A DNA stretch of 64,000 nucleotides from an uncultured Chthonomonadales bacterium (GTDB lineage: Bacteria; Armatimonadota; Chthonomonadetes; Chthonomonadales; CAJBBX01), in contig CALLMM010000050.1 of NCBI GenBank assembly GCA_938005745.1, positions 1 to 64,000 on the forward strand, given 5' to 3'. The notes beneath the pieces were generated by a model. It saw nothing but the letters and a program-made list of their open reading frames with translations, was not told the DNA's origin and searched no databases. Positions 1 to 64,000 of this stretch are shown here, piece by piece. The translations under genes were made by a program, and so were the position numbers. How positions within the stretch are numbered: the first letter of the stretch is position 1; every line of letters starts with the position of its first letter.

Positions 1-1
1 C

Positions 2-619
2 TGCACCTCTCCCTACTCGTTTCAGGGGCTGGGCGTCGAAGGGCTGAAGATCCTGAAGGAGGTCTCGCAGCAGACCGGACTGCCGGTCATCACCGAGGTG
101 ATGGATCCGCGCAATGTGGAGCAGGTCTGCGAATATGCGGACATCCTCCAGATCGGTACGCGCAACATGCAAAACTACGATCTGCTTCGGGAGGTGGGGC
201 GCTGCCGAACGCCGGTCATGCTCAAGCGCGGGATGTGGGCGAAGATCGAGGAGTGGCTTCAGGCAGCCGAATATATCTTCCTGGGCGGAAATCACGCGGT
301 GATGCTGTGCGAGCGGGGCATACGAACCTTTGAGACCCATACCCGCAATACCCTCGATCTTTCGGCGGTTCCGGCGGTCAAACAGCTTTCGCATCTGCCC
401 GTCATCGTGGATCCGAGTCAGGGGACGGGAAAGTCGAGCCTCGTCGCCCCGATGACGAAAGCCGCCATCGCCTGCGGCGCAGACGGACTGATCATTGAGG
501 TGCATCCTCAGCCGGATAAAGCGATCAAGGACGGGGCGCAGTCGCTGACCTTTGACAGCTTCTCGCAGCTTATGGAGGAGTGCCGTCCCATCGCGGCGGC
601 GGTCGGGCGAGCGTTATAG
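2..619 (+). CDS. aroF: 3-deoxy-7-phosphoheptulonate synthase, C-terminal part (5' end outside window)
   Basis: The enzyme condenses phosphoenolpyruvate with erythrose 4-phosphate in the first step of the shikimate pathway, in the cytoplasm. The frame is open from base 2, so the N-terminus lies outside the window. The visible ~205 residues form the C-terminal part of a type I-beta (AroA/AroF-like) TIM barrel: [54 protein letters not shown] and EVHPQPDKA are the family's substrate- and metal-binding segments. The protein ends soon after the last of these, so no chorismate mutase domain is fused at the C-terminus. The next gene starts 16 bp downstream on the same strand. The internal ATG at 98 is not the true start. 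The function is sure; the symbol is a convention. Confidence 0.93.
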
Positions 620-635
620 AGAAACGAGGATCAAC

Positions 636-1541
636 ATGGAATGTGGCGTATCGAGACGCGCCTTTCTCAGCCAGTCCGCGATGTTTGCAGCGAGTGCGGC
701 GGTGATGCCTCTCTCTCTCGGGGCGATCGAGCCGATCCAGAGAGCCGGCGGTCCGCATCTGCGGGTCGGCAACTGCGCCTACTCCTACCGTGACTACCTG
801 CAGGGCAAGAAAGCCCCGCACATGACTCTAGAGGATTTCATCAGCCGGATGGCGGAGACCGGGATAGACGGAGTGGAGTTGACCGGATACTACTTCCCCG
901 ATCCTCTGACCGGAGACTACATCAATAAGATTGTGCGCCACTGTTTTCTGCTGGGACTGGATATCTGCGGCTCTGCCACGCGCAGTACCTTCACGCTTCC
1001 GCCGGGTGAGGCGCGTGACCGGGAGATCGCCCATGTCAAACAGTGGATAGACTACTCCGCCGATATGGGGTCGCCCTGCCTGCGGGTCTTCGCCGGGAAT
1101 GCCCCGCAGGGCGTGTCGGAGGCTCAGGCGCAGAAGTGGGTGGTGGAGTGCCTGGAGGAGTGCAGTGAACGCGCCTCCGAAAAGGGCGTGATGCTCGCGC
1201 TGGAGAATCACGGAGGCGTTACCGCGACGCCGGAGGGGGTCAAGGCGATCTTGAGCGCGGTGCAGTCGGAGTGGGTGGGCTTGAAGCTGGATACCGGCAA
1301 CTTCCATACAAAAGACCCCTACGCCGATCTCGCGCAGGTGGCTTCCTATGCCATCTCGGTGCATGTGAAGACGGAGACCCACTACAATCGGGAGAGCAAG
1401 CCCGCGGATTTGAAGCGGATTGTGAAGCTGCTGACAGAGGTCAACTATCGCGGCTACCTGAACCTGGAGTATGAGGCGGCGGAAGACCCGCTCACGGCGG
1501 TACCCCGTACGCTGCGAGAGCTGATCCGTCTGACCTCCTGA
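636..1541 (+). CDS. Tat-exported sugar phosphate isomerase/epimerase family protein (TIM barrel)
   Basis: This 301-aa protein has the xylose-isomerase-like (AP_endonuc_2) TIM-barrel fold used by sugar and inositol isomerases or epimerases. The N-terminus reads VSRRAFLSQS, a twin-arginine signal followed by an alanine-rich hydrophobic stretch, so it is probably exported folded. Metal- and substrate-site candidates are LENHGG, LKLDTGNF, VHVKTE and LNLEYEA near the C-terminal half. ATG 636 is chosen because AACGAGGA lies just upstream and the Tat motif follows directly; a longer open frame from 552 overlaps the DAHP synthase gene. The substrate is unknown. Tat-targeted members are frequent in Planctomycetes and Armatimonadota (recollection). 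Confidence 0.85.
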   Translation: MECGVSRRAFLSQSAMFAASAAVMPLSLGAIEPIQRAGGPHLRVGNCAYSYRDYLQGKKAPHMTLEDFISRMAETGIDGVELTGYYFPDPLTGDYINKIVRHCFLLGLDICGSATRSTFTLPPGEARDREIAHVKQWIDYSADMGSPCLRVFAGNAPQGVSEAQAQKWVVECLEECSERASEKGVMLALENHGGVTATPEGVKAILSAVQSEWVGLKLDTGNFHTKDPYADLAQVASYAISVHVKTETHYNRESKPADLKRIVKLLTEVNYRGYLNLEYEAAEDPLTAVPRTLRELIRLTS

Positions 1542-1602
1542 AAAAAAGTTAACGATAAATCGCGCAGACTGCGGAAGAAATGCCTTCGAGGAGGCATCTC
1601 TG

Positions 1603-2013
1603 ATGCAGTTCGTGAAGAGCGCAATTCTATCGCTGATCGCGGTGGGGCTTGTCGGATCGCTGCTGTATCCGGATCGTAATCCGCTGCTGCGTGACCTTCG
1701 GCGGGATGTCGCCCGCGTTCGCATGGAGCAGATTTCGGAAGCCTGTCAGCACTACATCCGCATGGAGCAGCGACCTCCGCTGAGCCTGGAAGAGCTGGTC
1801 AGGGGCGGATATGTCGGCAGATATGCGCAGGCGAAGAGCCTTCTGCACGACCCGTTCGGGCAGAAGCTGCTCTATCGCCCTCCGACGCCTCGCAGAAAAG
1901 GGGGGATTATGAGCGCGGGACCGGATCGGCAGCCGGGCACGTCCGACGATATTCGCGTCTCGATACCCTATCCGCAGGATATGCTGCTGCTTACGGGCAG
2001 CCTGCCGGAGTGA
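1603..2013 (+). CDS. GspG-like pseudopilin-domain protein
   Basis: The 136-aa protein has one N-terminal hydrophobic helix (about residues 4-22), a short helical stretch, then a compact domain with PPLSLEELV, GGYVGRY, DPFGQKLLYR and SAGPDRQPGTSDDI. The last motif matches the calcium-binding loop of type II secretion major pseudopilins (GspG), where Asp residues hold the ion. A canonical prepilin peptidase site (G followed by FTLIE) is not visible, so it may be a membrane-anchored relative and not a processed pseudopilin. GAGGAGG precedes the ATG. No other secretion gene lies beside it. The domain call is from motif recognition; the role is inferred. Confidence 0.65.
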   Translation: MQFVKSAILSLIAVGLVGSLLYPDRNPLLRDLRRDVARVRMEQISEACQHYIRMEQRPPLSLEELVRGGYVGRYAQAKSLLHDPFGQKLLYRPPTPRRKGGIMSAGPDRQPGTSDDIRVSIPYPQDMLLLTGSLPE

Positions 2014-2093
2014 GCCGGCATAACGATTAGATAGTCCTACCGTACATGTTGAATATCTGTATTATTGCTTCTCGGACATGGAGGTTCATTCGG

Positions 2094-3338
2094 ATGCGTC
2101 CTCTTGCGCCTGCTCTTGTTCTGGCGGTCCTCGCTCTCTTCACTCTGGAGGCTCCCGTGTCTGCTCAGCTTAAAGCGGCGGCGGGGAAGGTGGACATCTC
2201 CCCGACACGCGCCGCCTTCATCGCCGGATACGCCTCAAACCGGAAAAGCACGGGTCAGCATGATCCGCTCTGGGCGCGCTGCCTGGTGCTTCAGAACGGC
2301 GACCAGACGGTGGCGCTGGTGAGCTGCGATCTGCTGGGAATCATCCGCCCCTATGCAGAGCGGGTGCGCGCGATGGTCCGGAGCGTTCCGGCGGAGCGGG
2401 TATTGATCGGCGCGACCCACACGCACTCCGGACCCGACACCTACGGTCAGTGGGGACCGGACCGGATGACCAGCGGCGTGGATAGGGAGTGGATGGAGGG
2501 GCTTCTGAAGAAGATCGCTGCGCTGGTGGATGAGACGGCGTCGAGACTGGAACCGGCGAAGGTACGATTTGGCAGGCAGGCGGAGGTCGCCAACTGCTCC
2601 TATAATGCGCGCGTTCAGGAGATCCTTGACACCGAGCTGCTGGCGATGCAGGTGGCAAATCCGCAGGGGAAGACCATCGCCACACTGATTAACTTTGCAT
2701 GTCATCCCGAGGTGCTGAACAACCGTACCATGACCTCTGACTTTCCGCACTGGCTGCGGCTGCGCGTGGAGGAGAGGCTCGGCGGCGTGGCGATCTATAT
2801 GAACGGCGCGCTGGGGGGAATGGTGACCGCGCTGATCCAGAACGAGGAGAAGTATCCGAAGGGAGAGGCGTGGCCCGAAGCGGAGCGGATCGGCAACACA
2901 CTGGCGGATGCCACGCTTGCCGCGCTGGAGGGGGCTTCCTGGGAGGAGTCTCCCAACTTCACTTTTCAGCAGCGGCTCTTCCGGGTTCCTCTGGAGAACG
3001 CCGGCTTCAAGCTGCTGATCGCCGCCAAAATTCTGCCCGGCGAATTGGTGGATGGATCGGACATCCTGACGGAGGTCTCCCGCTTCACGCTGGGACCGGC
3101 GGAGTTCATTACGCTTCCGGGAGAGGTGCTGCCGAATATCGGTCTCTATCTCAAAACGAAGATGCGGTCACCTTATAAGTTTCAGCTGGGATTGACCGGC
3201 GACGCGCTGGGGTACATCCTGACGGCGGAGGACTTCATCCTGAAACTCTATGCCTACGAGTCCTCTGTCTCGGTTGGTCCGAAGATGGGTCCGCTGATGA
3301 CCGAAAACCTTCTTGCGTTGATTGAGAGCGGAAAATAG
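2094..3338 (+). CDS. Secreted neutral/alkaline ceramidase-like protein
   Basis: This is a 414-aa protein with a cleavable signal peptide (MRPLAPALVLAVLALFTL to about SAQ). It matches the N-terminal domain of neutral/alkaline non-lysosomal ceramidases: KVDISPT near the mature start, HDPLWARCLVL, SCDLLGI, then the Zn-binding-type segment GATHTHSGPDTYG and NFACHPEVL. Family enzymes hydrolyse the amide of ceramides, but short bacterial members like this often have unknown substrates and lack the C-terminal domain. I chose ATG 2094 because GGAGGT lies 8 bp upstream and it opens a standard signal peptide; the frame extends 16 codons upstream without such features. Stand-alone gene between a pseudopilin gene and the polysaccharide locus. 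Confidence 0.75.
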   Translation: MRPLAPALVLAVLALFTLEAPVSAQLKAAAGKVDISPTRAAFIAGYASNRKSTGQHDPLWARCLVLQNGDQTVALVSCDLLGIIRPYAERVRAMVRSVPAERVLIGATHTHSGPDTYGQWGPDRMTSGVDREWMEGLLKKIAALVDETASRLEPAKVRFGRQAEVANCSYNARVQEILDTELLAMQVANPQGKTIATLINFACHPEVLNNRTMTSDFPHWLRLRVEERLGGVAIYMNGALGGMVTALIQNEEKYPKGEAWPEAERIGNTLADATLAALEGASWEESPNFTFQQRLFRVPLENAGFKLLIAAKILPGELVDGSDILTEVSRFTLGPAEFITLPGEVLPNIGLYLKTKMRSPYKFQLGLTGDALGYILTAEDFILKLYAYESSVSVGPKMGPLMTENLLALIESGK

Positions 3339-3545
3339 TCCGTTTTCAGAGTTGTCGGGAGAAGAGCAGGCATCAGAGTTGAAACGTCGCGCCTTCATAA
3401 GCAGTTCACGGGGGCGCGGCGTATTTATTTTCATCCTTTGGCTGAGCCGTATGATAATCGGTGAGTAGGTTACACTGAGTTGCCAATAATAACAGGGGAA
3501 ATCTCTCATACTGCAATGCCAGTCGGGTGAGGAGCGTTCGTCTTC

Positions 3546-4454
3546 ATGAAGGTATCGGTGATAATCTGTACGCGCAACAGAGGACCGTTGATCGAACAGA
3601 CGCTTCACAGCATCCTTGCCGGCTCGCGGCTGCCGGACGAACTGCTGGTCGTTGATCAGAGCGATGACGGGGCGACCGGCGAGGTCGTTCAGAGGATCGC
3701 GGAGAGCGAGCCGCGCCTTCGCTACCTGCTGACGGAGACGCGCGGACTCTCCCGGGCGCGAAATGTGGGGATTCTGGAGGCGCAGGGCGACCTGATCGCC
3801 TTCACGGATGATGATGTGGTGGTCTTTCCCGACTGGCTGCGGAGGGTGGAGGAGGAGTTTCAAAACTATCCTGATCTGGGGATCCTGTTCGGGACAGTGA
3901 TCCCGCCGGAGAGTTACGACTGGCAGAATGAGCACATCCCCTATATCCTGCTCAAGACCTGTCGTCCGATAACCCGATCTCACTACCATATTGCGGGTAT
4001 GGGCGCAAATATGTGCATCCGCACGAAAGTGATCGAGCGGATCGGACTCTTTGAAGAGTGTCTGGGAGCCGGAACGCCGATGATCGGCTATGAGGACTAT
4101 GAGTACGCCTTTCGCGCGCTCTACGCCGAACCTATGGTTCGGATCCATCATGTGGATGAGATCCGGGTGGTGCATCATGCCGGGGCGCGCGCCGGCGCGG
4201 AGAAAGATCAGTTTACTACGAATATGTTCGGCAAGGGACGCGGTCTCTTCTGGGCGTATCTGTTGAAAAACCGTTTCCGACCGGCGTATCTCTACCGGTT
4301 CCTCTGGTTTAATGGACGGATGATGCGCATTACCCTGATGAGCCTGCTGCGCCTGCGGAAGCCCAGCGGCTTCAAGACCTACCTGTTGACGCTCTACTAC
4401 TGCATGACCGGACTGGCGACCGTTCCTCGCAGAAAAGTTCATCCGCTGTCGTAG
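3546..4454 (+). CDS. Glycosyltransferase family 2 (first of the polysaccharide locus)
   Basis: The 302-aa protein has a GT-A fold. It opens with KVSVIICTRNRG, followed by the nucleotide-sugar site and the metal-binding AFTDDDVVVFPDW (about residues 81-93). GYEDYEYAFRAL near residue 185 is the acceptor/catalytic-base region. It probably transfers one sugar to a growing lipid-linked glycan at the cytoplasmic face. It is followed after 19 bp by a pyruvyltransferase gene, a pairing repeated once more in this locus. No transmembrane segments are obvious except a weakly hydrophobic C-terminus. Donor and acceptor sugars cannot be told. Confidence 0.88.
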   Translation: MKVSVIICTRNRGPLIEQTLHSILAGSRLPDELLVVDQSDDGATGEVVQRIAESEPRLRYLLTETRGLSRARNVGILEAQGDLIAFTDDDVVVFPDWLRRVEEEFQNYPDLGILFGTVIPPESYDWQNEHIPYILLKTCRPITRSHYHIAGMGANMCIRTKVIERIGLFEECLGAGTPMIGYEDYEYAFRALYAEPMVRIHHVDEIRVVHHAGARAGAEKDQFTTNMFGKGRGLFWAYLLKNRFRPAYLYRFLWFNGRMMRITLMSLLRLRKPSGFKTYLLTLYYCMTGLATVPRRKVHPLS

Positions 4455-4473
4455 GACTTTTTATCGAAAGTGA

Positions 4474-5793
4474 ATGCGCCTGTTGAAGATCCTGATCGTA
4501 GATAATGTCCTGTGCAATATGGGAGACGCCGCCATCGTGCTGGCGATGCACGCCTCTCTGCGGGAGGAGTTTGGAGCGGATACGGTTATCAAGACGTGCT
4601 TCTGCGGGGCGACCTCCGATCCGGGAGTCTACGGGCAGCTCTACCCGGAGTTGAACTTGGTGCGCACGTTATGGCATGCACTCTACGACTGGTACACGCC
4701 GAAATGGAAAGTCTGGTCGAAAATCGTCCGTCGAACCGCGCCGGAGCGTTTCACGCTGCAGGCAAAGCTCCATCAGCACGGCATTCCAATCCCGACGCTG
4801 ATCGGCAAGGAGAGAGAGCTGTTTCGCGAATTTGCGGAGTCCGATCTGGTCATCGTTACCGGAGGCGCGCCTCTCTCTACCTCCTGGACGGCACAGTACT
4901 TGCGTCCGCATCGGGTCGCAGAGTATCAGACAGCGCTTCTGCTGGGGAAACCGCTTGTCTTCTATGCCGCCTCTTACGGTCCTTTTACGCAGGAGGACGA
5001 CCTTCCGGATCGCCTGCGGGAGGTGATGGAGCGCGCCGCGGCGGTCATCTGCCGGGACGCCGATGCGCTGACGACAGTGCGTGATCGCATCGGCGTGAAA
5101 ACAGAGAATGTGCATCAGACCATAGACGAGGCGATCCTTCTCACTGCCAGGAGACCGGAAAAGCAGTTTGTCCCGGACAGGAGCCTGCAGAGCCGGCTGG
5201 GGATCGTCGTCCATAAGTGGCACTGGCTCGGATACCCGGATCCGAAGAAGAAGCAGGAGGAGTTTGAAAGACGGATCGCGGAGTGCTGCCGTGAAGTGCT
5301 GCTGCGGAACGATACGGATATCGTCTTTATGACCAGTCATCCGGAGGTGCCCGGCTCCATGTTTGTGGAGGTGGATGTGCCTCTCAGAATTCACGGGATG
5401 CTGCCGGCGGATCTGCAGTCTAGAGCGCATGTGGTGACCGAGTGGGTGCATCCGCAGGAGTTTGCCTGGATCATGGGGCAGTGCGATCTGGTGATCTCCA
5501 GCCGCCTACATGGCGGAATCCTGAGTCTGGCGGGCGGCGCGCCGATCCTCGCGCTGGGCTACGAGCCGAAGACCCGGGGATTTCTGGAGCAGATCGGGCT
5601 GGAGGAGTGGATGTTCCCGATGGGCGAGTTTCAGACGCATGAACTTCTGGACAGGGTCTGCTGGATGCTGGATCATCGCGAGGAGTGCCGCGAGAGGCGC
5701 AATCGCGCGGTGGATCAGGCGCGCCGCATCGCCCTGCAGAATCGAAAGATCACGAGAGCCGCTTTCGAAACGTTTACCAAGAGAGCATGTTAA
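4474..5793 (+). CDS. Polysaccharide pyruvyl transferase family protein
   Basis: The 439-aa protein belongs to the CsaB/WcaK-like family that adds ketal-linked pyruvate from PEP to sugars, or is related to it. Visible marks are the N-terminal ILIVDNVLCNMGDAAI, the central VTGGAPLSTSW, FYAASYGPF, and the C-terminal SSRLHGGILSLAGGAP where family members bind the donor. Pyruvylation makes surface glycans acidic and can serve as the ligand for SLH domains. The stop overlaps the next gene's start by 7 bp (ATGTTAA), implying translational coupling. The Shine-Dalgarno sequence is weak (GAAAG). Some family members are not shown to transfer pyruvate, so the reaction is inferred. Confidence 0.82.
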   Translation: MRLLKILIVDNVLCNMGDAAIVLAMHASLREEFGADTVIKTCFCGATSDPGVYGQLYPELNLVRTLWHALYDWYTPKWKVWSKIVRRTAPERFTLQAKLHQHGIPIPTLIGKERELFREFAESDLVIVTGGAPLSTSWTAQYLRPHRVAEYQTALLLGKPLVFYAASYGPFTQEDDLPDRLREVMERAAAVICRDADALTTVRDRIGVKTENVHQTIDEAILLTARRPEKQFVPDRSLQSRLGIVVHKWHWLGYPDPKKKQEEFERRIAECCREVLLRNDTDIVFMTSHPEVPGSMFVEVDVPLRIHGMLPADLQSRAHVVTEWVHPQEFAWIMGQCDLVISSRLHGGILSLAGGAPILALGYEPKTRGFLEQIGLEEWMFPMGEFQTHELLDRVCWMLDHREECRERRNRAVDQARRIALQNRKITRAAFETFTKRAC

Positions 5794-6725
5794 TCACAGT
5801 CTGCATATCAACCGTGCGTCCGGACACGCTGGAGTATTCCGTGCGCTCCATACTCTCACAGACCTACCGTGACTGGGAACTGATCATCGTGTCTCAGGGA
5901 GGCAGCGCCGACCTGCAGGATGCCGTCTGCAGGACAGTGAAACGGGATGGTCGGATACGGAACATTCATCTCAACGAAAAGGGTCTCAGTCGGGGGCGCA
6001 ACGCCGGCATCGAAGCCGCCCGCGGAGAGGTGATCGCTTTTACCGACGACGACTGTGAAGCGCCGGAGGATTGGCTGCAGACCATTGCGGAGTCGTTTCA
6101 GCAATACCCGGAGGCGGGGCTTCTGGGGGGAAGCCTTATCGCCCCGGATACCCCTCGGTCGCTGATCTCGACCTGCCCGGAGTTTCATGCGAACGAGTGC
6201 TACTACGATCCTCGTAAACAGAGCGCACCCCCCGGATACGGGTGGGCTGGGGGCGATTTCGCGCTGAGAACCTCCGTCGCAAAGAGGGTCGGTCCCTTTG
6301 ATAACTTTCTGGGAGCAGGCACCTTCTTCCCCTGCTGCGAGGATATAGACTACGGTCTCAGGGTGGAGAAAGCAGGGGTCGTCTGTATCTCCTCCCCGCG
6401 TGTGCGCGTGTACCATACCTACGGGCGCCGATACGGGCTGAAAGCGGTATGGAAGCATCTGGATAACTATGCGGTCGGCAGAGGGGCATTTCTAGCAAAG
6501 TTGAAGCAGATCCGCCATCCCCTGGCTGAAATGTGGGAGCGGGAAGAGAGGAATGCTGGATGGTCCAAACTACTCAGAAAGCCTCACCGCTTCCTTCTCG
6601 ACCGATATTTCCGCCGGCGCGTTCGGTACGGGTTCGAGGAGTATAACCGGCTCTTTCGTGTGGAGAACGGACTATCCGTCCCTGTCAACCATCAGGATCA
6701 GGGGAGGAGGGTAGAGACGACATGA
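5787..6725 (+). CDS. Glycosyltransferase family 2 (second of the polysaccharide locus)
   Basis: The 312-aa GT-A enzyme begins LITVCISTVRPDTLEYSVRS and carries the metal-binding AFTDDDCEAPEDW and a late EDIDYGLRVEKAG motif. Its start, ATG 5787, sits inside the stop region of the preceding pyruvyltransferase gene, and its own stop overlaps the following one (ATGA at 6722). The three products are therefore probably made in step. It resembles the first glycosyltransferase of the cluster in layout (start motif, TDDD, E-D-[YI]-[ED]-Y), which suggests duplication of a GT2/pyruvyltransferase module. Substrates unknown. Confidence 0.87.
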   Translation: MLITVCISTVRPDTLEYSVRSILSQTYRDWELIIVSQGGSADLQDAVCRTVKRDGRIRNIHLNEKGLSRGRNAGIEAARGEVIAFTDDDCEAPEDWLQTIAESFQQYPEAGLLGGSLIAPDTPRSLISTCPEFHANECYYDPRKQSAPPGYGWAGGDFALRTSVAKRVGPFDNFLGAGTFFPCCEDIDYGLRVEKAGVVCISSPRVRVYHTYGRRYGLKAVWKHLDNYAVGRGAFLAKLKQIRHPLAEMWEREERNAGWSKLLRKPHRFLLDRYFRRRVRYGFEEYNRLFRVENGLSVPVNHQDQGRRVETT

Positions 6726-7984
6726 AGATCGTCGTGGAGAACAGCGGCTATGATATGCGTAATCTGGGCGATCTGGCAATGCTTCAGATCGGCGTCAATC
6801 GCCTTCACTCTCTCTGGCCCGATGCGCAGATCCATGTGCTCACCCTCAATCCAGAAGCGGTTTTAAAACAGACGCCCGGCGCAGTCGCTTTTCCTTTAGG
6901 GGTCTCGTCCGAAGCCGCGTCCGTTGGATCGGAGAGCGCGCCTACGCCAAAATCTCGTTCTAAAGCGGTGAAAAATCTGTTGAACGGCTTGAAAGGGAAG
7001 ATCGTCTACCGGCATCCCTCGCTGGCTCTAAAGCTGATGACCATTCGCCGCAACCGATACGGGCTGGAGAAGATGATCCGAGAGGCAGATCTGGTGGTGG
7101 CGACCGGCGGAGGATATATCACCGAAATATTCCCCATCAACATGATGGGAGCGTTAACGACGCTGGACATCGCGCGAAGATGCGGCAAACCGTCCGTTCT
7201 CATGGGGCATGGAATCGGACCGATTGACAATCCCCATCTATTACGATTAACCGGCAGGGTGCTGCGAACGGCGAGTCTCATCACGTTGCGGGAGAGGCGG
7301 TTCAGTCTTCCTCTGGTTGAGCAGATGGGCGTCTCGAAAGACCGAATCCGTGTTACGGGAGATGACGCGGTCGAATATAGCTATATCAACCGTCTGAACC
7401 ATGCAGGAGAGGGGCTGGGGATCAACCTGCGGGTAGCCAGCTACTCGGAGGTGAATTCAGACCTTCTGCAGAAGGTGCGTTCCGTTTTCCAGATGGTTGT
7501 GAAGGAGTTGAAGGCTCCCCTGATACCCCTGCCGATCTCCTTCTACGGGCGTGGCGACGATCTGGAGGCGATCGAGCGGCTGACGCGGGGGCTGGGCGGC
7601 AGTGCGGATAAGAGCAGAGGTTTTGATTCGCCCCTAGATGTCGCTCATGAGGCGTCTCGCTGCCGGGTGGTGGTCACGGGAAGCTACCACGCAGGGGTCT
7701 TCGCGCTGTCTCAGGGCGTGCCTGCGGTCTGTCTGGCGAAGTCGAAGTACTATGTGATGAAATTTGAGGGGTTAGCCGATATGTTCGGAAAGGGGTGCGC
7801 CGTGCTACATCTGGACGACCCGATGCTGGAGGATAAGCTGCTGCAGACGGTACGTCAGTTGTGGCAGGACGCAGACAGTTATCGCAACAGCCTGCTTTCC
7901 GCCGCGCAAGAACAGATGGAGCAGAGCCGGGAAGCCTACAGAAGCCTGCCGGAAATAGTGACGAGAGCGACGATGACTGCCTAA
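6722..7984 (+). CDS. Polysaccharide pyruvyl transferase family protein (second copy)
   Basis: The 420-aa protein begins KIVVENSGYDMRNLGDLAML, the family's nucleotide/PEP-binding start, followed by VVATGGGYITEIFP, SVLMGHGIGPIDN, and the C-terminal VTGSYHAGVFALSQGVP. It probably modifies a sugar of the same glycan with pyruvate. It overlaps the upstream glycosyltransferase gene by 4 bp. Compared with the first copy its middle section is shorter and its N-terminus differs, so the two likely act on different sugars. A linker rich in Ser, Lys and Ala lies near residues 60-90. Confidence 0.82.
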   Translation: MKIVVENSGYDMRNLGDLAMLQIGVNRLHSLWPDAQIHVLTLNPEAVLKQTPGAVAFPLGVSSEAASVGSESAPTPKSRSKAVKNLLNGLKGKIVYRHPSLALKLMTIRRNRYGLEKMIREADLVVATGGGYITEIFPINMMGALTTLDIARRCGKPSVLMGHGIGPIDNPHLLRLTGRVLRTASLITLRERRFSLPLVEQMGVSKDRIRVTGDDAVEYSYINRLNHAGEGLGINLRVASYSEVNSDLLQKVRSVFQMVVKELKAPLIPLPISFYGRGDDLEAIERLTRGLGGSADKSRGFDSPLDVAHEASRCRVVVTGSYHAGVFALSQGVPAVCLAKSKYYVMKFEGLADMFGKGCAVLHLDDPMLEDKLLQTVRQLWQDADSYRNSLLSAAQEQMEQSREAYRSLPEIVTRATMTA

Positions 7985-8048
7985 GAGATCAACACCATGG
8001 GAGCGAAGCTGCTGCCGTTGATGGCTTCGGAGAGGAACCATACCAGCG

Positions 8049-9269
8049 ATGAGGATGACACGACCACGAAAAGTTTTGGAATCGGACGGGCGCGTGACGC
8101 TGCTGCATCCGGTGACGGTGCAGGACAGAGAGTTCGAGCTGTTTCTACGTGTTCCAGGCGAGCCGGTCTATGAGGGCGTGGAGCCGTTTATTGCGCTGAC
8201 CCTGCTGCCCGCCATGCGTCTGGGAACCGATATAGTGGTGGAGACGCCTGTCTCGCCGAAGTTCCTGAAGGGAATTGAGAAGATACAGGAGCAGCTTCAT
8301 GCGTGGTTTCCCCAAGAGCTGAAAAAGGTCCGAGTTGAGGCGGAGCCAATGCGAAGTCCGCCTGCGCCGATCGAAACGGGGAAGTCGGGGTGCCTCTTCA
8401 GCGGAGGTGTCGACTCGTTCTACTCTATACTGACGCATCGCGAGGAGCTGAGCGGACTGATTTTCGGTCACGGACTGGATATTCAATTAGATCGTTTTGA
8501 TCTTCGAGAGCGCGTGCAACAGCAGCTTCGTCATGCCGCCGAAGATATACGGCTGCCGCTCGTGGAAGTGGAGACTAATGCACGTCACCTTTTCGATGCG
8601 ACGGTAGACTGGGGGAAGCACTATCATGGATCCGTGCTGGCAGGGGTCGCCCTTGTTCTGTCTCGCAGGTTCGCCAGCATGATAATCCCCTCAGGAAGAA
8701 CTCCAGACATGCTTTTCCCGTGGGGGTCCCATCCAGAGGTTGACCCGCTCTGGAGTACTGAGTGGTTTGCCATTATCCATGACAGCATTGAGACTTCTCG
8801 CTCAGAGAAGATCATGTTCATTGCAGGGGCGGAGGTTGCTCAAAAGCATCTGCGCGTCTGTTATCATAACGTCTCTGGCAAGCTCAACTGCGGGAGATGC
8901 GAGAAGTGTCTTCGAACCATGGTGGTGCTTCGCGCTGCGGGTGTGCTGGACAGATGTACTAACTTTGAAACCGAGCTAGATTTGAAGCGGGTCGCATCTT
9001 TGCCATTGCTATCCCGGAATATTGAAGTATGGTATGAAGATATTCTCAAAACTGTACGGAAAAACGACAACGACCTGGAGTTAAAACAGGCGCTGGAGGA
9101 CTGCTTGAACCGCAAATTCGATCGTGGAGTGCTTCGGCTTCTTCGTCGGATATGGTGGAGACTCAAGAGATATAAGTATCGCAACCGGAATCTTTTCTAT
9201 CCCATCTCCCTTGCAGAGATTGAAGCGAGATCGAAACAGGCGGGAGTTATCACCAGTTCCGCGTCTTAA
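8049..9269 (+). CDS. QueC-like PP-loop ATPase of the polysaccharide locus
   Basis: The 406-aa protein has an adenine nucleotide alpha-hydrolase (PP-loop) core: SGGVDS at about residues 118-123. A Zn-type cysteine cluster lies at C271, C281, C284 and C287 (NCGRCEKC), spaced much like that of 7-cyano-7-deazaguanine synthase. Such enzymes activate a carboxylate or amide by adenylation. An N-terminal ~110 residues without recognised motifs and a basic C-terminal tail are extra to QueC. Placement between a pyruvyltransferase and a flippase argues for glycan modification over queuosine synthesis, but this is inference. The start could also be the ATG two codons downstream (8055). Confidence 0.7.
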   Translation: MRMTRPRKVLESDGRVTLLHPVTVQDREFELFLRVPGEPVYEGVEPFIALTLLPAMRLGTDIVVETPVSPKFLKGIEKIQEQLHAWFPQELKKVRVEAEPMRSPPAPIETGKSGCLFSGGVDSFYSILTHREELSGLIFGHGLDIQLDRFDLRERVQQQLRHAAEDIRLPLVEVETNARHLFDATVDWGKHYHGSVLAGVALVLSRRFASMIIPSGRTPDMLFPWGSHPEVDPLWSTEWFAIIHDSIETSRSEKIMFIAGAEVAQKHLRVCYHNVSGKLNCGRCEKCLRTMVVLRAAGVLDRCTNFETELDLKRVASLPLLSRNIEVWYEDILKTVRKNDNDLELKQALEDCLNRKFDRGVLRLLRRIWWRLKRYKYRNRNLFYPISLAEIEARSKQAGVITSSAS

Positions 9270-9382
9270 CAGGGGAAGAGCAGAGAAGCCGGTTCGCGAG
9301 AAATGGATTGGATGAAGCATTAGACTGAAAATGGATCATGAACGTGTGAAGAGAGCAAGTTTGAGTTGATTGGGCTGGAGCG

Positions 9383-10870
9383 TTGGCAATTCAAACCGAG
9401 AATGGACCTTTGCCCGCGATCTCACATCAGAAGGTTGCGAAGAACACTATCGTCTATCTTCTGGGGCAGATCGTCTCCTGGTGCGTCACCTTTCTGACCG
9501 TCTCCATCATCCCCCGGCGTATTGGCGAGGAGGGGATGGGGCAGCTGGCGGTCGCCGCCTCCATCACCAATGCGGTCGGGGCGATTTTTGCTCTGGGAAT
9601 AGACAGCTATCTGGTCGCGGAGATCGGACGCAGCCGGGATCAGGCGGACCGGCTGGTTCGCAGTCTCTGGGCGTTTCGTCTTGTAACGCTGCTGCCGCAG
9701 ATTCTGGTCACCCTGCTAGTGATGAAGGTCATGCATGTCGGCGATCTGATCTTCTACATCGGCTGCCTGAACCTCGTCAGCATGATCGCCGCGAAGGTCT
9801 TCAATCCCATTCGCTCCGCCTTCAACGGCTGGGAAAACGCGCGCGCAGTCTCCGTGATGGATTTCGCCTCCACGCTGCCGATGTTGATGGCGATCCCGTT
9901 TCTGCACTACGGTCCGCTGGGCATCTCCGTCATCTCCACCCTCTGGAACTATGTCATCCTGATCAGCAGCCTGATCGCTATCCGGGGCATCATCCGCCTG
10001 ATGCCGCAGTTTGATGTCGCGCTCTGGAAAGAGTTGATCAAAGGGGGACTGCCCTTCTTCGCCAACGGCGTGATCATGAGCCTGTTCGGGTTCAGCTCCG
10101 TGTTTGTTCTGCGCCACTATATGAATGATGCGGCGGTAGGGGAGTACAACCAGGTAATCCGGCTTGGCGGCACCTTTCTCTTCCTGCCGGTTGCCATCGG
10201 CACGGCGCTGCTGCCTTCTCTGGCGCGTCTGGCGGATGTGAACCCGGACGACTTTCGCAGGATGCAGTCGCGCATGCTGTCGCTAATGATTGCGATGGGG
10301 CTTCCGGTCGCAACGCTCATCTTTCTGCTGGCTTTTCCGTTCACCAGACTGCTCTACGGTCAGGGGAAATTTCTGGCGGTTCCGGTTCTGCTGCAGCTCT
10401 ACGCCCTGATGATCATTCCGCTCTACATCAACACCACCATCTATCGTTTTTTGATCGCGCAGAAGAAGAACGCCGTCTGGAGCGGCTTTCTTGGCGGCAC
10501 GGTGCTGATGCATGTGGTCTTCAGTTTTCTGCTCACTCCGCTGGCGATGCGCTGGACACGTTTCGGTCAACTGGGGGTGCTTGCGTCCAATATCCTCGCC
10601 GAGATCATCACCGTCATCTTCGCGTTTATTCTGCTGCGATCGAACCCGCTCAATCGGGAGACGGCGGAGAAGATCCTGCGTTCCCTGCTGGCGACGGCGT
10701 TGATGGCGGGGGCGGTCTGGCTCACAAGGAGCCTCTTTATCCTGATACCGGCTCTGCTGGGTGTGGCGACCTACCTTGTGAGCGCATACTACCTGAAGGT
10801 GCTCGGAGAGGAGGATCAGCGCAAGGTGGTGGAGATCTTCCGGAAGCGGTTCCAGCGAAGCCGGGCTTAA
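9383..10870 (+). CDS. Wzx-type polysaccharide flippase (MOP superfamily)
   Basis: The 495-aa integral membrane protein has about 14 hydrophobic helices, with an opening KNTIVYLLGQIVSWCVTFL and RRIGEEGMGQL, the hallmark of O-antigen/teichoic acid exporters. It should move the undecaprenyl-linked repeat made by the upstream enzymes across the cytoplasmic membrane. The most upstream start is TTG 9383, with GGAG only two bases before it, so the exact start is uncertain; no ATG occurs in frame for 50 codons. Its stop overlaps the stop of the convergent dehydrogenase gene by 4 bp. No polymerase (Wzy) is recognised nearby. Confidence 0.88.
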   Translation: MAIQTENGPLPAISHQKVAKNTIVYLLGQIVSWCVTFLTVSIIPRRIGEEGMGQLAVAASITNAVGAIFALGIDSYLVAEIGRSRDQADRLVRSLWAFRLVTLLPQILVTLLVMKVMHVGDLIFYIGCLNLVSMIAAKVFNPIRSAFNGWENARAVSVMDFASTLPMLMAIPFLHYGPLGISVISTLWNYVILISSLIAIRGIIRLMPQFDVALWKELIKGGLPFFANGVIMSLFGFSSVFVLRHYMNDAAVGEYNQVIRLGGTFLFLPVAIGTALLPSLARLADVNPDDFRRMQSRMLSLMIAMGLPVATLIFLLAFPFTRLLYGQGKFLAVPVLLQLYALMIIPLYINTTIYRFLIAQKKNAVWSGFLGGTVLMHVVFSFLLTPLAMRWTRFGQLGVLASNILAEIITVIFAFILLRSNPLNRETAEKILRSLLATALMAGAVWLTRSLFILIPALLGVATYLVSAYYLKVLGEEDQRKVVEIFRKRFQRSRA

Positions 10871-11859
10871 GGGGCGGAGCGGAGCGCAGGCGAGTCCCAT
10901 ACCGAGGGATTGCAGACGAACTCCGGTCGCTCACCGCGTTTCAGGGACAGAATGCTGTCTGCGGTCATCCGGCACATGGCGTGCGCCGCTTCGACCGAGT
11001 TGAAGGCGTTATGCGGGGAGAGCAGGCAGCGGGGCGCGCTTCTGAGGGGGTGGTCGGCAGGAAGCGGCTCCTCCGCATAGACGTCCAGCGCGGCTCCCCC
11101 AATCTGTCCCCTCTGAAGCGCCTGTAGGAGCGCATACTCATCCACCAGCGCGCCGCGCGCCGTGTTGATCAGGCAGGCGCTCCGTTTCATCCAGCCGAGC
11201 TTCTCCGCGTCTATAAGATTTTTTGTCTCGGAGAGCGCGGGGGCGTGCAGGGAGACGATATCGCTCTCCCGGAGCAGCCGCTCTAAAGAGACGAACGTAA
11301 CACCGGGAACACCCCCGGTGCGCTCCTGTGCCGGGTCGTGTGCCAGCACGCGCATGCGAAAGCCAACGGCGCGCCTGGCAACCTCCTGCCCGATCTGCCC
11401 GCATCCGATCAGTCCCAGGGTCTTCTCCGCCAGTTGAAAGCCGGGAAGCTCACCCCATCCGCCGGAGCGCATCAACGCATCTCCCTGCGGGATGTGCCGC
11501 GCCAGTGCGAGGATCAGACCGAGTGTATAGTCCGCCACCGCCTGCGTCATCGCGCCCGGCGTGTTGGTGATCACGACGCCCGACTCGGAGGCGTCCTGCA
11601 GGTCTATGCGGTCTATGCCGACGCCGCATCGCGCCACGATCTTCAGGCGCGGGCAGGCGGAGAAGACAGTGGCATGGTAGGGGTCGTTAGAGGCGATGAC
11701 CGCGTCGCAGTCTGACAGCAGGGGGATCAGCTTCGATTCCGGCAGCGGTCCGGCTTCCGGCGAACGCACGACCTCACACCCCGCCGCTTTCAGTCTGGCA
11801 TCCTCCGCCTGACCGCTGACCCAGAACGCTCTAGCGGTCACCAGCACGCGCCAGGTCAT
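10867..11859 (-). CDS. D-2-hydroxyacid dehydrogenase (phosphoglycerate dehydrogenase-like)
   Basis: The 330-aa cytoplasmic NAD-dependent oxidoreductase shows the Rossmann loop TLGLIGCGQIGQEVARR (Gly-x-Gly-x-x-Gly), the catalytic Arg in INTARGALVDE, and the C-terminal CLLSPHNAFNS where the catalytic His (H after P) sits. The catalytic Glu is in VYAEEPLP. Length and arrangement match SerA-like enzymes without an ACT domain, so it may act on 3-phosphoglycerate or another 2-hydroxyacid. It follows the P5C dehydrogenase gene by 15 bp, so the two are co-transcribed. It converges with the flippase gene. Confidence 0.85.
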   Translation of the reverse strand: MTWRVLVTARAFWVSGQAEDARLKAAGCEVVRSPEAGPLPESKLIPLLSDCDAVIASNDPYHATVFSACPRLKIVARCGVGIDRIDLQDASESGVVITNTPGAMTQAVADYTLGLILALARHIPQGDALMRSGGWGELPGFQLAEKTLGLIGCGQIGQEVARRAVGFRMRVLAHDPAQERTGGVPGVTFVSLERLLRESDIVSLHAPALSETKNLIDAEKLGWMKRSACLINTARGALVDEYALLQALQRGQIGGAALDVYAEEPLPADHPLRSAPRCLLSPHNAFNSVEAAHAMCRMTADSILSLKRGERPEFVCNPSVWDSPALRSAP

Positions 11860-11874
11860 CGCCCGCTGCGCCTC

Positions 11875-13431
11875 CTACAGCCTCTCCGAGATGGATTTCG
11901 CCTGCAGGAACAGCTGCAGATAGTCGCGCCCGCCGGCTTTACTGTCGGTTCCGCTCATGTTGAACCCGCCGAACGGCTGAACTCCCACCAGTGCGCCGGT
12001 GCATTTGCGGTTCATGTAGAGATTGCCGACATGGAACTCATGCCGCGCCCTCTCCAGATGCTCCCGGTTATTGGAGTAGACGGCGCCGGTCAGCCCGTAC
12101 TCCGTTCCGTTGGCAATCTCCAGTCCGTGATCGAAGCTCTCTGCGCGGATCACCGCCAGAACCGGTCCGAAGATCTCCTCCTGCGCGATGCGCGCCTCCG
12201 GAGCGACATCGGCGATGATGGTGGGAGCGATAAAGTAGCCCTCCGTCACACCCTCCGGCTCGCCCCCGCCCAGCACAATCCTGCCCTCCGTTTTACCGAT
12301 CTCGATATACTCTTTGATCTTCTCAAACTGTGAAGCGTCAATCACCGCGCCCATGAAGTTGTTCCCGTCGGTCGGGTCTCCGACGGTCAATCGGCTGGCG
12401 CGCTCTACCACGCGCTGCAGCAGATCGTCATAGACCGCCCTGTGCGCGATCAGGCGGGAACAGGCGGAGCACTTCTGCCCCTGAAATCCGAAGGCGGAGG
12501 CGACGACTCCTTCGGCAGCCGCCTCCAGATCGGCGTCCTCATCCACCAGAATGGCGTCCTTGCCTCCCATCTCCAGCACCACACGCTTGAGCCACTTCTG
12601 TCCGGGCTGATGGATGGCAGCGCGCTGATGAATATGCAGACCCACATCACGGGAACCTGTGAAGGAGATGAAGCGCACCTGCGGGTGTCCCGTGAGGACT
12701 TCGCCAATCTCGCGCCCCGGTCCGGGCAGATAGTTGACCACGCCGGACGGGAAGGAGGCTTCTTCGAGCAGCTCCATGAACTTCGCCGCGATGATCGGCG
12801 ACTGCCCCGCCGGCTTCATGATAACCGTATTGCCGGTGACCGCCGCCGCCGTGGTCATGCCGCATAGGATCGCCAGCGGGAAGTTCCATGGACTGATGAC
12901 CGCGCCCACCCCCAGCGGAATGTAGCGCACCTCATTCTCTTCGCCGGGATAGGGGACGGTGGGATGCGCGCCGTCAAGACGCATCATCTCGCGGGCGTAG
13001 AACTCCATGAAGTCTATCGCCTCGGCAGTATCGGCGTAGGCTTCCGCCCAGGATTTACTGACCTCGTAGACCAGCCAGGCGGAGAACTCATAGATGCGCC
13101 GGCGCAGGATCGCCGCCGCTTTCAACAGGTAACGCGCGCGTACTTCGCCGGGGACACGTCTCCACGACGTAAAGGCTTCGCCGGCGACCGCGATCGCGTG
13201 CTCCGTCAACTCGGTGGTGGCGCGGGCTGCCTGTCCGACGATCTGGGAAGGGCGCGCCGGGTTGCGTGAAACGATATAGTCGTCGGTCGTGAAGATGCGT
13301 TCGCCGCCGATGACCAGCGGGTAGGAGTGTCCCAACTCGCTTCCAACCGCCTGCAGCGCCGCCTCCATCCTGCTGCGCGGCTCAGTCTGCCGGAAGTCCA
13401 CATACGGTTCATTTGTAAACGGAGTGAGCAT
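11875..13431 (-). CDS. pruA: L-glutamate gamma-semialdehyde (1-pyrroline-5-carboxylate) dehydrogenase
   Basis: The 518-aa NAD-dependent enzyme oxidises glutamate semialdehyde to glutamate in proline and arginine breakdown. It opens with FTNEPYVDF, typical of the RocA-type stand-alone form. The aldehyde dehydrogenase marks are present: [19 protein letters not shown] (general base Glu), [13 protein letters not shown] (catalytic Cys) and [21 protein letters not shown] lies before the ATG. It is followed by the hydroxyacid dehydrogenase gene. Proline dehydrogenase (PutA/ProDH) is not in the window. Symbol rocA is equally used for this form. Confidence 0.93.
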
Positions 13432-13529
13432 CGTTGTCTCCTCTTTCTGCTTCCCGCGGGGGCTTTCTCATTATACCCAACCAGTTCAGAGGCTTGCCCG
13501 ATGAATATGTGAGGGGGGAGCAGGCAGCG

Positions 13530-14327
13530 TTAACCGATCCGGCGGGACGTCCGCGTCTGTTCGCCGGCGGAACGCCCGTTCCGTCGCTGTGCGCGCAGCG
13601 TCATCAGCACGAACTTCGGCAGCGTCATCACCTTGCTGATCTTGCGGGGGTTTTTCAAGAGTCGGAAGAGCCACTCCAGATTGAGCCGCTGCATCCAGAC
13701 CGGAGCGCGTTTTACTCTGCCGGAGTAGACATCGAACGTGCCGCCGACGCCGATCAGAACGGGCACATTCAACGTATCGCGGAACCGATGTATCCACTTC
13801 TCCTGGCGGGGAATGCCCAGTGCGACGCAGAGGATGTCCGGACGCGCGGCTCTGATCTGCTCGACAATCGCCGGCTCCTGCTCCGGCGTGAAAAAGCCGT
13901 CTCGCGTTCCAACCACCTGACAACCGGGGTAGCGGGAGCGCATGCGCTCGGCGGCAGCCTGCGCGACGCCGGGGGCGGAGCCGAAAAAGAAGAGGCGATA
14001 ACCGCGAGAGGGAGAGAGGCTGCAAAGGCGATCCACGATCTCCACGCCCGAGACGCGCTCTTTCAACGGCGTCCCCAGACGACGACACGCCCACAGAACG
14101 CCCGCGCTGTCCGGAGTAACAAGTTCCGCATGAGAGACAATGCTCTGCAGCGCCGGGTCGTCACGCGCAATCACGCACATGGAGGAGTCGAGAGTCACCA
14201 CATGGTGCGGCGTGCGGGAGGAGATAAAACGATCTATTGCCTCCAGAGTCTCTTCCATCGAGACCCGGTGAACGACCAGACCATGAAGAGGGATCGCTTC
14301 CAGATTCTGGGTCTGCTGCAGGGGCAT
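13530..14327 (-). CDS. WecB/TagA/CpsF family glycosyltransferase
   Basis: The 265-aa GT26 enzyme transfers N-acetylmannosaminuronic acid or a related sugar to a lipid-linked acceptor in surface polymer synthesis. Visible marks are VVTLDSSMCVIA, ELVTPDSAGVLW (the family's acceptor-site TPDG-like motif), FFFGSAPGVAQ, DILCVALGIPRQEKWI and LIGVGGTFDVYSG. ATG 14327 is chosen as CAGGAG lies 7 bp upstream; an open frame extends 23 codons further up without signals. It lies alone on the minus strand, about 2.7 kb from the polysaccharide locus, and may contribute to the same glycan. Confidence 0.9.
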   Translation of the reverse strand: MPLQQTQNLEAIPLHGLVVHRVSMEETLEAIDRFISSRTPHHVVTLDSSMCVIARDDPALQSIVSHAELVTPDSAGVLWACRRLGTPLKERVSGVEIVDRLCSLSPSRGYRLFFFGSAPGVAQAAAERMRSRYPGCQVVGTRDGFFTPEQEPAIVEQIRAARPDILCVALGIPRQEKWIHRFRDTLNVPVLIGVGGTFDVYSGRVKRAPVWMQRLNLEWLFRLLKNPRKISKVMTLPKFVLMTLRAQRRNGRSAGEQTRTSRRIG

Positions 14328-14399
14328 GCCTGTTCTCCTGCCGGTATTATTCCCGTTTCTGGCGCGATGTGTCAAGACCGGGTGCGCGGGAAACACGCA

Positions 14400-14437
14400 C
14401 AGGGCATGGCCGGACCGCTTCCCCCGGTCATGCCCTG
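14400..14437 (-). terminator. Hairpin downstream of ahcY
   Basis: A 14-bp inverted repeat with one G-T pair (CAGGGCATG.. / ..CATGCCCTG) and a 10-base loop lies 17 bp past the ahcY stop. There is no good T-run, so it may slow transcription or protect the 3' end. Confidence 0.55.
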
Positions 14438-14454
14438 CGTAGACGCGGAGAGAC

Positions 14455-15753
<1,299 letters not shown>

Positions 15754-15759
15754 TTACTC

Positions 15760-16512
15760 TCAGTGTGCACGAAGCAGGCGGCGCTGCTTCTCCTCTTCCC
15801 AGTCCAGCCAGTTGTTTTCCGTGAGGCGGGGGGAGACGGCTGCTGGGGTCGCAGTACGCGACTCCTGGACAAGCTCCGCCATCGCGCGCTGGCGGAAGTA
15901 GTCTTCAGCGAAACGAATCAGCATCGGATGGTGGCTGAACAGTGCGTCGGAATCCTCTCCCAGGCGACCGATCAGCAGCGACTGGAAGTCCGCGAGCAGG
16001 ATAAAGGGCGTATCCGCCACGCCTCCGGAGGTCGTGTAGATACGCATCCTCGCCGCAAGCCGCTCCATCACCACCGATCCTGCAATGCGTTCCTGTACCG
16101 ACGCGGCTGCTGCCAGCAAAAGATCCGTCTTCGCGGTCTGAATCAGGGAGATCAATCGAGAGAAAACCAGCCTCTCCCCGCGTATCCAGCCCGATCCATC
16201 GGATCCGGCGGACTGGTAGAGAGACGATAACTCTGTCTGAAGGGACGAAAGGGCGGAGGCGACGCGAAGCTGCGCTGTCTGAATGAGAATGTCGGGCGGA
16301 ACCGGGGCGTAGCGTGCAGGCTCGCCGGGGATCAGGGTCGCCGCTCCCTTCTCAACCAGATGGGCGACGACTTCGTACACGCGGGAGAGCGGGACGCCGG
16401 AGAGCTTTCCAAGTCTGTATGCGGTTATGGGGTGACTGGTGAGCATGGCGCGATAGACTCGCGCCTCATACTCCGTCAAACCCAGCAGTGCCATGGATTC
16501 TCGTTCGTTCAT
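15760..16512 (-). CDS. TrmB-family transcriptional regulator
   Basis: The 250-aa protein has an N-terminal winged helix of the TrmB type (LLGLTEYEARVYRAMLTS ... AYRLGKLSGVPLSRVYEVVAHL, residues ~8-75) followed by a sensor half with KTDLLLAAAASV resembling a phospholipase D-like fold. In archaea TrmB proteins regulate sugar genes on sugar binding. The gene directly precedes ahcY and is probably in the same transcript. A TTGACA/TAGACT promoter and an 11-bp palindrome lie just upstream, suggesting autoregulation. Ligand unknown. Confidence 0.85.
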   Translation of the reverse strand: MNERESMALLGLTEYEARVYRAMLTSHPITAYRLGKLSGVPLSRVYEVVAHLVEKGAATLIPGEPARYAPVPPDILIQTAQLRVASALSSLQTELSSLYQSAGSDGSGWIRGERLVFSRLISLIQTAKTDLLLAAAASVQERIAGSVVMERLAARMRIYTTSGGVADTPFILLADFQSLLIGRLGEDSDALFSHHPMLIRFAEDYFRQRAMAELVQESRTATPAAVSPRLTENNWLDWEEEKQRRLLRAH

Positions 16513-16523
16513 CTCTATTCACC

Positions 16524-16534
16524 ACCACAGTGGT
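16524..16534. promoter_or_regulatory. Candidate operator of the TrmB-type regulator gene
   Basis: A perfect palindrome ACCAC-A-GTGGT lies 12 bp upstream of the regulator's ATG, at the transcription start expected from the promoter immediately upstream. It is a natural site for self-repression. Inference from position and symmetry. Confidence 0.45.
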
Positions 16535-16538
16535 TAAT

Positions 16539-16567
16539 AGTCTACCGGCGTATCCCTTTGCTGTCAA
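16539..16567 (-). promoter_or_regulatory. Sigma-70-type promoter for the TrmB regulator and ahcY
   Basis: On the minus strand TTGACA (16567-16562) and TAGACT (16544-16539) are separated by 17 bp. The start of transcription would be near 16532, inside the palindrome. Confidence 0.6.
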
Positions 16568-16621
16568 GCGTTTTATGATTATCTGGCAGAAAACGGTAAA
16601 AAGATCAGGTGATCTGCAGGC

Positions 16622-16650
16622 GAGACTGCTTCGCTGACGCTCGCAATGAC
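16622..16650 (+). repeat. REP-like repeat, copy A
   Basis: This intergenic element reads GACTGCTTCGCTGACGCTCG then CAATGAC. Three further copies occur at 49181, 50256 and 50311. It lies between the divergent TrmB and methyltransferase genes; the rest of that 271-bp gap shows only the TrmB promoter. Confidence 0.7.
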
Positions 16651-16783
16651 GGACTGGGGGCGGGGTCCGGAGGATGCGTTTGTAGCGAGCCGGAAGAACG
16701 GAGAGGAAAGTCCGTATCCTTTCGCGAATAGACCTATCCAACCCAAACAGTGATCTGCATTCAACTACTCCAGGAGCGGCAGA

Positions 16784-17623
16784 ATGATCGTCCTGTCACA
16801 CTATCAGGCAAGACCGATGCTGGAACTCCGGCACGGGCGGCTGAATGCGCTGTCAACCTCCCTTGATCTGGGGCTGACACAGTCGGAGGTGAGGATCGCG
16901 CCCATCGGCGTGGTTTTTCCGGATGGACAGGTGCTTCACTGGGAGAAGATCGAGGAGATATGCCGGAGCGAGAACGCCTGTTTTCTGGTGGAAGACAGCG
17001 ACATCATCAAAATCCAGACCTATACTGAAGAGCTTCAGCGGTTCTACAGTCTGATGCCCACACAGCGCGCCCCAACGATGCTCCTCTCCGGAATTCCGAT
17101 GCATCGTATCAAAGAGGTGGACCCCTATGAGGATACGATGCGTAAATACAAGACCATCTCGCCAATCATCGGAAGGGTGCTGGATACCTGCACGGGGCTA
17201 GGATACACCGCCATCGCCGCCGCCAGAACCGCCGAGCAGGTGATTACGGTCGAACTCGACCCCAACGTGCTCTGGATAGCGCGCCGCAACCCCTGGTCTA
17301 GCGCGCTGTTCGATAACCCGAAGATCACGCAGCTCCTCGGCGACGTCAGCGAACTGATACAGCAGATGGAGAGCGAAACCTTCCTGCGGATCTTTCATGA
17401 TCCTCCGGCGTTTCGCATCGCGGGAGAACTCTACTCCGGGGAGTTCTATCAGCATCTCTACCGGGTCCTGAAACCGGGAGGCAGAGTCTTTCACTACATC
17501 GGCGATCTGGAGAGCACCACCGGTCGCGTGGTGGCGAAGGGAGCCGTCAAGAGACTGCAGGAAGCGGGCTTCACAATGATTGCCCGCAAGCAGGAGGCGT
17601 TCGGTCTGGTGGCTTACAAGTAG
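16784..17623 (+). CDS. SAM-dependent methyltransferase, archaeal COG2521-like
   Basis: The 279-aa protein has an N-terminal ~120-residue domain of its own and a Rossmann methyltransferase core: VLDTCTGLGYTAIAAA (motif I, about residue 130), VITVELDPN (motif II), FHDPPAFRIAGELYSGEFY (motif IV-like, DPP) and LKPGGRVFHY. The DPP signature is typical of amino-methyltransferases acting on bases or proteins. The layout recalls a predicted methyltransferase family best known in archaea (recollection). CCAGGAG precedes the ATG. It converges with the matrixin gene, 2 bp apart. Substrate unknown. Confidence 0.7.
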   Translation: MIVLSHYQARPMLELRHGRLNALSTSLDLGLTQSEVRIAPIGVVFPDGQVLHWEKIEEICRSENACFLVEDSDIIKIQTYTEELQRFYSLMPTQRAPTMLLSGIPMHRIKEVDPYEDTMRKYKTISPIIGRVLDTCTGLGYTAIAAARTAEQVITVELDPNVLWIARRNPWSSALFDNPKITQLLGDVSELIQQMESETFLRIFHDPPAFRIAGELYSGEFYQHLYRVLKPGGRVFHYIGDLESTTGRVVAKGAVKRLQEAGFTMIARKQEAFGLVAYK

Positions 17624-17625
17624 TT

Positions 17626-18423
17626 TCAGAGGCTCTGAAGCATCTCCCGGGCGCGCTGTTTCAGAGGGGAGGAGCCGGGCAGATCGAGAAGGGACTGCAG
17701 GCGCGAAACAACCGCTTTTCGCTGCGCGGTCTGATCCAACATGCGGGTATGCTCCAGGAACTCCGCCGCGCTCAGGGAGAAGGGCAGGCTGCGCGCCGTT
17801 TTCCGGGCAAGTTCTATCTCCTGCGCGTTGAGTCCGGTCCCCGTTGTGCCGGAGGACATCAGATTAATGCGATCCTGGCGATGGGGCAGCCCCAGCCCGT
17901 GCCCCAGTTCATGCGCCACCACCCGGGGCAGCGGTTCGTCTATTCCGCCTGGCATCTTCACCAGTTCCGCCCCCTGCTGAACATAGATGGCGTCATTGCC
18001 CATATGCAGACCGTTGATGGACATCGAGCCGACGAAATAGACATGAAACATGCGCCCGGTCCGGTTGGCGGGCTGAGGGAGCGCGTTCAGGAAGTTCAGC
18101 GGGACTTCGGATACGGAGCGGGGAAAGGGAACCCGATACGGCTTCTCCTCAACCACCGATTCCTGCCAGAAGTGTATTCCCGCCCGATGCCAGATCGCGT
18201 TCGTTTTGCGCATGATCCGTTCTATATCCTCCCGACTCAGGCTGGTGTGAATCGCAGGCGCGCTGGAGGTTCGAAAGAGATGGATGCGTACCGGGATGAT
18301 CTGAAACGAGTCCGCCGTCAGGGCAGGCTCACTGTTGAGGGCGTGACGGCTCATCCTTCCCGTCAGCAGAAAGCCGCACACCGTCACCAGCGCGATCAGC
18401 CCGATCTCAAGACCTCTTCGCAT
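17626..18423 (-). CDS. Secreted matrixin-family (M10-like) zinc metalloprotease
   Basis: The 265-aa protein starts with a hydrophobic signal or anchor (LEIGLIALVTVCGFLLTG). The metzincin zinc site HELGHGLGLPH is near residue 160, followed by the Met-turn NLMSSGT. The protein is therefore likely an active extracytoplasmic peptidase. ATG 18423 is chosen because AGGAAGG lies 6 bp upstream; longer in-frame starts up to 18636 give an N-terminus without a signal. The C-terminal ~80 residues hold helices with no recognised domain. Target unknown. Confidence 0.82.
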   Translation of the reverse strand: MRRGLEIGLIALVTVCGFLLTGRMSRHALNSEPALTADSFQIIPVRIHLFRTSSAPAIHTSLSREDIERIMRKTNAIWHRAGIHFWQESVVEEKPYRVPFPRSVSEVPLNFLNALPQPANRTGRMFHVYFVGSMSINGLHMGNDAIYVQQGAELVKMPGGIDEPLPRVVAHELGHGLGLPHRQDRINLMSSGTTGTGLNAQEIELARKTARSLPFSLSAAEFLEHTRMLDQTAQRKAVVSRLQSLLDLPGSSPLKQRAREMLQSL

Positions 18424-18584
18424 TGCAGCCCTTCCTGAAATAAGCCATGCCATAGTGTACCCATAACCCGTGATTGTCGCAATCTCCTCTGAAACCGTTC
18501 TCACGTTCTGCGCGTAGTTCTGGTGATCAGTCGGATATGGCAGTTGTTTCGGGATGCTGACGCATGAGGGTTGGGAGGCGAAGC

Positions 18585-18848
18585 ATGGATCTGATAGCCT
18601 GGATCGTTGTAGGGTTCGTTGCCGGTTTTCTGGCAAAAGCGGTGATGAAGGGCAGCGAGGGCATTGCGCAGGGCTGGCTGGCGACGATGCTTCTGGGCAT
18701 ACTGGGCGCGGTTGTCGGCGGGTGGATATGGAATATCGTTTTCCATTCCCCTGGCGCGACCGGAATCAATGTCATGAGCATACTGGTCGCGTTCGTCGGC
18801 TCCTGTGTGGTGATCTCGCTGATACGTTTCTTCCGCGCAAGATCGTAA
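18585..18848 (+). CDS. GlsB/YeaQ/YmgE family small membrane protein
   Basis: The 87-aa protein has three hydrophobic helices, with GFVAGFLAKAVMKG, GWLATMLLGILGAVVGGWIW and the glycine-rich pattern of the transglycosylase-associated family linked to stress response. ATG 18585 follows GGGAGG at a good distance. A hairpin terminator follows at 18870. Confidence 0.85.
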   Translation: MDLIAWIVVGFVAGFLAKAVMKGSEGIAQGWLATMLLGILGAVVGGWIWNIVFHSPGATGINVMSILVAFVGSCVVISLIRFFRARS

Positions 18849-18869
18849 CCGCTGACGGATACTCGCTGT

Positions 18870-18913
18870 GAAGCGTCTGAAGATTTTTCCATCTCTTCAG
18901 GCGCTTCTCTTTA
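18870..18913 (+). terminator. Terminator of the GlsB-like gene
   Basis: A 14-bp stem with one T-G pair (GAAGCGTCTGAAGA / TCTTCAGGCGCTTC), 10-base loop and a TCTTTAT tail lies 22 bp after the stop. Confidence 0.7.
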
Positions 18914-18983
18914 TCTAACCGGTGTTCATCCGCTATACTTATCACTGTATGCTCTCCGCATCCGCAGTCCCGTACAGTCTCCG

Positions 18984-20525
18984 GTGATCCGACAGATGGC
19001 AGAAGAGACTCTCACAGAACCCGTCTCCGAACGCAGAGCTTCCTTCTCCCGCACGCCGCGCTGGCTGCGAGGAATCGGCTTCTTCTGCCTACTCTTTCTG
19101 CTCTCGATTATGGGAGCCGGTCTCTCCGTCACCCTCTTCGGATCGCAGACCTACCGATGGAGAGCGTTCGAGGTGCGCCTCTCCATCCATCCTGCGTTTC
19201 GCGGGGAGACCCGCCTTGTGTTCACTCCGCTCGGAGAGGTTCGCGCCGCCACGCATCAGACTCCGCTGGCTTTCAATATCGGGCTTCAGAACGTCTCGCT
19301 GGACGGGTTGAAGAAGCTGCTCCTAAAGACGCCTCCGAAGGAGGAGATGGAGGCTGAGCTGCACGCTCAGATGAGACGGATCATCGTGCAGTTCTCGCTG
19401 CGCCTGATGTTGATCGGCGCGCTTGGCGGACTGATCGCTCCACTGTTCCTGCGTGCGAAACGGGCAAGGTTCTGGGTGCTGTCTCCCCTGTTTGGCGGCG
19501 CGTTCGTAGTGGCGATCTTCGTCCTCACGCTGAAGACCTTTGACGGGCAGGCGTTCAACAGCCCGCAGTATACCGGCTCGCTGCAACAGGCGGACTGGGT
19601 GATCAAGCTGGTGCGGGAGGCGTTCAACAAAGCCAACACACTCTCGGACCGGCTGCGTCATATCGCCGGGGATATCAATCGTCTGTACGGACGCATCAAT
19701 ACGCTCGAGAGCGTTCGACCCGATGAGGACGCCATTCAGATACTGCATATCTCCGATATCCACAACAACCCGGCGGCGGTTGACTTCGTTCTGGAACTGG
19801 CAGAGCGTTTTCAGGTCAAGATGGTGATTGATACCGGCGATCTGACCGATTTCGGCTCTCCGCTGGAGACGCGGTTAACCTCCGGTCTGGCGCAGCTCAA
19901 GGTTCCCTATCTCTTTGTGGCGGGAAACCACGATTCGTTCGAGACGGTGGATGCGGTTCGCAGGGATCTGCGTGGAATGACGCTGCAGGATCAGCCAGTG
20001 ACGGTGGAGGGGCTTCGTTTTCTGGGTATCCCCGACCCGAGTTCCCTGCGGCATGGACCGGGCAGCGTGGACACATCGCCGGAGGGCATCGAGGCGGCGC
20101 GGACACAGCTTCAGACGCTCTTTGATCAGACGAAGCCGCCGCCGCACATCGTCTGCGTGCATAACCCGCGCATCGCCAGCGCGCTGATGGGAAAAGCGCG
20201 GCTGATCTTGTGCGGACACATGCATCGCGTATCTCTGGAGGAGGGGCAGGGAACCGTCCTCTGTAACGCCGGAACGACCGGAGCCGCCGGTCTGCGCTAT
20301 CTGGATCGCGTGGAGGGCGTGCCGCTTACCGCCGCGATCCTCACCATCTCGCGGTCAACGCCTCCCAGACTGCTGGCGATAGACATCGTCGCGCTGTCCG
20401 GCGACTTCAACGAGTACACCATCACCCGCCGAACCTTCAACATTCCGCTGGCGGAGGATCAGCCGATGCTGAATCTGCCTGCCCCCCGCGGGGCGCTTTA
20501 TACGCGAAAGGGCGCGGACTGGTAG
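18984..20525 (+). CDS. Membrane-anchored metallophosphoesterase
   Basis: The 513-aa protein has an N-terminal membrane helix (about residues 30-55), an extracytoplasmic stretch, two further hydrophobic segments (about 135-155 and 170-190), then a calcineurin-like phosphoesterase domain: LHISDIHNNP, DTGDLTDFG, VAGNHDS, and the late CGHMHRV. These supply all metal ligands of the two-metal site. The domain probably faces the cytoplasm or periplasm depending on the helix count. The start is GTG 18984; ATG 18996 is an alternative and both have weak ribosome sites. Substrate unknown. Confidence 0.82.
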   Translation: MIRQMAEETLTEPVSERRASFSRTPRWLRGIGFFCLLFLLSIMGAGLSVTLFGSQTYRWRAFEVRLSIHPAFRGETRLVFTPLGEVRAATHQTPLAFNIGLQNVSLDGLKKLLLKTPPKEEMEAELHAQMRRIIVQFSLRLMLIGALGGLIAPLFLRAKRARFWVLSPLFGGAFVVAIFVLTLKTFDGQAFNSPQYTGSLQQADWVIKLVREAFNKANTLSDRLRHIAGDINRLYGRINTLESVRPDEDAIQILHISDIHNNPAAVDFVLELAERFQVKMVIDTGDLTDFGSPLETRLTSGLAQLKVPYLFVAGNHDSFETVDAVRRDLRGMTLQDQPVTVEGLRFLGIPDPSSLRHGPGSVDTSPEGIEAARTQLQTLFDQTKPPPHIVCVHNPRIASALMGKARLILCGHMHRVSLEEGQGTVLCNAGTTGAAGLRYLDRVEGVPLTAAILTISRSTPPRLLAIDIVALSGDFNEYTITRRTFNIPLAEDQPMLNLPAPRGALYTRKGADW

Positions 20526-20654
20526 CGGACGGCAGAGTTCCCTGCGCTCGCGTAGACGAACCGGGAGTATGTTTCCCGGACGATCTCTCAGACAGGAAGG
20601 AATCTCTGCGCGCTCTGCGTAAAAAAGGGTTGAACCTTCGATGAAAGCATTCTC

Positions 20655-21767
20655 ATGAGCCAGGGCATCTTCTTCTATACTGACGAGTTCCAGCACTACG
20701 ATATGGGACCGCAGCATCCTCTCAAGCCGATCCGCCTGAAACGCACCTACGAGCTTCTCAGCTGTTACGGCGCGTTGGAGAAGGTGGAGGTAAAAGAGCC
20801 GGAGTTCTGTACCGCAGAGGATATTCTGACAACACACACACGCGAGTTCATGGATGCCGTCTCCCACCTGAGCTGCGGCGATCCAGTTCCCTATGCCATG
20901 CGTTACGGCTTTGGCACGGGGGATAATCCGGTGTTTCCTGGCATGTGGGAGGCTTCGCTGCTCTATACAGGCGCGTCGGTGGATGCGGCGAAAGCCGTCA
21001 ATTCGGGGCAATACAGGATCGCCATGAACATCTCCGGCGGTCTGCATCACGCGCATCGCGCGCGCGCCGCCGGCTTCTGTGTCTTCAACGACTGCGCCAT
21101 CGCGATCCACCACCTGAGAAGACGCTTCGAGAAGGTCGCCTATGTGGATATAGATGTGCATCATGGCGACGGCGTACAGGAGGCGTTCTACGACGACCCC
21201 TCCGTTCTGACCGTCTCGATCCATGAGACCGGGAGAACGCTCTTTCCCGGAACCGGGTTTGTGCAGGAGATCGGCGAGGGGAAGGGAACGGGCTACAGTC
21301 TAAACATTCCGCTCTGGCCCCATACCGACGATGAGATCTGGCTTCATGCGTGGCGAAAGACCGCCGTTCCGATCCTGAAGGCTTTCAATCCGGACGCGAT
21401 TCTGCTGCAGCTCGGGACGGACGCTCACTATCTGGACCCGCTGGCGCGCATCTGCATGACGGCGCAGGGATGGCTGGAGGCGGTTCGAGACATCCATGCC
21501 ATGGGCAAGCCCATGGTGGTCGTCGGCGGCGGAGGATATAATCCGACGACCGTTCCGCGCATGTGGACGCTGGCGTTTGGCGAGCTTTTTGGCGTAGAGC
21601 TTGCGGACGAGACGCCGGAGAGCTTCTCCTTCCGTCATCGAATCCCGACGCTGACCGATCATGACATGCCGCAGATAGAGCCGCATGATCGCGAGATCGC
21701 GCAGGCATACGCCAGCCAGACAGTCGGGGAGGTTCAACGCCTCCTCTTCCATCACTACGGTCTCTAA
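20655..21767 (+). CDS. Histone deacetylase-family / AcuC-like deacetylase
   Basis: The 370-aa cytoplasmic zinc hydrolase of the arginase-deacetylase fold carries the catalytic NISGGLHHAHRARAAGFCVFND, the zinc-site DIDVHHGDGVQ, LGTDAHYLDPLA and GGGGYNP. Bacterial relatives deacetylate acetyl-CoA synthetase (AcuC) or act on acetylpolyamines. No acs/acu genes adjoin it, so the target is open. The ATG at 20655 gives the family's usual N-terminus. A small terminator follows. Confidence 0.88.
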   Translation: MSQGIFFYTDEFQHYDMGPQHPLKPIRLKRTYELLSCYGALEKVEVKEPEFCTAEDILTTHTREFMDAVSHLSCGDPVPYAMRYGFGTGDNPVFPGMWEASLLYTGASVDAAKAVNSGQYRIAMNISGGLHHAHRARAAGFCVFNDCAIAIHHLRRRFEKVAYVDIDVHHGDGVQEAFYDDPSVLTVSIHETGRTLFPGTGFVQEIGEGKGTGYSLNIPLWPHTDDEIWLHAWRKTAVPILKAFNPDAILLQLGTDAHYLDPLARICMTAQGWLEAVRDIHAMGKPMVVVGGGGYNPTTVPRMWTLAFGELFGVELADETPESFSFRHRIPTLTDHDMPQIEPHDREIAQAYASQTVGEVQRLLFHHYGL

Positions 21768-21779
21768 CCACAGACGCTC

Positions 21780-21798
21780 AACCCTGCGCCAGGGTTTT
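21780..21798 (+). terminator. Terminator of the AcuC-like gene
   Basis: Stem AACCCTG / CAGGGTT with loop CGC, followed by TT, lies 12 bp after the stop. The stem is short but close and in the right orientation. Confidence 0.6.
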
Positions 21799-21868
21799 CA
21801 GAAGTCGTTTCACAACCTCCGGTCCTGTCTCTGCACGCGCATTCTCGTCGCAGAAGGAGAACTCTGAC

Positions 21869-23770
21869 TTGTCCTTCTCAATCCGTAGACTGATCTTCGG
21901 ATCACCGCTTCGATCTGAGCGCGCCATTCACGAAAAACTCCCCATCATTCTCGCGCTGCCGATCTTTGCTTCGGATGCGCTCTCCTCCGTAGCCTACGCG
22001 ACGGAGACCATTCTGAAGCAGTTCCAGAAGCTGCATCTGCGTCAGGATCAGTTCGGGATTGCGCTCGGCATCAGCATCGCGATCGTAACCCTCATCCTCA
22101 TGGTGGTGATCTCCTACCGGCAGGTCATCTACTCCTATCCTCGCGGCGGCGGATCCTACATCGTGGCGCGGGAGAACCTGGGCATCTTCATCGGGCTGGT
22201 CGCCGCTTCCGCGCTTCTGGTGGACTATATCCTGACCGTTTCGGTGAGTATTGCGGACTGTGTGGCGCAGTCGAACTCCGCCCTGATCCAGATAAACTCC
22301 GCCTTCAGGGAGCTTGAAAACCATAAGGCGCTCCTGAGCGTCTTTCTGGTGCTGATCATCACCTATGTCAACCTCAGAGGCGTGCGGGAGTCGGGGGCGA
22401 CTTTTGCCGGACCCTCCTACGGCTTCATTACTCTGATTGTGCTGCTGATCGGAGCCGGCTGTTATCGTCTCTGGTTCGGCGGCGGCGCGCTGGAGAGTGT
22501 CGCGGCGCAGCCCGATCCGAAAGCGGTGGAGGGGCTGGACTGGCTGATCATCGTTCGAGGGTTTGCATCGGGCTGCGCTGCCCTGACGGGAATTGAGGCT
22601 ATCTCCAACGGCGTGCCGACATTCAAGGCTCCTGAAGCCCGCAACGCCGCCGTCACGCTGGCAATCCTGGGCGGGTTTCTGGCGTTCATGTTCACCGGAA
22701 TCACCTATCTGGCGGTGCAGTTCAAGATCGGACCGAACGAGTCGGAGACGGTGATCTCGCAGATCGCCCGCGCCTCCTTCGGAACCTCCATGCCCGGAGG
22801 CATTCTCTACTACGGCGTTCAGATCTTCACCTCCGCCATTCTGTTTCTGGCGGCGAACACCGCCTACTCCAGCTATCCCCGGCTCTGCTCGATTCTGGCG
22901 GAGGACGGATATCTGCCCCGCCAGCTCACCTCTATCGGGGATCGTCTCTCCTACAATAACGGGATACTGGTGCTGGCGTTCTGCTCCATTCTGTTTCTGC
23001 TGGTCTTTCAGGGAGAGGCGCACGCCCTGATCCCGCTCTACACGATCGGCGTCTTCATCGCCTTCACCACCGCACAACTGGGCATGGTACGCCGCTCCTG
23101 GCATATGAAACCCCGTCCCTGGATTGGACTGATGATCAATCTGATCGGCGGGATCATCACGCTTGCGGTGCTCTTCGTGGTCGGCTCCAGCAAGTTCATC
23201 GCCTTTGAGCAGCCTCCCCTGTTCGGGACCACCTGGTTCTACGAAGGCGCATGGATGGCGTTAACGCTGATGGCGATTATCGTCTGGGTCTTCTACGCCA
23301 TTCATCGCCACTATCAGAATGTGGATCGGCAGCTTTCCATCATTCCGCCCGATGTGATGAAGCCGTTCCGGCATACGGTGGTGGTGCTAGTGCCCTCCCG
23401 CATTCATCGCGGGATACTGATGGCGTTGAACTACGCTCGCTCTATCTCTCCCGACGCGGTGGCGGTGCATATCGCCTTTGACCGCTCCCGCGAACAGTAT
23501 CTGCGCGATCAATGGGAGGCGCACGGGGGAGACACGCCGCTGATCATCCTCGATTCTCCCTATCGGACGCTGGTCGGACCGCTGATGCAGTATCTGGATG
23601 CGGCGGAGAAGGTGCGCTCAGATGACATCATCACGGTCGTTTTGCCAGAGTTTGTGCCGGCGCGATGGTGGCATACGCTGCTGCACAACGCCTCCGGATG
23701 GCTGCTCCGTCTGCGTCTGCACTACCGCCGGGATATCGTCGTGGTGAGCGTGCGCTACTATCTAGACTGA
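21869..23770 (+). CDS. APC-superfamily amino acid permease
   Basis: The 633-aa membrane transporter has about 12 helices in the first ~480 residues and a C-terminal cytoplasmic domain (about 500-633). The start LPIFASDALSSVAYATE is the conserved first-helix region of the YfnA/Kup-like APC branch. The terminal domain (VVLVPSRIHRGILMALNYAR) looks like a degenerate universal-stress-type nucleotide-binding fold and may be regulatory. The start is TTG 21869 preceded by AAGGAGA. Substrate is probably an amino acid or a cation. Confidence 0.87.
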   Translation: MSFSIRRLIFGSPLRSERAIHEKLPIILALPIFASDALSSVAYATETILKQFQKLHLRQDQFGIALGISIAIVTLILMVVISYRQVIYSYPRGGGSYIVARENLGIFIGLVAASALLVDYILTVSVSIADCVAQSNSALIQINSAFRELENHKALLSVFLVLIITYVNLRGVRESGATFAGPSYGFITLIVLLIGAGCYRLWFGGGALESVAAQPDPKAVEGLDWLIIVRGFASGCAALTGIEAISNGVPTFKAPEARNAAVTLAILGGFLAFMFTGITYLAVQFKIGPNESETVISQIARASFGTSMPGGILYYGVQIFTSAILFLAANTAYSSYPRLCSILAEDGYLPRQLTSIGDRLSYNNGILVLAFCSILFLLVFQGEAHALIPLYTIGVFIAFTTAQLGMVRRSWHMKPRPWIGLMINLIGGIITLAVLFVVGSSKFIAFEQPPLFGTTWFYEGAWMALTLMAIIVWVFYAIHRHYQNVDRQLSIIPPDVMKPFRHTVVVLVPSRIHRGILMALNYARSISPDAVAVHIAFDRSREQYLRDQWEAHGGDTPLIILDSPYRTLVGPLMQYLDAAEKVRSDDIITVVLPEFVPARWWHTLLHNASGWLLRLRLHYRRDIVVVSVRYYLD

Positions 23771-23788
23771 CGCGAGGCAGACATGCAG

Positions 23789-23829
23789 AGAGGATCGGCG
23801 CGCGAAAGAAGGACGCCGATCCTCTCTAT
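23789..23829. terminator. Bidirectional terminator between the permease gene and nadA
   Basis: A perfect 14-bp inverted repeat (AGAGAGGATCGGCG and its complement) with a 13-base loop lies between the convergent stops at 23770 and 23849. No long T-run. Confidence 0.7.
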
Positions 23830-23848
23830 CTGGCTCTACGCAGCACTT

Positions 23849-24940
23849 CTAACGGATGGAGAGCATCCGCTCCAGCGATACACGCGCCCACTCGCGGATG
23901 TCGGACTTCACCCTGATCTGATTGACCACCCTGCCTTCCGCCAGATTCTCCAGAACCCAGAGCAGGTAGTGGGGATGGATGCGGTACATGGTGGAGCAGG
24001 GACAGATAACCGGGTCCAGGCAGAAGACAAGCTTATCGGGGTGCTCATGCTGCAGCCGATTCACCAGATTGATCTCCGTGCCGACCGCCCATTTTGAGCC
24101 TGGTTCGGACTGCTCGATCGTCTGGATGATATACTCGGTCGAGCCGTTGCAGTCAGCGGCGCGAACCACATCCAGCGTACACTCAGGGTGCACAATCACG
24201 CGGATATCCGGATGATCGCGGCGCGCCTTCTCGATCTGCTCGACTGTGAACCTGCCGTGTACGGAGCAGTGCCCTTTCCACAGAATAAACTTTGAGTCTG
24301 CCAGTTTCTGCGGCGTGACGCCCCCGTGACGCTCTCGCGGATCCCACAACGCCATATCACGGTCGGGATCAAAGCCCATGCCGACAGCCGTGTTGCGTCC
24401 CAGATGCTGATCGGGAAAGAAGAGCACTCTCTCACCGCGCGACAGCGCCCACTCCAGCACCTTTCTCGCATTGGAGGAGGTGCAGCAGGGGCCTCGATGT
24501 CTGCCGACAAACGCCTTCAGGTTCGCGGCGGAGTTGACGTAGGTGATCGGGATCAGGGAATCCTCTTCGATGGTCTGCGTGATCTCGCACCATGCGGTCT
24601 CTACCTGCCGGATGTTCGCCATGTCCGCCATCGAACAGCCTGCGGAGAGGTTCGGGAGAATGACAATCTGCTCCTCGGCGGTCAGTACATCCGCCGACTC
24701 CGCCATAAAGTGTACGCCGCAGAACACGATATAGGGTCTGTCCGGGTGACTCGCTGCAAGCTGGGAGAGTTTGAAGGAGTCGCCGCGATAGTCCGCCCAG
24801 CGAATAATCTCATCGCGTTGATAGTGGTGACCGAGGATCAGGACCCTGTCGCCGAGCGTCTGGCGCGCCTGCGCGATGCGGCTGGCAGTCTGCTCCGGAT
24901 CGAGACGGGTGTACTCGACCGGCAGCGGTTGCTGAAACAT
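23849..24940 (-). CDS. nadA: Quinolinate synthase
   Basis: The 363-aa [4Fe-4S] enzyme condenses iminoaspartate with dihydroxyacetone phosphate to quinolinate for NAD synthesis. ILGHHYQRDEI, FCGVHFMAESADVL, LPNLSAGCSMADM, the cysteine segment GPCCTSSNA and the late DPVICPCSTMYRIHP carry the conserved His, Ser and the three cluster cysteines. AAGGAGACTTTTCC lies before the ATG. L-aspartate oxidase (nadB) and nadC are not in the window. The 260-bp leader has a hairpin that may end folB transcription. Confidence 0.95.
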   Translation of the reverse strand: MFQQPLPVEYTRLDPEQTASRIAQARQTLGDRVLILGHHYQRDEIIRWADYRGDSFKLSQLAASHPDRPYIVFCGVHFMAESADVLTAEEQIVILPNLSAGCSMADMANIRQVETAWCEITQTIEEDSLIPITYVNSAANLKAFVGRHRGPCCTSSNARKVLEWALSRGERVLFFPDQHLGRNTAVGMGFDPDRDMALWDPRERHGGVTPQKLADSKFILWKGHCSVHGRFTVEQIEKARRDHPDIRVIVHPECTLDVVRAADCNGSTEYIIQTIEQSEPGSKWAVGTEINLVNRLQHEHPDKLVFCLDPVICPCSTMYRIHPHYLLWVLENLAEGRVVNQIRVKSDIREWARVSLERMLSIR

Positions 24941-25105
24941 GGAAAAGTCTCCTTATTGGGGCAAGCCAGTTCGGATGGCAGACGGGAGGAGGTGTGTCCT
25001 CTGCGCCGCCCCGAACGGGGATGTTGACCTGCCCGGATAGTGGATTGCGGGGATGGCTGTCCCTTTTTATACTGTGAAGTTCTGCACAAACCCTGATTAC
25101 GCCGA

Positions 25106-25131
25106 CAGGCTCGAATGCCGCTTCGAGCCTG
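25106..25131 (-). terminator. Hairpin downstream of folB
   Basis: A perfect 10-bp stem (CAGGCTCGAA / TTCGAGCCTG) with loop TGCCGC lies 70 bp past the folB stop and upstream of nadA. It has no T-run, so it may be a leader structure of nadA instead. The remainder of the 260-bp gap shows nothing else. Confidence 0.45.
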
Positions 25132-25200
25132 CCTTACTAACTCACTAATACTATACGCAGCGGCGCGCGATTCGACTTCCAAACCGCCGCATCCGGGGCT

Positions 25201-25581
25201 TTACCCGGATCCTCTCTCTCCGCTGCTTCGTTGACGGTATATCTCTACGCCGACCGCGCGCGCGATCACGTTCATGGGAGGCGTCATCTTTTTCACGCGC
25301 AGCCGGACGGCTTCGACCGGAAACTCGGACAGGATCGTCTCCGCCAGGCGAGCGGCAAGCGCCTCCAGGAGGCGATACTTCTCCTGCGTGCCGATGGCGA
25401 CGATCCGTTTGGCGACACGCGAATAGTTCACGGTGTCGTTCAGATCGTCCGAACGTCCGGCTCTGCGCGTATCGAACGTCAGTTCCACATCCACCGCGTA
25501 CCGATGTCCGACATTCTGCTCCTCATCCGAGGCTCCGTGATAGGCGTAGAACTCGATCGCTTCAACAAATATGGTATCCAA
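25201..25581 (-). CDS. folB: Dihydroneopterin aldolase
   Basis: The 126-aa enzyme cleaves dihydroneopterin in folate synthesis. Family marks are DTIFVEAIEFYAYHG, EQNVGHRYAVDVEL, DTVNYSRV, TQEKYRLLEALA and a late VRVKK-like segment (RLRVKKM) with the catalytic Lys. The predicted start is TTG 25581 with a weak ribosome site; no earlier ATG is in frame near it. Other fol genes are absent. It is divergent from tRNA-Arg. Confidence 0.93.
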   Translation of the reverse strand: MDTIFVEAIEFYAYHGASDEEQNVGHRYAVDVELTFDTRRAGRSDDLNDTVNYSRVAKRIVAIGTQEKYRLLEALAARLAETILSEFPVEAVRLRVKKMTPPMNVIARAVGVEIYRQRSSGERGSG

Positions 25582-25624
25582 AGCTGCCTATTGTACCTCA
25601 TGCGCGCGCGTGCAGACAATCTGC

Positions 25625-25653
25625 TTGCGGTGTCGGAAGGGCTGTGCTATAAT
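25625..25653 (+). promoter_or_regulatory. Promoter of tRNA-Arg
   Basis: TTGCGG (25625-25630) and a perfect TATAAT (25648-25653) are 17 bp apart. Transcription would begin near 25660, just before the tRNA. Confidence 0.85.
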
Positions 25654-25662
25654 GATCTCTGT

Positions 25663-25735
25663 GCGCTCGTAGCTCAGTGGATAGAGCATCTGACTTCGGA
25701 TCAGAAGGTCGGGAGTTCGAATCTCTCCGAGCGCG
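25663..25735 (+). tRNA. tRNA-Arg (anticodon TCG)
   Basis: A full cloverleaf fits: 7-bp acceptor GCGCTCG / CGAGCGC, D-stem GCTC/GAGC, anticodon stem TCTGA/TCAGA with loop CTTCGGA (anticodon TCG), T-arm GGGAG/CTCTC with TTCGAAT loop, discriminator G. CCA is not encoded. It reads CGA codons (and CGG by wobble). Own promoter and terminator flank it. Confidence 0.97.
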
Positions 25736-25744
25736 CGGGACATA

Positions 25745-25777
25745 AGAGAGCCGTCCGCAAAGCGACGGCTCTCTTTG
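25745..25777 (+). terminator. Terminator of tRNA-Arg
   Basis: An 11-bp stem AGAGAGCCGTC / GACGGCTCTCT with loop CGCAAAGC is followed by TTG and a T-rich run. It may also serve the convergent hydrolase gene ending at 25782. Confidence 0.85.
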
Positions 25778-25781
25778 CATT

Positions 25782-26849
25782 TCAGAGACCGAAAGCTTTC
25801 GCTGGGTTTTCCACCGTCAGTTTACGGATCATCGCCTCGCTGACGCCTGCCTTCTTCAGTTCCGGGATCATCTTATCCGTCATGAAGTTGAAGTCCCGGA
25901 TCTTCCCGCCGTTCGGCTCGCCGACCCAGTACCACCCGGAATCCATGGAGATCAGGAGCCGGTCTGAGTGCTTCTCCAGCATCGGCAGGATGAGTTTCAC
26001 ATGCTCCTGGACGTCGCGCCATCCGATGCCGTCGTACTCCACCCATGCCCCGCGCTCCGCCGCCTGTCGGTGCAGGCTCTGATCCGGCTCCCCGTCTGCA
26101 TGAACATAGATGAAGCGGGAAGGGCTGACGCCCTCTTCTTCAAAGATGTTGATCTGCTCAAGCGCAGCGAGTCCCTGAACAGTGTGCGAGGCGACGGCTG
26201 CGCCGGTGCGCTTGCTGCAACGAGCGGCGGCGCGTACGATGCGGGCGTCCACCTCTTTCAGTTTCGCGGGCGTTCCCTCCGCCGGATTGACCGCGATCTT
26301 CAGGAAGCCCGGTTTGATACCGGTTCCGTCAATTCCCTCTTCCCACTCCTTCAGCCATCGGGCTGTCAGAGCGTCCACCGTGTCGGTGTAGGCGTGCCGC
26401 GGCAGATACTTGCCGTTAACCGCAGCATAGTAGCCGGTATTGGTGACGATGTGCAAGCCTGTCTCTTCCGAGAGGCGGCGCAGGACGCACACATCTCTTC
26501 CCAGATAGGCGGGAGTGCAGTCCACGAAACCTGTCACGCCGCGCTCGCGCAGCGGTTTGAGATAGGGGAGCATGGTTCGGACTACCTCCTCCGGATCCCA
26601 TCGCTCCTTTGAGGTCTGGTCGGCTCCGATAAAGTCCACCATGATATGCTCATGGGGCAGAGCAAAGCCAAACTGACTGGCAGGGATCGGTCCGCGGACG
26701 GTGTAGATCATGGGATTCCTCCCGGAATGATTCTGGCTCTCCGCCAGAGCGAAGCGATGCGCAAGGGGGAGTGAAGCGGCAGCGACCGTGCCGCGACAGA
26801 GCCGCTGTACAAACTGGCGGCGGGAGATATCTCGGGGACCGGTGTGCAA
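25782..26849 (-). CDS. Tat-exported phosphotriesterase-family hydrolase
   Basis: The 355-aa protein begins DISRRQFVQRL, a twin-arginine signal with an alanine-rich hydrophobic stretch, so export in folded state is expected. The body is an amidohydrolase TIM barrel of the phosphotriesterase/lactonase family: ALPHEHIMVD (first metal histidines), FVDCTP, the bridging Lys region FLKIAVN, VASHTVQG, FIYVHADG and MDSGWYW. Family members cleave lactones or phosphotriesters. The start is TTG 26849 with GGAGG 7 bp upstream. Substrate unknown. Confidence 0.85.
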   Translation of the reverse strand: MHTGPRDISRRQFVQRLCRGTVAAASLPLAHRFALAESQNHSGRNPMIYTVRGPIPASQFGFALPHEHIMVDFIGADQTSKERWDPEEVVRTMLPYLKPLRERGVTGFVDCTPAYLGRDVCVLRRLSEETGLHIVTNTGYYAAVNGKYLPRHAYTDTVDALTARWLKEWEEGIDGTGIKPGFLKIAVNPAEGTPAKLKEVDARIVRAAARCSKRTGAAVASHTVQGLAALEQINIFEEEGVSPSRFIYVHADGEPDQSLHRQAAERGAWVEYDGIGWRDVQEHVKLILPMLEKHSDRLLISMDSGWYWVGEPNGGKIRDFNFMTDKMIPELKKAGVSEAMIRKLTVENPAKAFGL

Positions 26850-27174
26850 ATGCGTTCCTCCAGCGGTCGGGGTTGTTCAGGGCTGTAGTTGTTATATTTT
26901 CAACATCGGCATTGACAACCCTGCAAACCTGTGTTAAGTTAAATCCAATGAAAACTGTTTCAAAGAGGTGATGTTAATTCCGTTTGCGGGGCGCCGGACG
27001 CTCTCTCTGTTCCGGCTATCCCTCCAAATGCCGCCATCTTATAACCGTAATCTTCCGGAAGCTGGATGCGCCCTGCGCCCACGATGGTAGTCTGACTGTC
27101 CGCCCTGAGAGTCGAACCAGAGAGCGGCGGACGATAACTCGCTGATTGGTTATTCGAACAAGAAGAAGGAAAAA
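26850..27174 (+). promoter_or_regulatory. 325-bp intergenic leader of the membrane protein/A2M/VanW operon
   Basis: This gap holds a clear promoter (26912-26940), a 7-codon reading frame beginning at the expected transcription start (26948-26971), a 39-codon frame overlapping it as TGATG (26971-27090), hairpins at 26993-27016 (GCCGGA/TCCGGC) and 27098-27132 (GTCCGCC/GGCGGAC), then GAAGAAGG before the ATG at 27175. The leader would be about 228 nt long. It resembles an attenuator or structured 5' UTR, but no known riboswitch is recognised. Confidence 0.5.
26912..26940 (+). promoter_or_regulatory. Promoter of the membrane protein/A2M/VanW operon
   Basis: TTGACA and TAAGTT with a 17-bp spacer. 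The start of transcription falls near 26947, almost on the ATG of a 7-codon frame. Confidence 0.7.
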
Positions 27175-28977
27175 ATGGAACGCAGCCTTTTATGGAGCGC
27201 GTTTGCTCTTGGGTGCGTCGGTTGGTTGTGCGGGTTTGCGCTGACCCGCGATCGGCAGGACGACTCTCGACGGATATCCGTCCTTCCCTTGCCTTTCTGG
27301 ATCGCCGCTCTGGCGATTCCCATTCTGATCTATTTCGTCACGCTTCCGGGCGTGCCTCCCTTCAACACGGGACAGGGGTGGGGAAGAGGGTTTCTGCTGG
27401 GCAGCTTCGGCGCGCTGCTCTCTACCTGGGTATGGGTGCGATCCCGTCGGGGAGTGTCTCCACCGCTGCGCGCCTCCGCCACACTGACCGCGCCCCATTT
27501 TCTCGCAGTCGTCTGCGTCTCAACCGCGCTTCTGTGGATGAACGATGTCATCATGGATGCGCTGATGGGAGTGGCAATCGGCTGGTTTGTTCACACGTTT
27601 CTGGTCTATACGGGATCCATCTCCTCTGAATACTCCCGCAGCGATCCTCAAAGCACAGCCCTCACCTCCAGGCTCCACACGCTCAGTCTCGTTACGGGAG
27701 GCGGGTTCGCCGTACTGCTCTGCGCCGCCGCCATGCTGGGCATCTATCGCGACAACCTAGACTATTCGGGGATGAACCATCCCCTGACGGCTATGGCGAT
27801 GATCATGGCGGTCAGCAACCCGTTTCTGACCATGGTATGTGCGCTGCCCGCCTCGCTCTTTGCGCGCATCGCGTTGAAGATCCCGGGGATCGGGTTCTTT
27901 GCGGGAATCGCGTCACGGCTGTTTGCAGGGGAGGAGGAGAGGGGGCTGGCGATTCGCCTCTGGCGACTGGTTCTGGCGGCGGTTCTGTTTCTCGCGCTGG
28001 GCTACCCGCTCTCTTCGAAGGTTGTGCCCGAACCGATCGTCTGGCAGCTTATGGGGCTGGGGCTGCTGGTCGGACTGTCGGTATGGTGGCTGATACGCGA
28101 CGCCTCGATAAAACCGGATGAGACACGTCCGATCTCTTTCGGATATCCGCTCGGTCTCCTGACGCTCCTCAGCGGGTTCCTGGTCGCCTCGCAGGCGTTT
28201 GCAGGACTTGGGACGGCGTACCTGATGCTGGCGGCATGGCTGCCGCTCTCTCTGGCGCTCTCCATCGGCATGGAGTCGAGCGCGGAGGGTTCCGATACTG
28301 CCGCTCAGGCGGAGGAGACGGAGAGGGGTCTGCTGACGCTCATGCAGTACTCTCTGATCGGGGTCGGCGTGGTGCTCTACCGGCTGTGCGTCTGGCGATT
28401 CAGCGACAGCATGCGGGGAGTCGCGCTGGACGATCACTACGCTTTCTTCGGCATCACCCTCGGGCTGATTGCCCCCTGCCTGCTGGCGATCTTCCTCTGG
28501 AGACCGCGGTTCGCGCGGTCTGATTCACCCGGCGCTTCGCTGGGCAGACTTCTCTTGACGGGGGCGATCACGCTGCTGATCCCCGCGCTGATGGTACTGC
28601 TGTGGGGAGCGAAGTGTATTCCGGGACTGCTCTTCGGGCTGGCGGTAGCGGCGGCATTTCATCGGAACCTGCCGCTTCTCAACCTGCCGGCGATCGAGAA
28701 GGAGCGCGATCTTTCGGGAGCGATCGGCGTAACGATCTCTCTGTTTGCGATCGCGCTCGCGCTGGCTCCATCGCAATGGCTGGCGCATGTTGCCGGCATG
28801 GAGCCGTTGACCCGTCAGCAGAAGCTCACACTGGTCGGCATATCCATCGGCGGATTGATTCTGGTGACTCTCCTGGCGGACTATGGCGGACGGTTCTCCG
28901 ACTGGATGCGGCGGCGCAGAGCCGCAGAGCCGGGACCAGCGGCTGCCGCAGGGAGCCGGGAAGGAGCGACGCAATGA
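27175..28977 (+). CDS. Large integral membrane protein of the A2M operon (unknown function)
   Basis: The 600-aa protein is mostly hydrophobic, with about 14 transmembrane helices spread over the length, short charged loops (for example DRQDDSRR near residue 30) and a basic tail rich in Arg, Ala and Gly at the C-terminus. I recognise no catalytic motif or family. Its stop overlaps the start of the alpha-2-macroglobulin gene by 4 bp (ATGA), and VanW follows. The products may assemble at the cytoplasmic membrane, with this protein as anchor or channel. The ATG at 27175 follows GAAGAAGG. Confidence 0.8.
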   Translation: MERSLLWSAFALGCVGWLCGFALTRDRQDDSRRISVLPLPFWIAALAIPILIYFVTLPGVPPFNTGQGWGRGFLLGSFGALLSTWVWVRSRRGVSPPLRASATLTAPHFLAVVCVSTALLWMNDVIMDALMGVAIGWFVHTFLVYTGSISSEYSRSDPQSTALTSRLHTLSLVTGGGFAVLLCAAAMLGIYRDNLDYSGMNHPLTAMAMIMAVSNPFLTMVCALPASLFARIALKIPGIGFFAGIASRLFAGEEERGLAIRLWRLVLAAVLFLALGYPLSSKVVPEPIVWQLMGLGLLVGLSVWWLIRDASIKPDETRPISFGYPLGLLTLLSGFLVASQAFAGLGTAYLMLAAWLPLSLALSIGMESSAEGSDTAAQAEETERGLLTLMQYSLIGVGVVLYRLCVWRFSDSMRGVALDDHYAFFGITLGLIAPCLLAIFLWRPRFARSDSPGASLGRLLLTGAITLLIPALMVLLWGAKCIPGLLFGLAVAAAFHRNLPLLNLPAIEKERDLSGAIGVTISLFAIALALAPSQWLAHVAGMEPLTRQQKLTLVGISIGGLILVTLLADYGGRFSDWMRRRRAAEPGPAAAAGSREGATQ

Positions 28978-31900
28978 GCGCAGAGAGTATCGTTCGTTCA
29001 TTGCCCTCGCGCCGTGGCGCGCTCCTACCGCGATCTCTCAGCGCGATTGCCGCGCTGGGCTTGATCGGAGGCGCGATCGCTTACGGGATTCAGGTCGAGA
29101 CGCCGGTGGGCAGAATCTCCGGTCAGGCGTTTCTGGAACAGACAATGAGACCGGCACGGGGCGTCTCCGTCTATCTCTCCGGCGAAGACAGCGGCGGGGA
29201 GAAGCGATACTTTCGAGGGAAAACGGACGAAAACGGGGCGTTTCGTTTTGTGCGTGTGCCTGCAGGTGTCTACAAGATCAACGCCTATGGAACCGCTCAC
29301 GATTCCGGCGAAGTTCAGATCACGGTGGATGAAGGGAAGACGACCGACATCGCGCTGGGTCTCAAGCGCAACCATCAGGCGCTGGGGCTGGTTGTACCTC
29401 AGAGGGTCTTTTCGCCGGAGGAGGAGGTCGGTTTCTCTGTGAGAGGCTATGTGGATGAGAACGCTCCGCCGGGAAGAGACAGCCTGACCCTCAGAATCTA
29501 TCGTACCCGGCTCTCCCGACTGCTTCAGAATCCGGTGACGGAGAACGCGCTTCGCTCTCTGAACGCCAGCTACGACACGCCACCACGACTCTCCCGGGAG
29601 CTGCTGCAGCCGGCGGGGCAGGAGCCTCTGAAGATGGTGGAGCAGAAGCGGATCCCCATCCGCGGGGCGGACCTGGAGGGCTTCTTCTACCAGCGCGTCC
29701 GGTTTGACGCCCCGAAGGTCGGAGCCTATCTCTACGAAGTGGCGCATGGGAAGGATGTCGTCGGAGGCTGGCTGGTCGTTACGAACACCGGAATCGTGAT
29801 GAAAAAGGCGGGCAGAGAGGCTCTGATCTACGCCGCAGACCTGACCGAAGGCAGACCGCTGCCTGAGACCGAGATCCGGTTCTTCATGAACGGAAGAGAG
29901 GTGAGCGCGCGCAGAACCGATGCCGAGGGGCTGGCGCGTTTCAATCTGCCGCCAGGAAGACGCACTCTGGAGGAGGGGGAGACCTCCGAAAACCGTCTGC
30001 TGGTGATCGCGACCCGCGGAGAGGACGAGGCGGCACTGTTGAGCAGCGAGTATGAGAATGCGGGGGGCGAACGCTTTGTGGTGCACGCCTACACGGATCG
30101 TCCCATCTATCGCCCGGGACAGAAGATCCAGTACAAGGCGGTCGCCCGCAGAAAGACAGATCAGGTCTATCAGTATGCGATTCCCGGCGGCGTTACGGCT
30201 CTGGTGGAGGTGCGCGATCCGACGGGCGAGCGAATTGTGCGGGAGAGCAAGACGGTATTCGTCACCGGCTCCTTCTACGGCTCCTTTGACCTGGATGAGG
30301 AGGCTCCGACGGGCGTCTACAGCATGATCGTGACGATCAACGGGGAGAAGCACGTTCATGAGATGGTCGTCGCCTCCTACAGGAAACCGGAGTACAGTGT
30401 GACGGTAACGCCGGACAAGCCGCGCTACTCTCCGGATGAGCCGATACGAATGACGGTCTCCGGGCAGTACTACTTCGGTTCGCCGGTAGCGGGCGGGAAG
30501 GTAACCTATACGGTCTATCGCAATCAGGACTGGCAAGCCTACTACGCGGCGATGTATGGCGACGCCTATGATCCGGAGATGGAGGAGGAGGGAGGCTACA
30601 GTTACGGGGAGACGGTTGCGGACGGCAGGGCGACCCTGGATGAGAACGGCAATGCGGTGATCTCGTTTTACGCCTCCCTTCCGCAGGACGAGCGACCGTC
30701 GCAGGACTACGTCTACACGGCTTCCATCAGCGTTACGGACGCCTCCGGGAGAGAGGTTACCGCCGAAGGAACGGCGCGGATGTCGGTGGGCGATTTCAGA
30801 CTGATCGTCCAACCCTCCGGCTATCTGGCTGCGCCCGGCGTCCCGCACAATGTCCTGATCCTTGCGCTCGATTACGAGAACCGTCCGGTTCCGGGAGCCG
30901 CTGTTGAACTGGAGGTCGGCTATAACCGGTTGAAGCGGGGTGAGAAGGGGGAGGAGTACGTCTATCAGACGGAGGCGACGCTGCGAGCGGTTACGGGTGC
31001 GGACGGACGCGCCGTCATTCCGGTTACTCCTCCGCGCAGCGGCAGCCTTGTGCTGAAAGCGAAAACGACCGACAGGCGCAACCGTGTGATCCGCGCCCAT
31101 TCGGAGCTATGGGTGATGGACGATGCGGGAGGAGAGGCGGAGGCAGAGTACGAGAACCTCTCTGTGCTGACGGACAGACGGCGTTATGCGCCGGGCGAGA
31201 CGGCGCGTATCCTCATCAACACGCAGCGAACCGGCATGAGCGTGCTGCTGACGCTGGAGGGCGAGAGGATCTACAAGACGGTTGTCCTTCCGATCAGACA
31301 GCGCAGTACGGTATATCGCCTTCCGGTGCTGCCGGAGTACGGTCCCAATGTGATCCTGAAAGCCTGCTACGTGAAGAAGAAGGAGTTTGCCGCCAGTGAG
31401 GTCGCTCTGCGGGTAGCGATGCCCGAAAAGGAGCTGAAAGTCTCCATTCAGCCGGACCGGTCGCAGTACAAGCCCGGAGAGCCGATCCGCTATCAGGTTC
31501 AGGTTACCGATTCGCGGGGCAGACCGGTCGTCTGCGAGTTCTCTCTGGGAGTGGTGGACGAGGCGATCTATGCCCTGCGCGAAGACAGCCCGAAAGCGTT
31601 TCGCAACGCCTTCTATCCGAGACGTTATTCCATGGTGGATACGCGATACTCCTTTGCGCTGGAGTATCTGGGAGATGCGGACAAGGCGGAGCCGAAGATC
31701 GTAACGCGAAAACGGTTTGAGGATACGGCTTTCTGGCAGCCGGCTCTGCAGACCGATTCACAGGGGCGCGCCTCCGTACAGTTTGCGCTTCCGGATAATC
31801 TCACCACCTGGAGGGCGACCGTGCAGGCGTTTACGCCCGATATGTCTCTCGGTCGGCAGATACAGAAGGTGGTCGTGTCCAAGAAGTTCTTCGTCAGACT

Positions 31901-33785
31901 GGAGACTCCGCGATTTATGACGCAGCGGGACGAATCGCGCGTCATGGCACTGGTGCACAACGAGACCGGAAAGCCGCAGACCGCTCTGGTCCGGCTGCGC
32001 GCGGAAGGGGTCGCGCTCAGCGGCGATGCGGAGCAGACCCTGACGGTCGAGCCGGGCAGAGTGGGGACCGCCATCTGGCATGTGCGGGCGGAGACGATCG
32101 GAAAAGCCCGTTTCCAGGTTACCGCGTGGACTCCTCGCGTAAACGGTGAAACGCAGTATACGGACGGCGTGGAGACGTCGCTGCCGGTGCTGCCGTTCGG
32201 ACGCCTGAGGGTACAGACCTTCGCCGGAGAGTTAACCTCCGACAGACCGCAGACGGAGACGATCCGGTTCGATCCCGCCTCCATACCGGAAGCCAGCCAG
32301 TTAACGGTTCGAATCACGCCCTCCGTATACAGCGCATTGTCCGACAGCCTGGAGTACCTGATCGGCTATCCCTATGGCTGCGTGGAGCAGACCATGAGCC
32401 GGTTCCTTCCAACGCTGCTGATAGACCGCTTCGCGGGCAGTTATGCGGCAGCGGCAGGTGTCAATCGCCAGGAGCTGCCAAAGATGGTGCGCAGCGGACT
32501 GACCCGCCTCTATCGCATGCAGCACACGAGCGGAGCATGGGGATGGTGGGAACAGGACGCGGACGATCCCTGGATGACCGCCTATGTGCTGTACGGACTG
32601 GCGATGGCGAAGCAGGCGGGCTATCCGGTGAACGAGACCGCCCTGAAACGCGGTAGAGAAGCCGCCGCAAAGATGGTTCCGACTGTGCGCGAGGACAACC
32701 GCGCCTTCCTCCTCTATGCGCTCGTGCTGTCAGGAGATCGTCAAACATACTGGGCGCAGAGAGCAAAGTTCGACTGGAAGAAGACCGGCGCGGAATCGCT
32801 CGCCTATCTGATCCTGGCGGACCGCCTGATGGGGAACGACGATCGAGAGATCGTGTCGGAACTGAGTCGGCTGGCGGTCTCGGCGGACGGACTGCTCTCC
32901 TGGAAGCCGAAAGAGAGCCGTTCGGAATGGAACGCGACAATGGTTACCGCGGCATCCCTGCGCGCACTGCTGGCGGTAGACCCGCAGGACGCGCGGGCTG
33001 GCGTGATCGTTCGCTGGCTGATGCGTAATCGTACCGGAGAGTACTGGTCGAGTACGCGAGACACTGCGTGGGTGCTGGCGGCTTTCTGCGACTACCTGCG
33101 CGGCGCTCCCTCTCAGCAGCCGGACGGCGAGGTGATCGTTACCCTGAACGGTCAGAGAGTGCAGACGTTCCGGTTATCGCCGGAAAACCTGCGGGAGCGG
33201 GAACTGGCGCTTCGCATTCCCGCCTCGAACCTGAAACCGGGTAAGAACGATCTTCTGCTGGAACGCGCCGGCGGAACCAGTACGGTCTTCTATGCGGTAG
33301 ATGTGCGTCAGATGGTTGGGATGGAGACCCTGCCCGCCGAGTCCGGCAGGAAGATTGCGATCAAACGGGAGTATCTGCGCCTCATTCCGCGGCGCGCCGG
33401 AGATAACGCCTGGCAGTTGAAGACGGAGCCGACCGGCAATCGGATGGCGCAGGGCGAGTTAATCCGTGTTCGTCTCACGTTTGAGACGCCGGAGGATATG
33501 TCCTATGTGCTGATCGAAGACCCGTTTACTTCCGGTTGCGAGGTGACGGAGCGGGGCAGTGCCGGCGAGGTGGATGTCTGGAGCTACTGGTGGGCAAGCG
33601 TGGATATACGCGATCATAAGATCGCCTTCTTTGCGCGCAGTATGCCGAAGGGAAGGCATGTGATAGAGTATCATCTTCGCACGCAGACGCCGGGAACCTA
33701 TCGTACCCTGCCGACCCTGCTTCAGGGCATGTATGCGCCGGAGACCCGCAGCGAGTCGGCTTCCGAGAACGTGGAGATCCGATGA
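28974..33785 (+). CDS. Alpha-2-macroglobulin family protein with thioester motif
   Basis: The 1603-aa protein has an N-terminal membrane anchor (about residues 20-40), a series of macroglobulin/beta domains (for example RPIYRPGQKIQYKA near residue 380 and TPDKPRYSPDEP near 480), the thioester-region marker CVEQ (Cys1136-Gln1139, in PYGCVEQTMSRFLP) and the alpha-helical thioester domain after it. Bacterial homologues trap proteases in the periplasm and often partner with penicillin-binding protein PbpC; here no PBP is adjacent. It lacks an obvious lipobox and appears anchored by the N-terminal helix. ATG 28974 follows AAGGAG. Start and stop overlap its neighbours by 4 bp. Confidence 0.92.
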   Translation: MSAESIVRSLPSRRGALLPRSLSAIAALGLIGGAIAYGIQVETPVGRISGQAFLEQTMRPARGVSVYLSGEDSGGEKRYFRGKTDENGAFRFVRVPAGVYKINAYGTAHDSGEVQITVDEGKTTDIALGLKRNHQALGLVVPQRVFSPEEEVGFSVRGYVDENAPPGRDSLTLRIYRTRLSRLLQNPVTENALRSLNASYDTPPRLSRELLQPAGQEPLKMVEQKRIPIRGADLEGFFYQRVRFDAPKVGAYLYEVAHGKDVVGGWLVVTNTGIVMKKAGREALIYAADLTEGRPLPETEIRFFMNGREVSARRTDAEGLARFNLPPGRRTLEEGETSENRLLVIATRGEDEAALLSSEYENAGGERFVVHAYTDRPIYRPGQKIQYKAVARRKTDQVYQYAIPGGVTALVEVRDPTGERIVRESKTVFVTGSFYGSFDLDEEAPTGVYSMIVTINGEKHVHEMVVASYRKPEYSVTVTPDKPRYSPDEPIRMTVSGQYYFGSPVAGGKVTYTVYRNQDWQAYYAAMYGDAYDPEMEEEGGYSYGETVADGRATLDENGNAVISFYASLPQDERPSQDYVYTASISVTDASGREVTAEGTARMSVGDFRLIVQPSGYLAAPGVPHNVLILALDYENRPVPGAAVELEVGYNRLKRGEKGEEYVYQTEATLRAVTGADGRAVIPVTPPRSGSLVLKAKTTDRRNRVIRAHSELWVMDDAGGEAEAEYENLSVLTDRRRYAPGETARILINTQRTGMSVLLTLEGERIYKTVVLPIRQRSTVYRLPVLPEYGPNVILKACYVKKKEFAASEVALRVAMPEKELKVSIQPDRSQYKPGEPIRYQVQVTDSRGRPVVCEFSLGVVDEAIYALREDSPKAFRNAFYPRRYSMVDTRYSFALEYLGDADKAEPKIVTRKRFEDTAFWQPALQTDSQGRASVQFALPDNLTTWRATVQAFTPDMSLGRQIQKVVVSKKFFVRLETPRFMTQRDESRVMALVHNETGKPQTALVRLRAEGVALSGDAEQTLTVEPGRVGTAIWHVRAETIGKARFQVTAWTPRVNGETQYTDGVETSLPVLPFGRLRVQTFAGELTSDRPQTETIRFDPASIPEASQLTVRITPSVYSALSDSLEYLIGYPYGCVEQTMSRFLPTLLIDRFAGSYAAAAGVNRQELPKMVRSGLTRLYRMQHTSGAWGWWEQDADDPWMTAYVLYGLAMAKQAGYPVNETALKRGREAAAKMVPTVREDNRAFLLYALVLSGDRQTYWAQRAKFDWKKTGAESLAYLILADRLMGNDDREIVSELSRLAVSADGLLSWKPKESRSEWNATMVTAASLRALLAVDPQDARAGVIVRWLMRNRTGEYWSSTRDTAWVLAAFCDYLRGAPSQQPDGEVIVTLNGQRVQTFRLSPENLRERELALRIPASNLKPGKNDLLLERAGGTSTVFYAVDVRQMVGMETLPAESGRKIAIKREYLRLIPRRAGDNAWQLKTEPTGNRMAQGELIRVRLTFETPEDMSYVLIEDPFTSGCEVTERGSAGEVDVWSYWWASVDIRDHKIAFFARSMPKGRHVIEYHLRTQTPGTYRTLPTLLQGMYAPETRSESASENVEIR

Positions 33786-34633
33786 GAAAGCCTGCCTTCG
33801 TTTCTGAAAGACGGGGACCGACCGCCGCTTCCGTCAGCGGGATCGCGGCAATCCTGCTGTGCGCGCTGCTGGTTCTGATCGGGGGAGGGTTGGCGATCCG
33901 ATTCGCGTCAGCCCCTCCGCCGGAGGTCGAGATCGTCGGGTTCTCCACCAGCCTGAATGGTCGAACCGCTTCACAGCGGCACAATGCACGTCTGGCGGCG
34001 GAGAGCCTGAATGAGAGGGTGATCCCGCCTGGCGCGGTCTTCTCCTTCAATCAGACGGTGAAGTCCTGGTCGGCGGACAGGGGGTATGTAAAAGCGCCGG
34101 TCAGCTACGATGGGGAGCTGATCAAAGCCTATGGCGGCGGGCTGTGCCAGACATCCACCACGCTCTACAACGCCGCGCTGCTGGCAGGGCTGCCCATTGT
34201 AGAGCGGCATCCGCACGTCTTTGCGCCGCGCTACATTGCGCCCGGTCAGGATGCAGCCGTCGCCTATCCCTCCATTGACCTGCGTTTTCGCAACCCCTAT
34301 CCCTGGTCGCTGCGTATCCGGGCGAGAGTCTACGGTGACCGACTGGAGGTGCGTCTCTTCGGCAGGGAGCGTCCAAAGAGCACGGCGCGGATCGTAACGC
34401 AGGTGGTCGAGACGCAGACGCCGGAGAGGCGGACTCGTGTGATCGTCAAGCCGGAAGGCTCTGCCGGACGCCCCTATCTCCGTAGTCCGGGCTTGAACGG
34501 CTACCGCGTCGTAACCTATCGGGTCATCTCGGAGCAGGGGCGCGAGGTGCGGAGGGAGAGGCTTTCAGATGACACCTATCCGGCGATGAACCGCGTGATC
34601 GCATTGACGGAGGAAGAGAGAGCGCGGGAGTAG
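33782..34633 (+). CDS. VanW family protein
   Basis: The 283-aa protein has an N-terminal helix (about 18-40), then the VanW domain: ERVIPPGAVFSFNQTV, GGGLCQTSTTLYNAALLAG (the signature cysteine-containing loop), ERHPHVFAPRYIAPGQDAAVAYP and DLRFRN. VanW is named from vancomycin resistance loci but its function is not established; it is thought to act on the envelope. The start overlaps the A2M gene by 4 bp. A bidirectional terminator follows. Confidence 0.93.
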   Translation: MRKPAFVSERRGPTAASVSGIAAILLCALLVLIGGGLAIRFASAPPPEVEIVGFSTSLNGRTASQRHNARLAAESLNERVIPPGAVFSFNQTVKSWSADRGYVKAPVSYDGELIKAYGGGLCQTSTTLYNAALLAGLPIVERHPHVFAPRYIAPGQDAAVAYPSIDLRFRNPYPWSLRIRARVYGDRLEVRLFGRERPKSTARIVTQVVETQTPERRTRVIVKPEGSAGRPYLRSPGLNGYRVVTYRVISEQGREVRRERLSDDTYPAMNRVIALTEEERARE

Positions 34634-34646
34634 CCGAATCCGGCAT

Positions 34647-34690
34647 AGACGGGACTGCGCCATCGCTGCACCGCAGTCCCGTCTTTCTAT
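34647..34690. terminator. Bidirectional terminator between vanW and the dioxygenase gene
   Basis: A 13-bp perfect stem (AGACGGGACTGCG and its complement) with a 12-base loop, followed by TTCTAT, lies between the convergent stops at 34633 and 34687. Confidence 0.8.
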
Positions 34691-35355
34691 GTTTCCGGGG
34701 TAAATCCCAGAACAATATCAAACCGGGCGGAAAGCTCTCCCTGACGCGCTCCTTTGATGGGCGTGAAGGGCACAATGACAGAGGCGCGCTGCTTCTCATC
34801 CCGGATGGACTGCAGGATGCCGTCGCGCGCATTCTGCGGCTCGCCCTGTATGTAGCACTGCGTGGTGAACTTCTCCTGCCCTCGAATCTTGACCGCGAAA
34901 TGGATGTGCGGCGTGCGTCCCGGATAGCGCACCGGTTTGATGGTGCGGAAGAGGTATTCGCCGGTTGAGCCTGTCGTGAAGCGTCCGAAGCCCTGAAAAT
35001 TGGCGTCGCGTCTGCGCGCGTTATCGCTGCCGCTGTGCAGGTAGACGCCATTGTTGTCCACCTGCCAGATCTCCACCACCGCATTGCGGATCGGATCGCC
35101 GCGTCTGTCCAGCACTCTGCCGCTCAGGTAGGTGATCCCTCCTACCGCAGGAGTCAGCGCGTCGTTGATGATAATCAGGTCGTTATCGGTGTCCAGAGGC
35201 AGCCTGTCCGGATAGAAAGGTCCCTCCGTCTGCCTCGGCGTGCGAATCAGATCCTCGGCAAATGCCGCGCCGCCAGCGCATATGAAGACTCCGGAGGCAA
35301 GCTGCCCCAGAAAACGGCGGCGGCTGAGCGGTGATGAGAACTCTCTTTCGGACAT
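34687..35355 (-). CDS. Intradiol ring-cleavage dioxygenase family protein, Tat-exported
   Basis: The 222-aa protein opens with SPLSRRRFLGQLASG, a twin-arginine signal. The rest is the beta-rich intradiol dioxygenase core: QTEGPFYPDR, VSGRVLDRRGDP-like LSGRVLDRRG, VEIWQVDNNGVYLHSG, FRTIKPVRYPGRTPHIHF and a late FDIVLG. The two Tyr and two His of the non-haem iron site (WQ..Y, KPVRYPGR, PHIHF) appear present. Most characterised enzymes cleave catechol or protocatechuate in the cytoplasm; the exported form may act on other phenols. ATG 35355 chosen; longer in-frame ATGs lie upstream. Confidence 0.85.
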   Translation of the reverse strand: MSEREFSSPLSRRRFLGQLASGVFICAGGAAFAEDLIRTPRQTEGPFYPDRLPLDTDNDLIIINDALTPAVGGITYLSGRVLDRRGDPIRNAVVEIWQVDNNGVYLHSGSDNARRRDANFQGFGRFTTGSTGEYLFRTIKPVRYPGRTPHIHFAVKIRGQEKFTTQCYIQGEPQNARDGILQSIRDEKQRASVIVPFTPIKGARQGELSARFDIVLGFTPET

Positions 35356-35459
35356 AGGGATCGCTGCCTTTCGTGTTGCGTGATGAAACATTGGATGGAA
35401 GACCGCCGCGTGCAGTAACACGCAGCGGTCCAGAGACGGAGAGGGATTTCAGAAAGAGA

Positions 35460-36653
35460 TTAACGGAACAGCTTCGGCGCGAACTGGATCAGGTAGTCTC
35501 TCCAGACTAGCCAGGTATGCGCCCCGTCCGTCTCTTCGTAGACAACGTTGAAGTCGTACTTTTTCAGGAGATTTACCGTCGAACGCGATACCTGCAGCAG
35601 AAAGTCGTCTTTCCCCGTGCCAAACCAGAGCAGTTTCAATCCCTTCTTTCCGGCGGGATTCTGAAGCCGGGCGAGGTTCTGCTCCTCCCAGGGCGTTCTT
35701 GCATTCGGATCAGGGGGAGACGCTTCGCCGGGTCTGGTTCGCGGAAAGGCGTTGAACAGCCCGGAACTGAATACGCCGACATAGGCGAACATCTCCGGAT
35801 GTGACAGGAAGATGTTGAGCGTCTGCGCACCGCCCATCGAGAGTCCGGCAATGGCGCGGCTGTTACGATTGGCGATCACCCGGTAGTTTTTCTCAATGGC
35901 GGGAAGAATGTCGCGCATGAACTCCTGTTCAAACTCGTCGGGGGGCGGTTGTGAGTCGGAGCGGGGCGGCGCGCCAAAACTGAATGGTCGCGTATGTCCG
36001 GCGGGCATCACCACGATCATCGGCTTTGCTTTCCCGGCGGAGATGAGATTATCCAGGATCACGCCGGCGCGTCCCACCGAACTCCAGGAGTCGTCACTGT
36101 CCCCCGCGCCGTGCAGCAGATAGAAGACGGGGTATCGCCCTGTTCCCTTCTCGTATTCAGGAGGCGTGTAGACATGCATGCGTCGAAAGCGGGACAGAAC
36201 GGTCGAGTAGTAGGTTACCTCCGACAGAGCGCCGTGCGGGACGTTGCGTATGTCCATCCACTCCGATCCAGGCACCACCACCAGGCTCCAGACATTCCCA
36301 TTCGATTCGCTGGTGATGGGGTTTCGGGGATCAACCACAGAGACGCCGTCAATCAAAAAGGTATAACGGTATGCGCCCGGTTCCAGCGGTCCCAGAGTGA
36401 CCTGCCAGACTCCAGTCTCATCTTTTGTCATGGCACCTGCAGAGACGTTGCCAGGGATGTCGCCTCTATTCAACCGTACCGTCTGTGCCTGCGGAGCCCG
36501 AATCCGAAAAGTTACTCTTCGATCAGAATGCACCTCCGGAGAGTGGACGAGAGGTTGCTGTCCGAGGGCGGGCTCCAGATTGGTTGTCAGGGAGAGTATA
36601 CTAACAAGAAGCGTCAACGCCAGGCAATAGATTGAGAGTTCGTGAGGTCTCAT
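35460..36653 (-). CDS. Secreted carbohydrate esterase-like protein (alpha/beta hydrolase with E-set domain)
   Basis: The 397-aa protein has a signal peptide, an N-terminal immunoglobulin-like glycan-binding (E-set/CBM48-like) domain (about 35-125: VTFRIRAPQAQTVRL, PGAYRYTFLIDG) and an enterochelin/feruloyl-esterase-type hydrolase domain. FYLLHGAGDSDDSW is the oxyanion region, GLSMGG (Ser272) the nucleophile elbow, Asp and His being in GTGKDDF (about 350) and GAHTWLVWRD (about 383). The architecture matches polysaccharide esterases such as acetyl-xylan or feruloyl esterases. It lies divergent from the O-methyltransferase. Confidence 0.85.
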   Translation of the reverse strand: MRPHELSIYCLALTLLVSILSLTTNLEPALGQQPLVHSPEVHSDRRVTFRIRAPQAQTVRLNRGDIPGNVSAGAMTKDETGVWQVTLGPLEPGAYRYTFLIDGVSVVDPRNPITSESNGNVWSLVVVPGSEWMDIRNVPHGALSEVTYYSTVLSRFRRMHVYTPPEYEKGTGRYPVFYLLHGAGDSDDSWSSVGRAGVILDNLISAGKAKPMIVVMPAGHTRPFSFGAPPRSDSQPPPDEFEQEFMRDILPAIEKNYRVIANRNSRAIAGLSMGGAQTLNIFLSHPEMFAYVGVFSSGLFNAFPRTRPGEASPPDPNARTPWEEQNLARLQNPAGKKGLKLLWFGTGKDDFLLQVSRSTVNLLKKYDFNVVYEETDGAHTWLVWRDYLIQFAPKLFR

Positions 36654-36759
36654 GGCTTATACCGTTCCCGGGAAGGTTTTGATGCAGACTACAGGATGAT
36701 TATACCTTTCAGCGCAGAAAAGCGAATGCATCCAATCATTCCATGCGCGTTCCGGATGC

Positions 36760-36788
36760 TTGAAAACTGGCGGCGTATCGTGTATGCT
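36760..36788 (+). promoter_or_regulatory. Promoter of the O-methyltransferase gene
   Basis: TTGAAA and TATGCT are 17 bp apart, giving a transcription start near 36795 and a 70-nt leader to the ATG at 36865. Confidence 0.55.
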
Positions 36789-36864
36789 ATGCGTGCAGCT
36801 CCATCTCCAGAAGCTGCGGGTCTTCCAGGCATGCCGAAGCAAACCTGAACACAGAAAGAGAGAG

Positions 36865-37893
36865 ATGACCGATCCAACACCTGCGTCCGGGACGCCGCCT
36901 TTTCCCTCTCCTGAGCCGATTTTTCAACTTGCTACCGCATACTGGGGGTCCGCAACGCTGCTTGCGGCGGTCAATCTGGGTCTTTTTTCGCTCCTGTCGA
37001 ATGGAGGACTGACGGCATCAGAGGCGTCGGAGAGACTTCCGGCGGACGCGCGCGCCGTCGAGATGCTGCTCAACGCTTGCTGCGGCTTGAGCCTGCTGGA
37101 GAAACAGGAGGATCGGTACCATCTTACGCCTCTCTCTGCCGCCTATCTTGCGCCGGGTTCGCCCGCCTATCTTGGCAGCGCGCTGCTCTGGAGTCTGAAC
37201 CAGTACCCGGTCTGGGGATCGCTGACGGATTCCGTCCGAACAGGAAGACCGGCAGTTTCGCCGGAGGAGCAGTTAGGCGCAGACCCGGAGAAGACCCGTG
37301 CTTTCGTACTGGGAATGCACGAACGCGCACAGGGAGTCGCCCGTGCCGTGACCCGGTTTCTCGATCTGTCCGGATGCGCGCGGATGCTGGATGTGGGCGG
37401 CGGACCGGGAACCTACTCCATGCTTCTGGCAAAGCAGAACCCCGGGTTGGAGGCGGTGGTTCTGGACTTGCCTCCGGTGGCGGCGATCGCCGCCGAACTG
37501 ATCGAAAATGCAGGGCTGTCCGACAAGGTTCGCACGCTGGCGGGAGACGCAACCCGGGGCGATTACGGCGAGGAGGAGTACGACGCCGTGCTCTTCTCCG
37601 GAGTGCTGCATCGCATGAGTCCGCCGGTTATTGAAACGATGCTGGCAGGCGCGAAGAGGGCGCTGCAGGCAGGCGGTCGCGTGCTGGTGAGCGATGTGAT
37701 GTTGAATGACGAGAAGACCTCACCGGTTTTTGCGACGCTGTTTTCGCTGCAGATGCTGCTGACCAGCACGGACGGAGCCGCTTTTTCGGCGCGTGAGTGC
37801 GGCGCCTGGCTGTCGCGTGCCGGGTTTACGGACATCTCGCTGCGGAGCCTGCCGCCCCCGCTGCCCTACACGGTTGTTTCGGGGCGCAGGTGA
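36865..37893 (+). CDS. CrtF-like O-methyltransferase (family 2)
   Basis: The 342-aa protein has an N-terminal winged-helix dimerisation part (about 20-100: LATAYWGSATLLAAVNLGLF ... ADARAVEMLLNAC) and a SAM-binding core with MLDVGGGPGTYS, AVVLDLPPV, LAGDATRGDYGEE and AGGRVLVSD. This is the plan of hydroxyneurosporene and plant-type small-molecule O-methyltransferases. ATG 36865 follows AAAGAGAGAG. Its last 174 bp overlap the end of the 1052-aa gene on the other strand. Substrate unknown. Confidence 0.85.
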   Translation: MTDPTPASGTPPFPSPEPIFQLATAYWGSATLLAAVNLGLFSLLSNGGLTASEASERLPADARAVEMLLNACCGLSLLEKQEDRYHLTPLSAAYLAPGSPAYLGSALLWSLNQYPVWGSLTDSVRTGRPAVSPEEQLGADPEKTRAFVLGMHERAQGVARAVTRFLDLSGCARMLDVGGGPGTYSMLLAKQNPGLEAVVLDLPPVAAIAAELIENAGLSDKVRTLAGDATRGDYGEEEYDAVLFSGVLHRMSPPVIETMLAGAKRALQAGGRVLVSDVMLNDEKTSPVFATLFSLQMLLTSTDGAAFSARECGAWLSRAGFTDISLRSLPPPLPYTVVSGRR

Positions 37894-40878
37894 CGGCGGC
37901 GCCTGCCAGCCGACCCGAACCACCACTCCCTCCGGATCGTTGGGGTACTCGATGAGGAGCGTGTTCCCCTCCTCCTTCAGCGTTGCATCCAGAGGCAAGC
38001 CGAACCGTGAATAGGCTTTGACGCCGAGAGCCTTCCTTTTCCCCGCATAGATACGGGCTGCGCCTTTCGTCTGATCCGGACCCTGCGCCATAAAAGCGGT
38101 GCTCTCAGCACGTTCGCTCTTCACACGAAGACGCCCGGAGACTGCCAGAATGGAAGGGATGGTCTCGGAGGTTCGCACCTGCTGGAGAAAAGCCATGTCG
38201 TTGGCGGGTATGGAGGGGTTGCGGAGAAGCGGCAGGTTCGGTTTCAGCAGGTCTATATAAAGACCCTCCAGATCGCAGGCTTCGCCGAAGGTTCTTATCC
38301 CGACATAGGGACCGCGCCGCACCAGAAACTGCGTACTCTCCTTCATCTCCTCCTCTGTCGTATCGAAGGCATACTTTACCATCGCGCGCATCCAGTGCTC
38401 CCCGATGGTGTTGGCGGAGAGATAGCCGGGAGCCACGCCGGCATAGATCAGCCTGCCGTTCCCCGCGAAGCCTTCCCAGACCACCGGCTCCTGACCGCCG
38501 GCGAGCGTGTAGAGCGGTTTGGCTTTGGGCGGCAGGGGGTAGAAGGTGAAGGGATAGGCAGGAGGAATTCGCAGACGCGTATACGCCCGCCCGAAGGTCT
38601 CATCGGAAGCGGTCAGGATCATGGTCTGTGTGCGCGCCGCTCCCGCTTTCACCAGAAAGCCGTTGCCCATGTCAACGGTCAGGGTGATCGGGGCGTCTTT
38701 CGGCAGATTGTCGAACCGGTAGCTCCAGTAGGCGTATCCGTCGGCAAAGCGCGCCTCGCCCGAAACCCGGCTGTCCGAGTCTTCCACCAGGAATCGCGTC
38801 TCCAGATCGGAACCTGCCTGGAAGGCGGCGGCAAGCCGGTTTCCTATACGAAGCTCCGCTCCCGCAACATACGGTCCCCATCCGTCCTCTTTCGAGATAT
38901 CCTCGAACCTGACCAGAACGCTGCCGGTCTCCTGCGCGAACGGGGTCAGGTCCAGCGTGTATCGCTTGCGGTTTTGCAGATTTCGTTCCTGCGGCGAACC
39001 GCTCAGTATCTCGGAAAGCGTGTTATCTACGGAGGGGGAGGAGACCGTTCGCGCGGTCGGCTTCACGGATGTGTCCGGATAGACGCCCGCCGCCATAAGC
39101 AGATGAGAGACCGGCGTATCGAACCCCTCCTTTTTCCACCACGAATCACGAACTTCGTTGTAGGCGTCTGTGCCTCCAAATACGATCAGAGATCCGCCTT
39201 TACGCACCCATGCCGCCAGCGCTTCGTTGGCGGAGCGAGCCAGCGGCTTCAGAAAGTCGTAGCTGACCAGCAGCACCCTCATTCCGTCCAGATAGCCCGG
39301 CTCAGCGGCGCGATCCAGAGAGAGGATGCGCACAGGTATCCCCCGTTCGATTAACGGCAGGCAGAGTCCGTAGAAGCTGTCTATGTCGCTGGGGGAGGGG
39401 TCTGCGCGCTGCCACTGCATCGAATCGGAGACGAAGGTTCCAATGCCTTCACTGCCCGCCTGTAATGTGCCGCGGGGAAATCTCCACAGATCGGACAGCG
39501 CCCCGACAACGCTGTTGATCACCGTCGCATAGTCGCCCGGCACGCGCCCGTAGATCCGTTCGGGCCAGGGCATGACCTCAAAACTGTTCACTTCCGGGAA
39601 CATCAGGGCTGCCAGCAGCGTTCGCCGATAGTTCTGCTGGTAGTCCTCTATCGGCAGGTTCGGATTGTCCTCAACCGGATCCATCAGAAACCAAAGGCGT
39701 CTATCCGTGCCTCGCGTCAGATGATAGAGCGAGGAGTACTCCAGATAGCCGACTTCGAAGGTTCTCTCCGAACGCGCTCCCCCGAGGCGCGCCGGAGTGC
39801 GCGCCGTTCCCGTCCAGACCTGTCCGATGATCTCCTGCAGCTCCGGTAGTTTCAAAATGCCGAAGTGCGGCGAAACGATCCCCCAGTGCGCGTAGTTGAT
39901 CGGGCTGTGAAGGGCGACCATACGCCGCACCGCCGGGTTGGTGCGGGCGGCTTCCTGGAGGATGGCGCGGACAGTGCGCAGTTTCAGAGTCGCTTTTAGC
40001 TGTTCGGAGCGATAACGTGAATCCACACTTCCATGCGGAGGCTCCCAGGGCGTTCCGTAGATCTCTCTCCAGGCTGCTTTGAATGCCCCGGAGTAGCCGG
40101 CTTTTGCCAGGAACTCCGGCTCCTCCGGACAGATCGCTTGACTGCCCGCCCGGATGGCGTCCGTATAGTATTTCAGAAGCAGACGGGTTCGGTTCTCAGT
40201 GGGAACCATGTAGAAGTCGTTGCCGATGGTGATCGGTTTGTTGTTCCGATCCTGCTGCGTCTCCTCCGGATTCTGTCTGACATACTCCTCATAGGCGCGA
40301 AAGCCGCCCATTGTCTGCAGCGTATATCCGCGATCCGCCCAGGTCTGTATCACCTCCGGGTTGCTCGAGTAGATCAGAACGGCGTCAGTGGGGACGCCGA
40401 TGTTCGGACTGAAGCGATCGCCGGTCTGAAAGGAGGTGTAGGGAACAGGCGGGCGCGGAATGGACCAGGCTTTTGCTCCGGGAGGAATTCCCATCATGCG
40501 CTCAATGGCGTCGCTGACTCCGTCGCGATTGGTATCCAGCTCTTCCAGGCGGAAGCGGATGTTCTGCACGCTGACCCTCCCCGCCTGAACCTGGAACCGG
40601 AAGGTCAGGCTGCCTCCGAGCGGATGGTTCATCGGCGCGGTGACCGTGAGAGACCGCTGATTGCCGATCCTCTCCTGCCTTGCGGGGAGCGGCTTACCCT
40701 CTGCGGACAGGACCTGAACCCGGATATCCTCGACCGCATCAAAGGTGAGGATGCAGCGCGCGCCCGGCGTTATCGGGAGCTTGTAGTCCCAGAGATTCTC
40801 TGGGTCCTGCGCAGAGAGGGAGGGTTTGAGAGGCAGCAGCAGCGCCAGCATGAGGAAGAGCAAAAGATAGCTTCGCAA
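37720..40878 (-). CDS. Large secreted protein, possible glycoside hydrolase with GATase-like domain (unknown)
   Basis: The 1052-aa product has a signal peptide (SYLLLFLMLALLLPLKPSLSA), a beta-rich N-terminal region (about 25-120), a Ca-loop-like DTNRDGVSDAIE (about 113-125), a long middle domain and, about residues 550-600, a GATase-like segment (MRVLLVSYDFLKP ... AAWVRKGGSLIVFGG) as in beta-galactosidase trimerisation domains. Start TTG 40878 follows CAGGAGAG. The last ~58 residues are low-complexity, very basic, and antisense to the methyltransferase; an original stop was probably lost. It is 45 bp from the upstream 94-aa gene. Function not established. Confidence 0.75.
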   Translation of the reverse strand: MRSYLLLFLMLALLLPLKPSLSAQDPENLWDYKLPITPGARCILTFDAVEDIRVQVLSAEGKPLPARQERIGNQRSLTVTAPMNHPLGGSLTFRFQVQAGRVSVQNIRFRLEELDTNRDGVSDAIERMMGIPPGAKAWSIPRPPVPYTSFQTGDRFSPNIGVPTDAVLIYSSNPEVIQTWADRGYTLQTMGGFRAYEEYVRQNPEETQQDRNNKPITIGNDFYMVPTENRTRLLLKYYTDAIRAGSQAICPEEPEFLAKAGYSGAFKAAWREIYGTPWEPPHGSVDSRYRSEQLKATLKLRTVRAILQEAARTNPAVRRMVALHSPINYAHWGIVSPHFGILKLPELQEIIGQVWTGTARTPARLGGARSERTFEVGYLEYSSLYHLTRGTDRRLWFLMDPVEDNPNLPIEDYQQNYRRTLLAALMFPEVNSFEVMPWPERIYGRVPGDYATVINSVVGALSDLWRFPRGTLQAGSEGIGTFVSDSMQWQRADPSPSDIDSFYGLCLPLIERGIPVRILSLDRAAEPGYLDGMRVLLVSYDFLKPLARSANEALAAWVRKGGSLIVFGGTDAYNEVRDSWWKKEGFDTPVSHLLMAAGVYPDTSVKPTARTVSSPSVDNTLSEILSGSPQERNLQNRKRYTLDLTPFAQETGSVLVRFEDISKEDGWGPYVAGAELRIGNRLAAAFQAGSDLETRFLVEDSDSRVSGEARFADGYAYWSYRFDNLPKDAPITLTVDMGNGFLVKAGAARTQTMILTASDETFGRAYTRLRIPPAYPFTFYPLPPKAKPLYTLAGGQEPVVWEGFAGNGRLIYAGVAPGYLSANTIGEHWMRAMVKYAFDTTEEEMKESTQFLVRRGPYVGIRTFGEACDLEGLYIDLLKPNLPLLRNPSIPANDMAFLQQVRTSETIPSILAVSGRLRVKSERAESTAFMAQGPDQTKGAARIYAGKRKALGVKAYSRFGLPLDATLKEEGNTLLIEYPNDPEGVVVRVGWQAPPSPAPRNNRVGQRGRQAPQRDVRKPGTRQPGAALTRRKSGSVRAGQQHLQRKQRRKNR

Positions 40879-40923
40879 GACAGGACTCTCCTGGAGGTAA
40901 CAGCGGTATCCCCGTTCAGGCGG

Positions 40924-41208
40924 TCAGGCTTCGAGGAATGTTACGATTCCTTCCTGCTGACCAAGTTTCAAGAACTCCTCACATGTCTGAGGGATGGGAA
41001 GGGTTTTCCCGGTCGCATCATTGTATCTTCGGATCGCCTCCTGCGAAAACTGCAGCGGGGAGAGCGCGTTCACCGCCAGTCGCATAACGAAGTTGACCTT
41101 CGAGGCGACCTTGCTTTGCATCTGTCGGACGATCTCCTCCGCGCTGTTTCCGTTGAAGTACTCATCTACGCGGATCTGTTCCGCCTGAAACTGGACTCGC
41201 ACTCTCAT
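40924..41208 (-). CDS. 94-aa conserved-looking protein of the MFS/PmoA set (unknown)
   Basis: The 94-aa soluble protein (VRVQFQAEQIRVDEYFNG, AEEIVRQMQSKVA) has a mixed beta/helix pattern and no signal peptide. Its ATG at 41208 overlaps the stop of the PmoA-like gene by 4 bp, so translation is coupled and it is very likely real. I recognise no family. It may be a subunit or chaperone for a neighbour. Confidence 0.7.
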   Translation of the reverse strand: MRVRVQFQAEQIRVDEYFNGNSAEEIVRQMQSKVASKVNFVMRLAVNALSPLQFSQEAIRRYNDATGKTLPIPQTCEEFLKLGQQEGIVTFLEA

Positions 41209-42317
41209 GAATCCGCTCTCTCTACAAGGGGCGGGCAGGCGAAATTCAGATAGTGTCCACGTACATCGGCAGAGCCGGCATCTCCCTCATGCAGCAGCAG
41301 ACGGTATAAGAAACGCATGGTCTCGCCCTCCTCCAGCGTATAGCTGCCCTCCCTGCGACCATTTGTGAAGTCGCTCAATCCGAAGGGATTGGCGGCAAAT
41401 AGACCGTAGTTGCGTACATGCCAGTAGGTGGGATGACGGAAGCTGTCAGGATGGTCCATGATGGCGATGCCGACATGCTTTCCCTCCACCATGCCGGAGT
41501 AGTCGCACCAGTGCGCGCTCCTGCCCCAGGTCTCTCTCTCCTGAACGCCGCCATAGCTGTTTTCGATCTTTCCGCCGCGAGGAACATCCATCGAACTTGC
41601 CACGCGCACCGAGATCATGCCGCCCTCTTTGGTGTCGCCAAAGCGAACCGGTCCCGATACCGGGGAGAGGCGTATCTCAAAGTCCATCATGCGCACGGAG
41701 ACCATATTCCAGACCGTCACGGTGAGGTTCTGGGTAAGGAGAGGCGCGCCTGCGGCGTCTGTCCATTCGCTCAGGCTGGAGAACCTGCCGAAGACGGAGC
41801 CGCTGGCTAACTGATAGAAGTTGCGATGATGGGTGAAGCCGTGACCCTCCTCCTCGCTCCAGTTATCCGTTCCGTTCACATCTCCAAAGGCGATGTAGAG
41901 GGAGCGATGATGCCGGTGATCCCGGGTTTCGCCCTCCACGTCGTCGCGCATGGGGTAGGCGCGCGTAATCGGGATGCCTCCCGGAGCGTAGAGGGGCCAG
42001 AAATAGGGACGGGCGGGCGTCTGCGCAAAGCGGTAGATGGTGAAAAGCTCATCCTGCACCAGAATCTGCAGCTGAGACTCGTCCAGTTTCATGTCCACGC
42101 GTGTTTCCGAGACCGTATCGTCTATCTCGTAGACCGCTCTCTCTCCCTTTTCTAGGGGGAGGGGAAGGAAGTAGAGCGTATCTCCCTCGCGTTGAACCGC
42201 GACCGTCTGCGATCCCAGACGAAGACTCTGCGGGGTTTCCGGCAGGTCCCAGGGAAGCGCAATCGGGCAGTCAACCCGCGGATGCTCGCCCGCCTGAACG
42301 ATAATTTGCGTACTCAT
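41205..42317 (-). CDS. PmoA family (DUF6807) protein
   Basis: The 370-aa protein has the beta-sandwich family features: PYFWPLYAPGGIPITRAYP, DHRHHRSLYIAFGDVNG, EGHGFTHHRNF, VASSMDVPRGG, WCDYSGMVEGKHVGIAIMDHP, WHVRNYGLFAANPFG. Despite the name it is not methane monooxygenase; members are common in sugar-degradation clusters near MFS transporters and Gfo/Idh/MocA oxidoreductases, as here. GGAGGAGAACGG precedes ATG 42317. It overlaps the MFS gene's stop and the next gene's start by 4 bp each. Longer in-frame starts up to 42857 are spurious. Confidence 0.8.
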   Translation of the reverse strand: MSTQIIVQAGEHPRVDCPIALPWDLPETPQSLRLGSQTVAVQREGDTLYFLPLPLEKGERAVYEIDDTVSETRVDMKLDESQLQILVQDELFTIYRFAQTPARPYFWPLYAPGGIPITRAYPMRDDVEGETRDHRHHRSLYIAFGDVNGTDNWSEEEGHGFTHHRNFYQLASGSVFGRFSSLSEWTDAAGAPLLTQNLTVTVWNMVSVRMMDFEIRLSPVSGPVRFGDTKEGGMISVRVASSMDVPRGGKIENSYGGVQERETWGRSAHWCDYSGMVEGKHVGIAIMDHPDSFRHPTYWHVRNYGLFAANPFGLSDFTNGRREGSYTLEEGETMRFLYRLLLHEGDAGSADVRGHYLNFACPPLVERADS

Positions 42318-43642
42318 CCGTTCTCCTCCGCAAAATCCTGTGGCTCTTTCAGGGTCAGCAGTGCAAGGAACCAGGAGACCAGTAGCAGGAGGGCGGTTCC
42401 CAGAAACGGCGCATAGTGCGAACTGATCCAGGGCAGGACACTGACGCGGATATGCGCATGTTCGTACAGATAGCCTCCCAGCGGCGCGCCCAGCATCGCC
42501 CCGATCCCCTGCACCGTGCCGACCGATCCCATGATCGCCCCGCGCTGCGCCGGCGGACAGGAGGAGCTGATATACGCCATCCATGCGGGAAATGCGATGA
42601 CAAATCCCACACCGATCAGCGAGCCGCCCAGAACCAGCGCCAGTTCGCTGCGGATGAAGATCAGCGTCCACATGGAGAAGGCGCACAGCCCCAGCCCGAT
42701 CTTGACAGCGCGCGCCTTGCCGACCCGATCCCCGATTGTGCCCAGCGGAACGGAGACCCCGGCGATCACCAGCGCGGGAACCAGCAGCAGCGTGCCATAG
42801 ACCGATTCCGAGATGCCGAACTCCTGCATGGCGAACAGCTTGATGATCAGCATGCACATCCCGATCCCGAAGAAGGTGATGAACGCCATGAGGAGCGTGT
42901 GCGGGATCTGCTTGAGGCTGTGCACCAGCGCGGACATGCTGAACCCGGCTTCATGTTCGTGCGGATGGCTCTCATGCAGCGGACGAATGTTCGGGATGCG
43001 CCAGGCTGCCATGGCGGCGGTCAGCAGGAAGAGAACGCTGATCAGGTAGAAAGACGAGCGTTCCGGCACGGCATTCGGCGAGAGATAGCGGGTCAGGTCG
43101 TTCGCCGCGCCTCCCAGCAGCGGTCCCAGCGCTACCGCCATCAGGTAGGTAACGTTGAACAGGCTCATCGCCTGGGAGCGACGTTCGGGGGGAACCAGGT
43201 CCGCCATCATCACCAGCGCGGAGGGCCAGAGCGCGGCTGCTCCCAATCCGTCCAGAATACGCAGCAGAACGAACAGATACCAGTGCTCTGCCGGAACGAG
43301 CAGCGTGAGCAGGGAGGTGATGACGCTGACGAGCGGACCGGCGATAATCAGCAGCTTGCGACCGATACGGTCTCCCAGAATCCCGAACGGTCCCTTCATC
43401 ACGCCTTCGCAGAACAGGAACGCCGTCCCGATAAAGGTGATGAGCGTCTCTCCGTAGCCCATTCGGAACTTGAGGTAGACGGGCATGGCTGAGAAGTTCA
43501 TCAGCATGTAGGAGAGTTCCGCCAGCCCCAGCACCACCCCGATAGAGAGCAGCGTGGCGCGCGATCCTAATACGGGCTTCGGTGAGGGCGGAGGAGATTC
43601 TTGCTGCATATTGTCGCTCAGAACGCCATTCTTTACAGCCAT
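42314..43642 (-). CDS. MFS transporter
   Basis: The 442-aa membrane protein has 12 predicted helices; GDRIGRKLLIIAGPL is the conserved loop 2-3 motif, PERRSQAMSLFN and a second-half GDRVGKARAVKIG repeat it. First in the overlapping MFS/PmoA/94-aa set, it probably takes up a sugar or related solute handled by the enzymes downstream. ATG 43642 has CGGAGAC upstream. A second in-frame ATG lies 11 codons in. Confidence 0.88.
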   Translation of the reverse strand: MAVKNGVLSDNMQQESPPPSPKPVLGSRATLLSIGVVLGLAELSYMLMNFSAMPVYLKFRMGYGETLITFIGTAFLFCEGVMKGPFGILGDRIGRKLLIIAGPLVSVITSLLTLLVPAEHWYLFVLLRILDGLGAAALWPSALVMMADLVPPERRSQAMSLFNVTYLMAVALGPLLGGAANDLTRYLSPNAVPERSSFYLISVLFLLTAAMAAWRIPNIRPLHESHPHEHEAGFSMSALVHSLKQIPHTLLMAFITFFGIGMCMLIIKLFAMQEFGISESVYGTLLLVPALVIAGVSVPLGTIGDRVGKARAVKIGLGLCAFSMWTLIFIRSELALVLGGSLIGVGFVIAFPAWMAYISSSCPPAQRGAIMGSVGTVQGIGAMLGAPLGGYLYEHAHIRVSVLPWISSHYAPFLGTALLLLVSWFLALLTLKEPQDFAEENG

Positions 43643-43826
43643 ATCTGTCTAGTGTCTCCGTCAACTTCATCCATCTTCGTATTTTACGCCCACTATCTTC
43701 CCTTCATTATAGGTCTTTCCGCCTGTAATCGCGCACAAACGGCGCCTGCGATTCCCGGGACTGAACGCGCAAAGAGCGGATGTGAGAGGAAGGATGGCTG
43801 CCGGAGAATAGACGAAGGGAGCAGGG

Positions 43827-43858
43827 GGACGGCTTCACGGGATGCGGTGAAGCCGTCC
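43827..43858 (-). terminator. Terminator of the Gfo/Idh/MocA gene
   Basis: A perfect 12-bp stem (GGACGGCTTCAC and its complement) with an 8-base loop lies 16 bp past the stop. No T-run on the minus strand. The rest of the 232-bp gap upstream of the MFS gene shows nothing else. Confidence 0.6.
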
Positions 43859-43874
43859 GCTCCTGGGAAGGCTC

Positions 43875-44933
43875 CTATTTGATGGAGACCTCTTTGCCCT
43901 TCTCAGAGGATTCGTAGATCGCGTCCATAATCTGAGCGACCATCAAGCCCTGTTCACCCGTAACCAGCGGCTCGGTATCGTTGAGGATGCACTCGACGAA
44001 GTGCTTGCACTCCGCGGCATGGGTGTTGACGTTTCCGCCGGGGAACTCCGGCTTGAACGTCTGCAGCGAGCGATACTTCTCTTTGACGATGGTCAGAGGA
44101 TTGGTGGTAGCGCCTCCCTCCGTTCCGCAGAGGGTGCTGTTGTGCACCTCCTCCGGAATGTTGGCGACGAAGCTCGACTCGATGACGACGGTCGCCCCGT
44201 TTTCAAAGCGGATGAGCGCGGCGGCGAAGTCTTCGACCGTGAAGTTCTTGTAGTCCCACTGTCCCATGAAGCCGACGATGTCGTCGCGCTTGCCGAACTT
44301 CGCGTAGGTAACGCCGGAGGCGGAGATCGGTTTCGGGTGTCCCATCATCCACAGGGTCAGGTCCAGGATGTGCACGCCGATGTCAATCAGCGGTCCTCCG
44401 CCCTGCTTGCTCTTGTCAATGAAGACGCCCCAGCCGGGGATGCCGCGCCGTCGAAGCGCCTGCGCCCGGGCATAGTAGATCTCCCCCAGTTCGCCCCCTT
44501 CGATATACTTCTTCAGAAGCTGATTGCTTGGGGCGAAGCGGCTGTTATAGCCCACCTGGAATTTGACTTTCGCCTTTCTCGCCGCCTCCACCATCTTCTT
44601 CGCCTCGTCGGCGTTCATGGCGATCGGCTTTTCGCAGAGGATATGCTTGCCGGCTTTGGCGGCGGCGATGCTCGGATCGAAGTGAAGATAGTTGGGGGTG
44701 CAGATGGAGACCGCATGCACCTCATCCATCTCCAGAAGCTTCTTGTAGTCGGTGAAGACGTGCTTCACATTGAATTTCTGCGCCGCCGTGTTGGCGACGG
44801 TCTCATTCACATCGGCTACCGCGACAATTTCGCACAGGTCCGGGATCGCGGCATAGCCCGGCATATGCGCGCCCTGCGCGATGCCGCCCGACCCGATGAT
44901 CCCTATGCCTACCTTCTTGCTCTTCTTAGCCAA
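43875..44933 (-). CDS. Gfo/Idh/MocA family NAD(P)-dependent oxidoreductase
   Basis: The 352-aa enzyme has the Rossmann start GIGIIGSGGIAQG, the EKPI motif (LCEKPIAMNADEA), the catalytic-region HILDLTLWMMGHP (as in DxGxHxxD: DIGVHILDL) and a long beta-sheet C-terminus. Family members oxidise or reduce sugars and inositols. The start is TTG 44933 because AAAGGAGATATACGACA precedes it; an ATG 30 codons upstream would give a non-family N-terminus. A likely promoter and a small leader hairpin precede it. Confidence 0.88.
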   Translation of the reverse strand: MAKKSKKVGIGIIGSGGIAQGAHMPGYAAIPDLCEIVAVADVNETVANTAAQKFNVKHVFTDYKKLLEMDEVHAVSICTPNYLHFDPSIAAAKAGKHILCEKPIAMNADEAKKMVEAARKAKVKFQVGYNSRFAPSNQLLKKYIEGGELGEIYYARAQALRRRGIPGWGVFIDKSKQGGGPLIDIGVHILDLTLWMMGHPKPISASGVTYAKFGKRDDIVGFMGQWDYKNFTVEDFAAALIRFENGATVVIESSFVANIPEEVHNSTLCGTEGGATTNPLTIVKEKYRSLQTFKPEFPGGNVNTHAAECKHFVECILNDTEPLVTGEQGLMVAQIMDAIYESSEKGKEVSIK

Positions 44934-45088
44934 TGTCGTATATCTCCTTTGATGAGGTGAACTGAAAAGGCGCACTGCCAGCCCCGTGATCCCGATACAG
45001 GCACTCCGGGGGCGGGGACGCATATACGCGCCCGTATAGACGGCGATGAACAGGAGCGGAGCGTTGCGCTCATGACGGGAGGTCTACC

Positions 45089-45106
45089 GAAGAGAGGAGT
45101 CTCTTC
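45089..45106 (-). promoter_or_regulatory. Leader hairpin of the Gfo/Idh/MocA gene
   Basis: A 7-bp stem GAAGAGA / TCTCTTC with loop GGAG lies about 5 bp downstream of the predicted transcription start. Could be an mRNA-stabilising hairpin or an operator. Confidence 0.35.
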
Positions 45107-45116
45107 TCGCTTCTGA

Positions 45117-45146
45117 ATTTTAGCATATTGCCGTGCCGGGATGCAA
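45117..45146 (-). promoter_or_regulatory. Promoter of the Gfo/Idh/MocA gene
   Basis: On the minus strand TTGCAT (45146-45141) and TAAAAT (45122-45117) are 18 bp apart, about 180 bp upstream of the TTG start. Confidence 0.45.
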
Positions 45147-45171
45147 TCTGCCGCCTTCGTCCTGCACCCAC

Positions 45172-45837
45172 TCAGTCGAGCGTAGCGAAGAGTTCCGGGT
45201 GTTCCGACGGGATCGGGACGCACGCCCGTTTCGATCTGGCAAGGCCGCGAGTCCCGGATAAGCGAGGACGGTTTCGCACCTCATGACAGCGGCGGCACCG
45301 CGCCTCATAACTCTCTTCAGCTCCCACCAGAATGATCGGATCGTCCCACGAGGCGGGGCGTCCATCTATCAGACGCTGAGTGCGGCTCGCCTCCTGTCCG
45401 CACTTTTTGCAGATGGCGTGAAGCTTGATAACATAGTCCGCCAGCGCCAGCAGGCGGGGCATAAAGCTGAACGGCTGTCCGCGAAAATCCTGATCCAGTC
45501 CTGCGGCAATGACCGATACCCCGCGATCTGCCAGCCGTTCGCACAGGCTGACCACCGACTCATCAAAAAACTGGACCTCTTCGATCCCCACCACCTCCAC
45601 ATCGGGAAGGATCAGAGACTCCATCGTCTGCGAATCGCTCACCGCGACAGCGTTGTACATCATGCCGTCGTGCGTGCGTATTACAGTGGTATCGCAGCGG
45701 GTATCTATCGCGGATTTGAAAACCTGCACCCGCTTGCGGGCGTGCATAGCGCGGCGGACCAGACGGATCAGCTCCTCCGTCTTGCCGGAGAACATACAGC
45801 CCGATATGACCGTCAACGATCCCAGCGATTTCGGCAA
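45172..45837 (-). CDS. tdk: Thymidine kinase (type II)
   Basis: The 221-aa enzyme phosphorylates thymidine with ATP in nucleotide salvage. It shows the P-loop [12 protein letters not shown] (about 12-23), the IDTRCD and FFD / GIEEVQFF (Walker B and catalytic Glu), [11 protein letters not shown], and the zinc ribbon CKKCG (about 143) and CRRC (about 182). The start is TTG 45837 with GGAGAGGAAAG before it. It lies 12 bp downstream of the alpha/beta hydrolase stop. Confidence 0.95.
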
Positions 45838-45849
45838 CTTTCCTCTCCG

Positions 45850-46782
45850 TCACTGTCCGGTTAGTAGATGATTGCAGAAGAAGGCGGTGAATTCCTCCTG
45901 ATACTGTCTGCGGTCGTCGGGATGAACCATCACGTGCCAGGAGCGGGGATGATAGATCAGTTTGCAGGGGGGCTTCGCCGCTTCGTAGAGCAGCCTGCCG
46001 TCTTCCGGATGAACGATCAGGTCGCGCCTGCCGTGCATCAGAAGCAGCGGTCTCGGAGAGAGCCGCTCCACCACCCTGACCGGAGCGACCTGATCCGGCT
46101 CCACCGGGAACCATCGGCGTCCGAAAAAGAGCGTGGAGCGCGTGTAGAGGGATTTCAGCGGACCCAGCAGAAACCGACCGTGCTGTTCGATCGCGCGGTC
46201 CAGACTGGCGTAGGCGCCATGCGTCGCCACCGCACGAATCCGGAAATCCTGCGCCGCGGTCATGATGGCGACAGCTCCCCCCATCGAAAGCCCGAATGTG
46301 CCGACAGGAAGTCCCTGCATCTCCGGGCGTTTTTCAAAGTAGTCCAGCGCGCCAAGCAGATCGTTCACCTCGTGGTAGCCGATGGTGCACAGATTGCCCG
46401 CGCTGCACCCCAGCGCGCGAAAATCGAACATCAGCATGTGGAATCCATGCGCGTGAAGCATGCGCGCCCAGAACAGCGTCTCGCATCGGTTATTGGGAAA
46501 GCCGTGACAGAGCACGACTCCCGCTTTTGCGCCGGGTGAGGGGAGAAACCAGCCGGAGAGGGTCAGTCCATCCCTCGAGGGGAAGGTTATCTCCTCATAG
46601 GGATAGCCGTATCTCTGCGGCGTATACTTCGGGGGAAAGCGAACGGGATGCGTCGCGAAGTAGGCGGAGGCAAAACTGCCCGCCGCCATCGCCGCTCCTG
46701 CCAGGACGGCTCCTCCCGCCAGACATCGCAGCAGGCCTGCGCCTTGACAGGAGGGGGATTTGTCTCTATACTCAGTCGTCAT
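45850..46782 (-). CDS. Membrane-anchored alpha/beta hydrolase
   Basis: The 310-aa protein has an N-terminal hydrophobic segment (about 20-45) and the fold marks GVVLCHGFPNNR, MLMFDFRALG, FGLSMGGAVAIMTA (nucleophile Ser), LLLMHGRRDLIVH (Asp) and PRSWHVMV (His). Such lipases/esterases are common; substrate unknown. ATG 46782 follows GGGAGAGAGA; longer frames from 46890 lack a site. It is divergent from the small membrane-protein gene, 49 bp apart. Confidence 0.8.
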   Translation of the reverse strand: MTTEYRDKSPSCQGAGLLRCLAGGAVLAGAAMAAGSFASAYFATHPVRFPPKYTPQRYGYPYEEITFPSRDGLTLSGWFLPSPGAKAGVVLCHGFPNNRCETLFWARMLHAHGFHMLMFDFRALGCSAGNLCTIGYHEVNDLLGALDYFEKRPEMQGLPVGTFGLSMGGAVAIMTAAQDFRIRAVATHGAYASLDRAIEQHGRFLLGPLKSLYTRSTLFFGRRWFPVEPDQVAPVRVVERLSPRPLLLMHGRRDLIVHPEDGRLLYEAAKPPCKLIYHPRSWHVMVHPDDRRQYQEEFTAFFCNHLLTGQ

Positions 46783-46831
46783 TCTCTCTCCCGGATGGAT
46801 AGATGCCAGGACTGGAAGCGGAGGAGAGCCG

Positions 46832-47074
46832 ATGACGGAGGATCGGAAGTCAGACCTCCCAGCGCCGGACTCTGCGCCCTGTCTTCGCACCGTGTCCGCA
46901 GAGATTCACTGGATACGGCGGCTGGGGATGATCGGCGCGCTGCTGATCGCAGCCATCGTAGCGCTGACTCTGTTCGCCCCCTCCGCGCTCTGGTTTCTCC
47001 TCTACCCGCTGCTTATTCTGGGAGCGCTTGGCACGCTGGCGATGGCTGTGGTCTTACTGCTGCGCTTTTTCTGA
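46832..47074 (+). CDS. 80-aa small membrane protein (unknown)
   Basis: The product has a short charged N-terminus and about two hydrophobic helices (RLGMIGALLIAAIVALTLF, ALWFLLYPLLILGALGTLAM). GGAGGAG lies 6 bp before ATG 46832. It overlaps the 3' end of the DUF374 gene on the opposite strand by 62 bp. No family recognised. A longer frame from 46760 overlaps the divergent hydrolase. Confidence 0.6.
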   Translation: MTEDRKSDLPAPDSAPCLRTVSAEIHWIRRLGMIGALLIAAIVALTLFAPSALWFLLYPLLILGALGTLAMAVVLLLRFF

Positions 47075-47762
47075 AGGCTTTCAGACGGGATTCCGCAGCG
47101 CGCGTGGCGCGGTTTAGCGCCGCTTCGACCTCCAGACGCTTTCGCTCCAGCTCCGCGTCTGTGGCATCTGCGGGCACGAGGATCGGCTCCTCGACCACGA
47201 TCACGGCGCGAGTGAAGGGGTAGGGGATCTCGAAGGCGTCCCACTGATCCAGACGCACGCCCGACTCGATCGCCGAGCCGACCGGGAGGATCATGACCCC
47301 GGACTTCTTTGCAAGAAAGCAGGCTCCCGGCTTCGCCTGATAGATCGGACCCTGTGGACCGTCCGCCGCGATCGCGCCTCCCCGCTCTTCTCGCAGAATC
47401 TGCACATACTTCAGCACCCCCCGCGCCTCGCTGGCAAACTGCGAGGCATCCATCACCATATATCCCATGCGCTCAATCATGCGCAGCGTGAGCAGTCGAA
47501 ACAGTTTCAGCCATCGGCTGTAGCCGGGATCGCGCGCATGGCTGGCGTAGAGACAGAGCTGTTCGTTATGAAAGTAGGCGATGGGGAGGAAACCCTTGCC
47601 ATGCCAGAGGGTCAGCATGGGACGCAGACCGGCGCGCCGGTTCAGGCGAAGATTCTCCATGCCATAGGCGCGGATATCAATCGTGTTTTCGTAGAACCAG
47701 AACAGGCGGATCAGGATGCCCGTCACCAGATGCGTGAGGGTCTGCGGAAGCAGTGCTTTCAT
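47013..47762 (-). CDS. DUF374 lysophospholipid acyltransferase-like protein
   Basis: The 249-aa protein belongs to the DUF374 branch of the PlsC/LpxL-like acyltransferases, seen beside lipid A or lipid genes. The LWHGKGFLPIAY motif (H-containing active site) and ADGPQGPIYQAKPG are the family marks. An N-terminal hydrophobic helix (about 5-22) anchors it. It should add a fatty acid to a lipid or lipid A precursor. Its start overlaps the stop of the histidine kinase by 4 bp. Confidence 0.85.
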   Translation of the reverse strand: MKALLPQTLTHLVTGILIRLFWFYENTIDIRAYGMENLRLNRRAGLRPMLTLWHGKGFLPIAYFHNEQLCLYASHARDPGYSRWLKLFRLLTLRMIERMGYMVMDASQFASEARGVLKYVQILREERGGAIAADGPQGPIYQAKPGACFLAKKSGVMILPVGSAIESGVRLDQWDAFEIPYPFTRAVIVVEEPILVPADATDAELERKRLEVEAALNRATRAAESRLKAFRKSAAVRPQPSPACQALPE

Positions 47763-49087
47763 GCAGAGGCGGCGTGAAGAGGCAGAAACAGGGTGAAGAG
47801 GCTGCCTTTACCCGGCTCGCTCTGACAGGTGATCCTACCTCCATGCAGCTCTACTAGATGGCGGGTGAGGAAAAGCCCCAGTCCCGTTCCGGGGATGGCG
47901 CGGATCTCCTCTCGATCCAGCCGTTCATACGGAGTGAAGAGTCGGGAGATCTGCTCCTGTGTCATCCCGATGCCGTTGTCGCGCACCTCAATGTGGACCC
48001 CGTTTTCCACCGAATAGGCGCGCACGAGTATCTCTCCTCCCTCCGGCGAATACTTGATGGCATTGCTCAGCAGGTTGGAGAGTATCTGATGCAGCTTGTC
48101 CTCATCGGCTTCAATGGCGGGAAGTCCCGGCTCGATCTCCAGCTTCAGGGTGTGCTTGGGCGTCCAGAAGCGATAGAACCGCTGGAACCGGCAGATTCGC
48201 TCCAGCAGGGGAGTCAGATCGAGCATACGCGCGTTGAGCGTGATCGGTCTGCCAGCCTCCAAACGAGAGGAGTCCAGCAGCTCATTGATCATCTCCAGCA
48301 TACGGTCGCACTCCGCCTCGATGGTCTCATAGAACTCAAGCTGTTCAGAGCGCGACAGGGTATCATCCGACTCCAGGGTCTGGATAAATCCGCGAATGGT
48401 GGTGAGAGGATTTCGCAGTTCGTGCGTTACAAACCCGATGTAGTCCGACTTGAGGCGGTTCGCCTCTTCCAGCGCAAGGCGCTGCGTCTCCTTCTCATGC
48501 AGTTCAGACTGAAGCCGCAGCCGCTCCTCTACCGACTTCTTCAGGTTGTCATAGAGTCGCGCGTTCTGGATCGCTACCGCCGCCTGATTGGCGAACGCCG
48601 TCAGCATCTCAAGCTGACGATCATGGAAGACATCATCTTTAACGCGGTTGTCCAGATAGACGATGCCGATCACCTTGCCTTGCGCGATGAGCGGCACGCA
48701 GAGGACGGAGCGAAGATTCGCCAGCCGGACGCTGGTATGTTTGGCGAAGCGCGAGTCCTCCATCGCGTTCATGGAGAGGATATGCTCACGCTCCTGCAAT
48801 GCCCGTTCAACAATCGTGCGGCTTATCTCCGGGCTGTTCGACTTCTCCCGGCTGGAGAGGGCGGACTCCAGTTCCAGGGGGTCAATGCCGTGGGTGGCTT
48901 TCCCCCAGACGCGACGCGAACCCTCCTCTACCAACAGGATGAACCCGCGTTCGGCGTTGACAAACTTCACCACCTGTTCTATCGCCGTGTGGAGCACCTG
49001 CGACAGGTCCAGGGAGGAGTTCAGCGTCTGTCCAAGCTGTAAAAGCGTGCCGATATAGTCCTTGCCGCTCTCCGTCGAAGTCTCCAA
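47759..49087 (-). CDS. Cytoplasmic GAF-domain sensor histidine kinase
   Basis: The 442-aa protein has no membrane helix. A GAF domain spans about residues 20-180, a coiled-coil linker 180-215, HisKA with VTHELRNPLTTIRG (His222), and an HATPase domain with NAIKYSPEGG, DNGIGMTQEQI and GTGLGLFLTRHL. GAF domains bind small ligands or haem. The start is TTG 49087 after CAGGAGCAGTAGG. Its stop overlaps the start of the acyltransferase gene. No response regulator is nearby, so its partner is elsewhere. Confidence 0.9.
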   Translation of the reverse strand: METSTESGKDYIGTLLQLGQTLNSSLDLSQVLHTAIEQVVKFVNAERGFILLVEEGSRRVWGKATHGIDPLELESALSSREKSNSPEISRTIVERALQEREHILSMNAMEDSRFAKHTSVRLANLRSVLCVPLIAQGKVIGIVYLDNRVKDDVFHDRQLEMLTAFANQAAVAIQNARLYDNLKKSVEERLRLQSELHEKETQRLALEEANRLKSDYIGFVTHELRNPLTTIRGFIQTLESDDTLSRSEQLEFYETIEAECDRMLEMINELLDSSRLEAGRPITLNARMLDLTPLLERICRFQRFYRFWTPKHTLKLEIEPGLPAIEADEDKLHQILSNLLSNAIKYSPEGGEILVRAYSVENGVHIEVRDNGIGMTQEQISRLFTPYERLDREEIRAIPGTGLGLFLTRHLVELHGGRITCQSEPGKGSLFTLFLPLHAASA

Positions 49088-49396
49088 CCTACTGCTCCTG
49101 CATTTGGTCTTCTGTAATAGAACACCCGTATCATGGATTTTCGGATGTTACGCGATGCGATGGGGCAGCCTGCCCTCACACTGTCATTGCGAGCGTCAGC
49201 GAAGCAATCCTGCCCCTTGCAGAAAGGGAAGGGCAGAGGGGATCGCCTGCCGGCTCTCCAGACAGAGCAGAAAAGCGCCACGGCGATCCACCTCCCTGCG
49301 CAGACGGTTTTCGCATCTGCGGCGTAACAATCGTTATTATCGGGTATCTCAATTCCGAAAACCATCCACAGGTTACAGGGAAAGGTTCCGGAACTG
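49088..49396. other. 309-bp intergenic region between PhyH and kinase genes
   Basis: Apart from a REP-like repeat at 49181-49210, I find no gene. A small hairpin-like stretch (TGCCC..GGGCA) adjoins the repeat. The region carries the leader of the minus-strand kinase gene, but no convincing promoter boxes. Confidence 0.6.
49181..49210 (-). repeat. REP-like repeat, copy B
   Basis: The minus strand reads GGATTGCTTCGCTGACGCTC then GCAATGACAG, matching copy A at 16622 almost exactly and copies C and D at 50256 and 50311 at the ends. Confidence 0.75.
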
Positions 49397-50218
49397 TCAG
49401 GGATAGAGGATTGGGTTCAGGGGGCTGCCCGCCAGTTCGCCCGGTTCCTGACCCGGCAGCCATCGCTCCAGATCGTTCCAGCGGTTCTTGTTATCGGGCT
49501 GATTGATCCGCGCGCCGTCGGCGAAGTAGATGATCGTCATCACTTCCCGGGTAGTATCTGAGTGGTTGCCTGGCGCGCTGTGCAGAGTCCATCCTGCGTG
49601 GAAGGTCGCGTCTCCGGCGCGCATATCGCCTGACTTGAACAGATGAAAGCCTCGCTCCTTCACCATGCGGTTGAAGGTCTCCTCAGATTGGTCGGAGATC
49701 TCCAGATGTCCGAGAAACCCCTCCCGATGCGAGCCGCTGGCAAAGGTCATCGTACCCATCTCGGTGGAGACATCCACCAGCGGCATCCACATGGTGATGG
49801 TGAGCGGAGTATCCAGGGGCCAGTAGTACTGATCCTGATGCCAGGGGGTCAACCCTCCTCGCGCCTCTTTGAAGAGCGCCTGATCATGATAGAGACGAAC
49901 CGCATTCGCCTGCATCAACTGCGCCGCGATCTGCGCGAAACGTTTGCTGAAGACAAACTTCCGGCTGCCCTCATCGCTCTCCCACAGATTCATCGTCTGC
50001 AGAAACGCCTTGCCGTAGGTGTCTCGCTCCTCTATTGGGCGGGTTTCGGTATTCAGGCGTTTGACCGCATTGACTATTACCGGACGGTATGCCTCGATCT
50101 CCTCCCGCGTGCAGACGTTTCTGAGAAGAATATGCCCGTTTTCCTGATAGCTGGCGATCTGTTCTGGCGTGAGCGCATACTCCGAGTCCAGTTCTGGCAG
50201 TAGAATTTCTGTAGACAT
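49397..50218 (-). CDS. Phytanoyl-CoA dioxygenase (PhyH) family protein
   Basis: The 273-aa protein is a cytoplasmic Fe(II)/2-oxoglutarate oxygenase. The iron ligands are seen as HQDQYYW (HxD) and a distal His in AGWTLHSAPGN, with a downstream Arg in TTREVMT for 2-oxoglutarate. Family enzymes hydroxylate small molecules and are often in sugar or secondary metabolism. AGGAGAGACTT precedes the ATG. It is separated from the acyl-CoA ligase by an inverted repeat pair. Confidence 0.88.
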   Translation of the reverse strand: MSTEILLPELDSEYALTPEQIASYQENGHILLRNVCTREEIEAYRPVIVNAVKRLNTETRPIEERDTYGKAFLQTMNLWESDEGSRKFVFSKRFAQIAAQLMQANAVRLYHDQALFKEARGGLTPWHQDQYYWPLDTPLTITMWMPLVDVSTEMGTMTFASGSHREGFLGHLEISDQSEETFNRMVKERGFHLFKSGDMRAGDATFHAGWTLHSAPGNHSDTTREVMTIIYFADGARINQPDNKNRWNDLERWLPGQEPGELAGSPLNPILYP

Positions 50219-50255
50219 AAGTCTCTCCTGTTAGTGAATTAGGATAATCCTGCAG

Positions 50256-50293
50256 AGATTGCTTCGGTCGGCGCCGCCTCCCTCGCAATGACA
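50256..50293 (+). repeat. REP-like repeat, copy C (inverted partner of D)
   Basis: GAGATTGCTTCG at the 5' end and CTCGCAATGACAG at the 3' end match the other copies; the middle is 13 bases of unrelated GC-rich sequence. With copy D it can form a long hairpin (50256-50340). Confidence 0.75.
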
Positions 50294-50310
50294 GACCGGG
50301 ATGCCTCATT

Positions 50311-50340
50311 CTGTCATTGCGAGCGAAGCGAAGCAATCTC
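50311..50340 (-). repeat. REP-like repeat, copy D (inverted partner of C)
   Basis: The minus strand reads GAGATTGCTTCGCTTCGCTC then GCAATGACAG. It faces copy C 17 bp away, and lies 9 bp past the stop of the acyl-CoA ligase gene, where the pair may end transcription. Confidence 0.75.
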
Positions 50341-50349
50341 AACCACAGA

Positions 50350-51882
50350 CTACTGGTTTTCCAGATCAAGCTCTTTTCGGAGGAGTCGCTTCAGCACCTT
50401 GCCTGTGCCTCCTAGAGGCAGGGAGTCGCGGAAGAGGACTTTCCGCGGAACTTTGTAGTTGGCAAGATGCTCCCGGCAGAAGGCGAGAATCTCTCTCTCG
50501 GAAGCGCTGGCGTCCGGTTTGAGCACGATAACGGCGAGAACCTCTTCGCCGCGAAGCGGGTCAGGCGTTCCGATCACGGCGGCGTCCTTTACCGCCGGAT
50601 GGGTGTAGAGCAGCTCCTCAATTTCTCGTGGGTAGACATTGATGCCGCCAACGATGATCATATCCTTCTTGCGGTCCAGGATATAGACGTAGCCGTCTTC
50701 ATCTATCTTGCCGATGTCGCCGGTATGATACCAGCCGCCGCGCATCGCCTCTGCGGTAGCTTCCGGCTGATTGTGATATCCGAGCATCACGTTCTCTCCG
50801 CGCACGACGATCTCCCCGATCTCGTTCGTCGGCAGTTCGCGATCGTTGTCGTCGAAGATCTTGATCTCCACGCCGGGAAGAGGCAGACCGACGCTGCCCG
50901 GTTTCCGAACGCCGTCGGGAGGATTGACGGAGGTAACGGGCGAGCACTCCGTCGGACCGTCTCCTTCAATGATGATGGTGTTGAACTTCTGTTCAAACGC
51001 CTGCATCAGGGCGACGGGCATCGGCGCGCCTCCGGAGACATTCAGACGAACGCTGGAGTAGTCCCACGGCTGCGCTCCGGAGAACTGCAGCATCGCTCCG
51101 TACATCGTGGGCACGCCTGCGAAGAGCGTAATCCTGTACTTTTCGATCGCTTCCAATGTGCGGGTCGGGTGGAACAACTCCATCAGCACGGTCTTTGCGC
51201 CGCAGAAGAGGGAGGCGTTCTGGCAGACGGTCCCCGCGAAGGAGTGGAACAGAGGCAGCACACAGAGGAAGGCGTCGTTTTCGTCAATATGCAGCACCTG
51301 ACTGATCTGCCGGCAGTTGACCGTCAGATTGTTATGCGAAAGCAGCGCGCCTTTCGGGCGTCCCGTCGTGCCGGAGGTGTAGATACAGACGGCGGGGTCG
51401 TGCAGGTCTATGCCGGCGGTATCGGGGCGCGTGTCTGAGCCGGAGGCGATTAACTCCGCGAAAGTCTCCACTCCCTCCGGCGTGGAGGCGCGGTCACCGA
51501 TGCTGACGACCGCCTGTAGATCGGGAAGGCTCTTCTGCGCCTCCAGGGCGTTCTCCAGGAAGGGCGGAGCCGTGATGACGATTTTCACGTCGGAATCGCC
51601 CCAGATGTAGATCAGCTCTCCCGGCTTCAACAGCGGATTGGCGGGAACGCAGACCGCTCCCAGTGCGGTGATGGCGTAGTAGGCGATGCTGAACTGAGGG
51701 CAGTTGGGCAGGAGCAGGGCTGCTCTGTCGCCCTTCCGAATGCCTCTGTCGCGCAGGTGATCTGCCAGACGGTTGACCTGCGAAGACAACGCTCCGTAGG
51801 TAATCACCTTATCCTGCATCAACAGCGCCGGTCTTTCAGGATACTCCCTTGCTCCCCTGTCAATGATCTCGTATAACAGCAA
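50350..51882 (-). CDS. Acyl-CoA ligase (long-chain fatty acid-CoA ligase type)
   Basis: The 510-aa AMP-binding enzyme activates a carboxylate as its CoA thioester. It carries the P-loop-like YTSGTTGRPKGALLSH, the core DGPTECSPV, and the C-terminal GWYHTGDIGKIDEDGY, DRKKDMIIVGG, PREIEELLY and the catalytic-Lys region GGTGKVLKRLLR. Start is TTG 51882 after AAAGGAGAGACCGGG. It sits 63 bp downstream of the cyclase/ATPase gene. Substrate chain length cannot be told. Confidence 0.9.
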   Translation of the reverse strand: MLLYEIIDRGAREYPERPALLMQDKVITYGALSSQVNRLADHLRDRGIRKGDRAALLLPNCPQFSIAYYAITALGAVCVPANPLLKPGELIYIWGDSDVKIVITAPPFLENALEAQKSLPDLQAVVSIGDRASTPEGVETFAELIASGSDTRPDTAGIDLHDPAVCIYTSGTTGRPKGALLSHNNLTVNCRQISQVLHIDENDAFLCVLPLFHSFAGTVCQNASLFCGAKTVLMELFHPTRTLEAIEKYRITLFAGVPTMYGAMLQFSGAQPWDYSSVRLNVSGGAPMPVALMQAFEQKFNTIIIEGDGPTECSPVTSVNPPDGVRKPGSVGLPLPGVEIKIFDDNDRELPTNEIGEIVVRGENVMLGYHNQPEATAEAMRGGWYHTGDIGKIDEDGYVYILDRKKDMIIVGGINVYPREIEELLYTHPAVKDAAVIGTPDPLRGEEVLAVIVLKPDASASEREILAFCREHLANYKVPRKVLFRDSLPLGGTGKVLKRLLRKELDLENQ

Positions 51883-51945
51883 CCCGGTCTCTCCTTTGAA
51901 TGAGTTACGTGTTCAGACAGACGATTCATGCACCATCTCGTTCTG

Positions 51946-53634
51946 TCAGCTGCCTTTGGGGCTATCAGCCTTCTCCATGGTCAGGTCTGAAGTCTGTTCG
52001 TGCGATTGCAGCGTCTTCTGCGCGAACTCCAGATCGGATGCCACCTGCTGCGACTCCGGAGACTGCATCTCGCTGTACGCCTGGAGGGACGCGCTCAACA
52101 GTGATACGGCTCGGCGAAAGTCTCGCTGCGCATAGGCGATACGACCGAGATGCCAGAGCGTTCGGGCGATTCCAGGTCTGTCGTGAGTCTGCTGATACCG
52201 CTCCAGCGCCTGCAGGCACTCCCGCTCCGCCTCCGCCAGCTCACCCTGATTGGCGGACTGTATGCCGAGGGTGGCAAAGAGAGCCGAAAGAGACGGAGCC
52301 TCTTTCATGCGGGTAACCAGCTCCCTGCCCAGTTCTCCGGCGATCTGCGTTACCTCTTTCCCCAGCGTCTCGATCAACTGAGCCGATTTAGCGGGCTGTA
52401 CTTTCAGGGTCTCCGCCGCATTTTCGATCAGACCGGGCACGCCCTTCAGTTTCCGCAGCAGGCGTGAGAGGGCGGGTGCGCGCTGCTCGGTGATCTCAAA
52501 GTCGTCCCGGTACTGTTTGACACGATCCAGGAAAAGCTGCCCGCTTTCAGAGGCGAGAACTCCCTTCACATCCGTCTGTTCGGGCAGGGAGAGACCCCCC
52601 AACGTGATCTCCTCGCCCTCCTGCAGGTTCAGCGATTCCCGCGAAGCCGCCAGACATCTCAGCGACGGTGCTTCCGAGAGCAGTTCTCGTACGAACCGAG
52701 ACGCCTCCGGCACCTGGTTCACATCATCCAGGATCAGCAGACAGCGGCGTCTGGACAGCCAGTCGCGGACGACCTGCACGGGTGAGGCGGCGGGAGGAAC
52801 GGCGATACCGATCGTCATGGCGATCTCCTGCGCCGCCCCCGCCACATCTTTCGCATTTTTCAAGACAATATACCAGACTCCGTCCGGAAAAAGGTCCGCC
52901 TGTTCCGCAGCAACCTGCAGTGAAAGCCGGGTCTTTCCGATCCCTTCCGGACCGGTGAGCAGCAGCAAAGGCGCGTCGTCCTGCGCCAGACGCGCCGCGA
53001 TCTGCTCAATCTCCTTTTCGCGTCCGATGAAGCTGGTGCGCTGAACCGGTAGATTGTGCGGATGCGGGTTCAGCGAGCGCGGAGGCGGAAACTCCTGCAG
53101 CCGCATGGCGCTGTGGGTCGCCTGGAAAAGGCGTATTGGCTGATCCAGGTCGCGAAGACGATGATATCCGAGGTCAATATATTCGGTACTGGCATCTGTC
53201 TCGCCTCCCACCTGCTGCATGACATCCTCGGAGAGGACGATCTGACCGCCGTGAACGGTGGAGAGTATCCGCGCAGTACGGTTGAGCGGCGGTCCAAAAT
53301 AGTCGCCCGCCTGAAGGAAGGGTCTTCCGCAGTGAACCGCCATGCGGACGCTCAATGGTCCGACGTCTTCGGGCCAGGGAAAACGCTGCAGGTACGCCTG
53401 CGCTAATACCGCGCAGCGCACTGCCGAGACGGGATCGTGAAAGGCGACCTTGTAGGCGTCCCCCTCCGTCTTGATGATATAACCGCCGTGCATCTCTATC
53501 GCGGTGGTCAGAATGGCGTTGTGCGCCTGCAGCACCGGCAGAAAGGAGTCCCCATGCCGCTCCCATAGCTCTGTGGAGCCGACGATGTCGGTGAACAGAA
53601 AGGTAACCTTGCCGGTTGGAGGCTGCGACGCCAT
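51946..53634 (-). CDS. Class III adenylate/guanylate cyclase fused to a STAND-type ATPase
   Basis: The 562-aa protein has an N-terminal cyclase domain: FLFTDIVGSTELWERHG (metal Asp16), IIKTEGDAYKV (Lys55, Asp59) and LNRTARILS (Asn118, Arg122). The catalytic residues look complete. An ATPase follows with GPEGIGKT (228-235) and CLLILDDVNQ (Walker B), then helical repeats that resemble TPRs (about 450-545). Such proteins transduce signals. The start codon shares one base with the stop of the nth gene (TGATG), so both are translationally coupled. Confidence 0.9.
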   Translation of the reverse strand: MASQPPTGKVTFLFTDIVGSTELWERHGDSFLPVLQAHNAILTTAIEMHGGYIIKTEGDAYKVAFHDPVSAVRCAVLAQAYLQRFPWPEDVGPLSVRMAVHCGRPFLQAGDYFGPPLNRTARILSTVHGGQIVLSEDVMQQVGGETDASTEYIDLGYHRLRDLDQPIRLFQATHSAMRLQEFPPPRSLNPHPHNLPVQRTSFIGREKEIEQIAARLAQDDAPLLLLTGPEGIGKTRLSLQVAAEQADLFPDGVWYIVLKNAKDVAGAAQEIAMTIGIAVPPAASPVQVVRDWLSRRRCLLILDDVNQVPEASRFVRELLSEAPSLRCLAASRESLNLQEGEEITLGGLSLPEQTDVKGVLASESGQLFLDRVKQYRDDFEITEQRAPALSRLLRKLKGVPGLIENAAETLKVQPAKSAQLIETLGKEVTQIAGELGRELVTRMKEAPSLSALFATLGIQSANQGELAEAERECLQALERYQQTHDRPGIARTLWHLGRIAYAQRDFRRAVSLLSASLQAYSEMQSPESQQVASDLEFAQKTLQSHEQTSDLTMEKADSPKGS

Positions 53635-54320
53635 CAGCTTTTGCTCCCGCTCTTTTCGGCATAGAAGGCGCACAGGTCTGTCAGTGGACAGTCGTAGCAA
53701 CGCGGGACAGGCGCCTTGCAGACCTGTCTGCCATGCTGAATCAGGGCGACGTGAAAATTGTAGACGATCTCCGGAGGTACCTTCTCCTGAAGCGCATCAT
53801 GCGCTCTGGCTTCCCCGATCTGTTTGCGGATCAACCCCAGCCTCCAGGCGACCCGAAAGACATGCGTATCCACCGGGATCACGGGGCGTCCCAGCGCAAA
53901 GCAGAGAACGATGGCGGCGGTTTTCGGACCCACGCCGGGCAGCGCCATCAGGTAGCGACGCGCCTCTTCATCGCTCAACTGTTTCAGGCGGCTTAGGTCC
54001 ACCGACCCCTCCTGCTCTCGGATGATCTTCAGAACCTCCTGTATGCGCGCCGCCTTGCTGTTTGCCAGTCCCCCGCAGCGGATCGTGTCGGCTAACTGCT
54101 CTGTCGGCGCGGCGATCACTTCATCCCAGGCGGGGTATCGCCGCTTCAGGTTGTCGAAGGCGCGGAAAGAGTTGACGTCAGAGGTGTGCTGCGACAGAAT
54201 GCAGGCGACCAGCTCATCTTCTGGATTCCAGCGCGGAGACCAGTTCGCCTCGCCGTACCGCTCCTCCAGCCGCCGGACTATCTCTGCAATCGCGCTCAAA
54301 GCTGTTTTCTCTTCCATCAT
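53634..54320 (-). CDS. nth: Endonuclease III (DNA glycosylase/AP lyase)
   Basis: The 228-aa base-excision repair enzyme removes oxidised pyrimidines. It has the helix-hairpin-helix LPGVGPKTA with catalytic Lys133, Asp151 in VDTH, and the [4Fe-4S] cluster ligands C201-X6-C208-X2-C211-X5-C217. Two ATGs overlap at the start (54320 and 54317). Its stop shares a base with the following cyclase start. Upstream FGGY kinase gene ends 37 bp away. Confidence 0.95.
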   Translation of the reverse strand: MMEEKTALSAIAEIVRRLEERYGEANWSPRWNPEDELVACILSQHTSDVNSFRAFDNLKRRYPAWDEVIAAPTEQLADTIRCGGLANSKAARIQEVLKIIREQEGSVDLSRLKQLSDEEARRYLMALPGVGPKTAAIVLCFALGRPVIPVDTHVFRVAWRLGLIRKQIGEARAHDALQEKVPPEIVYNFHVALIQHGRQVCKAPVPRCYDCPLTDLCAFYAEKSGSKS

Positions 54321-54357
54321 TTACGGGAAAAATGCCATGATCAATTCATGGTACGCG

Positions 54358-55830
54358 CTATGGATCGTCTGGGTATACTTTTCTGTAGAGACTCTGCTGC
54401 TGATCCAGCAGGGAGAGATACGCCTGATGCCGCTGCGGGTCGGGATACAGCAGCGTTCCCTCCGGAAGGGGCGCATCCGACAGACGTTTCAACAGACCCG
54501 CGGCTCTCAGAGCCGTCAGCGCCGCGCCGCGACTGGAGGCTTCGCTCTCATGCAGAATGCGAACCGGCTGTCCGAGCGCATCCGTAAGCATCTGAGCCCA
54601 GACGGGGGACGTCAGTGCGCCTCCGGAGGCGAAGATCTCCTGCGCCCGGGGAAACTGCCGGCGAAGCAGATGCGCCGCCAGGGTGAACCGCAGCGCGACG
54701 CCCTCCATCCCGGCTTGCAGGATATCGAGCGGTGCTGCGCTCCAGCGCATGCCGTATAGGGTCGCCGCCGCATCAGGATGCCATCCAAAGCTGCGTTCAC
54801 CGCTCAGAAACGGCAGAAAGATCATTCCGTGCTGACCGGGCTGACGATCCTGCAGTGACCTCTGAACCGTGTCCATATCCGGCAAGGAGAGGGTCTGAGC
54901 CATCCAGGAGTAGACCGAACCTCCGTCGCTGAAGGCGGCTCCCATCACATACCGCTCTCTGTCGAGCCGATAGCACCAGAGTTCCGGCGGTATCTCCACA
55001 CGATCCGCCTCCCACATCACTCGGATCGCGCCGGACGTGCCCAGATTGATCGCGATCCGCTCCTCCGAAACACATCCGCTTCCGAGATTGCTGGAGGCTC
55101 CATCGCCGATGGCGCGAACCCACGGGATATCCGAGAGAGGAGACCAGCGTGACGCCCATTCGGGGAGAAGACCGACGGCGGGAGGGTCGGAGGGATCGAG
55201 AAGTGAGAGCGAGCCGGCGGTGAGGTGAAGGGTCTCCAGCAGTTCGGCGTCCCAGTCGCAGCGATTCTGATCAAACAGCCCGGTGGCGGAAGCCATGCTG
55301 ATCGAGCAGACCGCCGTCCCGAACAGACGACGGAACAGATACTCGCCGGGAGAGACCCATGTTCTTACCTGACGGGTGAGTTCCGGGTAGTTGGACTGAA
55401 GCCAGAAGAGTCGCGCCGGAAAGTAGCTGGAGTGGAGGACGCATCCCGTTCGCGCATGTACTGCGTCCGCATCGAGCATCGTGGAGAGCTTACGGGCGGC
55501 GTCTCCCGGTCGCGTGTCCGCCCAGGTATAGAGGGGCGTCACGGGGCGACCGTATGCATCCAGACCAAGCATGCTGTGCCAGAAGGTGCATACGCCGACG
55601 CAGGCAATGCGTTCTGACAGTCCGCCCGCTCTCTGCAGCAGTTCATCCAGGCAGCGGGCGGTCTGATCCAGCAGGGGATCGGGATCGAACTCCGCCATTC
55701 CATGCGGGTCGGTGCGAACCTGATAGTCCCGCTGCGCGCGCATTCCCGGAATCGCGACGCCCTCGGACGTGAAGAGAATGGCGCGGACGGAGGAAGTTCC
55801 TATATCCAGCGCCAGCGCCAGGTTTCTCAT
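54358..55830 (-). CDS. FGGY-family carbohydrate kinase (gluconokinase/xylulokinase type)
   Basis: The 490-aa kinase has the ASKHA fold: LALDIGTSSVRAILF (phosphate 1 loop), VGVCTFWHSMLGLDA, GDGASSNLGSGC, INLGTSGAIRV (phosphate 2), and FASGGALTSPVWAQML (adenosine motif). It phosphorylates a sugar or sugar acid; YTWADTRP resembles gluconokinases. ATG 55830 is 2 bp after the aminotransferase stop, so the pair is coupled. The stop is 37 bp before nth. Confidence 0.85.
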   Translation of the reverse strand: MRNLALALDIGTSSVRAILFTSEGVAIPGMRAQRDYQVRTDPHGMAEFDPDPLLDQTARCLDELLQRAGGLSERIACVGVCTFWHSMLGLDAYGRPVTPLYTWADTRPGDAARKLSTMLDADAVHARTGCVLHSSYFPARLFWLQSNYPELTRQVRTWVSPGEYLFRRLFGTAVCSISMASATGLFDQNRCDWDAELLETLHLTAGSLSLLDPSDPPAVGLLPEWASRWSPLSDIPWVRAIGDGASSNLGSGCVSEERIAINLGTSGAIRVMWEADRVEIPPELWCYRLDRERYVMGAAFSDGGSVYSWMAQTLSLPDMDTVQRSLQDRQPGQHGMIFLPFLSGERSFGWHPDAAATLYGMRWSAAPLDILQAGMEGVALRFTLAAHLLRRQFPRAQEIFASGGALTSPVWAQMLTDALGQPVRILHESEASSRGAALTALRAAGLLKRLSDAPLPEGTLLYPDPQRHQAYLSLLDQQQSLYRKVYPDDP

Positions 55831-55832
55831 CT

Positions 55833-57044
55833 CTATCCGGCAATAGCCGACTTCATCCGGCGAAGCCCCTCCACAATATTCTCATCGGAGGTTGCAAAGG
55901 AGAGACGGATATACTCCTGCGTCTCCAGGCGACGCCCGAAGCAGGTGCGGGGAAGCACCGCCACATTCGCCTGCTCCAGCAGGTAGTCGCACATGGCGTT
56001 CGCGTCCGCAAGACCCAGACGGCGGCAGGCTTCCGTAACATTCGGCAGGACATAGAACGCGCCGCGCGGCTTCACGCATCGGACGCCGGGGATGTCGTTA
56101 AGAAGATCTGTGATCAATGCGGCGCGGCGGCGGAAGGCGGCGGTCATCGCCTCCGCCTCCGTCTGGTCGCCCTGCAGCGCGGCAGCTGCAGCGATCTGGG
56201 TGAAGGTCGCCGTGCAGGAGTGGAGATTCGTCTCGATCCGCGCCAGCTGCTGCGCCAGATCGGCGCGGCAGATCCCGAAGCCGATTCGCCAACCGGTCAT
56301 GGAGTAGGTTTTGGAGAAGCCGTCCACGACCACCGTGCGCTGTTCCATGCCCGCAATGGAGTAGATGGAGGCGAAGGGGTCGTCAAAGACGATCCTGGAG
56401 TAGATCTCGTCGGTTAGGACCCAAAGGTTGTGCCGGATCGCGATCTCCGCAATCTTCCGCATGTCCTCCGCCAGCAGCATTCCGCCGGTCGGATTCTGCG
56501 GGCTGTTGAGCACGATGGCGCGCGTCTTCGGAGTAACCAGCGACTCCAGTTCCGCGATGTCGTATCGCCATGCATTCTCTTCGCGCAGCCTTGCCGGAAT
56601 GGTAACCGCGCCGATCCAGTCCGAGATGGATTCATAGATGGGGTAGCCTGGAGAGGGGTAGATCACCTCCTCGCCCGGGTTCACCAGCGCCATCAGAGCG
56701 GCGAAGATCACGGGCTTGGCTCCGGGGGAGACGACGACATTCTCCGGTCCGATCGAGACCCCCCGGGTTCTGGAGAAGTACTCCGCGATCGCTCTGCGCA
56801 GTTCGGGTAGCCCGGCGGAGGGACCGTAGTGCGTATAGTTCTGATCCAGCGCAGTTTTGCACGCCTGTTTGATATGCTTCGGCGTATCGAAGTCCGGCTC
56901 TCCCAGACCAAAAGAGAGAATATCTCTTCCTTCAGCGCGCAGTCTGTTCACGCGCGCCAGCACGTCAAAGGCGGTCTCCGTTCCGAGTTTTCGCATGCGA
57001 TCCGCCAGAACGAGCGGAGGGGTTACGGCTTCTATGGCGGTCAT
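55833..57044 (-). CDS. Class I PLP-dependent aminotransferase (aspartate type)
   Basis: The 403-aa enzyme carries GLGEPDFDTP, YGPSAGLPELR, ILNSPQNP-like LNSPQNPTGG, LTDEIYSRIVFDD, the PLP-Lys in SKTYSMTGWRIGFG, and a late RLSFATS. It resembles AspC/PatA-type aminotransferases of the I-alpha group, acting on aspartate, aromatic amino acids or methionine-salvage keto acids. It lies 35 bp downstream of glnD and 2 bp before the sugar kinase. Confidence 0.92.
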   Translation of the reverse strand: MTAIEAVTPPLVLADRMRKLGTETAFDVLARVNRLRAEGRDILSFGLGEPDFDTPKHIKQACKTALDQNYTHYGPSAGLPELRRAIAEYFSRTRGVSIGPENVVVSPGAKPVIFAALMALVNPGEEVIYPSPGYPIYESISDWIGAVTIPARLREENAWRYDIAELESLVTPKTRAIVLNSPQNPTGGMLLAEDMRKIAEIAIRHNLWVLTDEIYSRIVFDDPFASIYSIAGMEQRTVVVDGFSKTYSMTGWRIGFGICRADLAQQLARIETNLHSCTATFTQIAAAAALQGDQTEAEAMTAAFRRRAALITDLLNDIPGVRCVKPRGAFYVLPNVTEACRRLGLADANAMCDYLLEQANVAVLPRTCFGRRLETQEYIRLSFATSDENIVEGLRRMKSAIAG

Positions 57045-57079
57045 CTCTCAATCCCTTCCCGTGAAGGAGCGTAAGACCT

Positions 57080-59773
57080 TTACAGGGTCTGCTCCCGGCT
57101 TTTTGCTGGCATCAGGCTGTAGAGGATTGCGCGCGCCTGCGAGGCGTCCTGATCCGGCGGACAAGTTACATAGAAGCAGGACATGAACCTCCCTTTGAAC
57201 AGCGAGAGCCGCGCGCTGTGAATGTCCCATTGAACGGAGGAGATCGCTCCGCAGGCGCGGTAGAGCGTCGCGCGCGCATCGGTGGAGGAGACCTCGACCA
57301 TCACATAGGTGTGGGAGACGTCGTCGCGAATTGACAGCGACTCGACCGGTCCCCCGATCTCTGCCGGCTTGCGCTTCTTGGTCAGAAGCTCCGTGACGGT
57401 GATCTTTCCGGTCAGCACCGCTGTCATGTTACTGGCGACCTCGCGCCGCTTGCCCGGCGTTAGCTGACGACCGCGAAAGTCCACGTAGAGCGTATCGATC
57501 GCGATATGTTCGTCTCCGACAACTCGCGTATAGACCTGCGCGCTGTGCACATCGAGATCGGAGGCGTAGAGCACGCCGGCGATCTTCGCCAGCAGTCCCG
57601 GCTGCGGGTCGTCCTGCGCGCAGATGGTAACAGCGGTAAACGTCGAGTCGCGCTCGTCATGAAACTCTATCACCGGTTCGCCGCTGCGAACGCGCCGCAC
57701 AAAGCCGATATGCAGCGTCATCTCATTGAGGCTGGTGTTCAGAATATAGGGCGCGGGCATACTCTCCACATGCTCCGCGATCTCCTCCGGCGGAAGGTTC
57801 TCCATCGAAAGCTCTTTCAGCAGCTTTCGGCGGGTGCGCGACAGGCTGCGATCGTCCACCTCTTCGATATCTTCGCCGACAAGCACCCGCTCCGCCTGAC
57901 GGTGCAGGTCGCGCAGAAACTTCCCCTTGACGGCGGTCCAGACGCCTGCTCCAACCGCGCTGGTGTCGGCATAGGTGAGGATGTAGAGCATATGCAGGCG
58001 ATCCAGATCGTCCACCACTGCAGTGAAGTCCCGGATGGTCTCCTCCAGATGAAGATCGCGCAGGCGGGAGGTCTCCGCCATCAGAAGGTGATGTCGGATG
58101 AGAAACTGCACGTTTGCGGTCGCCTGAGGGGACCAGCGCAGTCGTCGGCAGATCGCGCCGGCAATCTCCTCTCCCAGTTCCGAGTGCGACCGCACATCGT
58201 CTATCTTGCCGACATCGTGCAGCAGAGCCGCCAGGTACAACTGTTCAGGATGAGGCAGTTCCGACATCAGCAGGCGAAAATCGCGGTTCTCTTCGCCGCC
58301 GTCCGCGGTTCGCAGCGCATCCAGGTTGCGAATCACATAGAGGGTATGCTGTCCGACGGTATAGTCGTGGGATGGATCGTAGGGGATCAGGTTCATGACT
58401 GCGCCAAACTCCGGGATCAGCCAGCCCAGAATCCCCAGATCCGCCATGATCTGCAGGATCGGATAGGCTCCGCGCGGAGAGGCGAGAATGCGGGTGAATA
58501 TCTCCGCGGCTTCCTGCTGGTCGCGAATGGTTGGATTGGCGGCAATCAGCTCCACAATGGCGCGTTCAAGGTCTTTACTGAACACCAGCCCGTACTTTTG
58601 CGCCAGTTCGCACGCCCACAGCATCCATACCGGGTCTTCACAGGCAAGCGCCGGGTTCGCCGGACGGATCTCGTTGCGCTTGCAGTCCAGTCCGATCCCC
58701 AGCACCAGTTTGCTCTCTTCGATGCGCCGGGTAATGGTCTCCGAGAGACGCTGAATGACGGAGGTGTGTTCGTAGAAGTCCCGCATGAACCGTTCTACCG
58801 GGGGGCGGGAAGCGGTCTTTGCCGCCTGTGTGGAGGCGTCCTGCTCCGTTCCAGCGGTCAGATGGTATCCTAGCGCCTCCGCAACCTGCTCCTGTCGGGT
58901 AACGACAAGCTGGTCGCGCTCCGCTCCGGCAATGACATGCAGGGCGTTGCGGACGCGGAAGAGGAACTCCTTCGCCTCCTGAAGTTGCTTGGCTTCGTTC
59001 GGATTGATCTCGGAGTATCGAATCAACGCCTCCCAGACGCGATCGCCGCGAACCCGTGAGGAGGCGAGCGACCGGCGCGCCTGCGTCAGCCAGACCGCGG
59101 TCTGCAGATCGCGCAGTCCTCCGGCTCCCTCCTTGAGATTGGGTTCGACAACCCGCGAGATCACGCCGACTCTGGACTTCTGGTTCCGTCGCTCTTCCTG
59201 CTTGGTGAAGATAAAGTCGGCGGGATTGAAGTAGGTCCAGAACTCGTGTTCAAACTGAATATAGAGACGGCTGCTGCCTGTGATGAGCCGCGCATCCAGA
59301 AGCCCGGAGGCGGTCTGATGGTCCAGTTTGGCGCAGTCCTCCATCAGGCGGTAGGCGTACCCGACGTTCATGTTGTTGGCGTCAATGAAGACGCGCATCA
59401 CCGACTTGAACATCTCTTTGATGATGTTGTCCAGAACCGAATCGCCGTCCCGCTGCGGAATGAAAGTGATGTCAATATCGGAGTAGGGGCACAGCTCCCT
59501 GCGACCATATCCGCCGGTGGCGACGATACAGACCGCCACCTGATCCGGCTCAAAACTGCGCAGGTAGCGGGAACAGGCGAGATGGAACATCCTGCGAACC
59601 ACGGCGTCCACCAGATCGCTGTATGCCGCAGCGTATGCCAGTCCGCCAGCTCCGCGCAGCACGCTCTGGTTCAGACTCTGCCGACGCTCCTGCAGATAGA
59701 CCGCCAGGGATTCGAGATCGGAGATACTCTCTATTTGCGGGTCATATAGATAGGTGGGAGATAGCGTATTCAT
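57080..59773 (-). CDS. glnD: [Protein-PII] uridylyltransferase
   Basis: The 897-aa bifunctional nitrogen sensor uridylylates and de-uridylylates PII. It has the nucleotidyltransferase motif TGGYGRRELCPYSDIDI (about 86-102), EGAGGLRDLQT, the HD domain AALLHDVGKID and two C-terminal ACT domains (EFHDERDSTFTAVTIC, DVSHTYVMVEV). Length is normal. The start ATG 59773 follows AGGAG. No glnB or glnA lie nearby. A hairpin sits directly upstream of the ribosome site. Confidence 0.95.
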   Translation of the reverse strand: MNTLSPTYLYDPQIESISDLESLAVYLQERRQSLNQSVLRGAGGLAYAAAYSDLVDAVVRRMFHLACSRYLRSFEPDQVAVCIVATGGYGRRELCPYSDIDITFIPQRDGDSVLDNIIKEMFKSVMRVFIDANNMNVGYAYRLMEDCAKLDHQTASGLLDARLITGSSRLYIQFEHEFWTYFNPADFIFTKQEERRNQKSRVGVISRVVEPNLKEGAGGLRDLQTAVWLTQARRSLASSRVRGDRVWEALIRYSEINPNEAKQLQEAKEFLFRVRNALHVIAGAERDQLVVTRQEQVAEALGYHLTAGTEQDASTQAAKTASRPPVERFMRDFYEHTSVIQRLSETITRRIEESKLVLGIGLDCKRNEIRPANPALACEDPVWMLWACELAQKYGLVFSKDLERAIVELIAANPTIRDQQEAAEIFTRILASPRGAYPILQIMADLGILGWLIPEFGAVMNLIPYDPSHDYTVGQHTLYVIRNLDALRTADGGEENRDFRLLMSELPHPEQLYLAALLHDVGKIDDVRSHSELGEEIAGAICRRLRWSPQATANVQFLIRHHLLMAETSRLRDLHLEETIRDFTAVVDDLDRLHMLYILTYADTSAVGAGVWTAVKGKFLRDLHRQAERVLVGEDIEEVDDRSLSRTRRKLLKELSMENLPPEEIAEHVESMPAPYILNTSLNEMTLHIGFVRRVRSGEPVIEFHDERDSTFTAVTICAQDDPQPGLLAKIAGVLYASDLDVHSAQVYTRVVGDEHIAIDTLYVDFRGRQLTPGKRREVASNMTAVLTGKITVTELLTKKRKPAEIGGPVESLSIRDDVSHTYVMVEVSSTDARATLYRACGAISSVQWDIHSARLSLFKGRFMSCFYVTCPPDQDASQARAILYSLMPAKSREQTL

Positions 59774-59784
59774 TACTCCTATTG

Positions 59785-59816
59785 TATCGCGTTTTTGCGC
59801 TTCGGCGCAAGCGATA
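59785..59816 (-). promoter_or_regulatory. Hairpin in the glnD leader
   Basis: On the minus strand TATCGC-TTGCGC-CGAA-GCGCAA-AAAC-GCGATA forms a 12-bp stem with a 4-base bulge. It ends 4 bp before the AGGAG of glnD, so it could affect translation. Candidate regulatory element. Confidence 0.45.
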
Positions 59817-59848
59817 GGCGGAGTAAACGGGCAGGGGCGCTGTGGGGT

Positions 59849-59904
59849 AAAAAAAGTTCAGGGAGAAGACATCATGCCCCCGCTGAGATGCCTCCCCCCT
59901 GAAC
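59849..59904 (-). terminator. Strong intrinsic terminator downstream of alr
   Basis: The minus strand folds GTTCAGGG..CCCTGAAC with an extended, bulged inner stem (GGAG/CTTC, CATC/GATG) and is followed by seven T. It may end alr or a short RNA from the 59.9-60.0 kb gap. Confidence 0.8.
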
Positions 59905-59937
59905 CCGGTCTCATCTGTTGCCAGATGAAAGGATGAA

Positions 59938-59957
59938 ATATCATTTCATAATGATAT
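59938..59957. promoter_or_regulatory. Perfect palindrome between alr and glnD
   Basis: ATATCATT-TCAT-AATGATAT, an 8-bp inverted repeat with a 4-base centre, in the 263-bp gap. It could be an operator or small hairpin. The gap also holds the two terminators and the glnD hairpin, and no gene. Confidence 0.4.
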
Positions 59958-60009
59958 GTCCAGGCACTTAACAATACGCTCCCCGGTGCGTGAATGCTTC
60001 CATCCTGTG

Positions 60010-60031
60010 AAAAAAAGCGTAAATTTTATGC
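60010..60031 (-). terminator. First weak terminator of alr
   Basis: On the minus strand GCATAAAATTTACGC forms a small imperfect stem, followed by seven T; the stop of alr is at 60037. Confidence 0.4.
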
Positions 60032-60036
60032 AGATA

Positions 60037-61164
60037 TCATACGCGCGCAGACGGGGTGAGGTAGACGCGGGGCACGCGCGCGGTCAGGCGGGTGGTGATC
60101 TCGTGTTCGGTGGTCTGAACGATGCGGGCGATCTCTTCGACGGTGATCCGCTCCTCGCCCTGCGCCCCGATAAGCACGACCTCCATGCCGACCGAGGCGT
60201 CCGGAACATCCGTCACGTCCAGATTCAACACATCCATGCAGACATGTCCGACCACCGGAACGCGCCTGCCTGCTACCAGCGCACAGCCTGCGTTTCCCAT
60301 CTCTCGCGGGTAACCGTCGCCGTATCCGACTGGAACGGTGGCGATCCGCCGCGGTTCTGAGAGCGTATGCGTTCTCCCATAGCTGATGCTGTGACCGGCG
60401 GGAAGGGGGCGCACCTGCGCAATGACGGACTTCAGGGTCAGCGCCGGGCGTAGATCGGGGATGCGAAACTCTGCGGGGATGTCCGGATGTATCCCGTAGA
60501 TGAGCAGCCCCGGGCGAACCATATTCATCCGGCTTTCGGGATACCGCAGCAGCGCCGCGCTGTTGGCGCAGTGCTGGTGCATCAGCAGAATATCGGCGGC
60601 TTCCACCTGCTTTTTGATCATCAGGAAGGAGGCAATCTGCGCGTGCGTAAAATCGGGGTCATCCTCTGCAGAGGGAAAGTGGGTGCAGAGTCCGGTGATG
60701 ACAACGGAAGTCATCCGGGAGATGATCTCGCAGTGTTTGACCGCCAGGTCGGTCAGGAAGCCGCTCCGTCCCATCCCGGTATCCAGTTCCACATGGATTT
60801 TGATGCCGGTGCGAAGCCTCTGTGCGGTTCTGCTGAGCGCGCGCGCCGCCTCCAGATCGCCCACTACCGGCGTCAGACGGTGCACGATGATCTCTTCTGC
60901 AAGATCGTAGGAGAAGGGAGAGAGGAGGCATATCGAGGCGTACGGGAGCAGTTTACGCAGCGACACGCCCTCCTCTACCGTAGCAACCGCCAGCCACTCC
61001 GCGCCTGCCGCGTGCACGGTGCGTGCGACCTCTGCGGCTCCGTGACCATAGGCATTGGCTTTCACCACCGGCATCACACTCACCCGCAGTCCCATCAGAC
61101 TGCATATCAACTGCATGTTGTGGCGGATGGCGGAAAGATCAATCTCTGCCTGAACTCTGTGCAT
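60037..61164 (-). CDS. alr: Alanine racemase
   Basis: The 375-aa PLP enzyme makes D-alanine for peptidoglycan. It has the PLP-Lys region MPVVKANAYGHGA (Lys35), ELDTGMGRSGF, THFPSAEDDP, NMVRPGLLIYG and the catalytic Tyr in SISYGRTHTLSEP. The ATG at 61164 gives the family's usual start (MHRVQAEIDLSAIRHN); TTG 61182 is an in-frame alternative with GAAAG nearby. The preceding intergenic gap contains a candidate small RNA on the opposite strand. Confidence 0.93.
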   Translation of the reverse strand: MHRVQAEIDLSAIRHNMQLICSLMGLRVSVMPVVKANAYGHGAAEVARTVHAAGAEWLAVATVEEGVSLRKLLPYASICLLSPFSYDLAEEIIVHRLTPVVGDLEAARALSRTAQRLRTGIKIHVELDTGMGRSGFLTDLAVKHCEIISRMTSVVITGLCTHFPSAEDDPDFTHAQIASFLMIKKQVEAADILLMHQHCANSAALLRYPESRMNMVRPGLLIYGIHPDIPAEFRIPDLRPALTLKSVIAQVRPLPAGHSISYGRTHTLSEPRRIATVPVGYGDGYPREMGNAGCALVAGRRVPVVGHVCMDVLNLDVTDVPDASVGMEVVLIGAQGEERITVEEIARIVQTTEHEITTRLTARVPRVYLTPSARV

Positions 61165-61206
61165 ACAGGGGATTTCTGTCAACTTTCAAAAAAGTGGTGT
61201 AACATC

Positions 61207-61235
61207 TTGACAAACAGTGTGTCAGATAATAGTAG
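61207..61235 (+). promoter_or_regulatory. Promoter candidate of the 61.24 kb small RNA
   Basis: A perfect TTGACA lies at 61207-61212 with TAGTAG 17 bp away (61230-61235). The -10 match is weak, but a strong terminator lies ~100 bp downstream on the same strand. Confidence 0.45.
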
Positions 61236-61241
61236 CAGCTC

Positions 61242-61340
61242 GTTTGGGAAATATCCCTTTGCCTCCTGACTCTGGATCGTAATGAGCACGATGCACAGAG
61301 GCGGAGTGTTGGCGGAGAACCTGTGGTTCTCCGTTTTTTT
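61242..61340 (+). ncRNA. Candidate intergenic small RNA (~99 nt)
   Basis: Between alr and the glycosidase gene, both on the minus strand, the plus strand carries TTGACA, a ~100-nt non-coding stretch, and a terminator with seven T. Inside are GGG-AAATAT-CCC, a long stem GCCTC (61261) / GAGGC (61298) enclosing ATCGT / ACGAT, and the terminator hairpin. No open frame of note crosses it. Boundaries are inferred. No Rfam family is recognised. Confidence 0.45.
61313..61340 (+). terminator. Strong plus-strand terminator overlapping the glycosidase stop
   Basis: A perfect 9-bp stem CGGAGAACC / GGTTCTCCG with loop TGT followed by seven T (61334-61340). Orientation is plus while both flanking genes are minus. 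Confidence 0.85.
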
Positions 61341-62139
61341 ATCTCTTTACCGAACGCATGTAGACGGGCAGCAGGCGATCCTTCACCGTTTCATAACGGT
61401 TTCGATCCTGATAGATTACCAGTATATTGGTCAATTGTCGCTGGGGATTTACTAGAATTTTACCCTTATAATAGACCCCGATAGAGCTGCCGCCATCCAG
61501 ATTGATTGCGTTTTCAATTCCGAGAGCCTTCATCGCTCCCGCCAAGCGCGACAGATAGATCGGCTTGCGCGTGAGAACGATCATCAGCCGGTTGTCTCGC
61601 GTGGTTCCAATGGCGATGCGAGGATTGGGGTTGAGCATATGCCGATCCCGGAACCCCTCTCTGGCAGGCTCGACATAGGCGACGTTGTTCTGAACCAGAC
61701 GCGGACCCGCGCTCAGAACATAGTCGAAACGGCTCCAGTCCTGCCGGCGATAGGGCTTCGGGCGAATAAACTTCACATGATTATCTTCGGAGACGCATAG
61801 TGCGGTTCCCAGACCGCCAAAGTGAGTGAGTCTTCCCCCGATAACGATGTCCCCGATGGGGCGAAAGGTTCGGTTGCAGTGAAACGTTCCGGTGATCGCC
61901 ACCGTCGGGCTGGCGCGCCGGACCATCTGCTGGAACGGCTCCGTATGCCCGGCGCCAAACTGATTGAGCATCCCGGTAACCTTTACCTGTGGGCTGTTCA
62001 TATCCACCGAGATCACTTTCAACGGGACGCCCTGAACTGTGGTACAGTAGTAGTGTATCGCCTCTGCCTGAGCCGTTTGCAGGATCAGTACAGTACCCGT
62101 TACCATCCAGAACAAGAGCAGCCAGAACCCTCTCCGCAT
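61339..62139 (-). CDS. Secreted phosphodiester glycosidase (NAGPA-like) family protein
   Basis: The 266-aa protein has a signal peptide (FWLLLFWMVTGTVLIL to about AEA) and the NAGPA/DUF2233 domain: VAITGTFHCNRTFRPIGDIVIGGRL, ALCVSEDN, LSAGPRLVQNN, NPRIAIGTT, and the family signature NLDGGSSIGVYYKG. Relatives remove N-acetylglucosamine from phosphodiesters, or act in spore/biofilm polymer metabolism. It lies divergent from the rhodanese gene. Substrate unknown. Confidence 0.87.
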   Translation of the reverse strand: MRRGFWLLLFWMVTGTVLILQTAQAEAIHYYCTTVQGVPLKVISVDMNSPQVKVTGMLNQFGAGHTEPFQQMVRRASPTVAITGTFHCNRTFRPIGDIVIGGRLTHFGGLGTALCVSEDNHVKFIRPKPYRRQDWSRFDYVLSAGPRLVQNNVAYVEPAREGFRDRHMLNPNPRIAIGTTRDNRLMIVLTRKPIYLSRLAGAMKALGIENAINLDGGSSIGVYYKGKILVNPQRQLTNILVIYQDRNRYETVKDRLLPVYMRSVKR

Positions 62140-62255
62140 CGTGCGCCCCCTCTATGGTGAAATTGATTTGATAGAACTGATCAAACAAGAAATCGAATTC
62201 ATTATGATTCAGATACGTCCAAAATGCACGTAACATTCAAAAAACCGATATTTTA

Positions 62256-62275
62256 TTCAGGGACTTATCCCTGAA
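62256..62275 (+). promoter_or_regulatory. Hairpin directly before the rhodanese ribosome site
   Basis: TTCAGGGA-CTTA-TCCCTGAA is a perfect 8-bp inverted repeat. Its 3' arm touches the AAAAGGAG of the following gene, so it may control translation or be an operator. Confidence 0.45.
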
Positions 62276-62291
62276 AAGGAGACTGAACGGC

Positions 62292-63179
62292 ATGGCGAAC
62301 CGAGAGACGCTGCGGGAGCAGCACCTTGTAGAGACAGAGTGGCTGGCGAACCGTCTGGACGATCCGTCCATTCAGATCGTGGACATGCGCGGTTATGTCC
62401 ATACGCAGACCGAGCCGGACGGGTATCAGACGGCGCAGTATGTCGGCGCGCCGGAGGAGTATCAGGCGGGACATATTCCCGGCGCGGTCTATCTGGACTG
62501 GACGCACGACATCGTGGATCTGGAGGACCCGGTTCCCGCGCAGATCGCTCCCCCGGAGCGTTTTGCCGAGCAGATGGGGCGCAGCGGCATCGGGAATGAG
62601 ACGCTCGTGGTGGTATACGATCATCATAAATCGTCGCAGTTTGCCACCAGACTGTGGTGGGCGCTACGTTACTACGGTCACCGTAACTGCCGCGTGCTCA
62701 ATGGAGGGTGGGCAAAGTGGGTCGCGGAGAACCGACCGGTCAGCACGACGCCGGCTGCGCCGCAACGGCGTGTCTTCACTCCGCGGGTGAATACCGCCTG
62801 GCGAATCACGGCGGAGGAGATGCTGAGGGAGATCGGAAACCGTCAGTCTCTACTTCTGGACGCCCGCGACGAGGGGCAGTATACCGGGCAGATACGGCGC
62901 GGTCCGCGCGGAGGACACATTCCGGGGGCGATCCACGCGCCGCGCGGCGATCTGTTCCTGGCGGACGGAACCTTCGCGGACGACCGGAAGCTTGCCGCCT
63001 TCGTTGAGAGGATCGGCATCACACCCGAAAAGCGGTGTATTGCCTACTGCAATGGCGGGGTCGCCGCGACCTCCCTGCTCTTCGCGCTCTCCCTGCTCGG
63101 CTATACCGATCTCTGCAACTATGACGGCTCCTGGAACGAGTGGAGCCGACGCCCGGAACTACCCGTGGAGACCGACTGA
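62292..63179 (+). CDS. Thiosulfate/3-mercaptopyruvate sulfurtransferase (two-domain rhodanese)
   Basis: The 295-aa protein has two rhodanese domains. The first (about 10-150) lacks a catalytic Cys (YDHHKSSQ in its place), as in normal tandem rhodaneses; the second has the active loop AYCNGGVAATS (Cys near 255) and HIPGAIHAP. It transfers sulfane sulphur to cyanide or thiols. AAAAGGAG precedes the ATG. It converges with the transglutaminase-like gene with no gap. Confidence 0.9.
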   Translation: MANRETLREQHLVETEWLANRLDDPSIQIVDMRGYVHTQTEPDGYQTAQYVGAPEEYQAGHIPGAVYLDWTHDIVDLEDPVPAQIAPPERFAEQMGRSGIGNETLVVVYDHHKSSQFATRLWWALRYYGHRNCRVLNGGWAKWVAENRPVSTTPAAPQRRVFTPRVNTAWRITAEEMLREIGNRQSLLLDARDEGQYTGQIRRGPRGGHIPGAIHAPRGDLFLADGTFADDRKLAAFVERIGITPEKRCIAYCNGGVAATSLLFALSLLGYTDLCNYDGSWNEWSRRPELPVETD

Positions 63180-64000
63180 CTACCTCCTCTTTCGCAGAAC
63201 GATCGGCTCTTCGCTGGCTTTCAGGACGCTGTTGAAAAACTGTCTCACCAGCGTATATTCGGAGGGGGGGATCCGTCCATTGCGCGTCGCGCTGGACCAG
63301 TGAATGGTCAGCGATCCCTCCTCATTGCGGAGGATGCTGCGCTGGAAGTCAAACAACCTGCTTGAGAGCGAGACATCCTCCGGCAATCCCTCTACTGCAT
63401 AGTCCTCCGGCAGATGTATGACGGTCTTCGATCGGTCGAGGTTTGGATTTTCGATCACGACGGGCCAAATTCTCGTCTCCAGAATGAAGGGATTGCGCGA
63501 GGAGTTCTCCGTCAATCCGACGTTCGCAGGCGCCAGCAGCAGGTTTCCCGATCGGCGGGCGAAATTGGGAGCCGTTACTTTCAGCTGGAGTGTGAACACG
63601 CCGTTTTTGTCCGTTCCGTCGGGAATATGGTAGCTCTGAACCGTTGATCCGGTGGAGAGCATCTGCGCCAGCCCCTGCATGAGCGTCTTTCGCTGATCGG
63701 GCGTGAGACTGCGGCTGTAGGCGCGCATCTGCTGACCGGCTCCCCCGCGCATGGTGATCTTCGACTCGATGACCGCGCTTCCATCCGGCATGAGCGTTAC
63801 GATATTCTCGCCGTCGCTGCCGTTCTCTTCCGGCGTGAAGTGGGGGATGGTCTGAAACTCCCCGTTTCCCTCGCGCACGATGAAGGCGTCTGCGCCGCGA
63901 TCCCCTTCAGGGATGTCCCCATAGGCGACCGACTCCGCCGTCGCATCGAGCCAGACCTGCCTGCCGTCCACCTCCGCTACCGCGATACAGTGATCGAATG
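63180..64000 (-). CDS. DUF3857/transglutaminase-like protein, C-terminal part (5' end outside window)
   Basis: The frame remains open to the window edge. The sequence next to the edge reads FDHCIAVAEVDGRQVWLDAT, the His/Asp half of a transglutaminase-like catalytic core (His then Asp in VWLDAT), followed by a beta-rich C-terminal domain of about 250 residues. Such proteins are secreted or membrane-linked and of unknown function, some acting in gliding or cell-surface processing. The GTG at 63971 is internal, not the start. Confidence in family is moderate since the N-terminal DUF3857 part is missing. Confidence 0.75.
   Translation of the reverse strand, partial: FDHCIAVAEVDGRQVWLDATAESVAYGDIPEGDRGADAFIVREGNGEFQTIPHFTPEENGSDGENIVTLMPDGSAVIESKITMRGGAGQQMRAYSRSLTPDQRKTLMQGLAQMLSTGSTVQSYHIPDGTDKNGVFTLQLKVTAPNFARRSGNLLLAPANVGLTENSSRNPFILETRIWPVVIENPNLDRSKTVIHLPEDYAVEGLPEDVSLSSRLFDFQRSILRNEEGSLTIHWSSATRNGRIPPSEYTLVRQFFNSVLKASEEPIVLRKRR

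Follow-up and report, generated by a model that had tools for sequence, protein, structure and literature searches.

Recurrent pairing of a predicted QueC/QatC-fold PP-loop protein with PF04230 genes points to a possible new modification of surface sugars

Analysis of a 64,000-nucleotide stretch of DNA from an uncultured Chthonomonadales bacterium (hereafter the window) revealed a PP-loop protein whose homologues recurrently lie beside genes of the PF04230 pyruvyltransferase family. This pairing, together with one clear natural fusion of the two domains, is the strongest clue to the role of the protein and lay beyond the reach of the preliminary description of this DNA; its occurrence across many phyla hints at a route of surface-sugar modification that would be new. 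We give an even chance to the window protein being a glycan-modifying enzyme of the QueC/QatC fold, which would use ATP to adenylate a carboxylate and form an amide on a surface glycan. If such an enzyme activated and amidated a pyruvate ketal, it would explain amidated or conjugated sugars where the gene list predicts plain pyruvylation, and the QueC fold group would gain a branch devoted to glycans.

The gene is a single intact open frame in the ORF listing, and both the SGGVDS PP-loop and the C-X9-C-X2-C-X2-C site announced in the preliminary description were located in its product (Table 1). In a family alignment of 98 rows (the window protein and 97 of 99 candidates, the near-duplicates L033 and L015 being left out), residues G120, D122, K254, C271, N280, C281, C284 and C287 are invariant, so the two motifs do not occur by chance. 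Conservation across the family covers the PP-loop, G142, D144, W188, P229, D232, R251, K254 and the Cys4 site. The spacing between the first and second Cys is 9 residues in 71 and 8 residues in 17 of 120 family sequences. The protein is probably zinc-binding, as would be expected of the Cys4 site by analogy with QueC and QatC.

Table 1. Coordinates of the PP-loop gene, its motifs and its neighbours in the window.
Feature	Position	Strand	Remarks
Glycosyltransferase family 2	3546-4454	+	Pfam
Second PF04230 protein	4474-5793	+	Pfam; carries SSRLHG
Glycosyltransferase family 2	5685-6725	+	Pfam; real start probably downstream of 5685
PF04230 pyruvyltransferase-family protein	6722-7984	+	Pfam E 2.3e-34; directly upstream of PP-loop gene
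PP-loop protein, predicted QueC-fold enzyme	8049-9269	+	406 aa; motifs, predicted fold
N-terminal domain, mixed alpha/beta	8049-8384	+	residues 1-112
PP-loop SGGVDS	8400-8417	+	residues 118-123
Conserved PWGSHPEVDPLWS loop	8718-8756	+	residues 224-236; family alignment
CYHNVSGKLNCGRCEKC, C-X9-C-X2-C-X2-C site	8859-8909	+	residues 271-287
Wzx-like flippase	9383-10870	+	Pfam; PF01943/PF13440 Polysacc_synt

The PP-loop gene is the fifth of six plus-strand genes (3546-10870), in the order GT2, PF04230, GT2, PF04230, PP-loop and Wzx-like flippase. It lies in a surface-glycan locus, between a PF04230 gene and a flippase gene, as had been described from the start; the second GT2 gene overlaps the PF04230 gene that follows it by 4 bases. 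The GC content over the glycan genes (window 3500-10500) is 0.51-0.60, mostly under the ~0.60-0.66 of the flanks, with its minimum over the PP-loop gene; this profile would fit an island gained by horizontal transfer but does not prove it. A neutral/alkaline ceramidase-like protein is encoded upstream of the glycan locus, at 2046-3338.

In the genome scan at least 211 stretches were confirmed; they were ranked by how similar they are to the window protein, and the top 80 were retained. By domain coordinates, 37 of these 80 loci have PF04230 no farther than about 8 kb from the PP domain, and in 29 of the 37 the nearest copy shares its strand. The association peaks sharply beside the PP gene: 25 PF04230 domains lie less than 1 kb from the PP domain, a density of 164 per Mb; another 9 lie 1-2 kb away and 4 lie 2-3 kb away, whereas the ~559 kb available beyond 3 kb contain 2. 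This tally was obtained with a custom PF04230 profile and a simple ORF caller, and L041, L090 and L098, missed by gene calling, were recovered by domain coordinates. The fusion, L070, another of the 80 loci, carries PF04230 at residues 453-643 (Pfam E 3.9e-7) and stands outside the 37, scoring weakly (15 bits) on the custom profile. An N-terminal PF04230 match in L024 falls below the cutoff (20.1 bits vs 25.3), and L135 was rejected as a PF04230-PP fusion, consisting of two overlapping frames. As the 80 loci are those of at least 211 whose PP-loop proteins are most similar to the window protein, they may exaggerate the share of PF04230 in the entire family. Among the same best 80, neither a PF04230 gene nor a fusion was detected in 42 (L070 being counted as a fusion), so the family also occurs outside the PF04230 setting.

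Further counts show the pair as well. PF04230 is the same-strand neighbour in 5 of 57 upstream and 8 of 37 downstream cases (sets of 58 and 38 from which the near-duplicate L033 was dropped), and an annotated pyruvyl transferase adjoins the homologue or lies two genes off in four of the six plasmid records inspected. In a replicate from the window's own phylum, made of loci not picked by the pattern scan, PF04230 is close by in 3 of 9. On a tree of 120 of the 124 homologous ORFs (fragments dropped), with labels that predate the recovery of L041, L090 and L098, PF04230 changes state 28 times versus a mean of 39 in shuffled labels (0/500 shuffles as low), and at least 14 changes are forced by the starred branches. 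The pairing is therefore clustered, yet has been gained or lost many times.

The AlphaFold2 model built from the 98-row alignment has a pLDDT of 92 and a predicted fold of the QueC/QatC group. When Foldseek's top 1000 PDB chains were ranked with VIA-align, QatC was the top match (Z 14.4, 4.8 Å, 286 residues, model residues 1-358), followed by QueC (Z 12.6, residues 110-299 and 110-340) and Cap9 (Z 11.4); the sulfur-transferring LarE, TtuA, MnmA and ThiI ranked under these three, at Z 8-9 (about 9 at best). The whole model has no Foldseek match in the PDB at E 1e-3 and one, unnamed, in a viral library. The label of QueC-like enzyme thus holds for the predicted fold, but the closest structural match in this comparison is QatC and not canonical QueC. 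Profile comparison, which covers the Cys site only, gives 83.6% over 29 columns with the genome's own QueC and, by hhalign, 27% with QatC-like proteins.

Residues 1-112 are predicted to be folded, with a pLDDT of 94 as an isolated domain. The statement that this ~110-residue extension is not seen in QueC stands for QueC itself; QatC, a QueC-family protein, has one too according to the available text of PMC12424860. Matches to the isolated domain are weak and RNase H-like (best Z 5.9), which may reflect only a common arrangement, and QatC is not among the matches listed for it, though the whole model aligns to QatC over 1-358. Like the window protein, QatC of the qatABCD anti-phage system is about 400 aa long, with residues ahead of a QueC core (predicted for the window protein) and a Cys4 site, which is a zinc site in QatC; but the sequence relation is weak, the gene neighbours are different and the zinc motif differs, being C(x)19CGxCxxRR in the part of PMC13329287 available. 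QueC shares the SGGxDS PP-loop, the C-X8/9-C-X2-C-X2-C site and the core fold; unlike the window family, it has no N-terminal domain and it carries YPDC. Cap9 of type IV CBASS shares the QueC core, but is only about 185 aa and retains the QueC substrate motifs, as given in the same available text (PMC13329287).

The window protein is not the QueC of the cell, because the genome carries a bona fide queC elsewhere (PF06508, E 4e-70) adjoining a queE-like gene, the latter identified by eye from its sequence; a PTPS/QueD-family gene is also present. The window protein matches no Pfam family at E 0.01, PF06508 and PF00733 (Asn_synthase) included, no NCBIfam family and, by sequence, no PDB entry. 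PF06508 is matched weakly by 4 of the 98 aligned family members (best E 8.2e-5), and PHROG 1550, 'QueC-like queuosine biosynthesis', matches the region of the Cys site only. With queC adjoining queE elsewhere and no Pfam QueC match in the window protein, a canonical QueC or queuosine role was rejected. The preliminary description had named two situations that would speak against a role outside queuosine synthesis, namely homologues clustering with queuosine genes and a genome without another queC; neither was found, since the genome keeps its own queC and phmmer detected no QueC or QueE homologue among 7040 ORFs from 100 loci and the window (a file without a positive control). The neighbours in the window are glycan genes, again unlike a queuosine setting.

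The same description had allowed for nitrile formation, of which we find no evidence. Not one of the 120 family sequences checked carries YPDC, whereas the genome's own QueC scored positive, and the PWGSHPEVDPLWS loop sits where QueC has YPDC, a placement made by landmark order and not by residue-level superposition. Among 29 carrier genomes (28 loci plus the window's own; 29 of the 80 had been chosen in favour of large or named records, and L107 was left out), 10 lack both a QueC-family and a QueD/PTPS-family match at thresholds of E 1e-10 for PF06508 and E 1e-6 for PF01242, their completeness not being given and salvage being possible. They comprise Rhodococcus/Rhodococcoides, Williamsia, Parafrankia, Brevibacterium, Mesoflavibacter, Aromatoleum and Streptomyces records, and five of the ten have PF04230 in the locus (L058, L061, L079, L081 and L098). 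A 7-deazaguanine made by the cell is therefore unlikely as a substrate and would not be a general one.

In the mechanism that we favour, the enzyme would bind ATP at the PP-loop and adenylate a carboxylate, and the acyl group would then be handed to ammonia or another amine, so that an amide would form either on the surface glycan itself or on the lipid-linked repeat unit. We reasonably infer an amide modification of the glycan, favoured because features of the ATP-dependent carboxylate activation of the QueC group are retained and because carboxylate-amine ligases of other types turn up repeatedly among the loci. Cap9, one of the closest matches in fold, reportedly couples a carboxylate onto a protein N-terminal amine, in the available text of PMC11996544 and PMC12424860, and the uronamide-making WbpS, taken up below, is a precedent for this reading too. 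Among the 101 sources scanned, Asn_synthase-like genes occur in 6 (5 labelled with PF04230), Mur-ligase-like genes in 4 (3 with PF04230) and RimK-like genes in 8 (none with PF04230). The Asn_synthase-like proteins of L046, L055, L072, L085 and L105 have SGGxDS, lack the N-terminal Cys and are encoded near PP-loop and PF04230 genes. RimK ATP-grasp and PP-loop genes occur together, without PF04230, in L082, L084, L087, L088, L095 and L099, several with a GNAT-like gene; L084, L087 and L088 hold a TLC/cNMP-binding transporter-like gene too.

Pyruvate ketals are acidic decorations of many bacterial surface glycans. In loci with PF04230, the carboxylate would most likely be that of a pyruvate ketal added by the partner, the leading though unproven candidate, with a uronic acid as the alternative. 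A complete two-step system, in which the PF04230 protein adds the ketal and the QueC-fold enzyme converts its carboxylate to a neutral carboxamide or to a link with another amine, is a tentative proposal that we hold with distinctly less confidence than the amide-forming role itself. If true, it would be a widespread glycan modification undescribed in the literature searched, where no amidated pyruvate ketal was found, and it would give the QueC fold one more use, next to base synthesis and protein conjugation.

The partner proteins bear on this proposal. Accepted bacterial pyruvyltransferases differ at the RLH position. Both PF04230 proteins of the window match the Pfam family, and an R-x-H type pattern is present in 35 of 45 PF04230 hits; the protein at 4474-5793 has RLH, while the adjacent partner at 6722-7984 has SYH instead, and this lack of the Arg may count against the main reading. 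The available text of PMC6801904 gives R337-L338-H339 of Pvg1p as PEP-contact residues in a computational model.

The strongest alternative, possible but clearly less probable than the main reading, is that the protein is a uronamide synthase. It would amidate a uronic acid in the glycan and so parallel WbpS without being homologous to it, its linkage to PF04230 being incidental to acidic glycans. WbpS and WbqG provide the precedent: they are ATP-dependent enzymes of the asparagine-synthase type that make a glycan amide in surface-glycan pathways, WbpS producing uronamide sugars, in the text of PMC7468200 available. Amidated glucuronic acid is also reported in C. jejuni, in a source available in part, and profiles detect GT2, GT4 or Wzx genes in 42 of the best 80 of at least 211 loci. 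WbpS and WbqG differ from the window protein in belonging to the Asn_synthase family, of which it has no hit, and mere co-occurrence does not predict either the sharp peak of PF04230 beside the PP gene or the L070 fusion. WbpG, an N-acetyl sugar amidotransferase (PF06508 cluster 5), is likewise a QueC-superfamily protein of an O-antigen locus, but its Cys motif, CxxC(x)6CxC, is ordered differently according to the available text of PMC13329287, and the window protein has no PF06508 match at E 0.01. That survey of the QueC group, which covers PF06508, does not describe the window family in the portion available.

An amide-former whose substrates are small peptides or metabolites of another kind, and for which glycan loci would be one setting of several, is unlikely. 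It would account for loci combining GNAT, RimK and PP genes, as in a Thermodesulfobacteriota-rich group where GNAT and RimK genes stand in place of PF04230, and for the 30 of 80 loci (best of at least 211) with neither PF04230 nor GT2/GT4/Wzx genes by the profiles used; by itself it leaves the PF04230 pairing of the window unexplained. These loci, the 42 without PF04230 and the lack of an amidated pyruvate ketal in the literature searched also count against the main reading. Sulfur transfer, giving a thiocarboxylate or thioamide on the glycan with a cluster held at the Cys4 site in the manner of TtuA or LarE, is quite unlikely. The structural matches to sulfur-transferring PP-loop enzymes such as LarE and MnmA may nevertheless count against the main reading, but QatC, QueC and Cap9 clearly outscore them in the fold comparison and the Cys spacing is of the QueC type.

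We regard as very unlikely that the protein is an anti-phage QatC relative merely passing through glycan islands: QatC is its best structural match and 13 homologues lie on viral contigs, but its neighbours are GT2, PF04230 and Wzx genes, the profile match to QatC is weak, and PADLOC returned nothing for the window protein at E 1, QatC profile included; of 7 family members, six had no hit and one matched QatC at E 0.071. The least probable reading, with a very slim chance, is that the window protein, like Cap9, attaches 7-carboxy-7-deazaguanine to an amine of the glycan or of a partner protein, which the fold common to QatC, QueC and Cap9 and the queC, queE and PTPS-family genes of the genome would allow, but the lack of YPDC and the carriers without both gene families argue against it.

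Matches were found in none of 60 relatives of the window's genome and in 10 of 291 genomes of its phylum, its own counted. About 20 phyla are represented, judging from tree labels and the titles of genome-scan matches among the best 80 of at least 211, and homologues occur in 26 plasmid records, among them Azospirillum, cyanobacteria, haloarchaea and Priestia. They include cultured strains in which the PP-loop/PF04230 pair could be tested. The QatC profile matches at E 1e-30 in 47 of the 291 genomes of the phylum, mostly at ~150-240 bits, the two best at 592-700. A paralogue with 39% identity lies elsewhere in the window's genome, beside a GNAT/FemAB-like gene; a stop codon reported in it is the terminal one, and the gene is intact. 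Three or four PP-loop gene copies stand in tandem in L104, L108 and L055, and on a viral contig (L026, 7845-10391) an Asp_Arg_Hydrox domain comes after a PP-loop domain within one reading frame.

Follow-up and report, generated by a model that had tools for sequence, protein, structure and literature searches.

The roughly 170 non-coding bases that separate the alanine racemase gene alr from a phosphodiester glycosidase gene in this Chthonomonadales genome contain a small RNA (sRNA) gene whose anatomy is conserved and independent of alr, and whose complementarity to prepilin genes lies far above that of shuffled controls. We consider it likely that this plus-strand RNA, with an ECF-sigma-type promoter and an intrinsic terminator, acts in trans, that its 5' segment pairs with the codons of GFTLIELL, and that it lowers the prepilin family. 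The wider reading, in which a phylum-level, ECF-sigma-controlled sRNA silences a whole superfamily of tens of paralogues, with little else in common, through antisense to their shared prepilin signal codons, is one towards which we lean with less assurance. Coordinates refer to the window, the whole stretch of 64,000 nucleotides that was analysed (Table 1).

Layout of the locus and its promoter

The first-pass annotation had placed a plus-strand intergenic sRNA here that serves neither neighbour, and this is strongly supported by a promoter, 5' segment, hairpin and terminator that are conserved in about 30 genomes. The coordinates of alr and of the NAGPA glycosidase agree with its statement that the two neighbours lie on the minus strand, and the plus-strand terminator with seven T was recovered as the best of 4 such sites within 5 kb; the stop codon of the glycosidase gene (61339-61341) overlaps the final two T of the T run. 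The start of the RNA was placed at roughly 61229-61234 from the geometry of the promoter. The structured character claimed for the plus-strand bases was also borne out, as the stability of their fold exceeds that of dinucleotide shuffles (z -2.7 to -3.8).

Table 1 Features of the sRNA locus and its neighbours in the window
Feature	Position	Strand	Basis and remarks
alr, alanine racemase	60037-61164	minus	PF01168 and PF00842 (Ala_racemase_N/C); divergent; start near the sRNA promoter
-35 element TGTAAC of ECF-sigma-like promoter	61198-61203	plus	Conserved upstream of homologues
TTGACA	61207-61212	plus	Within the 17-nt spacer; no conservation; chance match probable
-10 element GTCAGA, GTC invariant	61221-61226	plus	11-sequence alignment and all homologues measured
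Predicted sRNA transcript, about 110 nt	61231-61340	plus	Start from promoter geometry, end from T run
5' seed AGCAGCUCG	61234-61242	plus	Antisense to the ELL codons (and last base of I) in prepilin GFTLIELL
Conserved 5' hairpin GGGA-AAUA-UCCC	61246-61257	plus	All homologues form a hairpin here; stem pairs vary
Variable middle, pyrimidine-rich start (UUUGCCUCCUG), nested stems	61258-61310	plus	Fold and homologue comparison
Intrinsic terminator, hairpin and seven T	61311-61340	plus	Site scan; T-run terminators in homologues too
Phosphodiester glycosidase (NAGPA)	61339-62139	minus	PF09992; convergent neighbour

The promoter is not the one first named. The TTGACA box is present, and it does not stand as a promoter: the homologues do not preserve it, the hexamer found 17 nt after it, TAGTAG, is poor (3/6), GATAAT lies only 12 nt away, and the site is absent from the output of a sigma-70 scan. 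What the homologues share is TGWAAC-N17-GTC, which spans 61198-61226 in the window. Its -35 variants are TGTAAC, TGAAAC, TGCAAC and TGTTAC, and the distance from the -35 element to GTC is 17 nt in all homologues measured, except for one lineage with 18. The locus thus has two features expected of an independent sRNA gene, namely its own promoter, conserved among the aligned homologues, and an intrinsic terminator on the same strand, in the window as well as in the homologues.

This promoter resembles those of ECF sigma factors. The SigX consensus of Bacillus subtilis, as cited in PMC8024623, is tgtAAC / CGwC, and SigX-type promoters are alike in having TGTAAC or TGAAAC at -35 and a GTC-type -10, which is a likeness of consensus only. 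Genome-wide, the promoter pattern occurs at 12 sites, compared with 14 for a reversed control, so that it is not enriched and reveals no regulon; the ECF assignment therefore draws on consensus and geometry, with no cognate sigma factor linked to it. An inverted repeat, TGACA-N7-TGTCA (61208-61224), overlaps the spacer and the -10 region and is a possible operator.

Homologues and RNA structure

No convincing homologue came from plain BLAST searches of the region, whether in its own genome, in 40 relatives or across the phylum. Inspection of aligned alr-upstream regions disclosed a block next to alr that is shared by ten further genomes from this family and order. On the plus strand, the homologues consist of TGWAAC, 17 nt, GTC, 9-14 nt, (A)GCAGCTCG, a small hairpin, a variable middle and a T-run terminator, and their 5' segment, (A)GCAGCUCG, is near-invariant. 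A sequence model made of the promoter and the 5' region was then searched against 291 phylum genomes; about 30 of these gave a match that covers promoter and seed, ten in family f1, eleven in f3, eight in f6 (all genus g23) and one in f13. All homologues whose sequence was inspected show the order promoter, seed, hairpin and terminator, save one doubtful match from another family (L160, G253:C776:21027-21079), in which the promoter and seed occur without the usual hairpin and which may be a divergent copy or a chance match. Database matches that carry a name come from Chthonomonadaceae and Armatimonadetes metagenome genomes.

The neighbours of these copies differ. Many homologues in f1 and f3 adjoin alr, those of g23 adjoin a galT-like gene, and the copies in G015 and G040 are also not next to alr. 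The gene is hence not tied to one neighbour, and the copies away from alr indicate an independent gene rather than an alr leader, in agreement with the first-pass view that the sRNA does not serve its neighbours. The Rfam search that the first-pass annotation had called for gave no match at the gathering threshold of Rfam 15 in the window; the homologous loci yielded a tRNA only, and below-gathering matches elsewhere at E<=5 were chance ones. The sRNA appears to be a new family.

Several other matches were set aside. The best BLAST match, in G028 (contig C372; 37 nt, 87%, E 3.5e-5), together with weaker matches at that place, was taken as chance because several lie in coding sequence and the real sRNA of G028 is on C163 beside alr. 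A contig match labelled Clostridiales (L224) falls within a reading frame and was likewise taken as chance. In one chance BLAST match, 61282-61310 resembles a mazF-like gene at its start, a likeness that we dropped. A search of the genome contigs for Alr-related loci found nothing.

A hairpin follows the seed immediately in 29 of 29 homologues, with compensatory and loop-length changes. Its forms in relatives include AGGG-GAAA-CCCU (in many), CAGGG-UAAAU-CCCUG, GAGGG-AAAG-CCCUC and AUGGGU-AAG-ACCCAU. As the stems differ yet stay paired, these changes, judged by eye rather than by a covariation statistic, indicate selection on the RNA stem. In relatives the hairpin is part of an extended segment complementary to prepilin genes, so that it would compete with target pairing. 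The stems on which the first-pass annotation had relied are different ones: GCCTC (61261-61265) with GAGGC (61298-61302) and ATCGT (61276-61280) with ACGAT (61288-61292) do nest in the minimum-energy fold, but they belong to the variable middle, where conservation is not demonstrable, and are not the conserved hairpin. In most homologues the hairpin is followed by a pyrimidine-rich stretch (GCCUCCUG and similar; 61261-61268 in the window), which could pair with Shine-Dalgarno sequences.

Complementarity to prepilin signal codons

A 61-nt homologue was compared by BLAST with the genomes of its family, and 19 of the 21 off-locus loci examined were prepilin genes. These matches fall on the GFTLIELL codons and are oriented such that the RNA is antisense to the mRNA. 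Translated, the reverse complement of the 5' end gives GFTLIELL at 8/8 residues in G021, G028 and G040, which represent two families, and matches it at 7/8 in seven further records. We discarded the reading that this reverse-complement motif (KGFPLIELL) codes for a peptide, because it is not encoded by all copies, the window's own among those without it. Within the seed, 8 of 9 positions are 90-100% identical among 23 homologues. The arrangement is RybB-like, in that a 5' seed is complementary to many mRNAs of one protein class, here at the prepilin signal codons. Prepilin-type genes (PF07963) number 54 in the window genome and 37-84 across ten relatives; they are mostly of the GFTLIELLVVIAIIAILAAILFPVFA type.

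Duplex energies were calculated between each RNA and prepilin genes of the same genome, which in the relatives were picked by protein score and not by DNA match. They averaged -30.2 kcal/mol in G003, -34.4 in G006, -31.0 in G020, -26.8 in G005 and -24.9 in G015, whereas shuffled RNAs gave -12 to -18 kcal/mol in these five relatives (z of the real RNAs, -5.1 to -9.1). For the window genome, the values were -19.4 and -13.4 kcal/mol for the real and shuffled RNA (z -3.6). Its copy has degenerated, carrying AGCAGCUCGUUUGGGAAAUAUCCC where most relatives carry AGCAGCUCGAUUAGGGGAAACCC, and retains only the 9-nt seed plus an imperfect extension. The exact complement of the seed is present in 10 of the 52 prepilin genes examined in this genome, and at 94 sites genome-wide, most of them outside prepilin genes. 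These counts make pairing in the window genome weaker and less specific, and the target set may be narrower here than in relatives.

The prepilin genes themselves give no consistent sign of selection for pairing. FPVF-type genes hold the seed complement no less often than other prepilins do (Fisher p = 1), and synonymous recoding of the target codons gave results that conflict between genomes: in the window genome (G000), G003 and G020 the real prepilin genes are outdone in pairing by their recoded versions, and in G005 and G006 they pair better. It appears that the RNA follows the protein motif. The two codon patterns could be escape and targeting, respectively, or codon-usage effects near gene starts.

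Proposed mechanism, alternatives and known systems

In the mechanism that we propose, an ECF sigma factor would direct transcription of the sRNA, the signal perhaps being envelope stress. The conserved 5' segment would base-pair with the mRNA stretch encoding the prepilin signal GFTLIELL. Pairing just downstream of the start codon would stop translation or lead to decay of the mRNA, and activity of an envelope-type sigma factor could thus, through one RNA, turn down the entire family of proteins. Hfq may assist the pairing; an hfq gene occurs in the window genome and, with one exception, in every carrier tested, and the sRNA is probably Hfq-dependent.

Could there be no RNA gene at all, only a promoter-like box and a terminator that came to lie between two genes by chance? 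The poor TTGACA promoter and the failure of plain BLAST to find a convincing homologue would fit this, but it is hardly conceivable given that promoter geometry, seed, hairpin and terminator are conserved jointly in about 30 genomes. The minus strand offers another account, in which the conserved element is the 5' leader of alr, working as a translational switch or attenuator, with an incidental terminator on the plus strand. This idea arose from the minus-strand fold, which is also good (z -4.2), and from conservation upstream of alr in f1 and f3, and the upstream CTCTGTGCAT can pair with the alr start ATGCACAGAG. The element is, however, not always upstream of alr on the strand of that gene, and the promoter geometry and T-run terminators fit the plus strand only; contradicted by the copies away from alr in g23, G015 and G040, a leader is very improbable. 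The complement of CTCTGTGCAT and ATGCACAGAG (61155-61164 and 61291-61300, minus strand) is itself perfect over 10 nt, and could sequester the alr start codon if transcribed.

The remaining alternatives accept a conserved trans-acting sRNA. One holds that its main function lies elsewhere than in the prepilin match, the RNA having other targets or acting through its hairpin or a protein, and the likeness being left over from an origin as a fragment antisense to a pilin gene. The weak pairing in the window genome, with its few exact seed sites in prepilin genes and many elsewhere, and the absence of codon selection in prepilins speak for it. We nevertheless judge it unlikely, as the complementarity persists across several families despite different surrounding sequence, two of them with exact GFTLIELL, and as pairing lies 5-9 SD above shuffled RNA in five relatives. 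The same pairing evidence would serve an sRNA that activates or stabilises prepilin mRNAs, or a sponge titrated by many of them, and the large count of potential targets and the avoidance-like codon pattern in three genomes could be read likewise. Pairing of an sRNA within the early coding region is usually inhibitory, as with RybB and MicC, which makes activation or a sponge quite improbable. Repression of prepilin genes by pairing at their signal codons is the reading that we prefer.

The closest functional parallel would be RybB, a sigma-E-controlled RNA that speeds the decay of many omp mRNAs (PMC1804206). RybB and MicA of enterobacteria are alike in their envelope-stress-type sigma control and in acting, one RNA each, on many envelope-protein mRNAs (PMC1804206). 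They belong to a different phylum and have no sequence relation to the sRNA described here, whose predicted target, unlike theirs, is the signal-peptide codons common to 37-84 paralogues. An antisense RNA of pilE in Neisseria meningitidis is likewise complementary to a type IV pilin mRNA, but it is long, cis-encoded opposite pilE over the whole coding sequence, has a sigma-70-like promoter and affects antigenic variation (PMC4402397), whereas the RNA found here is short, encoded elsewhere and matches many prepilin genes. The literature searched contained no report of this RNA, nor of any regulatory sRNA in Armatimonadota. A mode of control that targets a large paralogous family through its common signal peptide appears to be new.

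Armatimonadota genomes hold very large sets of prepilin-like genes. If the proposed reading is true, the phylum would have a family of regulatory sRNAs that is conserved and for which a regulon is predicted, and production of pilin-type proteins would be tied to an alternative sigma factor. The reading predicts outcomes at single-base resolution that are testable in cultured members. It would also mean that a large paralogous family can be controlled economically, through the codons of one peptide that all its members must keep.
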